IMG/VR virus record: IMGVR_UViG_3300035698_009004
Span: 1 to 38,195 of that record
DNA: 38,195 nt
Direction: 5' to 3' (one strand)
Source: a virus
Positions 1-38,195 of the stretch are shown here, piece after piece (the stretch's first letter is position 1; each line of letters opens with the position of its first letter). A model generated the notes under the pieces. The model worked only from the letters and a program-made list of their open reading frames with translations, did no database searches and was not told the origin of the DNA. The position numbers and the translations under genes were made by a program.

Positions 1-216
1 GCTAGGGAAAATTCTTCGGTCGTGGCTAGGGAAAATTCTTCGGTCGTGGCTAGGGAAAATTCTTCGGTCGTGGCTTGGGGAAATTCTTCGGTCGAGGCTT
101 GGGGAAATTCTTCGGTCGTGGCTTGGGAAAATTCTTCGGTCGTGGCTAGGGGAAATTCTTCGGTCGAGGCTAGGGGAAATTCTTCGGTCGTGGCTAGGGG
201 AAATTCTTCGGTCGAG
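1..216 (+). repeat. 24-bp tandem repeat, nine copies
   Basis: Nine uninterrupted 24-bp units run from 1 to 216 and differ only at a few positions (AGGGAAAA, TGGGGAAA or AGGGGAAA, and CGTG or CGAG). There are no spacers. The unit length is a multiple of three and the substitutions keep the frame, so it is a coding repeat. The window edge cuts it, so the true copy number is unknown. Confidence 0.95.
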
Positions 217-240
217 GCTTTGGGAAGTGACACACGGTAA
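1..240 (+). CDS. Octapeptide-repeat protein, 3' end only
   Basis: The frame is open from the first base of the window to a TAA at 238-240, so this is the C-terminal part of a longer protein whose start lies outside. It consists of nine 8-residue units of the form A-[RW]-[EG]-N-S-S-V-[VE] and a degenerate tenth ending in GSDTR. The GTG at 22 is only a valine codon of the repeat and is unlikely to be the start. Short repeats with regularly placed Val, Ala and Asn often fold as beta-solenoids; that fold is inferred, not shown. Every unit contains Asn-Ser-Ser. I do not recognise a function. It reads in the same direction as the early genes that follow. Confidence 0.6.
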   Translation, partial: ARENSSVVARENSSVVARENSSVVAWGNSSVEAWGNSSVVAWENSSVVARGNSSVEARGNSSVVARGNSSVEALGSDTR

Positions 241-285
241 AATAATTTGCAAAAATACTCGGAGAGTGAGAAAGGAGGTGGTAAA

Positions 286-501
286 GTGAAACAGTTTTCA
301 GTAACAGCTTCTTATCAGGGATCGGAAACGACCATACCTATCAGAGCCCGGAACGATATGGGTGCGATGGTCATGGCGTCTAACATGATTCAAAAGAACT
401 ACGTTTCTGATAGGCGGTGGGAAAAAGGAAAAATTGTCGTCAAGACAAAAACAGGAAAAGCTGTAATGACAATCGAATCAGAAGACCAAGAAAAGGAATA
501 A
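286..501 (+). CDS. Hypothetical small early protein, 71 aa
   Basis: I chose the GTG at 286 because it follows a strong ribosome binding site, AAAGGAGGTG at 271-280. The frame is open further upstream from a TTG at 247, but that start has no such site. The product is a small, basic, probably beta-rich protein ending in an acidic tail (ESEDQEKE). I recognise no domain. The stop is four bases before the next ATG, so the two genes are probably co-transcribed and translationally coupled. Confidence 0.7.
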   Translation: MKQFSVTASYQGSETTIPIRARNDMGAMVMASNMIQKNYVSDRRWEKGKIVVKTKTGKAVMTIESEDQEKE

Positions 502-505
502 TGCC

Positions 506-913
506 ATGTCAAAGAAAACAGAGCAGGAGTTGCTGCAAGGGGTACTAGACGCGCGGAAGAAAGTGTCGGAAATCGACGAAATTCTTAAAAGCGCTAAGCA
601 AGTGAAAGCAGAAGCCGAAACAGCACTCATTGGACACATGGACGATACAGAGAAAACATCGTTTAAAAGCGCGATCTTTCCTTGTACCGTTACCAAGAAG
701 GAAACGCTCTATGTCTCGTTGGATAAAGAGAACAGGGACGAAGCGTTACGTTTCGTCGAAGAAGATTGTGGCCGTGGTGATGTTATCAAAAGAACCATTC
801 ACAATAAAACACTGTCTTCGTTCATAGGGCTAAGGTTAAAAGAAGCAGAACATGTTCCGCAAGAATTGTTCAAGTATTATTTCAAACCGGAACTATCAAT
901 CAGAATGAATTAA
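506..913 (+). CDS. Hypothetical early phage protein with N-terminal coiled coil
   Basis: A 135-residue protein. Residues 1-45 form a charged helix rich in Lys, Glu and Ala that should be a coiled coil, followed by an alpha/beta part containing TVTKKETLYVSLDKE. This layout resembles small early phage proteins found beside recombination and ssDNA-binding genes (for example Gp157-like proteins), but the similarity is too weak to assign a family. It lies between a small early gene and the probable ssDNA-binding protein, so a role in DNA metabolism is plausible but inferred only from position. Confidence 0.65.
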   Translation: MSKKTEQELLQGVLDARKKVSEIDEILKSAKQVKAEAETALIGHMDDTEKTSFKSAIFPCTVTKKETLYVSLDKENRDEALRFVEEDCGRGDVIKRTIHNKTLSSFIGLRLKEAEHVPQELFKYYFKPELSIRMN

Positions 914-946
914 TATTAATCACTGTCTTATTTGGAGGGTTTTATT

Positions 947-1735
947 ATGGACGAAGAAAGAAAAGATGTTACGTTACAAGAAGAAACAAGTCAAGCGTTA
1001 CGTACAACCGGCGGTGCCGGAGCGCCGGCAGGATTCGATGATGTTGAACGAGAAGATATTAAGATGCCTCGTTTAGCGGTCCTGCAAGCCATGTCGGAAA
1101 TCGTTACAGAAGGGAAAGGGAAAATGGGACAGCTCGCTAATTCCATCACAAAAGAAGTTTATGGCGACAGCGTTGATTTTATTTCATTGTTCCTTTTCAA
1201 ATCAAGAGTTCAGTTTGAAGTTGGCCGCGGTCTTGTTATGCTTTCACTTGACAACCAGACCGTTACATTCGGAGTTGAGGAGTTCGAGCAATATACCGGA
1301 CTGCCGGTATCGAAAGTACCCGGGACTGAATGGATTGGCAAAGAGCCGCCAACGTTTAACCTTGTGTATAACTTTCCTTGTTTGCTGACAGGGGAAAGAA
1401 TTAAAGGGTTCCCGATATCCTTATCGTTAATGAGGACAGGAACAAAAGCTGCGAAAGACTTCATATCAATGGCGAGGTTTGCCAATGAAGATATGTTCGC
1501 AAGAGTTTACACAATCAAGTCACGGATCGAGAAGAACGATAAAGGAACTTTTGCTGTTCCCTACATTGAATTCTCTAGAAGATGTAATGATGAAGAATAC
1601 GAAATTGCCCGAAAATGGTTTGGTGAATTGTTCAAGAAGAAAAGCAATATCGAAGTTGATCTTGGCGAAGAACCATTGGCAACCGCAGGAGAAGGAAACG
1701 AAGTAGATCCAAACGCAGGAAGTTTCGAAGATTAA
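947..1735 (+). CDS. Probable ssDNA-binding / recombination accessory protein
   Basis: The ATG at 947 follows GGAGGG at 934-939; the frame also opens at a TTG at 932, which lies inside that site and is unlikely. The 262-residue product has a flexible Gly/Ala-rich N-terminus, then DVEREDIKMPRLAVLQAMS, a pattern common in phage proteins encoded next to replication genes and often annotated as ssDNA-binding. The C-terminus is low-complexity and acidic (ends EVDPNAGSFED), as in many ssDNA-binding proteins that recruit partners through an acidic tail. The primase-helicase gene follows 60 bases downstream. The function is inferred from pattern, tail and neighbour; I see no diagnostic OB-fold motif. 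Confidence 0.5.
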   Translation: MDEERKDVTLQEETSQALRTTGGAGAPAGFDDVEREDIKMPRLAVLQAMSEIVTEGKGKMGQLANSITKEVYGDSVDFISLFLFKSRVQFEVGRGLVMLSLDNQTVTFGVEEFEQYTGLPVSKVPGTEWIGKEPPTFNLVYNFPCLLTGERIKGFPISLSLMRTGTKAAKDFISMARFANEDMFARVYTIKSRIEKNDKGTFAVPYIEFSRRCNDEEYEIARKWFGELFKKKSNIEVDLGEEPLATAGEGNEVDPNAGSFED

Positions 1736-1746
1736 AAGTTAAACCA

Positions 1747-1774
1747 ATATGGGGGCCCGCAAAGGTCCCCATAT
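1747..1774 (+). terminator. Perfect hairpin between ssb-like and primase-helicase genes
   Basis: Arms 1747-1757 and 1764-1774 pair over 11 bp with one G-U pair around the 6-base loop CGCAAA, followed by the T-rich bases TTATTT. It lies 12 bases after the upstream stop and ends just before the ribosome binding site of the primase-helicase gene. It could be a weak terminator or attenuator, or an mRNA-stabilising stem. An ATG at 1749 lies inside the stem, which argues against that codon as the primase-helicase start. Confidence 0.6.
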
Positions 1775-1796
1775 TTATTTGAAAGGATCTACTTAC

Positions 1797-4442
1797 ATGA
1801 GTCAACAGCTATTCGAGGAGTTGTTTAAAGGACGAAACGATTGTTACGGCATGAATCAATTGTGCCTCAAAGAAGCATTGACCTCAGAAGTATATAAGAA
1901 ACATATTGAAGGATTTCAGCGTATAGGTATATACCCTATTATTGATAAGAAATTTACTACATGGATTGCATGTGATATTGACGACAACGATTTTATAAAA
2001 GCAAAGGACATCCAATCCAAAGCAAAGCATTTAGGGTTAGAATCATATATCGAACGGTCGAAGTCGAAAGGGTTTCACGTATGGACATTCTTTGATCAAA
2101 ATGTTGAGTGTGTCAAACCACGATTGATTTTTGAAATGATTTTAAAAGAACTCGATTTCGTATGCGAACTGTTTCCGAAGCAAGATGAAACGAGTACGGA
2201 CAGCCCGTATGGCAACTTTATATTCCTACCTTTATTCGGAGGCAGCGTTCGGTCAGGTAAAAACATTTTTGTTGATAGCCGGGATAAACCAATTATTGAG
2301 GATATTTCCGGCCTTAATAAAATCGTTGTTAATAAATCTTCGTTACTTGATGAGATCATTGACCTCAACGAACTTGTCCGGAGAGAATCTTTTAATCCTA
2401 GTACCGACACAGATCAACCCACGTTCCGGCCATTACTTAAAAGCCCGCCGTGTATTGAAAAACTTAAATCACAAGGCGTACAATCAGGACAACGTAACGA
2501 CGCGTGTTTTCGTTTAGCTATTTATTATAAGCAAAGGAAAATGCCATTAGATGATTCTCTTGCTCTCATTACTAACTGGAACGTAAAGAATGAGAATCCT
2601 TTATCTTATAAAGAAATACAGAAAGTAGTGGACTCTGTATTCAAAGGAAACTATAAAGCTTTCTCTTGTGATACCGCTACGTTAATGGAATTCTGCGATA
2701 AAGATAATTGTCCTATCATCCATTCGCATGATAAGAAAAAGAATATCGCTGAAGGCATTATTACAATGACGTTTCGTAACGACGCGGTTATGCTGTTCCG
2801 TAAAAAAGATTATGAATTCCGTTTCTCTAATTTCGAGTTCACAAAATCGGGTAAGTTCAAAGCATCGTTGACATTATCCCGGGGTAAGACAATGTTGTTA
2901 AGAGATTTTATTAATCTCGGTATGTTAAGTAACCGGCAGAAGTTTGTTAAAGCGGCCGGGGATGAAGACATCGATCTTGACCTGGTTAATTTAGAAGAAC
3001 TCATTCGTAAACAAATCGAGAAAGAAGCTAAAGATAAGATCCTCGAATCGAAACAGCCGTACATGATGACAGAAATGGAAAAAGAAGAAACATTGTCTTT
3101 TTTAAAGAACACACCAAATATATTGGGTAAGGTTATTGAGACAACAAATAATTTAGGTGTTATCGGTGAAGAAACATTGAGGTTAATGATCTACCTTTGT
3201 TATACATCCAGGATAACAGCAGAACCGTTATCTGTAACCGTGAAAGGAGAAGCGTCAAGTGGAAAGTCATTTGCATGTCAGAATATTCAAAAGCTTATCC
3301 CAGAAGAAGGATACCACTTCATCACTAGGGCCACTCAAAATGCCTTCTACCATTTACCGGAAGATGGGATGCAGCACCGTATCATATACATCAATGAAGT
3401 GCAGGGGTCAGAAAGTGCAGATTATTCGATCCGTACCGCACAATCAGAAGGCGACTTGATTTTAATGATGCCGATTAAAGATCAGGCGACCGGTAATATG
3501 GAAACCGTCACGAAGCGCGTCAAGGGCCCGGTCGGGTTTATGATAACGACTACCAAAGCCCGTATGCACAACGAGAATGAAACACGAAACTTTTCAATTT
3601 ACTCTGATGATTCACCTTCATTGACAAGAAAGATCGGGGACATTACAACGCGGAAAGCGTTAGGGGAAGAATTCAAATTAGACGAGAAACAAATTAATCT
3701 ATGGAAAAATATTCAAAGGTTATTGAGTTCAGAATTCAAAGTTATTATTCCTTATGCTAGAGAAGTGTTTGCTTCCTTTCCTGATAAACCCGTGAGGATC
3801 CGCAGAGATCGGGAACGGTTTCGTTGTCTTATTGAAATTGTTACAATACTGCACCAATACCACCGGGAACAGAAGAAGCATGAGAAGTCCGGCAAAACGT
3901 TATTGCTGTCAACGTTGGCAGATTATCACATTGCCAAAACGATTGCCGGTAATGTATTGACGCAAACGATCTTTGAGTTGAGCCCTATTGCTGAGGAGTT
4001 ATGGAAAATCATTCAGCGTAAGAATGAGGAGTACCCGACCGAAGTGCGGACGGAAAGCGACGAGCATGGTGATATGTTTACTTATACGTTTCAGTATAAG
4101 GACCTTGCACACGAAACCGGATGGAAAACAGAAAAGGTTAAGAAATGGATCTATGCGTTAATCGCAAACGGGTTAATTGAGTACGCTGAATCTGCCGGCG
4201 GAAAAGGTGGGCGTGGAAAAGCTTCAACGTTCCAGATAACCAAGACAAAAGACGGCCGAGACTTTTCAACGAAATCGTTAAATTTTCTTCCGGACGTGCA
4301 GGTACTTTATGAACATCATCCCTGCAGTAAGGACATCTTTTATGATCCGTTTACCGGTGAACATATTGACATTGAAACGTTGGATGCACCCGCTGGATTA
4401 CTGCCCGAAAAGAACGAAAATGATGAGGATTGGAATGAGTAA
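1797..4442 (+). CDS. Primase-helicase: archaeo-eukaryotic-type primase fused to P-loop ATPase
   Basis: An 881-residue replication protein. I start it at the ATG at 1797, after AAAGGA at 1782-1787. Residues about 1-180 look like an archaeo-eukaryotic primase domain of the TOTE/prim-pol type: the metal-binding D-x-D is CDIDD at about 60-62, the S-x-x-x-H motif is SKGFH ending at His94, and a third acidic position sits in NIFVD at about 160. A helical primase C-terminal segment follows, with three cysteines (about 291, 300 and 305) that could bind metal. The ATPase core has Walker A GEASSGKS at 484-491 and Walker B IIYINE at 529-534. The C-terminus looks like a winged-helix DNA-binding region. 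It probably primes and unwinds at the repeat-rich region just downstream. No DNA polymerase gene is visible in this window. Confidence 0.85.
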   Translation: MSQQLFEELFKGRNDCYGMNQLCLKEALTSEVYKKHIEGFQRIGIYPIIDKKFTTWIACDIDDNDFIKAKDIQSKAKHLGLESYIERSKSKGFHVWTFFDQNVECVKPRLIFEMILKELDFVCELFPKQDETSTDSPYGNFIFLPLFGGSVRSGKNIFVDSRDKPIIEDISGLNKIVVNKSSLLDEIIDLNELVRRESFNPSTDTDQPTFRPLLKSPPCIEKLKSQGVQSGQRNDACFRLAIYYKQRKMPLDDSLALITNWNVKNENPLSYKEIQKVVDSVFKGNYKAFSCDTATLMEFCDKDNCPIIHSHDKKKNIAEGIITMTFRNDAVMLFRKKDYEFRFSNFEFTKSGKFKASLTLSRGKTMLLRDFINLGMLSNRQKFVKAAGDEDIDLDLVNLEELIRKQIEKEAKDKILESKQPYMMTEMEKEETLSFLKNTPNILGKVIETTNNLGVIGEETLRLMIYLCYTSRITAEPLSVTVKGEASSGKSFACQNIQKLIPEEGYHFITRATQNAFYHLPEDGMQHRIIYINEVQGSESADYSIRTAQSEGDLILMMPIKDQATGNMETVTKRVKGPVGFMITTTKARMHNENETRNFSIYSDDSPSLTRKIGDITTRKALGEEFKLDEKQINLWKNIQRLLSSEFKVIIPYAREVFASFPDKPVRIRRDRERFRCLIEIVTILHQYHREQKKHEKSGKTLLLSTLADYHIAKTIAGNVLTQTIFELSPIAEELWKIIQRKNEEYPTEVRTESDEHGDMFTYTFQYKDLAHETGWKTEKVKKWIYALIANGLIEYAESAGGKGGRGKASTFQITKTKDGRDFSTKSLNFLPDVQVLYEHHPCSKDIFYDPFTGEHIDIETLDAPAGLLPEKNENDEDWNE

Positions 4443-4903
4443 ATATATACATATATTCTATGCTAAAAAAATTGCTAAACCGTTAAAACCGTTACTTTGG
4501 CACATAACGGTTTATTTTGACCTTAAACCATTGGTATCAAAAGAAAATGCCTAAACCGTTATACTACGACGGTTTTCACGTATGCTTTTTTTTTATTTTA
4601 ATTTTCGAAAAAAATATTTTCCTCGTGTAAAAACCGTAACGGTATAACGGTTTAGCAAAATCTGATGTAAAGCAAAGGGGCATATCATGTTGCGTCAATA
4701 CTCGACGACAAACGAATCAAATGTGTTATATACCAAGGGTTTATACCGGGAAATAAACCGTTACGAAACCGTTACACGCGCGTAACGGTTTACGGAGGCC
4801 GTCATATATACCCTAGATAGTATTACTTATATTATAATAATACTTAATATTAATACTATAAAGAATAATAATACTACCAACACAAAAGTTAAGGAAAATT
4901 TCT
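4443..4903. other. Candidate replication origin: iteron-like repeats plus AT-rich tract
   Basis: There is no convincing gene here. The 9-mer AAACCGTTA occurs at 4477-4485, 4486-4494 (directly adjacent), 4553-4561, 4755-4763 and 4766-4774. Its inverse TAACGGTTT is at 4505-4513, 4645-4653 and 4783-4791, with partial copies at 4631-4643 and 4569-4576. The arms at 4766-4775 and 4782-4791 form a perfect 10-bp inverted repeat. About 75 bp of almost pure A/T follows (4803-4880), as expected for an unwinding element. Repeats of an initiator site next to an AT-rich tract, just downstream of a primase-helicase gene, is the usual layout of a phage or plasmid origin. An operator array is the main alternative. 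Confidence 0.6.
4553..4594 (+). terminator. Possible weak terminator after primase-helicase
   Basis: AAACCGT at 4553-4559 and ACGGTTT at 4569-4575 pair around a 9-base loop, with a run of nine T at 4586-4594. The ten-base gap between stem and T-run is longer than usual, and the same bases belong to the origin-like repeats, so a terminator role is only possible. Confidence 0.3.
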
Positions 4904-5212
4904 ATGCTAGATAATGTTTCAGAATTCAAGAAAAAATATGACGGTTTTCGAGAGGCCATGGACTACATGAATAAGCATGTTGCGACATTGAAAAAGGATC
5001 CCGAACGGTGGCAAATTATCCTTTTAAATTTCAAAAATAAATACGAAATACCTCTTGACAAAGCATGGGAAATTTTGAACGAAGAAGAACAGAAAAAGTT
5101 CTTCACATTATACACATTCCGCAGGGAATCAGCGGAAGATGAAATGGAACGGTTTAAGAAAACTGCTGAGTTTTTTGCAGGTGGAAAGATCGTCGGATTT
5201 AAAAACAAGTAA
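4904..5212 (+). CDS. Hypothetical protein, 102 aa, helical
   Basis: An ATG preceded by AAGGA at 4891-4895. The product is strongly helical and charged (for example MERFKKTAEFF) with no cysteine, signal or recognised motif. It is the first gene after the origin-like region and may open a second early transcription unit with the genes that follow, the next one beginning 13 bases downstream. Function unknown. Confidence 0.7.
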   Translation: MLDNVSEFKKKYDGFREAMDYMNKHVATLKKDPERWQIILLNFKNKYEIPLDKAWEILNEEEQKKFFTLYTFRRESAEDEMERFKKTAEFFAGGKIVGFKNK

Positions 5213-5225
5213 ACAGGGGGATCAT

Positions 5226-5771
5226 ATGAAAATAACATTGAATTCGGTAAAAGCAAAAGTGCCATGTAAAGAAGCATATCAATGGTCTGTCAATAGGTTG
5301 AAAGGAAAAGAAGACGAAGACGTTGTTCCTTTCATACAAGCGGCTATGGCGGAAGATAAACTGGAATGGTCGAATTGGTTTATCGCAAGAGTCTTTAATT
5401 ATCAACAGCAATTAAAATACGCTGTGTTCGCGGCGGAACAGGTTCTTGATGTTTACGAAAAAGAATTTCCCGGAGATACTAGGCCAAGAAATGCTATTGA
5501 ATCCGCAAAAGAATGTATCAATAACTCGAGTGAAGAAAACACGAAGAAGGCTCTCGACGCTGGCAACAAAGCTTTATTCGCTTCGTCATTATTAGAAGAA
5601 GGTTTCGCATCTTGTGCCGCAAGTTCCGCGGCCTTTGCGGCCCAAACTGTTTTCTGTGATACGTCGTTAGGACTATCTGCATACGCAGTAGATCGCGCTG
5701 TCAAGGCATCTGTTGATATAGATGAAATGTATATTAAAATTTTAAACTACGGGATCGAATTAATAAAATAG
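5226..5771 (+). CDS. Imm5-like helical protein of unknown role
   Basis: The ATG at 5226 follows GGGGGA at 5215-5220. The frame is open back to 5139, but that stretch overlaps the previous gene and is not used. The 181-residue product is all-helical. It contains AAEQVLDVYEKEFPGDTRPR followed by AIESAKE, then Ala-rich helices with several Cys. That A-E-x-V-L...P-x-D-x-R-P-R-x-A-I pattern is typical of proteins annotated as Imm5-like immunity proteins, which also occur in phages and elsewhere without a toxin. I see no cognate toxin nearby, so an immunity or anti-defence role is only a possibility. Confidence 0.6.
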   Translation: MKITLNSVKAKVPCKEAYQWSVNRLKGKEDEDVVPFIQAAMAEDKLEWSNWFIARVFNYQQQLKYAVFAAEQVLDVYEKEFPGDTRPRNAIESAKECINNSSEENTKKALDAGNKALFASSLLEEGFASCAASSAAFAAQTVFCDTSLGLSAYAVDRAVKASVDIDEMYIKILNYGIELIK

Positions 5772-5785
5772 GGAGGAGGTGTACT

Positions 5786-5923
5786 ATGGCCGCATTGTTA
5801 TTTTTAATAAGTCTCGCGTTTCTTTTTATGGGTCTTTGGCCGGTAACAATTCTTTTATTTGTCGGTGCCTTGATTGTAAACGCGATTGATAAAAGCAATC
5901 AAAGAAGACAAAGGAGACGGTGA
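5786..5923 (+). CDS. Small membrane protein, 45 aa
   Basis: A short ORF with an excellent ribosome binding site (GGGAGGAGGT, 5771-5780). Residues 2-33 form one long or two short hydrophobic helices, and the C-terminus is strongly basic (QRRQRRR), predicting an inner-membrane protein with a cytoplasmic tail. Its stop at 5921-5923 is two bases before the ATG of the PEP-CTERM gene, and that gene's ribosome binding site lies inside this ORF, so the two are coupled. A holin-like, superinfection or export accessory role is possible but unsupported. Confidence 0.65.
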   Translation: MAALLFLISLAFLFMGLWPVTILLFVGALIVNAIDKSNQRRQRRR

Positions 5924-5925
5924 AA

Positions 5926-6546
5926 ATGAAGAAGAAAATGTTTTTATTAGGGGCCTGCTTACTCGGTGCGTCTTTAATTAGTCAGAGTAATGCGGATGCT
6001 ATGCTTATTCTTACATTCGACGAGATACGTTCAAAAAGGACTTATCAGGAAATGAGTGATTTATCAAGAAGATTGATTGAAACAAACAGTCCTTGGATAT
6101 TGAAAGATATCGATACAGGACTTGTTTGGAATCATAGTGGTAATTATACTCACATGACGTATCGAAAGATCGAATCGCAGATACAAGCGACACATAAACA
6201 TTTTGCAAATGATTATGAGATGGGAACGCTGTCAACGTTTTTCAAAAGCCTTCCGGATCCTGATGATAGAGGTATTTATTCCGCGAGCCTGACAACTGTT
6301 TTAGGTGGTTCGAGAGATAATCCTTTTGCAGGCATGATTAATTCAGACAATTCTGAATATGCTAGAGTTGCGGGTTGTTATCCAGGCGAGGGATGTTCAT
6401 GGGGCGTTGGTGGTAGCGGTAACAAAGATACTTGGAACGACCAGGCGGTAGGTGCTTGGGTAGTGAACTCTTCTCCCGAGCCGGCAACAATGGTTCTTTT
6501 TGGAGTAGGGCTAGTTGGATTATTATTAAAACGTAGGAAATGCTAA
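5926..6546 (+). CDS. Secreted PEP-CTERM protein (exosortase substrate)
   Basis: I use the ATG at 5926, which follows AAGGAGA at 5911-5917, instead of the GTG at 5920. The 206-residue product has a Sec signal peptide (KKKMFLLGACLLGASLIS, cleavage near SNADA). The body contains DIDTGLVW and GAWVV patterns seen in other PEP-CTERM proteins. The C-terminus is a complete sorting signal: PEPATM, then a hydrophobic helix (VLFGVGLVGLLL), then basic KRRKC. In bacteria such tails are recognised by exosortase, with the protein anchored in or released through the envelope. The gene is probably host-derived cargo that changes the infected cell surface; that role is inferred. Confidence 0.85.
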   Translation: MKKKMFLLGACLLGASLISQSNADAMLILTFDEIRSKRTYQEMSDLSRRLIETNSPWILKDIDTGLVWNHSGNYTHMTYRKIESQIQATHKHFANDYEMGTLSTFFKSLPDPDDRGIYSASLTTVLGGSRDNPFAGMINSDNSEYARVAGCYPGEGCSWGVGGSGNKDTWNDQAVGAWVVNSSPEPATMVLFGVGLVGLLLKRRKC

Positions 6547-6703
6547 CACTACCCACAAAACACATGGGGAACATGCAAAATAATAGAAATCCTCACGCAC
6601 CACGTTGCACTGGTGCCACGTTCTCAGGATTTTCGGGCATGGATACGCCGGATTCAGCAGGGGCAATCCTCACGCGATTGGTGGGAAATTAAGGAAATTG
6701 GAT
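6547..6703 (+). other. Non-coding leader with short repeats
   Basis: A 157-base stretch without a convincing gene. The string AATCCTCACGC occurs near 6588 and again near 6664, and GCACCA (6597-6602) can pair with TGGTGC (6611-6616) over an 8-base loop. It may contain regulatory RNA structure for the small genes downstream. I see no tRNA features in it. Confidence 0.35.
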
Positions 6704-6820
6704 ATGGCAAAAGAAATTGAAAATCATGGGATTAAAAAGGTATGCGTTTCTGAATGGCGGGAATGTCATTGTATTCAAATAGAAAACATTTTTAAAGACG
6801 TAGCAAAAAAGGAGAAATGA
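6704..6820 (+). CDS. Hypothetical small protein, 38 aa
   Basis: The ATG at 6704 follows TAAGGAAA at about 6690-6697. The frame is open further upstream from a TTG at 6605 through sequence that looks non-coding. The peptide is short and basic, with two cysteines spaced CHC. It sits just before the zinc-ribbon gene, whose ribosome binding site lies inside its last codons. No function recognised; it may be only a leader ORF. Confidence 0.45.
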   Translation: MAKEIENHGIKKVCVSEWRECHCIQIENIFKDVAKKEK

Positions 6821-6822
6821 AA

Positions 6823-7008
6823 ATGCCAACGTGTAATAATTGCCGGCCAAAACTGGAAATGGTTTTAATAAAAAAGAGTAGCGGGGATGTTTATCGCTGT
6901 CCTTTATGTAAAAATGAAGTTCCGGTAGAAGAAGTTGATGCCAGGAATGTATGTCCCATTCATAAACAATTAGTAACTCAATGTGATTGTGAGAGTCATG
7001 CGTTATAA
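6823..7008 (+). CDS. Small zinc-ribbon protein
   Basis: I place the start at the ATG at 6823, eight bases after GGAG at 6811-6814; an ATG at 6817 is too close to that site. The 61-residue product has C-x2-C (CNNC), then CPLC, then CPIH and CDC, so two Cys pairs and further Cys/His ligands suggest one or two small zinc-binding ribbons. Such proteins often bind nucleic acid or act as adaptors; the target is unknown. Confidence 0.65.
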   Translation: MPTCNNCRPKLEMVLIKKSSGDVYRCPLCKNEVPVEEVDARNVCPIHKQLVTQCDCESHAL

Positions 7009-7023
7009 AAGAAAGGAATTGCT

Positions 7024-7206
7024 ATGCCTGAAAAAGAGAGGCACATGCTTCATGTCAATTCGATAATGTCTGAACTTATCCTTGAAAATAAAAAGACGGA
7101 AGACGAAAAGTATAAATTGGCTTACCTCGACGGTGTTTTGGATTTTTATAACAGGATGAAAGAAGATGATATTATTATTAGAAAAAAAATAAGGAGACGA
7201 AGTTAA
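7024..7206 (+). CDS. Hypothetical small charged protein, 60 aa
   Basis: A good ribosome binding site (GAAAGGA, 7011-7017) precedes the ATG. The product is helical and charged and ends in a basic cluster (RKKIRRRS). It is the last gene of the left arm, and its final codons form one arm of the bidirectional terminator that separates it from the convergent late operon. No function recognised. Confidence 0.6.
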   Translation: MPEKERHMLHVNSIMSELILENKKTEDEKYKLAYLDGVLDFYNRMKEDDIIIRKKIRRRS

Positions 7207-7224
7207 TCGACTCCTTATTGTTTG
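7181..7224. terminator. Bidirectional intrinsic terminator between convergent arms
   Basis: AATAAGGAG (7188-7196) pairs with CTCCTTATT (7211-7219), extended inside by C-G and G-C pairs after one mismatch, with loop 7200-7207. Eight A at 7182-7189 give a U-run for transcripts coming from the right arm, so termination should be strongest on the minus strand; on the plus strand the stem is followed by GTTT. The position between two convergent gene sets fits. Confidence 0.8.
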
Positions 7225-7280
7225 GAAGTTTTCTCTACAGCTAGAATAAGCAAAAGCATGAAGACGATATTCTTAATCTC

Positions 7281-7514
7281 CTAGCTTTCATCAAAAATCC
7301 TTTTACTGAAATGAATTTTTAGAGATTCTTGTTTCTTATCTGAAATATTAGAATACTCACCGGACTTTCTATCTACATGAACATAATCCACTCCCGACTC
7401 AACTCGGTACTTTAATCTCCGGACTTCTGCACCGGAAACGGCTTCCCGAATAAGAGACGTGATTTCCCGCAAAGCTTCTGCTAACGCTGTTACTAAATTA
7501 ACGGGCGTGGCCAT
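7281..7514 (-). CDS. Hypothetical protein downstream of holin-like gene, 77 aa
   Basis: The last gene of the late operon. Its ATG overlaps the stop of the holin-like gene by one base (TAATG), indicating translational coupling. The N-terminal half is a helix (VTALAEALREITSLIREAV), the rest polar. There is no signal peptide, so I see no support for a spanin or endolysin. It may belong to the lysis module by position only. Confidence 0.6.
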   Translation of the reverse strand: MATPVNLVTALAEALREITSLIREAVSGAEVRRLKYRVESGVDYVHVDRKSGEYSNISDKKQESLKIHFSKRIFDES

Positions 7515-7750
7515 TACTTATTCCTGTTCTTAAGCCAGTTAGCAACACCGACAAGAACGCCTGTCACGGCCGGGACGATAGCATAATACGCCGTGATGAT
7601 TAATTGCGGCGTACAATCCGTTGTAATTGTTTCAGAGCAGGCCGTGGGTTTGAAGTTTGTCATTGCTTCGACAATACCTAAAACAACGATAGCTGATAAC
7701 CCTGTTAAGAAACCTAGAATACCTTTCTTGAACGTGATGAAAAAATTCAT
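7514..7750 (-). CDS. Probable holin
   Basis: A 78-residue protein with two hydrophobic helices (about residues 9-28 and 50-70) separated by a polar loop with two cysteines (ACSETITTDC), and a basic C-terminus (NWLKNRNK). Size, two membrane segments and charged end fit the class II holin layout, and it sits at the distal end of the late operon. No endolysin is recognisable next to it. A very strong ribosome binding site (AAGGAGGGG) precedes the ATG, and the start overlaps the previous gene by four bases. Confidence 0.6.
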   Translation of the reverse strand: MNFFITFKKGILGFLTGLSAIVVLGIVEAMTNFKPTACSETITTDCTPQLIITAYYAIVPAVTGVLVGVANWLKNRNK

Positions 7751-7953
7751 GTTTCCCCTCCTTGTTTATTTTGATCTATTTCAATAGCCAACTTGGCTAA
7801 CATTACATCAACAGATGCCATTTCAATATTTTCTTTCGTTTCAATCATTTTTCTTAATGACCGTCTGAAAGAAGCATGTTCAATGATCTCAAAGAAAACA
7901 TGTTCAAATACTTCCATCTGTTCATCATTGGTTAATACTTTTATGTTTGTCAT
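7747..7953 (-). CDS. Hypothetical protein, 68 aa
   Basis: Helical, acidic-to-neutral small protein (for example FEHVFFEIIEHASFRRSL) with a ribosome binding site AGGAG before its ATG and a four-base overlap with the holin-like gene. Position between the fibre-like gene and the holin suggests a late-expressed accessory protein. No motif recognised. Confidence 0.6.
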   Translation of the reverse strand: MTNIKVLTNDEQMEVFEHVFFEIIEHASFRRSLRKMIETKENIEMASVDVMLAKLAIEIDQNKQGGET

Positions 7954-7974
7954 TCCGACTCCTGTTCTTTACCA

Positions 7975-8925
7975 TTAACTTCCTATTAAAACAATAGCTC
8001 CGACAGCCACGACAACGCCTATAGTTGAGGATTTTACACCTATTGTTATGTCATACGTTGTTCCGTCACTCAATCCGGAAACATCGATCGTGTTCGCTGT
8101 AACCCATCCAGGAACGCTGGTGCTCGTCGTTGTAACTGTAGATGCTTGACCGCCAACGTCAACATTTAAAGTTCCTGTTCCGCTACAATACATTCTTGCT
8201 TGAATTGTGATTGTATTAACAGAAGCAAACTTCTTGAATTTACCTCTTAGAAATGTTCCGTAAGATGTTCGATCATTCAAATAATATTCGTATGAGTTAC
8301 CAATTTTTTGATATGCCTGGTTCGGGTTATTATCAGTACCTTCATACCATCCCATATCGTCTGCTGTATAGTCTCCTTCTCTAGGGAAATGAGATAGAAG
8401 AATATTGCTGTACGCAGAAATAGGCAGGGCCCATGTCGGTGCTGCTGCACCGTTTGATTTTAAATACTTTCCGTCGGCTGGTGCGAGAGTTGAAATAACA
8501 CCGGTAGCTGAAAAGTAAAGAACATATCCTACAGTCGTAGAGCTAAAATCAGATCCGAGACCGCCGTTCGCTTCAGCAAGAACACCTGTTACATTACCTA
8601 ACGCAATATAATATGTACCTTCTTGACCGTCTAACGTATCAGCATCTTTACCTGTCAGCGTGTCTGGAATATTCACCAAAGGAAGCGTACCGGCAGTACT
8701 AGGAACGTTCGGCAATGATGTAATTGCCGAACCGGAAACTTTACTCGCCGTTGTTATCTGCGCTAGTTTAGTATCGACAATGCCCGCGGTTGCGGACACC
8801 TTCGCGTTGGTGATTAATAAAGAAGAGTCGGTTCCTAATTCTACGGCCGCCCAATTCGCCTGTATCTGCCCAGGAGCATTTATTAATAACCCATCGGCTT
8901 CCGGTAATAGTTTATTCCATGCCAC
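7975..8925 (-). CDS. Tail fibre-like protein
   Basis: A 316-residue protein starting MAWNKLLPEADGL, rich in Gly, Thr, Ser and Ala with predicted beta structure. It contains GKDADTLDGQEG, the DADTLDG-type motif common in tail fibre and collar proteins, and GKYLKSNGAAAPTW, another pattern common in fibre shafts. The C-terminal third is a beta-rich domain that may be the receptor-binding or trimerising tip. It lies downstream of the tail-tip gene, the usual place for fibres. It lacks a poly-serine tract. Receptor unknown. Confidence 0.65.
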   Translation of the reverse strand: MAWNKLLPEADGLLINAPGQIQANWAAVELGTDSSLLITNAKVSATAGIVDTKLAQITTASKVSGSAITSLPNVPSTAGTLPLVNIPDTLTGKDADTLDGQEGTYYIALGNVTGVLAEANGGLGSDFSSTTVGYVLYFSATGVISTLAPADGKYLKSNGAAAPTWALPISAYSNILLSHFPREGDYTADDMGWYEGTDNNPNQAYQKIGNSYEYYLNDRTSYGTFLRGKFKKFASVNTITIQARMYCSGTGTLNVDVGGQASTVTTTSTSVPGWVTANTIDVSGLSDGTTYDITIGVKSSTIGVVVAVGAIVLIGS

Positions 8926-8928
8926 AGA

Positions 8929-9228
8929 TTATCTCCTTTTGTTTTTCTTCTTTTTCGGTACTGCTTTTTTCTTGGTTTCAGTAATAAGTTTTTTAAGGTC
9001 AATTAATTTAACGCCGTGATCTTTTAACGTTTCAACCCAGCAGACCGGGTGCATATCAATCCGTTGCGCGTAATTATCAGCTGATTCTTTGTTGTAAAAA
9101 ATTTGTGGGACTTTATCAAAAACTTGTTGCATTATCATAGCCGCACATACTTGGACATAACACACATCTACGATTGGTTGTTTGCATCGTCCGCAAACGG
9201 GGATTTCAACTTTGTTTTCAGAACTCAT
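8929..9228 (-). CDS. Hypothetical protein with Cys cluster and Lys-rich tail
   Basis: 99 residues. CGRC near the N-terminus, with further Cys at CYVQVC and CWVE, could bind zinc. The C-terminus is very basic (KKKAVPKKKKNKRR). The ribosome binding site AAAGGAG precedes the ATG, and the start overlaps the preceding gene by 11 bases. It lies between the tail-tip region and the fibre gene; function unknown. Confidence 0.55.
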   Translation of the reverse strand: MSSENKVEIPVCGRCKQPIVDVCYVQVCAAMIMQQVFDKVPQIFYNKESADNYAQRIDMHPVCWVETLKDHGVKLIDLKKLITETKKKAVPKKKKNKRR

Positions 9229-9463
9229 TGCTTAGCTCCTTTACTTTTTTTTCGTCTTGCCCTTTGGCAAATGTTTTTGATTGGCCTAATAAACTATTCA
9301 TTATAGGAACGCTGATTTTTGAATCAACGGAAATTGAATACGTCTTTGATGAAACGTCACCTGAAACTTCTTTATGTTTGTATAATAATATCGCGCCTTT
9401 ATACGTTCCGTTAGGGTTAATATCTATCATCAATTTCAATGGTACAACATCATGTAATTGCAT
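9218..9463 (-). CDS. Hypothetical protein, 81 aa, beta-rich
   Basis: A strong ribosome binding site (AGGAGG) precedes the ATG. The protein is mostly beta-strand pattern (KLMIDINPNGTYKGAILLY) with no cysteines. It follows the tail-tip gene by 17 bases and overlaps the next gene, so it is part of the late operon, perhaps a tail or fibre accessory. Unrecognised. Confidence 0.55.
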   Translation of the reverse strand: MQLHDVVPLKLMIDINPNGTYKGAILLYKHKEVSGDVSSKTYSISVDSKISVPIMNSLLGQSKTFAKGQDEKKVKELSNEF

Positions 9464-9480
9464 TTTAGCCTCCTATAATA

Positions 9481-12400
9481 TTATATACCATGTGCGTGAT
9501 ATGAAAAGGTTCCTGTTGCAGCAGTCGCGTCTAACTCAAGAAGTTTAACGGTGAACCCTGTTGTTGTCGGCGCAACGGTAAATTGGTGCGCTATTCCAAC
9601 ACCGCTTGTAATTGAAATATTAACTGATGGCTCAACATGGAAAGTCTTTGTAAAAGTTACTGCAACTCCGTTAGCGGCAACTGATACGGTTCCAGTATCG
9701 TTTTCGTCAACGTCCGGAAGGTCGGCTTTAATTGTAAGGTCAGAAACGAGGACCGTGGTATCAACTGAATCTCTTGTGATTGTCATTCTGATCTGGTAAT
9801 ACCGGCATTTATAATCCGCTGAAATCCATTCCTCCCAATCACTCCACGTTGCATCATCTTCAGATGTCCGGATCTCGAATGTAAGGATCCCCGGCGATTC
9901 GTCTCCAGTAAACCTTAACGTTTCACTATCGTCAAAGGCCCTGGTAGGATCCGAGTCCCATGCCAACGATTGACCAATCGATGCGATAGCCTCAATAATG
10001 ACACGTGCTTCGCAGATGTATCCGATATCTTTTACATTCGTATAATAATACCCGACCAATTCTCCGGCCGTTAATTTCATATTAGCGCCGTCTAAATAAT
10101 AATTCGTACCGGCTGTTTCTTCAAGAACACGGAATAAGAAGTCGTCGTCTGCATCCGCGGTCCATGCCCCGCCGTCTGCATGATAGGCAACGTTACCGTT
10201 TGCATGAGCGGCTGCTGATTTATCTGCCCGCCAGGAAATGTATTCTGTATCGCTTTTCGTATAATCACCTTCAAGGACAATCCAGTATTTCGTTGTAGCG
10301 TCTAAAGAAACCGCACTTGAAAAAATGAATTTATGCCATTCGGCGGTACTGTTGATCTGGCTGGCTGAAAGATGTATTGAGTGACCGATCGGTGTACCGT
10401 CCGGTTCGCCAGCGTTATCTGCTTGCAGTGTTACCCAAATAGAATCACCGCCACCGGATTGACTTGACGAAGATGAACTGGAAGAAGAAACGCTTTGTGA
10501 AGAAGAACTGGAGCTCTGTGAACTCGAACTGCTTGAACTCGAAGAAGAAGAACTCGAGGACGTTGAACTCGAGGACTGTGAGCTCGATGAACTGCTCTGA
10601 GAAGATGACGAACTACTTGACGATGAATTGCTTTGTGAACTCGAAGAACTGCTTTGCGAAGAAGAACTTGATGAAGATGAGGAAAAGGAACTCGAGGAAC
10701 TGCTTAACGAGGATGACGAGGATGAGGAGAGGATTTGTCCAGTCTCCGCTAACTTCAAACTCAGCTGTTCAACTTCAATCGCACCGACAGTTGTAAAGGA
10801 TTGTGCTAACTTATCGTTTCCGGATGTTACTTTTCTTAAGTCGTATCCGCCATCTTCTCCACTAACATAATAAATGTTTGCGTTATCAAGCCAGTTGGTT
10901 TCTTCCATATCAGTTTTAACTATGTTCTGGAATGGAATATTATCAATGGTGACAGTAGCTTGTTTTGCGGTTACTGAATAATTATTAGAGTTGTCAATCG
11001 CTTTAATCCAATAGGATTGATCTATTCCTGTTTTAATATCCCGTACACTTATTTCGTTACTTGGAATATTTGTTCTTATAACGGATCCTGAATCCCAAGA
11101 TGTGCCTTTACGGATCTCGTATCTATTAACATCAACATCGTCAACTTCCGACCAATGACAAACGATCTGATCTCGATACTTTCTAACAAGGAACGCTGTA
11201 ACGTTTGAAGGCGCTTCGTCTTTTCCAACAAGCGTAATAGAATCCGAAACAGCGCCGTCGGAAATAATGTTTTCTTTATTACGTGTTTTGATTTTGATTG
11301 TATATGTTTCACCAATTTCGAGATTAAGATTAACCCGGTAAGTTATTGCAGATCCCGGCGCTTCACCAACAGCAACGTATCCGTCACTTGCTTTCTGGAG
11401 TTCAATAACGTAACTGTCAAGGTGTTCAATCTTAGACGCGGGGGCTGTCCACGAAACGTTGATATGTGCTATGTGAACGCCGTCGTCGTTTCGCCATCCG
11501 ATCTCTGTTAAGACAATACCTGTTACATCTGTGACCGGAGTAAACGGATTCGGCGGGGACCCATAGTTCCAGGAATCAAAAGAAGACGTTGCATAGCTAT
11601 CATCGAGGATCGAACTGTTATATGCCTTGCATGTGTACTCAGCAACGCCGTACTCGACTTCTTTTATATTGTCAATAGCGAACAGTCCTGCAGTCCAATT
11701 CGGTCGGGAATGAGTAACAGAAACAACGTCGCCGGGTTCAAGAGCAAGTCCAACGACATTCGCTTGAAAACTGCACCACGTATCATTTACTTTTAATTCA
11801 TAATACGCTTTTTTAGCTAATCGCGATGCTTGTGATTGCCGGATGATTCCATGTGCCGGGATGCTTTCTGTTCGTTTCCCTCTTATTTCCTGATCAATTT
11901 CATCTTCAAAAAATTCAACTCGCTTAGGGTTCTTCGTTTCCAACGCGGATATCCATTCAACACCGATTTGGTTCGGCGTGTCTGTGGCATTGCCGTATCC
12001 GTACTTGAACGACTTTCTTATTATGTTATCTTCCGTAAAGGCAACGTTAGCGACTTGATCTGTTTTCTCAACAATGAGTTTATATTCCGCGCCGCTACGT
12101 ATTATCCCGCCGTTAAACACAATGAGCATTTTAGCTAAATTATCGAGTACGGAATGTTTTGTCTCGAGAGCAATGTCGAGGTGATATCTTGCCTCTGTAC
12201 CTCCGTCAATGGTACTGATTGATTCATCACAATATTCTGACACTGAGCCGAAAGACGCATCGTTAATATAAGAAGAAGATATTCCTGCACCGCCAAGCAC
12301 CGGACTAAGAAGCAGGTAATCTCTTATGATAGCGGCAGCGTTGCTCGAAACAGCGATCGCGTTTGTATCCCAACTTTCCGTTCCGGAATTCCACGTCTTA

Positions 12401-12996
12401 ATTTTCCGGCCTGTTACCTGGCATGTTACTTTTGGATTCCCGCTGACTTTATCGCCGGCTGTAATTGTCAACGCTAAATAAGCAACGTCTTTTAATCCGT
12501 AAACAATTCCTTCCGACCGGGAATCAACAACTTGGGATGATGAACCCGTATATGCTGTATAACTACAATTATCTAAACCAGCAATGTCTTGATCGTCAAT
12601 CTGCACATTATCAATAGTTTCGACTTCTCCGATACATAACCCTAAAAATCTTTTAACAGTCGTTTCGGGATCGGATTGCCAAATGATATTACCGCCGACA
12701 GCTAACGGCCCGCCGTAAATAATGGGGATAACACCTTCATTTGAAAAACTGTTAGTCAGTTCAGAACTTGTATATTTAGAACTATAATTTCCAAGTTTAT
12801 CTGCCGTCAAAGCTGAGTATAGCGAATACCCTACGGAAAGAGCTGTTCCCCAAGCAATAAATGGATGAAGCAAAGCAAGTTTCCATGCGGCACTCGCAAT
12901 AGCGATTATGAAACTTATAGGCTCTGCGTGTGCTTCTGGAACGAAGAAGAACATAAACAAAAGTAATAAGAATATTATGCGTCTTATTTTATACAT
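9481..12996 (-). CDS. Tail-tip / host-specificity protein (lambda J, GTA megatron-like) with internal poly-Ser
   Basis: A 1171-residue protein at the end of the M-L-K-J-like series. The N-terminus looks like a signal peptide (RRIIFLLLLFMFFFVPEAHA) followed by more hydrophobic helices to about residue 65. Residues about 80-480 match the baseplate-hub part of J-like proteins (GVIPIIYGGPLAVGG near the start; LEPGDVVSVTH near 430). Two fibronectin-III-like domains follow (about 490-690). A beta-sandwich domain is split by a Ser/Gln tract at about 757-845: one strand (VEQLSLKLAETG) lies before it and the next (SIWVTLQADNAG) after it. The C-terminal 250 residues are beta-rich and may bind the host surface. 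The start overlaps the NlpC-like gene by 13 bases. The role follows from family order; the receptor is unknown. Confidence 0.8.
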   Translation of the reverse strand: MYKIRRIIFLLLLFMFFFVPEAHAEPISFIIAIASAAWKLALLHPFIAWGTALSVGYSLYSALTADKLGNYSSKYTSSELTNSFSNEGVIPIIYGGPLAVGGNIIWQSDPETTVKRFLGLCIGEVETIDNVQIDDQDIAGLDNCSYTAYTGSSSQVVDSRSEGIVYGLKDVAYLALTITAGDKVSGNPKVTCQVTGRKIKTWNSGTESWDTNAIAVSSNAAAIIRDYLLLSPVLGGAGISSSYINDASFGSVSEYCDESISTIDGGTEARYHLDIALETKHSVLDNLAKMLIVFNGGIIRSGAEYKLIVEKTDQVANVAFTEDNIIRKSFKYGYGNATDTPNQIGVEWISALETKNPKRVEFFEDEIDQEIRGKRTESIPAHGIIRQSQASRLAKKAYYELKVNDTWCSFQANVVGLALEPGDVVSVTHSRPNWTAGLFAIDNIKEVEYGVAEYTCKAYNSSILDDSYATSSFDSWNYGSPPNPFTPVTDVTGIVLTEIGWRNDDGVHIAHINVSWTAPASKIEHLDSYVIELQKASDGYVAVGEAPGSAITYRVNLNLEIGETYTIKIKTRNKENIISDGAVSDSITLVGKDEAPSNVTAFLVRKYRDQIVCHWSEVDDVDVNRYEIRKGTSWDSGSVIRTNIPSNEISVRDIKTGIDQSYWIKAIDNSNNYSVTAKQATVTIDNIPFQNIVKTDMEETNWLDNANIYYVSGEDGGYDLRKVTSGNDKLAQSFTTVGAIEVEQLSLKLAETGQILSSSSSSSLSSSSSSFSSSSSSSSSQSSSSSSQSNSSSSSSSSSQSSSSSSQSSSSTSSSSSSSSSSSSSSQSSSSSSQSVSSSSSSSSSQSGGGDSIWVTLQADNAGEPDGTPIGHSIHLSASQINSTAEWHKFIFSSAVSLDATTKYWIVLEGDYTKSDTEYISWRADKSAAAHANGNVAYHADGGAWTADADDDFLFRVLEETAGTNYYLDGANMKLTAGELVGYYYTNVKDIGYICEARVIIEAIASIGQSLAWDSDPTRAFDDSETLRFTGDESPGILTFEIRTSEDDATWSDWEEWISADYKCRYYQIRMTITRDSVDTTVLVSDLTIKADLPDVDENDTGTVSVAANGVAVTFTKTFHVEPSVNISITSGVGIAHQFTVAPTTTGFTVKLLELDATAATGTFSYHAHGI
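10459..10728 (-). repeat. Poly-serine (Ser/Gln) tract in tail-tip protein
   Basis: About 90 codons, almost all Ser with scattered Gln, Leu, Phe, Asn and Thr, using mixed TCN and AGT/AGC codons. It lies in what looks like a loop of a beta-sandwich domain, flanked on the far side by Gly-Gly-Gly-Asp. Confidence 0.9.
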
Positions 12997-13388
12997 TTGA
13001 CCGGCCTATATCCTTTAATAAATAAAGATTTTAAGATGTCTTTTTTTCCTAAACATGACCCGTATCTCTTTGTCATGTAAAGAATTTTTTCTTTATCAAT
13101 ACACACACCTAACGCGGATATGTCTTTACTTGATTTTAATAAAACAAAATCGCCTTCTTCTAAATCGTTATACCCTATGTGATGACAGAATACACAAAGG
13201 AAAGCGTTAATACGTTTTTTATCGTTTAACGGATTACGGAACATTATTCTTTTTCCGTCGTCATAAGGATACTCAATGTTATGTATATGTCTATGATACA
13301 AATAACAAATACCCCGGCAGTCACAGCCTTGAAAATCTAGGCCGCCAAGTTTAAACGGAATACCTATTAGATCTTTTAGTTCTCTCAT
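12984..13388 (-). CDS. NlpC/P60-like tail protein (lambda K-like), possibly inactive
   Basis: 134 residues. The N-terminus (IGIPFKLGGLDFQGCDCRG) matches the NlpC/P60 catalytic-cysteine region of phage tail peptidases; Cys24 in the D-C-x-G motif is the expected nucleophile. The segment that normally carries the catalytic His (H-V-G) reads ALGVCID here, so that His appears to be missing, and no obvious replacement is placed correctly. It may therefore be a structural plug rather than a peptidoglycan hydrolase. Position between the Cys4 hub and the tail-tip gene is as in lambda L-K-J and gene transfer agents. Its ATG overlaps the hub gene's stop by four bases. Confidence 0.65.
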   Translation of the reverse strand: MRELKDLIGIPFKLGGLDFQGCDCRGICYLYHRHIHNIEYPYDDGKRIMFRNPLNDKKRINAFLCVFCHHIGYNDLEEGDFVLLKSSKDISALGVCIDKEKILYMTKRYGSCLGKKDILKSLFIKGYRPVKCIK

Positions 13389-14245
13389 GTCGTTAATGGT
13401 ATGGAATTGAATCCATGATAGTTGAGTTCGTTATTATAAACATCCTGGCACATGGTCAGCGTTTTGTCACATCCACGCCAGACCGTAAATGTATCTCCGG
13501 CCGCTACGGCGTTTGATAAAGCATAATCAAGTGTCAACTTATCCGTAGCCGCATCGAAGTCAATGACTTTACGTTTCAGCATATTATTATCTCCGGACGT
13601 ACATTCAATAACTCCATGATTCCAATAATCATCGTCTTGCGTTAAGTTGCTTGTATCAATAATCGTTGTGGTTGACCCGCCGGTCGCTGTTCCTAAAACC
13701 CTGTTGCTTGAAGCGTTCTTGTTTGCTTTACAGTACGCATCTCCGAATTTGGCATTACAGTTAATCTGGTATGGCCACCCGGTTTCAAATGAAAGGGAAC
13801 TGATGATAGGAACACAAGAAGCGTCCATTGTCGTTTGCCCGAAAAGAACGGCTTGGATAAGACCATCAAAAATTACTTTTGCGTCGTCAGCCGAAGATAA
13901 AGCATTTCTGAAAACGAGCCTGGTAACAATCCGTTTATTACGAAAGTCTTGAGCTGCTGCATACGCGCCCATAGCCTTATTTACATTATCGACTCTGTAC
14001 CCAACTGTATCAACTTCGGTATTACTCGTTTTTTTAATACCGCTACGAGAAATACTTAACGGCGTATAAGATTGAGGCGTTCCTGATAAGTATTGAAAGA
14101 AGGAGGTGCTTCGGTAATAACTGACAAAATGAAGTGTTAAATCATCTTCTTCTGTTTGACTTCCTAAATAAATATCATGAATTTCAACCGGACTGCCGGT
14201 TGCTTGCGCGATGATAGACTGTAACGTTGCTGATAAACTTAACAT
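13385..14245 (-). CDS. Tail hub protein, DUF2163/BR0599-like (lambda L-like)
   Basis: 286 residues. The C-terminal pattern GCDKTLTMCQDVYNNELNYH followed by GFNSIP is the signature of the DUF2163/BR0599 phage family. Four cysteines are placed as two pairs: NCNAKFGDAYC in the middle and GCDKTLTMC near the end. Lambda gpL binds an iron-sulfur cluster through C-terminal cysteines, and the equivalent gene transfer agent protein is a tail hub, so a similar cluster is likely. It follows the distal tail protein and overlaps the NlpC-like gene. Ribosome binding site AAAGGA before the ATG. Confidence 0.8.
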   Translation of the reverse strand: MLSLSATLQSIIAQATGSPVEIHDIYLGSQTEEDDLTLHFVSYYRSTSFFQYLSGTPQSYTPLSISRSGIKKTSNTEVDTVGYRVDNVNKAMGAYAAAQDFRNKRIVTRLVFRNALSSADDAKVIFDGLIQAVLFGQTTMDASCVPIISSLSFETGWPYQINCNAKFGDAYCKANKNASSNRVLGTATGGSTTTIIDTSNLTQDDDYWNHGVIECTSGDNNMLKRKVIDFDAATDKLTLDYALSNAVAAGDTFTVWRGCDKTLTMCQDVYNNELNYHGFNSIPLTT

Positions 14246-14260
14246 GTTATCCTTTCATTC

Positions 14261-14959
14261 TTAACTAGATGAACTCGATGAACTCGATGAAGAACTCGAA
14301 GAACTGGAACTCAATGAACTTGAAGAACTCGAAGAAGAAGAACTCGAAGAAGAAGAACTCGAGGAAGAAGAATTCCCGCTTGCCGGAACGTAAGTTGTCC
14401 ATCGAACCTGCTTTAAAGTCATTCCGGCGTGAAGCAGTTGATACGAAGCTAATTGCCGGGTAAGTGTATCATCCTTAAATCTTACCTTGTAATAATATTG
14501 ATACGTCGATAATATCGCACCGCTAGCTGGCGCTGAATTAAATGTAATATAAGATTTCTCAGTTGTAAAATTATTTGATAATGTGTACCCTGTTTCAGCG
14601 ACACCGGCAACGGAACAAGAGTTGTTTGCGGATGTATCTACTGGAAAGTTGTCTAAAAGGAATTGCGTTGTTACTCCGTCTCCGGTGCCTACTGATTCAT
14701 CTTCCGCATCCATATCGGTTTCATGCTTTACAAGAAAATGGTCGTAGGATCCTTTACGGTTAATAAAGAAGTTCCAAATAGTATCCATATTCGCTTTAGT
14801 TAAAAACTTCACTGTCAGCTTATATTCACGGAGGGGATCATCCCATAAAGCGTCGCGTCGTTCAAGACCGCTTTCCGATTCGGTAATATTCGTATTAAAC
14901 GAAATGGATTCTTCTAATCCAAACTCGGGTGTTAATGTTAAAATATCGGTATTAGCCAT
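14261..14959 (-). CDS. Distal tail protein (DUF2460-like, lambda M-like) with poly-Ser C-terminus
   Basis: 232 residues. TGDGVTTQFLLDNFP and YYYKVRFKDDTL match the DUF2460 family (gene transfer agent distal tail protein), which forms a ring between tail tube and hub. After VPASGN, at about residue 198, the rest of the protein to the stop is serine with one Leu, about 35 residues. The family does not need such a tail, so it is an addition to a normal domain. The gene starts five bases after the tape-measure stop and precedes the hub gene. Confidence 0.75.
   Translation of the reverse strand: MANTDILTLTPEFGLEESISFNTNITESESGLERRDALWDDPLREYKLTVKFLTKANMDTIWNFFINRKGSYDHFLVKHETDMDAEDESVGTGDGVTTQFLLDNFPVDTSANNSCSVAGVAETGYTLSNNFTTEKSYITFNSAPASGAILSTYQYYYKVRFKDDTLTRQLASYQLLHAGMTLKQVRWTTYVPASGNSSSSSSSSSSSSSSSSSSSLSSSSSSSSSSSSSSSS
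14264..14367 (-). repeat. Poly-serine C-terminal tail of distal tail protein
   Basis: About 35 Ser codons run directly into the TAA stop, with mixed TCN and AGT codons and one Leu. Confidence 0.92.
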
Positions 14960-14964
14960 AGTTT

Positions 14965-16779
14965 TTATCCGTATCGTTGAATGTTTCTTCGAACTGCTCT
15001 ATTAGCCGGTAAATCATTACTAACAGCGCTAGAATATATATCCCCGTTTTGCTCTAACCTATCCCGGAAAGATCGTTCATCAATGGTTTGAATGTAATAA
15101 TTGTTTACCGTTGTGTTGCCGCCCATATTCTCACCACGATTTAATCTGTTAAGATTATTTACACCTAAACCTTTCATAGCATTTCTATTAAGAACACCTT
15201 CACCGGCTAATAACGTTGCCGGGACCTCACCGCCGCTATGGAATTTCTGACGGTATCCAGAAGCAGACGGGCGGGCCCCGTAGCTTGACGACTGTCCGTG
15301 GTGCATGTACCCGCCGGCATGAGCCCCTGCCCCTGCGCCAATAAGTGTTCCAAATCCCATCTTAATAAATGCTTTTTGAATTCCGATTCTAATTAACATT
15401 TTTAATACTGTATCTCCAAAAGCAATTACAACATCTTCTAATTCCCTGAACTTACCGTGCATAGCGTTAAAGAATAAATCTTCCCATGACTTAAGAGATG
15501 CCTGCGCGAAACTCTTATTTAATTCGTCTCTTACCTTTTGAAATTCCTTTTCTCTTTCTTCCTGTTTTCTTTGAACCACGACTACTGCTTCTAAGTTCCG
15601 AGCTTCTGCTTTATCAAGAACTTCTTTCTCTTTCTTTTTTTCATTCAGCTGTTCTAATGTTAGAACCATCCTTACCCTTGCCGTTTGCAAGTTTTCTAGT
15701 GCCCTTAATTGTTTTTCATAAATTTCAGGGTTATTTGTTTTTAAAGCAAGTTCAGCAACTCTTGTCTGCATACTGATAAGGTTATCGTACATCCCTATCT
15801 TTTTAGTTAAATCCGCTTCTAATCCAGAAACAGGGCTGTCCATTAACTTGAGTAGTTTATTTGCTTTCTCTAATAGCTCATCGTAAAATGGAAGAACAAT
15901 GTCTTTTAATTTTAAAAACTTAACCATAAACGCACCGAGTTTTTCTTTAACATCGCTCCATTGATTACCTACTTTTGCTGTCTTACCGGCATACGTTTCA
16001 ATATCTTTTTGTGCTGCCCCGCCGAATTTCTTTTGAATAAATTCTAATACAGCTGCAAACTTTTCTGATTTTGGAATTGATTTATCAATTATAATACCGT
16101 ATCGAGACAGCTCCCCCGTGTAACCGGCGGCCGCTTTTGCAATAATTTGGGACGCGGATCCTAAATCCCTTCCGGTCCCGGTCGCAAAGTCAGCAGTTGC
16201 TTGAACGGCTTTTTCCATTTGAGAAGGAAGTACGCCACCAATAGAAATGAGTTTCTGCATGACTTCCATAATAGCTTCGTCACCGAACCGTGTTACTTTC
16301 TGAAAAGCCGCCGCCTGTTCTTGAAGTTGTTTATTAACATAAGCAGTTCCGGTCCCTTGTATCTGCATAGCAACGGACAATCTTTTTACAGCATCTTCTT
16401 GCCTCATCATAGCCGCTGTCAAAGAAGAAAATGCTCGCTGTAACGGACGGAAAACAAAAAACCATAAAAGCATGATGTTTCTTAACGCCCCAATTCGTCT
16501 ACGTAAACCTTCTGTCGCTACACGAAAGCGGCCTATTTCTTTCCTTGCCTTGTCCGTATGCTTTCCGGTTTTCTGCATAGAAGCACTCATTTGATCTAAT
16601 GATGTCTTCATTTCCTTACGGGATTTGTTCATTGACCTCTGCATACTTTTACGCATTTTCTCTATATCAGCAGAAAAGTTCTTTGCAGAATTAGATGATT
16701 TTTTGAATCCTCGTCTGATTTTTTCAGTAGCTAAATCATGGTATTCCGAAACGATTTGGATTTTATTCGGTTGTGTCAT
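14965..16779 (-). CDS. Tape measure protein
   Basis: 604 residues. A basic coiled-coil N-terminus (about 20-100) leads into a hydrophobic segment (ALRNIMLLWFFVFRPL, about 98-113), then an Ala-rich helical region and a long charged coiled coil (about 370-440). The C-terminus has GFGTLIGAGAGAHAGGYMHH and SGGEVPATLLAGEGVLNR, a very typical tape-measure ending. It fixes tail length and enters the host envelope at ejection. The modest length suggests a tail near 90 nm if about 1.5 angstrom per residue applies. It sits directly after the frameshifted chaperone pair, its standard position. Ribosome binding site AGGAG before the ATG. Confidence 0.9.
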   Translation of the reverse strand: MTQPNKIQIVSEYHDLATEKIRRGFKKSSNSAKNFSADIEKMRKSMQRSMNKSRKEMKTSLDQMSASMQKTGKHTDKARKEIGRFRVATEGLRRRIGALRNIMLLWFFVFRPLQRAFSSLTAAMMRQEDAVKRLSVAMQIQGTGTAYVNKQLQEQAAAFQKVTRFGDEAIMEVMQKLISIGGVLPSQMEKAVQATADFATGTGRDLGSASQIIAKAAAGYTGELSRYGIIIDKSIPKSEKFAAVLEFIQKKFGGAAQKDIETYAGKTAKVGNQWSDVKEKLGAFMVKFLKLKDIVLPFYDELLEKANKLLKLMDSPVSGLEADLTKKIGMYDNLISMQTRVAELALKTNNPEIYEKQLRALENLQTARVRMVLTLEQLNEKKKEKEVLDKAEARNLEAVVVVQRKQEEREKEFQKVRDELNKSFAQASLKSWEDLFFNAMHGKFRELEDVVIAFGDTVLKMLIRIGIQKAFIKMGFGTLIGAGAGAHAGGYMHHGQSSSYGARPSASGYRQKFHSGGEVPATLLAGEGVLNRNAMKGLGVNNLNRLNRGENMGGNTTVNNYYIQTIDERSFRDRLEQNGDIYSSAVSNDLPANRAVRRNIQRYG

Positions 16780-16787
16780 GCGGACTC

Positions 16788-17063
16788 CTATTTAATATCC
16801 TTATACCGACTCTTTTCTCTATGTACTTCTGCTGCTTCAAGTATATCGAAAATATCCATTAGCTTTACTGGCTGTTCTGATTTCGTTCCTCGAAACGGTA
16901 AGTATCCTTGTTTATAATCCGAGTACAATCTAATAAAATCTTTTACGTCAGGCCGGATATACTTCGCGGGACATCTGAATATTTCTTTTCCGTCAACAAC
17001 ATACTGAACACGTTCCGTCGGTTCATCACATCCCCGAAACTTCCGGAGTTCTGGTTTGTTCAT
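16788..17063 (-). CDS. Tail assembly chaperone, T-part reached by -1 frameshift
   Basis: A 91-codon frame just upstream of the tape-measure gene. The ATG at 17063 has no ribosome binding site, and the same frame stays open without a stop or ATG/GTG/TTG start back to the slippery site at 17114-17120. Reading through adds 17 residues (LELAVEVSSLGLNCHDC). The added CHDC joins Cys at RGCDE and FRCPA to make a plausible zinc site that the ATG-started form would lack. I infer it is made only as the second half of a G-GT type fusion (about 241 residues, 16788-17512), as in lambda, which loads the tape measure during tail assembly. Confidence 0.7.
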   Translation of the reverse strand: MNKPELRKFRGCDEPTERVQYVVDGKEIFRCPAKYIRPDVKDFIRLYSDYKQGYLPFRGTKSEQPVKLMDIFDILEAAEVHREKSRYKDIK

Positions 17064-17071
17064 ACAATCAT

Positions 17072-17121
17072 GGCAGTTGAGCCCCAGAGAAGAAACTTCA
17101 ACCGCCAGTTCTAGTTTTTTT
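17072..17121 (-). promoter_or_regulatory. Programmed -1 ribosomal frameshift signal
   Basis: On the minus strand the 3' end of the upstream gene reads GAA AAA AAC TAG. The heptamer A AAA AAC (17120-17114) is in the correct phase for simultaneous -1 slippage. Seven bases later a 9-bp stem starts: GGCGGTTGA (17106-17098) pairs with TCAACTGCC (17080-17072) with one G-U pair and a 17-base loop. Slippery site, spacer and stem all fit the classic arrangement, and the new frame runs into the next ORF. Confidence 0.8.
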
Positions 17122-17512
17122 CAAGGTCCTCGCCAACTTGGTTTTCGCCCCAGATAACGTCAGACAATTCGTAAATATCGAATAACGGGATCCTTCTTAA
17201 CAGATCTTCAGGTACAACGTCAGATTCCCTGTCGAACAGTTTTTCTTTTTCTGTCCGGAATTCTAACGTACCGAAATTTCTCCATCCTTTAAGTCCAAAT
17301 TTCACAATCGCAAAAGCATCGATACCTTCATCATTCTTTTCAACAACAGGTTTTCCTTCTTCATCTTTTGTAACCTTTAAATTTGATTTAAGCATGCGTG
17401 ATTTTTCAACAGAGTCAATAGGTCCAATAATCCATACAGTCGGGTTATCGCTTTTCACATCACTCTTTAAAATATAATCTTTGGTTTCTCCTACGGCAAT
17501 AGGGTCAATCAT
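17111..17512 (-). CDS. Tail assembly chaperone, G-part
   Basis: The ATG at 17512 follows TAAGGAGA and gives 133 residues starting MIDPIAVGETKDYIL; the frame is open further upstream but overlaps the previous gene. It is an alpha/beta protein with IIGPIDSVEKSRML and VKFGLKGWRNF, patterns seen in small phage proteins upstream of tape-measure genes. The last codons contain the slippery heptamer, so a fraction of ribosomes should make the longer fusion with the downstream frame. In the lambda model G and GT bind the tape measure and recruit tail tube subunits. Assignment rests on position plus the frameshift signal. Confidence 0.75.
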   Translation of the reverse strand: MIDPIAVGETKDYILKSDVKSDNPTVWIIGPIDSVEKSRMLKSNLKVTKDEEGKPVVEKNDEGIDAFAIVKFGLKGWRNFGTLEFRTEKEKLFDRESDVVPEDLLRRIPLFDIYELSDVIWGENQVGEDLEKN

Positions 17513-17523
17513 CTTTTTTCTCC

Positions 17524-18027
17524 TTACGTTAAACTTATTTTTATATATTTTGGTGGAGCATCTTTTATTTGTTTTTTCGCCCACCTCGCCATACGTGCTC
17601 GTGCATATTTTCGAGTAGCCGGTGAAATACCAATAAACGGACGTGCTACCCTTCCACCTTTAGTAGGTACGCCTTGTTCTTGATGAATCAACGCAACTAA
17701 ATCTCGTCGAGGACTACCAACACCGCGAACACTTACGGCGTATCTATTCTTACCAATCTTCTTTGTATAAATGTTTCTAAACATCATAGCTGTTGCGTGT
17801 AACGCACCTTCCGGCCATGTATATCCTTTTTTCCTTTTACGTTTAATTGTTTCTTCTTTTAACGGGGCAAACGCACCTCCTAGTCCATACGGAGATTTCT
17901 GCTGACGAATATTCCGTTTAGAATCTTCAACGATCTTTTTAGATATCTGTTCTAACGGAATACTCGCATCAGAAAGTTTCGGTATTTTGAAATTCATGGT
18001 TATTTCAAATCTAAACTCACTTGCCAT
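17524..18027 (-). CDS. Tail completion / virion morphogenesis protein (Mu gpG, P2 S-like)
   Basis: I start at the ATG at 18027, four bases after the tail tube stop; the frame continues upstream only because the poly-Ser region is open in all frames. The 167-residue basic protein has a helical N-terminus, then FAPLKEETIKRKRKKG, ALHATAMMFRNI, VALIHQEQG and RPFIGIS. These match the order of conserved blocks in phage virion morphogenesis proteins (PF05069 type: W-x-P-L, L-x-x-T-G-x-L, H-Q-x-G, R-P-F-L-G). They act at head-tail joining or tail completion. Neighbours on both sides are tail genes. Confidence 0.65.
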   Translation of the reverse strand: MASEFRFEITMNFKIPKLSDASIPLEQISKKIVEDSKRNIRQQKSPYGLGGAFAPLKEETIKRKRKKGYTWPEGALHATAMMFRNIYTKKIGKNRYAVSVRGVGSPRRDLVALIHQEQGVPTKGGRVARPFIGISPATRKYARARMARWAKKQIKDAPPKYIKISLT

Positions 18028-18031
18028 AATT

Positions 18032-19036
18032 TTATCCAGACGAACTTGAACTTGACGAGCTCGATGAAGAAGAAGAACTCGACGATGAAGAAGTTCCAAA
18101 TGTTAAACTAAACTCATCGTCCCCTGTATCTGAATCACTGGTACATATTTCACACGTTGCGTTAATAACGCCGATTCCCTCTCGATCGCCTTTTGTTACT
18201 CCGGTATATCTTACAGCCGGTAAAGATAATTCCAGGAGGTTACCGTTAGAATCATTTATCCGGATCGTAACCGCCGCTGTTGTTCGAGCAAGCAACTTAG
18301 AATAATAATCATGGGTTGCAATCGCAACGAGTTCCGGGTCAAATGTCATAACGGGATTGCGACCAGTAACTTTAGCGTAGTCAATTCCGCTCGCATCTGA
18401 CGGTTTTGGGGAAATAACAATATCGTTCTGCATATCGATTTCCATATTATCAAGAGTAAGAATATCCCCGAAAATATCGACCGTAGCGCCCATGAACATA
18501 AACGGCACCTGCGCCGGATAAGAAGGAGATAGAAGGGCCGTGTCTGCATGAGATGAATATTTACCTTTAAAATCGAATTCACACATGACAGGTTCACCGA
18601 CTTTAAACTGGAACTTAGCGTTTCCGGCACACCCGGCTAATGTCTTTGTTATTCCATCAAGGAACTCTTTAATTGTGCATGTCGTAAAACTGCTGGAGAT
18701 AGGTGTGATTATATTAGACACACCTGCTGACAATGCCTCTGCAAAACCACATGCTTTTAAACAAGGAGAAATAGGGACGGTCGTGCCTTTACTTCCGGAC
18801 GCGGGTGCCATTAACTCTGCGCGGAAAGTCGCTGTTCCTAATCGTGCCCCGGGTTCAGAGACAATGTTCGACATGTGTTTCATTACCGGCCTGCGTTCGT
18901 GCTGTTCAGGAACAATATCAATTACGGGGTCATACGCCAATAATTGAGCTTGCGCTGCAGCAATGGTTTCAGCGACACCGCTGTTGGTTTCTGTTTTTAC
19001 GCCTAACTGGCCAATCCTTGTTATTTTTGACACCAT
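18032..19036 (-). CDS. Major tail tube protein with poly-Ser C-terminus
   Basis: 334 residues after a strong ribosome binding site (AAGGAGG). The fold looks beta-rich, with VSEPGARLGTATFRAEL near residue 60, as in tail tube proteins, and it lies between the tail terminator and the chaperone/tape-measure genes, where the tube gene is expected. After FSLTFGT the C-terminus is about 18 serines plus a final Gly. Because six copies form each ring, the tube would display over a hundred such tails. Several cysteines are present (about 5-6). Tube identity is inferred from position, size and pattern. Confidence 0.75.
   Translation of the reverse strand: MVSKITRIGQLGVKTETNSGVAETIAAAQAQLLAYDPVIDIVPEQHERRPVMKHMSNIVSEPGARLGTATFRAELMAPASGSKGTTVPISPCLKACGFAEALSAGVSNIITPISSSFTTCTIKEFLDGITKTLAGCAGNAKFQFKVGEPVMCEFDFKGKYSSHADTALLSPSYPAQVPFMFMGATVDIFGDILTLDNMEIDMQNDIVISPKPSDASGIDYAKVTGRNPVMTFDPELVAIATHDYYSKLLARTTAAVTIRINDSNGNLLELSLPAVRYTGVTKGDREGIGVINATCEICTSDSDTGDDEFSLTFGTSSSSSSSSSSSSSSSSSSG
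18038..18091 (-). repeat. Poly-serine C-terminal tail of tail tube protein
   Basis: About 18 consecutive Ser codons of mixed TCN/AGT type before a final Gly and the stop. Confidence 0.92.
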
Positions 19037-19058
19037 TTCAAAACCTCCTTGATGGTTA

Positions 19059-19508
19059 TTAAAAGACTATCCGTTCTGCAACGGATAGATTAATCTCAAC
19101 TATATGGCATAAAACATCGCCGAGTTTCCCTTCTGAAAAGGTCCACGTAATCGGGAAATTAACAATATTGGCAACTCCGTTTAATGTTGGTTGACTACGG
19201 AATTCATTTATAACTAAATCCGTTAAGTCCTGGAATGTTTTTTCACTTGCGAGCTCGTCACTTAGTGCATAGAAACCGCGAATAATAAAGTTATGTGTAC
19301 GATCTTCCCGGCCACCGGATCCTCCGTAAGGGTCACTATCTCCGGTTACGCGCTGTATTTCCCACGTATTGACCTTTGAATCTTTAATAAACAGATCCTT
19401 ATATGATTCCCAATGATTCACGAACCGTTTATAATCGTACACCGTACCGATGCCGGATGCCAATTCGATCAATGTTTTAATTTGTGTGCGTACCAAAGAT
19501 AGTGACAT
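19059..19508 (-). CDS. Probable tail terminator protein
   Basis: 149 residues. It has the helix-then-beta layout of small tail terminator proteins: MSLSLVRTQIKTLIEL, later DRTHNFIIRGFYAL and LCHIVEINLSVAE at the end. The gene sits just before the tail tube gene, the standard position of lambda U-like proteins that cap the growing tail. Its ATG overlaps the stop of the HNH gene by one base, so that insertion has kept translational coupling. No catalytic motif. Confidence 0.6.
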   Translation of the reverse strand: MSLSLVRTQIKTLIELASGIGTVYDYKRFVNHWESYKDLFIKDSKVNTWEIQRVTGDSDPYGGSGGREDRTHNFIIRGFYALSDELASEKTFQDLTDLVINEFRSQPTLNGVANIVNFPITWTFSEGKLGDVLCHIVEINLSVAERIVF

Positions 19509-19912
19509 TATGGATTCCTTTGTTTATAATGTAATATTTTATGGCAATTAGAACAAAGCAATATGCAATTCTTCAATTTTTCAGTTAATTTTTCTATGGA
19601 ACAACCATAAAAATTAATTCCAAGAGACTCTTTTTCTTTCGGTTCTAAATGATGAAACTCATAACAACATAATTCAAATTTGCCATTACATGCTGAACAT
19701 TTTCCACCTTTTAAGTCTACAAAACATTGTTTTCGTTTCGCATGCCTCGCACGAAAATTCTTCTTTATATAAGCTTTGGTATAAGCCTTGGTATAAGCCT
19801 TTCCACGTTCTTTTTTCTTTTCTGGATATTTTTCTGTATAAGCCCTATTATGTTTTTTAACTTTTTCTTTATTGTTTTTTCTCCAATTACGTTTGTATTC
19901 TTTTGTAATCAT
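19508..19912 (-). CDS. HNH endonuclease (free-standing homing type)
   Basis: 134 residues. A very basic N-terminus (Lys/Tyr-rich, with AYTKAYTKAY repeats) is followed by CSAC, then FHHLEPKEK, a helix, and CILLCSNCHKILH. CxxC plus CSNC supply the zinc site and the HH/N/H residues form the His-Asn-His active site. Such genes are mobile and commonly sit between phage structural genes, cutting alleles that lack them. It interrupts the head-tail joining block between connector and tail terminator. Its base composition is more A/T-rich than its neighbours, consistent with separate transfer. Confidence 0.85.
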   Translation of the reverse strand: MITKEYKRNWRKNNKEKVKKHNRAYTEKYPEKKKERGKAYTKAYTKAYIKKNFRARHAKRKQCFVDLKGGKCSACNGKFELCCYEFHHLEPKEKESLGINFYGCSIEKLTEKLKNCILLCSNCHKILHYKQRNP

Positions 19913-20035
19913 AATATATATATTTTATTTAGGGGTAGAGAAACAAGGAAGGGAAACGTATAGACACGTTTCTTAGGTAGGGCAATTCTTCCTATGATCT
20001 CCGCCTTTATAAACATCTTTGCCTGGGGATAAATT
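19913..20035 (-). other. Short non-coding leader of HNH gene
   Basis: About 120 bases with an inverted repeat (GAAACGT at 19953-19959, ACGTTTC at 19966-19972, 6-base loop) and an A/T-rich stretch before the HNH start. It may have arrived with the HNH gene. I see no clear promoter or intron core. Confidence 0.35.
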
Positions 20036-20782
20036 TTATCGGTACGCGGAAGGATGCGTAAGATAATCGCCAAGAGAACCGGGAAGTTTAATATCGAGAT
20101 CCCTTACAACAACGCTTGCCGCTGCTTTACCTTTAGCGTCGCCAAGACCCATCAATGCCTTATAAACGTCTTGACGTTCTTTCGCCATTTCAACGTACTG
20201 GTCAGACTTGCGTTGGTAATCGACACTATCAGCATCGATCGTTGGTTCTGATGATTGCGCGAATTTAGCCGCTAGAGCCCAGAAACAAAGAGCCGCTGTT
20301 AAGTTAATAACAGCTTCTGAATCGCCATCGTTGATACTGTTAGATTCCGCTAATAACGTATGCGGAAGCGCATATTCAAATCGCATAACCCGGCCTGTAG
20401 CCGGAATGAAATGTGTTGTTTTAAAGTAAAGAGTCGCTGTACCGGAAACGTTTTTCTTATAAAACATGTAATAGTTTTCATCGACATAAACAGGGTTCTG
20501 GACCGAATAAGTGCTGGTATGCGCCGGGTATTCGATTCTGCTTTTTATATAAGAAAACCCTTCAACCCAATCCGTTAATATCGTATTACCTTCTCCGATA
20601 CTCCACTCGTAAGTCGATCCGTCACCGGTAATTTCAGATACCTTTACCCTGGGTCGGTCTTTTGAAAATATCAAAACCGCCTGATCTAAAAATCGGTGAA
20701 CGTCGTCGGGTTCAAGAAACTCTGCTGCATCTTGAATAAGCGCCCTTGACCTTGCTATATAATCTTCGTGTTCTAATGACAT
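20036..20782 (-). CDS. Head-tail connector / adaptor protein
   Basis: 248 residues. The N-terminal helices (DYIARSRALIQDAAEFL, DVHRFLDQAVLIFSKDRP) and the C-terminal helix with long polar tail are typical of connector proteins that bind under the portal. Between them lies a beta-rich insert. The segment INLTAALCFWALAAKFAQSS followed by YQRKSDQYVEMAKE is common in this class. It is encoded after the presumed decoration proteins and before tail genes. Assignment is by pattern and order. Confidence 0.6.
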   Translation of the reverse strand: MSLEHEDYIARSRALIQDAAEFLEPDDVHRFLDQAVLIFSKDRPRVKVSEITGDGSTYEWSIGEGNTILTDWVEGFSYIKSRIEYPAHTSTYSVQNPVYVDENYYMFYKKNVSGTATLYFKTTHFIPATGRVMRFEYALPHTLLAESNSINDGDSEAVINLTAALCFWALAAKFAQSSEPTIDADSVDYQRKSDQYVEMAKERQDVYKALMGLGDAKGKAAASVVVRDLDIKLPGSLGDYLTHPSAYR

Positions 20783-20786
20783 AATA

Positions 20787-21089
20787 TTATTCGTGATATA
20801 TTTTTACTATATCTCCGGCTCCTAAACCGGTTTGCCCTTCATCAAAATCAAAAACTAAACCGTTTGTAAAAAGAGCAGGTTCGAAATTCTTCTCCGCTTG
20901 AAGTTGCGCGTTTTGATGAATAACAATAATTGGATTATCATTCGTGTCTTCTAACGTCAGAATATCGCCGTCAGCAGCAGAAATGAGTTCAACTTTTGTG
21001 ATGTTAAGTGGATGCCCTGGGGCACGGATGGTTACGTGAGCGCTGAACGTATCTAAGATGATTGGATTTGTATTTACATTGTTTGACAT
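20787..21089 (-). CDS. Small structural protein, unknown
   Basis: 100 residues with alternating beta pattern (HVTIRAPGHPLNITKVELIS) and no cysteine. A strong ribosome binding site (AAGGAGA) precedes the ATG. It lies four bases upstream of the connector gene and after the poly-Ser paralogues, so it is probably a head or neck protein. Not recognised. Confidence 0.6.
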   Translation of the reverse strand: MSNNVNTNPIILDTFSAHVTIRAPGHPLNITKVELISAADGDILTLEDTNDNPIIVIHQNAQLQAEKNFEPALFTNGLVFDFDEGQTGLGAGDIVKIYHE

Positions 21090-21127
21090 ATCTTCGTCTC
21101 CTTGTTCGTTTCTTTAACAGAATTAAG

Positions 21128-21153
21128 ATCAGGGCGGGGTTAACCGCCCTGAT
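21128..21153 (-). other. Intergenic hairpin 1 (10-bp stem, GGTTAA loop)
   Basis: ATCAGGGCGG (21128-21137) pairs perfectly with CCGCCCTGAT (21144-21153) over a 6-base loop. It lies between the second poly-Ser paralogue and the next gene. No T-run follows on the minus strand, so RNA stabilisation or processing is as likely as termination. Confidence 0.7.
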
Positions 21154-21163
21154 TGCTTGGTTG

Positions 21164-21568
21164 TTAAGTGCTACTTGAACTTGAACTTGAACTTGAACTG
21201 GAGGAGGAAGAAGAAGATCCACTTGCCTGGACTTTGGTTGACAGTGCGTACCAATATGAACCGTCACACCAGAAATCCGTCGTTTCATATTTAGCAACAA
21301 GCGCTGTATCGTAAGCCGCTCCGCCGCCGCCGAATCCGGCCGCAACGTAAACGTTTGCCTGGTCGCTTGTTGTTACACGAACAAGAATCCCTTTTAAATT
21401 TTCGGAAGCTGCCGGCAATGTGATTGTCGCGTTCCCGCCGGTTACCTTAAGAAACTGATTACCGTCTTCCAGGATGTTGTTTTCCGTTAAGGAATAATCA
21501 GCTGATTTAGATAACGTTGTTCCTAATTGGTTTGCTGCTTGATATTTGTATCTCGTTCTTTTAGACAT
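21164..21568 (-). CDS. Presumed capsid decoration protein with poly-Ser tail, copy 2
   Basis: I start at the ATG at 21568, after GGAGGG; an upstream ATG would put the site inside the gene. The 134-residue product has a beta-rich domain (residues 1-115) closely related to the next upstream gene: shared ADYSLTE-NIL, NQF, LPAASE, VYVAAGFGGGGA-YD and ADFWCDGSYWYA-type blocks. After QASG about 16 serines and a Thr finish the protein. The location just after the major capsid gene, and likely high expression, suggest a head decoration protein. That role is inferred. Confidence 0.65.
   Translation of the reverse strand: MSKRTRYKYQAANQLGTTLSKSADYSLTENNILEDGNQFLKVTGGNATITLPAASENLKGILVRVTTSDQANVYVAAGFGGGGAAYDTALVAKYETTDFWCDGSYWYALSTKVQASGSSSSSSSSSSSSSSSST
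21167..21220 (-). repeat. Poly-serine C-terminal tail, decoration copy 2
   Basis: About 17 Ser codons, mixed TCN/AGT, just before the terminal Thr and stop. Confidence 0.9.
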
Positions 21569-21613
21569 TTTAATTCCCTCCAATTAACATTAAGTATTTC
21601 TCAACTTAACAGC

Positions 21614-21635
21614 TGCGGGGGCCCTTACCCCCGCA
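21614..21635 (-). other. Intergenic hairpin 2 (8-bp GC stem)
   Basis: TGCGGGGG (21614-21621) pairs with CCCCCGCA (21628-21635) around CCCTTA. The adjoining 19 bases at 21632-21650 (CGCATAGCCATTAATATTA) also occur beside hairpin 3, so the intergenic region was duplicated together with the paralogous genes. Confidence 0.7.
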
Positions 21636-21647
21636 TAGCCATTAATA

Positions 21648-22319
21648 TTAGTCACTGCTCGAAGAACTCGAAGAACTAGAACTTGACGAACTAGAACTTG
21701 AACTCAACGAACTTGAACTCGATGAAGATGAGCTCGATGAAGATGAACTAGAACTTGAAGAACTTGAACTCGAACTTAATGAACTTGAAGAACTCGAACT
21801 TGAAGAACTCGAACTTGAAGAACTTGAACTCGACAAACTTGAACTCGAAGAAGATGAGCTCGATGAAGAACTAGAACTAAAAGAACTTGAACTCGAAGAA
21901 CTTGAACTCGAAGAACTTGAACTCGAGGATGAACTCGAAGAACTTGACGCTTGCGCTGTACCGCTGACATCTACATTATACGCGTACCAATATGAACCGT
22001 CACACCAGAAATCCGCTGTTTCATACTGGCCTAAATTTGCAATATCATAATTTGCACCGCCGCCACCAAACCCGGCCGCAACGTAAACGTAACCACGATT
22101 CGTTGTCGTGACTCTGACAACAATACCTCTTAATGGTTCACTAGCCGCAGGGAGTGTTAACTTCGCGTGAGTGGTGAGCTTTATGAATTGATTTCCGTTT
22201 TGAAGAATATTATCTTCGGTGAGAGAATAATCTGCATCCTTCGATAAAACAGTACCAAATTGGTTTGCAACCTGGTACTCAAAAGCTGTTTTCTTTTTGT
22301 GTTGTGTTCTTCCTGCCAT
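21648..22319 (-). CDS. Presumed capsid decoration protein with ~98-residue poly-Ser tail, copy 1
   Basis: 223 residues. Residues 1-124 are a beta-rich domain homologous to the following gene, with a long Gly run (AAGFGGGGANYD) and an aromatic block (FWCDGSYWYAY). From residue 125 to 222 the protein is serine with a few Leu and one Phe, ending in Asp. So nearly half of it is low-complexity tail. It follows the major capsid gene and is preceded by GGAGG. If it decorates the capsid, each head would carry a dense serine brush. A head-fibre role is the alternative. Confidence 0.65.
   Translation of the reverse strand: MAGRTQHKKKTAFEYQVANQFGTVLSKDADYSLTEDNILQNGNQFIKLTTHAKLTLPAASEPLRGIVVRVTTTNRGYVYVAAGFGGGGANYDIANLGQYETADFWCDGSYWYAYNVDVSGTAQASSSSSSSSSSSSSSSSSSSSSSFSSSSSSSSSSSSSSLSSSSSSSSSSSSSSSSSSLSSSSSSSSSSSSSSSSSSSSSSSLSSSSSSSSSSSSSSSSSD
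21654..21947 (-). repeat. Poly-serine C-terminal tail, decoration copy 1
   Basis: About 98 codons, nearly all Ser, with mixed TCN/AGT codons and occasional Leu or Phe, each of which can be one base change from a Ser codon. Confidence 0.93.
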
Positions 22320-22361
22320 GATTAATCCTCCATTAGATTTAGCATTTTTCAGCTAAACAGC

Positions 22362-22385
22362 TGCGAGGGGGGTTAACCCCTCGCA
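22362..22385 (-). other. Intergenic hairpin 3 (9-bp stem, GGTTAA loop)
   Basis: TGCGAGGGG (22362-22370) pairs with CCCCTCGCA (22377-22385). It sits between the major capsid gene and decoration copy 1. The loop matches hairpin 1 and the flank matches hairpin 2. No U-run follows; a role in mRNA stability or in setting relative levels of capsid and decoration proteins is inferred. Confidence 0.7.
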
Positions 22386-22407
22386 TAGCCATTAATATTA
22401 GATTAAT

Positions 22408-25032
22408 TTATACGATTCCGGCCGCAAACGCGCGGTAGTCAACAACAGCTCCACCATACTCATGGCGGACTTTGTATCGAATCGTATCATAAACAAATAC
22501 ATTACCAACCGTCGGCTGGTCCTGTACTAAGATTTCAGGATCTTGTTTACCGTTTAAGAAGCCCATTTCAATACCTTCAATATCTTTCGTTTGTGCTGAA
22601 AGATAGAAGTTATTTTCGTCTCCTCTAAGGTAAGGACAAATCTGAGGCTCAAACAATTCGCGAACTGTGTTGTCAGCTTCTTCTGCTGATTCAGGATTCT
22701 TTTCGGATCTCTTTAGAGTAAGAGCTTTAGCCCTTAATCCACGAGGCACCCAAAGGTTGACGTTATCTAACCCGAGCAGATTTGTGATAATTGAAACTGT
22801 TTGACCATCTGCGTGAATAGCTGCGGTCGTTCCATAAAGACCTCTTGAAACCGTAACAGCGTCAGTTGCAATGCTGTCAACACTAAGGATCTCACCGTCG
22901 CACCAGAGTAAATCGCCGGCGTGAATGTACTGCCCGTCTCCACCTGTAACGTTAAGTGCTGTTCCGGCCGCGTCAGAATCAAAAGTCGTTCCAGCTGCCG
23001 CTAACGTTGAGAATCCCAATTCGCATTGGTAGTACATATCGTTCAACAAATCATACAGATTGTCATGGCTGAACGCTGCTGTACGATAATTCTTATGAAC
23101 AGCTGCATAAAGAGCCGCGCTGTCATAAATCATACCGCCGTTGATAGTACCGGCTGAAACGTTTAACATCAAATCAAAAACAAATCGGTTTAATGTTAAG
23201 GCCGCGGCTTTACCAACTTTGCCAGGTATTTTTTGAAGGACTTTCAAATCGTCGTCGATAATCATACGTCGTGTGACCGTAATCATACCACCTTTGGTTA
23301 GAACAGCGTAAGTCGCTTCGCTGTCAGTCGGGAATCCAAGTTCATCGTAGCTCGGTGTTGCTGAGTCGATTGGAGTACCGGCAACAGTTCTAGCGGCCTG
23401 AACGGTCGGTAACACACCGAATCCGCCCCACTGAATTCTTTCCTGCAATTTGAAGTCTTTGATAGGAACAGCAACAGCGATCTTCTGCCATTGCGGATCA
23501 ACGCCTTTATAATCCGGAAGCATACGTCTTTGCATTGAATACCCAAGAGCATACGAGAAAGATGCTTCGGTTGCTTCACGCAATCTTGTCATTGCTTTTG
23601 GACCAAGAGAACCCGAAACCATCGGGTCGTCGGTGTATGCGATATAGGCTTCTTTTAATGAACCGAAACCGTCAACGCCGTCATACGCGTTTTTATCTTC
23701 TTCTTCGGGTTTATACCCAACCATCAAGTCAAGAGACGCCTGCAGACGGTCAACTGAATCTCTTTCGACGAACATACCTTCTGAATCGCCGAGGTCGATG
23801 TTTGATCCGCTTTCAACTAATTTAGCAAGGGTTTCTCTTTCTTCCTTAATGGATTCTTTCAAATCGGTTTCTTTGAATATTTTACCTTCAAATGCACGTT
23901 TGATTTTCGAACGTACAACTTCAGGAAGATTGCTTTCATCAAGAGCTAATTGAAGCATATCTTTACATTCACGGACTTTTGCTTTCTTTTCCATGTCAGC
24001 AAGACGGCCTTCAACAGCTTTTGTTTTCTTTTCCAATTCTTCATCTTTTTCTTTTTTCTTAGCTTCTTCTGATTTGTTTTTTTCATCATCTTGTTTCTTC
24101 TGAAGAAGATCTTTTTTCTTTTTCAATTCTTCCTCTGACAAATCGGCATCGTCAGCTGAAAGAATTTCTTCATCCGTCTTTGCAGCAGGCGGGTCTTCAT
24201 CAGCATGAATAAGTTTTTGAAGATTACCTTCGGCATCTTCGAACTTACCTTCTTTAACATCTTTTGCAATTTTCTTAATCTTATCAAGATTTTTGCTTTT
24301 CTTATCTTCTGCTTCTTTAAGCACGTTCTGAAAAATTCCATCAACTTCTTCTTGTGTGACATTATTAATGTCAACGCCTTCAAGAATCTTTGAATTCCAT
24401 TTTCTTAAAGCCTCGAGCAACTTTTTAAAATTCATTAATAGTCCTCCCTCTGATTCGTTTATACCTTCCATAATTTTAAGCAACTCACCTCCGGCGGCAG
24501 GTTGCGTTACGAAATCCGTGCTGAATACGCGTTTAATTCCGGTAACAAAAGCGACCGGAACGCCGTTCATCATGCGGACTGATGAAGGTCCCTCAGCATT
24601 GATTGATAATCCTAGTATGTTTTGTACGCCTTTTTTCCAGGCGCTCACCAACATCTCTTTTAGTTTTCTAACAGGATCGGTGTCAAGCAAGCTCAAATGA
24701 GCCGTTAATCCTGTTGATTCTCTGCCTTGTATTTTAACGGTTTCATACTTAACATTTTCAAGGAAACCGGCTGTTTGGAGGGGAAATCCTTCGGGGCGTA
24801 TCTTTTCGATCGACATTGGGATGTGATCAAAGTGTTTATTTTTCCATTCATAAAAACAAACCTTTGATTTTTCAAACACAGAGATAGCGTTCTTTAATGC
24901 TTCCTCTGTATAAAATTTTCCGTTCTTTGAAAGTCCTTTTTCAATAATCATGACTTTCCATACATTGCCTGCAGGGCCGCTTTCTAAAAGAGAAATAATA
25001 TCTGATTGCTGGATCTTAATAATCTTCTTCAT
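22408..25032 (-). CDS. Fused prohead protease - scaffold - major capsid protein
   Basis: 874 residues in one frame. Residues about 1-190 are a prohead protease: candidate catalytic His70 (KHFDH) and Ser143 in GLSI, and the family-typical end STDFVTQPAAGG. Residues about 200-400 are a charged Lys/Glu coiled coil, typical scaffold. Residues about 425-874 are a major capsid protein (VPIKDF, GMITVTRRMIIDDDLKVLQKIP, later VRHEYGGAVVDYRAFA). A beta-rich insert at about 690-750 contains VTVSRGLYGTTAAIHADG. Most phages encode these as two or three genes. A ribosome binding site before the in-frame ATG at 24435 suggests a separate scaffold-capsid product. The protease should then cut scaffold from capsid during head maturation. 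Confidence 0.85.
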   Translation of the reverse strand: MKKIIKIQQSDIISLLESGPAGNVWKVMIIEKGLSKNGKFYTEEALKNAISVFEKSKVCFYEWKNKHFDHIPMSIEKIRPEGFPLQTAGFLENVKYETVKIQGRESTGLTAHLSLLDTDPVRKLKEMLVSAWKKGVQNILGLSINAEGPSSVRMMNGVPVAFVTGIKRVFSTDFVTQPAAGGELLKIMEGINESEGGLLMNFKKLLEALRKWNSKILEGVDINNVTQEEVDGIFQNVLKEAEDKKSKNLDKIKKIAKDVKEGKFEDAEGNLQKLIHADEDPPAAKTDEEILSADDADLSEEELKKKKDLLQKKQDDEKNKSEEAKKKEKDEELEKKTKAVEGRLADMEKKAKVRECKDMLQLALDESNLPEVVRSKIKRAFEGKIFKETDLKESIKEERETLAKLVESGSNIDLGDSEGMFVERDSVDRLQASLDLMVGYKPEEEDKNAYDGVDGFGSLKEAYIAYTDDPMVSGSLGPKAMTRLREATEASFSYALGYSMQRRMLPDYKGVDPQWQKIAVAVPIKDFKLQERIQWGGFGVLPTVQAARTVAGTPIDSATPSYDELGFPTDSEATYAVLTKGGMITVTRRMIIDDDLKVLQKIPGKVGKAAALTLNRFVFDLMLNVSAGTINGGMIYDSAALYAAVHKNYRTAAFSHDNLYDLLNDMYYQCELGFSTLAAAGTTFDSDAAGTALNVTGGDGQYIHAGDLLWCDGEILSVDSIATDAVTVSRGLYGTTAAIHADGQTVSIITNLLGLDNVNLWVPRGLRAKALTLKRSEKNPESAEEADNTVRELFEPQICPYLRGDENNFYLSAQTKDIEGIEMGFLNGKQDPEILVQDQPTVGNVFVYDTIRYKVRHEYGGAVVDYRAFAAGIV
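24433..24450 (-). promoter_or_regulatory. Internal ribosome binding site and nested start in protease-scaffold-capsid gene
   Basis: On the minus strand GGGAGG lies seven bases before the in-frame ATG at 24435 (Met200), exactly where protease ends and the coiled coil begins. Starting here would give a 675-residue scaffold-capsid protein lacking the protease, analogous to the nested scaffold genes of lambda (C/Nu3) and Mu (I/Z). Confidence 0.65.
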
Positions 25033-25033
25033 A

Positions 25034-25348
25034 TTAGATTATTTCCTTTGCAAGTTCTTTACTTATCCGGTTCATTACATCCGCGCGGTTCTCTTTTGCG
25101 GTATCGGATGCGGGTTCGAATGACATGTATTTTATCTTATGAGATTTAAGCCATGCTTGTGCTTGTTCAGGAGTGAACCGTCTTTTGCTAAAACGGTATG
25201 ATTGAGTTTTCATTGCATCGTCAGTTTCCCCTTTAGATTTCTGTATAATAACAGAGATACCAGGGGATATTGACTTCCGACGAGTAGTTGCGGCGTTAGA
25301 AGGCACAGGAGACTTGATTCTAGCTGAATGTTCGTTAGGAAAAGGGAT
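25034..25348 (-). CDS. Small conserved phage head-region protein; probable ATC start
   Basis: No normal start codon fits. GTG at 25306 and ATG at 25213 lack good ribosome binding sites, whereas the AGGAGG at 25355-25360 lies six bases before an in-frame ATC at 25348. From that codon the protein reads PFPNEHSARIKSP, then later SYRFSKRRFTPEQAQAWLKS and FEPA. The opening P-x-P-N-E-H-x-A/C-R pattern and the R-F...F-T-x-E-Q-A-x-A-W-L block belong together in a common small phage protein encoded near head genes, which supports the long form (104 residues). Its function is unknown. It directly precedes the capsid gene and is the first gene after a promoter. Confidence 0.65.
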   Translation of the reverse strand: MPFPNEHSARIKSPVPSNAATTRRKSISPGISVIIQKSKGETDDAMKTQSYRFSKRRFTPEQAQAWLKSHKIKYMSFEPASDTAKENRADVMNRISKELAKEII

Positions 25349-25388
25349 GTAACACCTCCTGCTGATTGATAGAACGATATAACTATCT

Positions 25389-25424
25389 ATTAAAAGTATA
25401 GTTATAAAAAAGCTTACTTGTCAA
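25389..25424 (-). promoter_or_regulatory. Sigma70-type promoter driving the capsid gene block
   Basis: On the minus strand, TTGACA (25424-25419) and TATACT (25400-25395) are separated by 18 bases. The -35 is perfect and the -10 differs from consensus at one base. Transcription would begin near 25388, about 28 bases before the AGGAGG site of the next gene. It would give the capsid and decoration genes their own transcription inside the late operon. Confidence 0.75.
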
Positions 25425-25432
25425 GGAAAACT

Positions 25433-27019
25433 TTATTTTCTTATATTTGGGTTGTTATTCTCTGAAAACTTTACAGACGCTTTTCCATCCTTTATTTCCT
25501 TCATGGCATCAATCTTATGCCCTTCAGATTCCTTTTCCCACCCCTTTAAATGCGATTCACAAAACCATGCGTGGGCCATTCCCTCAGCCCATAACACTTC
25601 ATATTTCGGAGTATTTGAACACTTCATACATTTGTCTCTGCTATTCTGCGATTCTTTTACAATTTTCCAGAAATCAGCATTTTTAGACTCTCTTGTTAAT
25701 TTATACTTTCCGGTTAACGAACCACCTGAAAATTCAAATACTTTTTCCAAATCATTTATTTTTTCTATACTTATTTTTCCTTCATCCAGCTTCTTAATCC
25801 ACATAGGATGTATTGTCTGATTCATTTTAGAATTAGGATGTAAGTACATCACGGACTCTGATACACGGAAGAGCTCGTTGTTCTCCGGCATCATATACGC
25901 CGTGCCCTCTTTAAAAGATTCTGAAATTAAATCGCTTCTTGAAAGGTAAATGTTCCGGTTCGATTCAGTAACAATAATATGATCTTCGACCTTTTTACCT
26001 TCAAGAAAATCCGGTTTACGCCATTGCTTAATATACATATAATTCTCAATACTATGCTTCGATTCTCCTAGACTAATATTAGTATCAATCTTAATATTGG
26101 AAACGAACTCAACAATATCTTCCGCTATATCCATATCAACAGAAGAAAGGAGCCCGGACTCTTTATTCTCTTTCATCGGGTAATTCGATACCATTAACTC
26201 ATTTTTCCTTGTCATGTGCCCTGAACTCGGTGCTGCAAGGTTATACTGCGAAAGCAGTTTACGTGAAAACTTTGCTTCTTTCCAACCATCACAAACCTCG
26301 TAAGTTATCATCCACTTACCTGGGACAGTCTTACTGAACGATTCGAATTCTTCCTGAGTCGGACAGAATTTCCAGTTCATCTTAGCGCTTGGATACGGTG
26401 GATCAAGAAACGTAAAGGATTCAGGAGTCGAATGTTTTTTAACGAATTCCTTATAATCCATATTCTCAATCGTTACGTCTTTAAGACGTTCTTTTAATTT
26501 CATTAACCGTGTCGGGACCTTCATAACATCCCCTTCAGCACGGCCGTCATAAGAACGCATTTCACCGGCATCCGAAGCAGCTTTAAGATAAGCAACCCGG
26601 TAAAACCTTTCTGCTGGATCCCCGGACTTCTCGTTCTCTTTATGCGTGGCAAGGAGTTTCTTAAACACGACTTCTTTGGTTGTCCATTCCTTGCTTTCTA
26701 AAGATTTTAACTGTTCATCCGAAAGGTTCTTCATGAAATTAAAACAGAAATAAATTTCTTCATCCCTGTCATTAATAAATTCAGGCACTCCTTCCTGTTT
26801 ATTTTTCCTGAACAATATACTACCGCCTCCAATAAATGCTTCCACATACTTTTTATGATCTGGAAACAAAGGAATGAGTTTACCTGCAACAAAGAATTTT
26901 CCACCCGGAGAACCAAACGCGGGCTTCACTCCTTCCATGATTCTAACTTCCTTACCCGTATCAGGCGGGTTATCCGAATAGTTTTCAATTAATGCAATTA
27001 AAAAATTCTTTGCTCTCAT
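25433..27019 (-). CDS. Fusion: Dam-type adenine methyltransferase plus C-terminal Cys domain
   Basis: 528 residues. Residues about 30-270 are a D12-class DNA adenine-N6 methyltransferase: GGK at 39-41, the SAM-binding FIGGGS at 62-67 after YVEA, and catalytic DPPYP at 206-210. Residues about 320-455 include KISIEKINDLEKVFEFSGGS and LTGKYKL, a pattern like ligase-associated 3'-phosphoesterase or similar domains found in phage head genes; this is tentative. The last 67 residues hold CMKC and AWFCESH (Cys464, 467, 487, His490), a likely zinc site. The gene lies between portal and head genes, its ATG abutting the portal stop. It probably methylates phage DNA, perhaps against restriction; why it is fused to a head-module domain is unclear. 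Confidence 0.75.
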   Translation of the reverse strand: MRAKNFLIALIENYSDNPPDTGKEVRIMEGVKPAFGSPGGKFFVAGKLIPLFPDHKKYVEAFIGGGSILFRKNKQEGVPEFINDRDEEIYFCFNFMKNLSDEQLKSLESKEWTTKEVVFKKLLATHKENEKSGDPAERFYRVAYLKAASDAGEMRSYDGRAEGDVMKVPTRLMKLKERLKDVTIENMDYKEFVKKHSTPESFTFLDPPYPSAKMNWKFCPTQEEFESFSKTVPGKWMITYEVCDGWKEAKFSRKLLSQYNLAAPSSGHMTRKNELMVSNYPMKENKESGLLSSVDMDIAEDIVEFVSNIKIDTNISLGESKHSIENYMYIKQWRKPDFLEGKKVEDHIIVTESNRNIYLSRSDLISESFKEGTAYMMPENNELFRVSESVMYLHPNSKMNQTIHPMWIKKLDEGKISIEKINDLEKVFEFSGGSLTGKYKLTRESKNADFWKIVKESQNSRDKCMKCSNTPKYEVLWAEGMAHAWFCESHLKGWEKESEGHKIDAMKEIKDGKASVKFSENNNPNIRK

Positions 27020-28444
27020 TTATTCACCCTCCCCTGGTTTTTCTTCTCCTCCTGGATCAATAGGAGTTTCTTCTTCTTCTTCTTCTTCTTCGTCCTTTTT
27101 CTTTTTTTCTTCTTCTTTTTCCTTCTCAGTTAAAAAACTTTCTGACCCTATTTGAGATATCATTGTCTTAATAGAATTTTTAGCGTCACCTTCTGCTAGC
27201 CATTTCTTATCAACGGCAAGAATTAATCCTTCAATAAATCCTTTAAAGGTTTCCGCTAACACTTTATTATCTTTAGATACGATTGGCGGTGTATGTATTT
27301 TAAATTTGCGGTTTACTTTTTCAGATAATGTTTTCGCTAAGATCGCTTGGTCAATGACAAAATTAATCATTCTTACATAATGGAACTTTATCATTTTTTG
27401 TTTACGACGTAATTTTTTTAATGTAGGAAGACCCATTTCCATAGCTGTTGCCCGGGTTGTTTTAGACCCCTCAGCAAACCAGTGTTCAGGATATCCGGCC
27501 CCACCTAATATTTGATTTTTAAAGAGTCGTGCTTCATTAGAAGCATCTGCTCCTTGCAATTCCGGTGAAATAATACTGAACTTTACTTTCTGGTTATGCG
27601 CTCTGATAGATCCCGGGCGCCGGTCCGTAGGTAACGTTTTAATGAATTCCTGTAATTCTTCTGTGTTCATATCCTCACATTCAATGTCTTCAAAGAATGT
27701 GTTAAGAAGAAACGCGCGTTCTAATCGTGCAAAAAGAAACTGGTCATAACCGTCAAGCCAATCGGCTAATGATAAAAGGTCAGAACGTCCACGCGTTGCA
27801 CTTACAGGTTTATTGATTGTAAAGAAAAAACAATCTCCGATTAGTTTCCCAAAACTTTTAGACCTTGTGTTTCTGTCAATATTAATGATTTTTAAATCAC
27901 GTATTATTTGACCTCTTGGTTTACGCCATTGTAATACAGCATTAATTCTTGGGTTCTGTTTATCCTTCTTAACCTTAATAATAGTGGCAGGATCAACGTA
28001 TCCTAACTTAACAGCTCCATTAACAGAATTAACCCAAACAGGAAAACAATTTTCTCCGAACTGACATAATTCTGTAACGTTATCATAAATGTTTTCATCT
28101 AAATTATTGTCAGGGTCATTCCAGAAATTGTCGATGACCTCAAAAACATCCGGATCTTCTGCTGTATAAGTGAATCCATCACCAATACAAAAATCTGTTA
28201 TTATTTCAATAACTCTTTTAGCCATAGGATTAGAGTCGTAAAGATAAAAAGCAATGTCCTGCATCCTTCTTTGTGTCATTTGGTTCAAATCACGATTAGA
28301 ATCTATCGTCAAGGACCGCCACAGTGCATCTTCCCCGCCCGTATTTCCTACCATCGGATATGCTTCCTGGATCCGTTTCCCCAATGCAGTTACTCGTTTT
28401 TTTCTCGCTTCAAAATTCTCGGTTCTTTCTCCTTTTTTTGTCAT
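27020..28444 (-). CDS. Portal protein
   Basis: 474 residues. Typical portal layout: helical N-terminus with SNPMAKRVIEIITDFCIGDG (clip/wing region), then GENCFPVWVN, YVDPATIIKV, a central helical part and RATAMEMGLPTLKKLRR. The C-terminus is extremely charged (long Glu and Lys runs, ending PGEEKPGEGE-like residues) and probably disordered. It follows the large terminase gene by a four-base overlap. Portals form the dodecameric DNA entry ring. Confidence 0.85.
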   Translation of the reverse strand: MTKKGERTENFEARKKRVTALGKRIQEAYPMVGNTGGEDALWRSLTIDSNRDLNQMTQRRMQDIAFYLYDSNPMAKRVIEIITDFCIGDGFTYTAEDPDVFEVIDNFWNDPDNNLDENIYDNVTELCQFGENCFPVWVNSVNGAVKLGYVDPATIIKVKKDKQNPRINAVLQWRKPRGQIIRDLKIINIDRNTRSKSFGKLIGDCFFFTINKPVSATRGRSDLLSLADWLDGYDQFLFARLERAFLLNTFFEDIECEDMNTEELQEFIKTLPTDRRPGSIRAHNQKVKFSIISPELQGADASNEARLFKNQILGGAGYPEHWFAEGSKTTRATAMEMGLPTLKKLRRKQKMIKFHYVRMINFVIDQAILAKTLSEKVNRKFKIHTPPIVSKDNKVLAETFKGFIEGLILAVDKKWLAEGDAKNSIKTMISQIGSESFLTEKEKEEEKKKKDEEEEEEEETPIDPGGEEKPGEGE

Positions 28445-30033
28445 GGTAACATCACTCCTTTTCTTTCAATCCGGTGATTAGAAATTACAGAAGACACAGA
28501 CGCTGCCCTCGTTGATGAATTCCTAATAATTTTATTTTCTCCTTCTTCACCACGTTCAATCCGTTCGTCAGAATCTAAACAAACAACGGCTGCCGGAACT
28601 TTTCTTCGTGGAAGAAGAACATTAACTCCGTATTCAACGGCATTTACAGCATGAGTATATTTATTGTCAATATGATCTTTTTTCGTTTTATTTAATTGAA
28701 GCATCTTTATACACTCAGAAAACTTTATACATGTCGATTCTTTTGATACGTTGAACTGCGGTTTCATTATTCCGTTTACATCAACAAAAGATTTTAAACA
28801 TTCTTTCATACATTTCATTTTTTCATCGTTTGATAATTCCCGGTACTTAATATCAATGGCCTGGTTGCTTAACAATCTATATTCATCAATCACACTCGTT
28901 TTTGTTTGCCGACTACGTTTATCGCCTGATTTATCACCGATGAACTTAATATCTTTAATTTCTCCGTTATACCCTAAGTGTGCAAGATTTTCTCTCATTT
29001 TTGGAAGCAACTCGCGCGTAAGCAGGTTTCGGTAAATCTTATAATATAATATGAACAATCGTTTATAAACATCCATTTGAGCCCATAGATATACTTCACC
29101 AGCAAGACCGAAATCCATGAAGCAATACAACGGCCGTTTATTATTCAAATAAATTTTATGACTCATTAAATGAACTTCTTCTTTATATTCCGGGTACGAT
29201 CTCGATGATAACGCAACGTCATACCGTACTTCTAATTCCTGTGCAATTTCTTGCGGTGTCATAGCCGCTGTTTTCTTTTTATACCACTCGTCTGTTTTAT
29301 TTGGATGTTCTTTCCAATGAAACCGTAATTTAACGAACCCTGAATTTTTCATATCTCCAACCTCAGCAAACTTACTATTCACTTTATCCTTAGGCGGCGT
29401 TGAGTTGAGAATTATACAATTCGTTGCGTTACGGATCCCTTTAAACATTTCGTCAAGACATTCAACGTGAGCTGCTTCATCAACAAAAATAACCTTATAC
29501 TGTGAATCTCTACCGGCTCGAGGGTTTGACGATTCGCCTTTAATAACAGAATTCATTTTATGCACACCGAACGTAAGGTATGGATTGTATATTTTCGGCT
29601 TTAAGAACGGCGGTAATCTTTGATAAATAAACGCTAACCGTCCGTGTAAAGAGTGAAACGTGTTCCCGGAATCCTGGACCTCGGGTTCTTTCCTTGATAT
29701 ATTCAAGGCCGTAAATCCTTTTGTGTATAAAACGTTCCATAACTGCCACCCCATAATTGTCCAAGAAATACCCATATCCCGCGACTTGTCAATAAAGAGG
29801 TCATCAAATTTCATTAATTGAGGAACAAGTTTTTCTCTTTGATGTGGATAAAGAACAAACGGAACAATCGAAGGAGTTATCCTAGTATCAATAGTCCATA
29901 CGTAATTATCGAACCAGTAAAGAATACCTTCAACATTCGGCTGAGAACATTTCTGATATTCCGCAACTTGCCATTCCCTGGCCTTTTGTGGAGAAAGAGA
30001 ATCGATTTTAGATTTCCAATTTACACGTTCCAT
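28441..30033 (-). CDS. terL: Large terminase subunit
   Basis: 530 residues. The ATPase part has a Walker A-like DKSRDMGISW near residues 82-91 and Walker B VIFVDEAAHV near 183-192. The nuclease part starts at FMDFGLAG, with GDKSGDK and a C-terminal HAVNAVEYG matching the acidic RNase-H-like active site. It packages DNA through the portal, the next gene. The C-terminal 50 residues are basic and probably flexible. Ribosome binding site GGGGT before the ATG. Confidence 0.9.
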   Translation of the reverse strand: MERVNWKSKIDSLSPQKAREWQVAEYQKCSQPNVEGILYWFDNYVWTIDTRITPSIVPFVLYPHQREKLVPQLMKFDDLFIDKSRDMGISWTIMGWQLWNVLYTKGFTALNISRKEPEVQDSGNTFHSLHGRLAFIYQRLPPFLKPKIYNPYLTFGVHKMNSVIKGESSNPRAGRDSQYKVIFVDEAAHVECLDEMFKGIRNATNCIILNSTPPKDKVNSKFAEVGDMKNSGFVKLRFHWKEHPNKTDEWYKKKTAAMTPQEIAQELEVRYDVALSSRSYPEYKEEVHLMSHKIYLNNKRPLYCFMDFGLAGEVYLWAQMDVYKRLFILYYKIYRNLLTRELLPKMRENLAHLGYNGEIKDIKFIGDKSGDKRSRQTKTSVIDEYRLLSNQAIDIKYRELSNDEKMKCMKECLKSFVDVNGIMKPQFNVSKESTCIKFSECIKMLQLNKTKKDHIDNKYTHAVNAVEYGVNVLLPRRKVPAAVVCLDSDERIERGEEGENKIIRNSSTRAASVSSVISNHRIERKGVMLP

Positions 30034-30035
30034 GT

Positions 30036-30551
30036 TTACCCCATATCATCTGCGCTTAAATATTTCGTTTCCTTATCAGTGGTTTTAATACTACCACAAA
30101 GAAACACTTCTAATTTAACCAACCTTTCAAAATCACGGACAGAACATTTTGCAATATCGCCTTCAACATCCTTCCCGTCTTTACCCTTACCACCTAACAA
30201 CTTTAATTTTGCTTTATCAATAAGGTCACGGACAGTTGATATTCTATCAATACGCTGTTCTTCAAGAAGCACATTCATCTGTTCGGAAATCTTTTCTTGA
30301 AAGACTTCTAGCCGCATTTGTAGAGGTTTAATTCCTCTCTTAGTATCACCACGTTTAAAATACTTCTGTGCTGTAGCAAAACAAATCCCGGCTTCTTTCG
30401 CCGCTTTCTTCAACGTTACGCCATCAGCGAGATAAGAAAACAATTCGTCAATCTTTTCGTTGGGGATAGTGTATCTATACCCGTACCCTTCTTTTTTTTC
30501 TTTTGGTTTTTTTAAATTCTCTAAAGAATTTTTATTCATTATTCTTTCCAT
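30036..30551 (-). CDS. terS: Small terminase subunit
   Basis: 171 residues directly upstream of terL (two-base gap). Residues about 30-65 form a helix-turn-helix (DGVTLKKAAKEAGICFATAQ followed by KYFKRG), followed by an oligomerising helical region. I use the ATG at 30551, one base after the previous stop and following AAGGAGG; an in-frame ATG at 30539 is an alternative. It should recognise the packaging site and load terL. Confidence 0.8.
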   Translation of the reverse strand: MERIMNKNSLENLKKPKEKKEGYGYRYTIPNEKIDELFSYLADGVTLKKAAKEAGICFATAQKYFKRGDTKRGIKPLQMRLEVFQEKISEQMNVLLEEQRIDRISTVRDLIDKAKLKLLGGKGKDGKDVEGDIAKCSVRDFERLVKLEVFLCGSIKTTDKETKYLSADDMG

Positions 30552-30552
30552 A

Positions 30553-30855
30553 TTAATGCGCCTCCTTCTGCCTTACAACAAACTCGATTGCTCCTGTACG
30601 TTTATCGGCGGCTGAGTTATACGTTGCGTAGAAAAATAAAACGAACCTGCCTACACGTAACGTATATTTATACCGCAACTGTTCACCGGCTATGGTTGCA
30701 ACTGTTTCTACTAATGCCGGGGTCGTTGTCCCGTATTCCATTATTAATACTTTTGCGCTTCCTGCGTCTGGTGTTTGTGCTACGCCCGCGATCTCAAACG
30801 CACCGCGAAACGTAACATGATCCCCAACATAATACGTCTTTTTTCTATTAGGCAT
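30553..30855 (-). CDS. Small beta-rich protein, unknown
   Basis: 100 residues, MPNRKKTYYVGDHVTFRGAF, then a beta-sandwich-like pattern ending EFVVRQKEAH. GGGAGGA precedes the ATG. It lies between the poly-Ser protein and the small terminase. The Ig-like pattern suggests a surface or adhesion accessory protein, but this is weak. Gene order would allow it to pair with the upstream poly-Ser protein. Confidence 0.55.
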   Translation of the reverse strand: MPNRKKTYYVGDHVTFRGAFEIAGVAQTPDAGSAKVLIMEYGTTTPALVETVATIAGEQLRYKYTLRVGRFVLFFYATYNSAADKRTGAIEFVVRQKEAH

Positions 30856-30860
30856 TTGAT

Positions 30861-32099
30861 TTAATCCTCCCTTCCGTAAACATCTATGTACCCTTTGAAT
30901 CTATAATTACTCGTTTCATCCTCAAATTCATAATGGTTAATTCTGTCAATACTCATTGACGAACTGGAACTCATTGAACTTGAACTCGAGGAAGAAGAAC
31001 TCAATGAACTTGAACTCGACGAACTTGAACTCGAGGACATTGAACTTGACGACGATGAACTTGACGACGATGAACTTGACGACGATGAACTTGACGACGA
31101 TGAACTTGAACTCGATGAAGAAGAATCCGAGGACATTGAACTCGATGAACTTGAACTGCTTGACGATGAACTCGACGACATTGAACTCGATGAACTTGAA
31201 CTGCTTGACGATGAACTTGAACTCGACGAACTTGAACTCGATGAACTTAGACTCGATGAACTTGAACTTGAACTTGAACTCGACGAACTTGAGCTCGAGG
31301 ACATTGAACTTGACGACGATGAACTTGAACTCGATGAACTTGAACTCGAGGACATTGAACTTGACGACGATGAACTCGAGGACATACTTGACGATGAACT
31401 CGAAATTGACGCGCCATTATCTGAACTCGAACTTGAACTCGATGATGATGAACTCGATGACGATGAACTGCTTGACGATGAATTCGAGGATGAAGAACTT
31501 GAAGAACTGCTTGAAGATGAACTCGAACTCAATGAACTGGACGATGAAGAACTCGAAGACGATGAACTCGAGGATGATGAACTAAGTGAACTGCTTGACG
31601 ATGAACTCGACGAACTCGAACTTAAAGAACTCGATGAACTAGAACTCGATGAACTAGAACTCGATGAACTAGAACTCGATGAACTTGAACTCAATGAACT
31701 GGACGATGACGAGCTCGATGAACTTAAACTCGAGGAACTGGAACTCGACGACGACGAACTCGAACTTAAAGAACTAGATGAACTCGACGACGACGAACTC
31801 GAAGAAGAAAACGTATCCCAGTTAAATACACTGTCAGAAACGAATAACTTCCATACGGCCGCCGTTGTAACATCATCAAGGATCACTTCATCATCTTGGA
31901 CCGTTACCGTTACTTCAGTTCCACGAACGCCATCGTTAATGAACATTTTAAAATATGTTCCTGCATTAACGGTATCTTCAAATATCGGTTCGTCTTGAGC
32001 CGCGGATTCTGTTGCCGTCCACTTCTCAACACCGTCGTCTATTTGATACGACCATTTTATTGCTGTAGTTCTGTCTTGTAATATATATTCGCTTGCCAT
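30861..32099 (-). CDS. Large poly-serine protein with N-terminal domain and C-terminal cap
   Basis: 412 residues. Residues 1-97 are a beta-rich domain (YILQDRTTAIKWSYQIDDG; later VTVTVQDDEVIL). From about 98 to 381 the protein is almost all serine, with Leu, Met and Asn breaks and one short interruption (DNGASI). The last 31 residues (starting MSIDRINHYE) include FEDETSNYRF. The same F-x-D-E-T-x-N-Y-x-F cap ends the poly-Ser protein at the right edge of the window. The composition makes a soluble enzyme unlikely; I infer a virion surface fibre or brush. The ribosome binding site is AAAGGA. Confidence 0.7.
   Translation of the reverse strand: MASEYILQDRTTAIKWSYQIDDGVEKWTATESAAQDEPIFEDTVNAGTYFKMFINDGVRGTEVTVTVQDDEVILDDVTTAAVWKLFVSDSVFNWDTFSSSSSSSSSSSSSLSSSSSSSSSSSSSLSSSSSSSSSSLSSSSSSSSSSSSSSSSSSSSSSLSSSSSSSSSSSSLSSSSSSSSSSSSSSSSSLSSSSSSSSSSSSSSSNSSSSSSSSSSSSSSSSSSSSDNGASISSSSSSMSSSSSSSSSMSSSSSSSSSSSSSSSSMSSSSSSSSSSSSSSSSSLSSSSSSSSSSSSSSSSSSSSSSMSSSSSSSSSSSSSSMSSDSSSSSSSSSSSSSSSSSSSSSSSSSSSSMSSSSSSSSSSSLSSSSSSSSSMSSSSSMSIDRINHYEFEDETSNYRFKGYIDVYGRED
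30955..31807 (-). repeat. Very long poly-serine tract (~285 codons)
   Basis: Ser codons alternate mainly between TCN and AGT, with regular Met and Leu breaks. The complementary strand therefore reads as Glu/Leu/Asp-rich and Asn/Met/Leu-rich false ORFs. Confidence 0.95.
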
Positions 32100-32112
32100 T
32101 TATTTAGTTCCT

Positions 32113-35100
32113 TTACTGCCATTTACCATAAAATAAACCACAATTAAATGTTCTATCTGGAGCAATCGGAGATTCTTCTTCTTCCTCATAATCATAAGAA
32201 ATAAGTAACCTCGGCCTTTTTGCTTCTGTTCCATGTTCACTGTCATACGCCGTGAAAATAGCATTATCCTGTAAATGAAAACACAAATTAACTTCGCCAC
32301 CTTCTCCAGTTTGTAATTCTACATAACTGGAAAAAGCCGTAGCTGCATCTTCGGAAAAATTGATTGTAGAATCCGCGGCCTCTTGTCCTGTAATATTATA
32401 CGTTGCTAAATACCCGACACCTGTTTTCCACGATCCGTCAATATCAGTTGTTGCGTTCCTTGCTCCAACCGTCCCCCAACTGTTTCCGGTTGAATAGACA
32501 TTCCATGTCGATTGTGTTTCATGCCAGTCACGTAATCCTTTAAACGCATTAACGATCCCTGAAGCAGACGGCGATGCACTTAGCGTCAATCGTGGTTCTA
32601 CGCCTCTAATATCAGCGGTATCAGGCAATGAACTCGTATCAAACTTCGCACAAAACGATCGGTCAGAACTCACACCACCTGAAGTTTCAAACGATAAACA
32701 GGACGTTCCGCTACGACTACCCGAAATTGAATTTGTCCATCCGCAAGTATATGCTCCGGCACCGGAAGCGTCGCCGTACCCTAACGAAGCGTTCATCCCA
32801 TACGCAGGCGTATATGCGTCATATAGTTTATCTGTAATAACACCGGTAACTGTATTGCCATCATTAACGACGTTTGATATTCCACTGACAACAATCGCAT
32901 TGCTCGTTTGCGTTGTAATCGTACAAGAATCTTCACCAGTACAAACGGCTTCTGGTGCTTGCTGTTCCGCACCACAAATTGTCGTCATTCCAAAAACTAT
33001 GTCGATTGACGCACCGGAATCAAATGTGGCTATTGCGTTATACGTTCCTATATCCGGATTTAAAAGATAATAGAGTGAAGAACGTTCTCCCTGCCAATAT
33101 GTACGAGCTGCCCCTGGGTAAAGAATGGCTGAATCGCCGTTCCACGTAACGGAATTAGGTGTTGTATCTCCGATCTCTTCGGTCCCAACATGAAAAATGG
33201 CTATCTGATTAGCACATTCTGTTACGGTGTTTTCAATCGTTTTTGAATCGCAATCATCACAAGAACCGCTGACGCTTGATGCACCGATCGAGGACCCACC
33301 AATATCGAGGACCTGGACACCTAACCCGGTAGTATCTAAATTCGTATTGGCGTTATCGCCATCTTCAAACATAATGTCTTCACTGGCATAAATCGTTACT
33401 TCAAATTCTGCCGGCGGCTGACTACACGATAAATTACAGGTATTGTTTTCCCAACAATGTCCATTAGATTCGCACGTTGTTTCCGTACACTTTGTCAAAT
33501 CACCTAACGCACAAAGAGTTGAATCTGCTTGAACGGTATTACACATTTCGGCTGTCGTACCGTCGTTGTCATGCCAATAACAGTCGGGGCCCACTGTTTC
33601 ACAATTCGATTCAATACATTCCCCGCACGTATCCGCACATTCGGGTTCGATTGGATCTCCAATACTCCATGCAACGGTATGTGTTTGTATGGCGCCAGCA
33701 ATCGTGAATTTACAGATACCTTGATCTGATACCGTACACCCGGCACCCACGCCGTTCTTTGTAATTGTCCAGTCGTTCGATGTATCGAGCCCTACTATAA
33801 GAACGTCAATATCCTTCGTATCATCTGAATAGAATTCAACGGTTGACCCTGATTTAAAGTCACTCATACCCTCTGCTTTAACGAATCGTTGCGGATCAAA
33901 AACGGCAAGATCGCCGTTTAAGTAAGACGTGAACGTTGTTGTGGTATCATCTTCAGCGTTAAAAAGAGCTACAACTCTATCATCTGCATTTTCAACCATA
34001 GCGCCCTGGACATCTTCTCCGGCCAACGCTGTTATTTCTGTATATGTCCCGGTCCCTCCGGCATGAAGAACATTCAAGAATGGATAAAGAGTAAATCCGT
34101 TTGCAGGATTAACTTTTAACCTTAATTGATACCCGAACATTTCTTGTGTATTAACAGGGTTCGCGCAGAACCAATGCGGTGTTGCACAATGCGGCGCACT
34201 TGACATTGTGATTGTCTCGTTTGTGTACCCGTTCATGAACGTATAAAATTCCATTGTTTCGCCGTTATCCGTCCACGTAAATTTATCTCCTGATTTACTT
34301 GGAGATCCATCTATATTTAATACATATGTATGATTAAAGTTACCGTCAAGAGCGCGATCGTACATATGATGCATCCGTCGATCCATATTATATTGTGAGG
34401 CAGAGCTCATACACGAAGTCGAATCCGGCCGGCAAGCCTTAACACGATTGAATAGGAACATCGTATCTGTTCCATCCGGGTTATGCCTAAACAAATGCTG
34501 ATTAGATGATTCATCAACAAACGGTTCTATTCCGTAAGCGTTACCGGGATCGCTGTTGTGCCAAAACCCGGACGTAACGCCTTTATGATACATATAATCT
34601 GATCCCGATTCGTAATTCGCTTGCCCTGACGCTTCTTTCATACTGTTAAAACCGCCAAGAATAAGTAAACCACTCTGCCAATTCGTATCGTTAAATTCGA
34701 TTCCATAATAATGTTTTCTTGACGTAACAACCCATCCCCCGTTTCGCCATAACTCCCAATTCTCTAACATCCGCCAGTCATGGTCATAAAAGAAATGCGG
34801 CCGTTCGTGACTAACAAAAAACGATTCTGGAGAAGTCCATCCGCTATGCCAAAAAGCCTGTCCTTGTTTCGGTGCGTTAAATGACGTAACACCAGACGGC
34901 TGTGTCTGTGTTGCGTAAGGATCCACAAAAAGACCATATCCAGGGTTAACGCACGAAGTTGTATCTAATTGGTCATAAGCGTACCGTAAATTGGCATTGT
35001 CTCCCAGATATGACAAACCTGCATATATTAACTGCGACCTAAGCATAACGTGTGTTCTGTTATAGTCACTGGCAACGTCGCCCCATTGATAATGTTGAGA

Positions 35101-36027
35101 ATAATTTGGCACCATACGTTGTATGTAAACATTCGCCATATCATCCCAGTATTGCGTTATTTCAGGAAACACATCCGTTTCGCCTTCACAAACAGCCGCT
35201 CCGGTATCAGCACAAAAATCGTTAATGGCATGTACCGCCATCATAATATAACCTATGGTATTCTTATTATATTCACTCCCCTCAACAAAATCACCGTCAG
35301 CCCATTGATTAAACATTCTATAAACACATCCGCGTACAGTCGGATTGGTGCCATAACAACCGGCATCTTTTTCTGCCTGTGACGGAACGAGATCTCCCCA
35401 CCCACCATCAAAACAACCGACACCAGTAGGTGCATTGCTTAAATTTCCGTCCTTTGCTAAAAGATAAAGAGTAACGCCAGAAAAGAATCCTACCACTTCA
35501 TCAGTATCGCTTCGTAACGGTCCCGGGTGCGGATCTGCTACGGAAGCACTTCCAGGGACATACTGACAGTTATCCCCATCTGTCATAATGGTTATCATTT
35601 CATCCATATCCGATTCCCATGCAGACCGGCTGCCGGAAGAAACAACGCCGCCGCAGAAAGAATAAGTTAATGCCCTTGACGTTGCACAATTACGGAACGT
35701 ATTTCTCATATGCCCCGTTGAGTAAGAAACCCATGGATAATCTGAGTCCGGATCGCAAGTCCATGCGTCGTTGTAAGCTGTATCGCAATACGCAGAATTG
35801 CTTTCAACTTTATACATCAACGCATGTTCAAATCCAAAGCTTTGGGTATCTCCAGTACACGTATTCGCATCTGCTTTCGCTTTATAATTAACATAAATCG
35901 GATGATTTGCAGATTTCATCGCCGCCCATGCTGTCGCTATTGTGGAATTCCATCCCATTTCAGTAACGGCGTTCGCGTTGCTTACAAACAGAAAAGACAA
36001 TAATGATACCAGCAGTATTCTTTTCAT
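32113..36027 (-). CDS. Large secreted Cys-rich surface protein with polysaccharide-lyase-like and DNRLRE-like domains
   Basis: 1304 residues with a Sec signal peptide (RILLVSLLSFLFVSNANA). Residues about 25-800 look like an alpha/alpha-barrel plus beta-sheet polysaccharide lyase (heparinase or alginate-lyase type), with helical stretches and HERPHFFYDHDW / HYYGIEF near the expected active-site region; this is tentative. A Cys-rich part near 815-890 (CADTCGECIESNCETVG) looks disulfide-bonded. The last about 200 residues fit a DNRLRE/CBM96-type domain: FDTSSLPDTADIRGVEPRLTL, DWHETQSTWN, GARNATTDID and RPRLLISYDYE. Secretion plus a lyase core suggests a depolymerase that degrades host polysaccharide. 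It lies upstream of the terminase block with other surface genes. Confidence 0.6.
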   Translation of the reverse strand: MKRILLVSLLSFLFVSNANAVTEMGWNSTIATAWAAMKSANHPIYVNYKAKADANTCTGDTQSFGFEHALMYKVESNSAYCDTAYNDAWTCDPDSDYPWVSYSTGHMRNTFRNCATSRALTYSFCGGVVSSGSRSAWESDMDEMITIMTDGDNCQYVPGSASVADPHPGPLRSDTDEVVGFFSGVTLYLLAKDGNLSNAPTGVGCFDGGWGDLVPSQAEKDAGCYGTNPTVRGCVYRMFNQWADGDFVEGSEYNKNTIGYIMMAVHAINDFCADTGAAVCEGETDVFPEITQYWDDMANVYIQRMVPNYSQHYQWGDVASDYNRTHVMLRSQLIYAGLSYLGDNANLRYAYDQLDTTSCVNPGYGLFVDPYATQTQPSGVTSFNAPKQGQAFWHSGWTSPESFFVSHERPHFFYDHDWRMLENWELWRNGGWVVTSRKHYYGIEFNDTNWQSGLLILGGFNSMKEASGQANYESGSDYMYHKGVTSGFWHNSDPGNAYGIEPFVDESSNQHLFRHNPDGTDTMFLFNRVKACRPDSTSCMSSASQYNMDRRMHHMYDRALDGNFNHTYVLNIDGSPSKSGDKFTWTDNGETMEFYTFMNGYTNETITMSSAPHCATPHWFCANPVNTQEMFGYQLRLKVNPANGFTLYPFLNVLHAGGTGTYTEITALAGEDVQGAMVENADDRVVALFNAEDDTTTTFTSYLNGDLAVFDPQRFVKAEGMSDFKSGSTVEFYSDDTKDIDVLIVGLDTSNDWTITKNGVGAGCTVSDQGICKFTIAGAIQTHTVAWSIGDPIEPECADTCGECIESNCETVGPDCYWHDNDGTTAEMCNTVQADSTLCALGDLTKCTETTCESNGHCWENNTCNLSCSQPPAEFEVTIYASEDIMFEDGDNANTNLDTTGLGVQVLDIGGSSIGASSVSGSCDDCDSKTIENTVTECANQIAIFHVGTEEIGDTTPNSVTWNGDSAILYPGAARTYWQGERSSLYYLLNPDIGTYNAIATFDSGASIDIVFGMTTICGAEQQAPEAVCTGEDSCTITTQTSNAIVVSGISNVVNDGNTVTGVITDKLYDAYTPAYGMNASLGYGDASGAGAYTCGWTNSISGSRSGTSCLSFETSGGVSSDRSFCAKFDTSSLPDTADIRGVEPRLTLSASPSASGIVNAFKGLRDWHETQSTWNVYSTGNSWGTVGARNATTDIDGSWKTGVGYLATYNITGQEAADSTINFSEDAATAFSSYVELQTGEGGEVNLCFHLQDNAIFTAYDSEHGTEAKRPRLLISYDYEEEEESPIAPDRTFNCGLFYGKWQ

Positions 36028-36036
36028 ATTCTCTCC

Positions 36037-37797
36037 TTAAAAGTTTTCGTAGTATCCTTTAACGTCTGTGTTTATAGTGGATCCGGATACTAAATTCTTA
36101 TATTCAAGAACCTGGCTAGAATCTAAAGCCGATTCAAACTGATAATCGTATGTTCCGCTTGTATTAGCATCTGTACCGATTAGTACATGGTAAGAAAAAG
36201 AACTTCCGTTTGGCCGGTAAGTCGTTCTTGTCTCTGTCGCCGAAGATTCTTCGTGATGAAAAATCCCGATTCTTGCCGTAGTCGGGATATAACCAGAGCA
36301 ATCTATATCAGTAAACGATGTTGCGTTTCCGCTACTTAATACCCGGGCGCCAGTAACAAATGCTTTATCATTAAACTGGTGTAATTCATCAAAGTCGCCA
36401 TCCGATTGATTACGTATATATCCTACCCTTCCATAATAAATATAATCTGTCGGGTTCGTATCAATATCACCGCCTGATTCATTCAATAAACATCCAATAG
36501 TATCATCTTCTTTTCCTGCAAGGTAAACCTCGTACCACGTACTGACCGTTTCACTATCACTTGCTTCAAGACCATTGATCCCGGATGTCGTAACCGTACA
36601 CGTAACAGAAACCGAATCATACGTTTTGACCGTTCCATCTGCTGTAAACAATCCAATCGAATCCGTTGAAACATCTAACTGCGTTGCCATTGTTGTTCCG
36701 CTTTCAACAATAAGATTAGAGTACGTTTGCCCGACACTTGCGGTTCCTGCCGTACTACCGCCCCCACCATCATTTTCATCCGTTCCGCAATCCATCCCGC
36801 CAGCTCCGTCTGATTTCCATACTTGACCTATTGTACAAGCCGTTCCCATATTCTCACCAAGAAGTTCACTTGCCCCGTTTTCAGCAATAGCGTTCGGGAA
36901 CTCCGCGGCGTTATAAACAGCATTTCCGCTTTCTGTTATTACCCCTAACGTTGCCGTTGCAGTTCCGTATTGAGAAATACTTCCAGTATTACTCAATTTA
37001 AAATAATCAGAACCGCCGGTGTTCCCAACTAAAAGATGTTCTTCACTAGCGTCAAGATGAAAGAAATTCGTAATCAAATTACTTCCGAATATCGTATCAT
37101 TTAAAGCGTCAGAACCGCCATCGGTGTTTGTCCTAAGACCATCCGGTAATACCGATTGCCCGGCACCAGCAGCAATATTAATCGCTTTTGGAACATCGAT
37201 CTCGTCGTTTGTGTAGTCATAAGATATTGTAATATCTCCTGTTGCAAGATCAATTTTGAATATATCAACATCTTCATCAACATTCCGGCCGACAATAAAT
37301 CCACCAATAGCTTTTACTGTCTGCGCTGATTCATCAACTTCAACCGCACACGATCCCATTGTATCGCCACCAATACAAACGTCATCTGTCACTGACGTTG
37401 GATGCACAGTCGTCCCTGCATCGGTCCAACCCCCTGTTCCGGCGCCGTCAAGCGAACAATCACCACTTGAACAAGAAAACGCGCCAAAATCAGCATCAGC
37501 TATTTCAGAAGGATCTATTTCTGTACCAAGATAAGACGTACTTCCAGGCAACGCACCGGTTGTGCTTTTAAGTTCTTTCCATTCCCCGGCCGTATCGCAA
37601 TCACCAGAATCCGGGTGGCATTTATAAAGAATCGTATCGTCTATCTCATAACACACATCATACTTCTTTCCATCAGTAATCGCCGTACAATCAGTTGCAT
37701 GTTCGCGGTATCTCAGACCATAAATCGGATCCGCATGAGATATTTCTGCGGACGTTAATAACATCAACGCCATACAAAAAGTTAATAATTTTTTCAT
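36037..37797 (-). CDS. Secreted fibre-like protein
   Basis: 586 residues with a Sec signal peptide (KKLLTFCMALMLLTSAEISHA). The rest is Gly-, Asp-, Ser- and Thr-rich beta structure with fibre-like repeats (for example GNTGGSDYFKLSNTGSISQY, later QVWKSDGAGGMDCG), and a C-terminal beta domain (FSYHVLIGTDANTSGTYDY). Patterns of this kind occur in phage tail fibres and in bacterial autotransporter-like proteins; the signal peptide favours export. It precedes the 1304-residue secreted gene by nine bases, so the two are probably co-expressed. No enzymatic motif recognised. Confidence 0.55.
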   Translation of the reverse strand: MKKLLTFCMALMLLTSAEISHADPIYGLRYREHATDCTAITDGKKYDVCYEIDDTILYKCHPDSGDCDTAGEWKELKSTTGALPGSTSYLGTEIDPSEIADADFGAFSCSSGDCSLDGAGTGGWTDAGTTVHPTSVTDDVCIGGDTMGSCAVEVDESAQTVKAIGGFIVGRNVDEDVDIFKIDLATGDITISYDYTNDEIDVPKAINIAAGAGQSVLPDGLRTNTDGGSDALNDTIFGSNLITNFFHLDASEEHLLVGNTGGSDYFKLSNTGSISQYGTATATLGVITESGNAVYNAAEFPNAIAENGASELLGENMGTACTIGQVWKSDGAGGMDCGTDENDGGGGSTAGTASVGQTYSNLIVESGTTMATQLDVSTDSIGLFTADGTVKTYDSVSVTCTVTTSGINGLEASDSETVSTWYEVYLAGKEDDTIGCLLNESGGDIDTNPTDYIYYGRVGYIRNQSDGDFDELHQFNDKAFVTGARVLSSGNATSFTDIDCSGYIPTTARIGIFHHEESSATETRTTYRPNGSSFSYHVLIGTDANTSGTYDYQFESALDSSQVLEYKNLVSGSTINTDVKGYYENF

Positions 37798-37808
37798 TTC
37801 CTTCCTCC

Positions 37809-38195
37809 TTAATAAACAAATTCATAATTATATGTTTCATCAGAAAATACCTGCAAACCAGTTAACGACATTGAACTCGAGGAACTGGAACTCGAGGAAC
37901 TGGAACTCGAGGAACTTGAACTCGAAGAACTTAAACTCGAAGAACTCGAGGATGATGAACTGGAACTCGATGAACTCGAGGATGAAGAACTCGAAGAACT
38001 AAAGCTTGATGAGCTCGAAGAACTCGAGGAACTTGAACTCGATGAACTTAAACTCGAAGAACTTGAACTCGATGAACTTGAACTCGATGAACTCGATGAA
38101 GATGAACTCGAAGATCCAAAATACATTTCCCAATAATCTGTATATAAAACGGCCAAAACCGTTGATGAACTTGAAGAAGAAGAACTCGATTTAGA
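37809..38195 (-). CDS. Poly-serine protein, 5' end beyond window
   Basis: The frame is open from the right window edge, so the start is missing. A TTG at 38156 is only a leucine in a serine-rich stretch (…SSTVLAVLY). Visible parts: serines, a short aromatic stretch (LYTDYWEMYFG), a second long serine run (about 37871-38113) and a C-terminal cap (SLTGLQVFSDETYNYEFVY). The cap shares F-x-D-E-T-x-N-Y-x-F with the end of the 412-residue poly-Ser protein, so the two are related. Function unknown; likely surface. Confidence 0.6.
   Translation of the reverse strand, partial: SKSSSSSSSSSTVLAVLYTDYWEMYFGSSSSSSSSSSSSSSSSSSSSSLSSSSSSSSSSSSSSSFSSSSSSSSSSSSSSSSSSSSSSLSSSSSSSSSSSSSSSSSSSSMSLTGLQVFSDETYNYEFVY
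37871..38113 (-). repeat. Poly-serine tract at right edge
   Basis: About 80 mostly Ser codons with Leu, Phe and Met breaks; a further serine-rich stretch at 38163-38195 continues past the window edge. Confidence 0.92.

Follow-up and report, generated by a model that had tools for sequence, protein, structure and literature searches.

The window analysed here, a 38,195-nucleotide stretch that is the entire, linear IMG/VR record IMGVR_UViG_3300035698_009004, is a tailed phage that carries, as accessory cargo, a gene for an ordinary PEP-CTERM protein of 206 aa (P0001; 5926..6546, plus strand). We give a probability of roughly 0.6 to the reading that this gene is an optional moron, encoding a protein that Sec exports and the host exosortase then sorts for display at the cell surface. 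We favour it because the sorting tail scores above curated family cut-offs, the gene occupies a variable slot, related phages lack it, and PEP-CTERM genes recur on other viral contigs.

The gene starts, as read from the sequence, at the ATG at 5926, with AAGGAGA upstream at a usable spacing; the ribosome-binding site, AAAGGAGACG, covers 5910..5919 on the plus strand. An earlier in-frame GTG (5920) was rejected as the start because it lies too near this site. The translation opens with MKKKMFLLGACLLGASLISQSNADA, continues with MLIL and ends with VVNSSPEPATMVLFGVGLVGLLLKRRKC and the stop codon. The first 25 codons (5926..6000) encode a signal peptide with a basic n-region, a hydrophobic core (mean hydropathy 2.37 over 13 residues) and an A-x-A site followed by methionine, a call made by inspection and hydropathy. 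The middle of the protein (residues 27-182) lacks transmembrane segments (best 17-residue mean hydropathy, 0.37), and the tail, SPEPATMVLFGVGLVGLLLKRRKC (mean hydropathy 2.41), is encoded at 6475..6543 and consists of PEP, a 15-residue hydrophobic stretch and KRRKC. The hydropathy profile clearly sets the signal peptide and the tail, both hydrophobic, apart from the soluble middle.

Two profiles recognise the tail above their curated cut-offs: Pfam PF07589 (residues 184-204, E=1.9e-6, 28.2 bits against a cut-off of 20.7) and NCBIfam TIGR02595 (residues 184-205, 24.5 bits against 16). A genome-scale search also returned a nucleotide match at 6475-6540 (E=1.5e-7), whereas none of 14 control genomes matched. 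The resemblance of the tail is more than chance. P0001 thus has the tail, the signal peptide (by inspection) and the membrane-free middle that characterise members of PF07589 and TIGR02595. The preliminary description of this DNA, which had placed the gene at exactly these coordinates and read in it a complete signal peptide and a canonical PEP sorting tail, was correct on all three points. The likeness to named subfamilies is confined to the tail: the floc-linked PepA type (NF033554) shares only this part with P0001 (24.4 bits against a family cut-off of 80), and for the other subfamilies, too, the tail alone matches, below cut-off (for example, 25 against 85 bits).

As far as sequence comparison can tell, the middle of P0001 is an orphan with no demonstrable relative, and so offers no hint of function. 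No close relatives appeared in viral contigs, genome contigs or plasmids, nothing matched at E<=1e-6 in 395 and 294 genomes of two phyla (about 690 in all), and a PDB sequence search yielded nothing convincing. A single-sequence AlphaFold2 model was uninformative (pLDDT 34). PEP-CTERM proteins as a rule have middles of this kind; fewer than 10% of them match Pfam, whereas about 97% have signal peptides (PMC1569441). Two apparent matches were discarded: a tblastn match in the Goslar phage is spurious, crossing stop codons and two genes, and a match to phrog_24523 (E 3.7e-4) is partial and lacks corroboration. A more attractive candidate by eye was a bacterial family with the pattern D-x-x-TGLEWLD ... 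GSxLVR ... VPEP, which we assembled from genome contigs and of which the P0001 core might be a divergent member taken from a host gene. Residues 60-102 (KDIDTGLVWNH...MTYRKIES) are in register with the start of this family, AVGAWVVNSSPEP aligns with its GSxLVR-VPEP end, and hhalign gave P=0.011. But the family was picked only after the motif had been seen, the core ranked 443rd of 9,946 shuffles against a tail-free profile of 58 sequences, and it came at about the top 1% of 2,000 with a narrower profile. Membership failed this shuffle control and is statistically unsupported, and we regard it as improbable; it concerns the origin of P0001 and is compatible with the moron explanation.

The viral nature of the window is clear from its genes for gp33-like and gp34-like Pam3-type proteins, a PrimPol, a D12 methylase, terminase, portal, protease-capsid, tape measure and tail-tip proteins. 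The P0001 gene is truly embedded in this phage, between the PrimPol/iteron replication module and the lysis and tail genes. Its position after the gp33-like, gp34-like and PrimPol genes agrees with its earlier assignment to a phage early region, and the proposal of an exosortase-substrate architecture on a phage gene was likewise borne out, the gene lying inside a genuine phage genome. Alignments of the terminase and PrimPol gathered about 30 related viral contigs, part of them from IMG 3300035698, a co-assembly from Ace Lake, Antarctica (PMC8542988). Because several of these relatives reach 60-64 kb, the 38-kb record is probably partial.

The conserved anchor of the locus is the PrimPol (1749..4442, plus strand), which combines an AEP primase (PF22548, E=5.7e-29) and PriCT-1 (PF08708, E=1.3e-13) with a C-terminal ATPase-like region and is 50-58% identical in relatives. 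Just 3′ of its gene, at 4477-4791, AAACCGTTA occurs eight times, on either strand (nine copies in the whole window against 0.7 expected), and similar repeats cluster after the PrimPol in several relatives, which makes this cluster a likely iteron origin of replication.

Several other proteins of this phage deserve mention in their own right. A 412-aa protein (30861-32099) that is mostly a poly-serine stretch adjoins genes on the small-terminase side, and a longer protein with serine runs occupies the same place in the relative L206 (8145-11066). A 586-aa orphan protein with an N-terminal signal peptide (36037-37797) adjoins a 1304-aa protein that also bears a signal peptide and has no match in Pfam, PDB or deposited phages; judged by eye, the latter resembles a secreted polysaccharide-degrading enzyme. 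The central, J-like tail-tip protein (9481-12996) opens with the signal-peptide-like sequence MYKIRRIIFLLLLFMFFFVPEAHA, unusual for a structural tail protein, and this kind of start recurs in the relatives L208, L219 and L365.

In related phages, the order PrimPol, iteron cluster, ORF 4904-5212 and then ORF 7747-7953 is conserved, and the accessory slot between the two ORFs (5213..7746) holds other cargo, identified by eye as a DNA methyltransferase, a radical-SAM-type protein, sugar-nucleotide and PAPS-reductase-like genes, and others. The PEP-CTERM gene and two neighbours described below, a 45-aa ORF and an Imm5-like gene, have no counterpart in the loci of relatives, and neither TIGR02595 nor P0001 matched any of 32 related viral records, many of which are fragments. 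It is this synteny, with unrelated genes filling the slot of relatives, that identifies the PEP-CTERM gene as cargo, and since relatives do without it, the gene is not needed by this phage group and could be transient. The same absence from all related records, together with the rapid change of cargo in the slot, would fit a host PEP-CTERM gene that was recently picked up by chance and is useless to the phage. We consider such a passenger rather unlikely: the composition and codon use of the gene are already phage-like, its reading frame and ribosome-binding site are intact, as are its two targeting signals, and searches of the viral and genome collections and of the about 690 genomes of the two phyla found no near relative. 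Since its codon use and GC3 (0.34) resemble those of the remaining phage genes, it appears to be a resident of the phage and not part of a contaminating host end.

Immediately upstream, a 45-aa ORF with one transmembrane segment and the end RRQRRR (5786..5923, plus strand; read from the sequence, its translation and a transmembrane scan) stops 2 nt before the PEP-CTERM start, and the two are probably co-translated; we found no homologue of this small ORF in relatives. Further upstream in the same gene run is a gene for an Imm5-like, immunity-type protein (5139..5771, plus strand; PF21805, E=4.1e-8; phrog_38757, E=5.9e-26), which has a relative in the Methanosarcina virus MetMV and was not found in the related phages, nor has it close relatives among viral contigs. 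PADLOC returned no match for this protein or for P0001. Downstream, the 270-bp gap at 6547-6816, which has no match in Rfam, contains an imperfect inverted repeat and more than one copy of AATCCTCACGC, and a transmembrane scan identified a small ORF with two transmembrane segments at 7514-7750.

The presence of small transmembrane ORFs on both sides, the 45-aa ORF upstream and the two-segment ORF downstream, would fit a tail that is no more than a membrane anchor, with P0001 staying in the inner membrane of the infected cell as a protein of superinfection exclusion or lysis timing, without exosortase action. Any protein with a signal peptide and a C-terminal transmembrane segment with a basic end would be anchored in this way, and on two other viral contigs (L286 and L289) the neighbourhood of the PEP-CTERM ORF includes genes that were judged by eye to be lysis- or lipoprotein-like. 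A plain anchor, however, requires no PEP-hydrophobic-basic pattern, whereas this tail matches specific profiles well over their cut-offs, so that we find the anchor explanation doubtful.

PEP-CTERM genes on viral contigs are not limited to this phage. Two scans of 2.9 million viral contigs with loose and strict tail patterns were carried out; the strict one retained 18 contigs and about 15 distinct, real PEP-CTERM ORFs with full tails, none homologous to P0001 beyond the tail. Some of these contigs may be host sequence rather than viral. Others place the ORF in an evident phage context, beside phage-type DNA polymerase and primase genes (L104), on a contig with RNR and exonuclease genes (L100) or close to a tail-fibre-type protein (L289). 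Two carry tandem homologous paralogues, three in L036 (8043-9902), whose other genes include a resolvase and a terminase-like gene, and two in L285 (6983-8320), which has an integrase. Like P0001, these paralogues combine a signal peptide and a PEP-CTERM tail on phage-like contigs, but their middles are homologous to one another (27-68% identical) and not to P0001. We regard both arrays as candidate lysogenic-conversion surface proteins, and the retention of both signals in the tandem copies suggests that selection maintains the tag in phages. A tblastn search of deposited phages with the tail alone gave no match, a result without weight because, in a control, the low-complexity filter masked such tails. 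The gene is rarer than a host gene but not unique to this phage. We tentatively propose, as a possibility that we hold less likely than not for the moment, that PEP-CTERM genes have been taken up again and again by phages whose hosts have exosortases, in some cases as diverging tandem arrays, and that the host exosortase then serves these phages in coating or remodelling the infected or lysogenic cell surface; such genes would form a so far undescribed class of sorting-dependent morons.

For P0001, the exosortase would have to be supplied by the host, because the window encodes no exosortase-like multi-transmembrane protein. A terminase search of genomes led to contigs of two Planctomycetota MAGs (GC 54-59%), one with an exosortase and the other with none found. 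Their terminases are 32-35% identical to that of the phage, and they share nothing else with it, their other frames looking bacterial; these matches are too distant for Planctomycetota to be called the host.

The moron explanation follows the route described for bacterial PEP-CTERM proteins, which comprises crossing by Sec, retention by the tail, recognition by the exosortase at PEP and delivery to the surface or the exopolysaccharide (PMC1569441). During infection, Sec would take P0001 across the inner membrane, where the tail, its basic end facing the cytoplasm, would retain the protein until the host exosortase recognised PEP, cut it and passed it on; the final location would be the infected cell's surface or its exopolysaccharide. 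With less confidence, we suggest that P0001 may be a recruited envelope protein of host type that alters the surface of this cell to the benefit of the phage, for example by blocking phage re-adsorption. Superinfection exclusion is our first guess, and a role in it or in aggregation is conjectural.

P0001 shares the tripartite tail, signal peptide and orphan middle with the substrates of the PEP-CTERM/exosortase (EpsH, XrtA) system described by Haft in 2006, which are bacterial, usually several per genome, and accompanied by an exosortase in the same genome (PMC1569441). In contrast, the phage record encodes P0001 only once and has no exosortase. Envelope-modifying morons of phages, among them those for superinfection exclusion, are accessory genes in variable slots with secreted products; the P0001 gene has this kind of location, and its product is predicted to be secreted. 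We know of no envelope-altering phage moron that uses an exosortase tag. In the open-access literature searched, we came across no account of a PEP-CTERM protein encoded by a phage, and in the texts on PEP-CTERM examined that mention phages, bacteriophages or prophages the wording concerned bacterial genes. To our knowledge, a PEP-CTERM protein as phage cargo has not been described. Exosortase sorting is tied to biofilm and floc formation and is biochemically poorly understood. If our reading is correct, phage-borne substrates would be natural single-gene probes of this pathway, phages would exploit a protein-sorting route of their hosts to reach the cell surface, and the hosts of such uncultured phages would be narrowed to exosortase-bearing bacteria.
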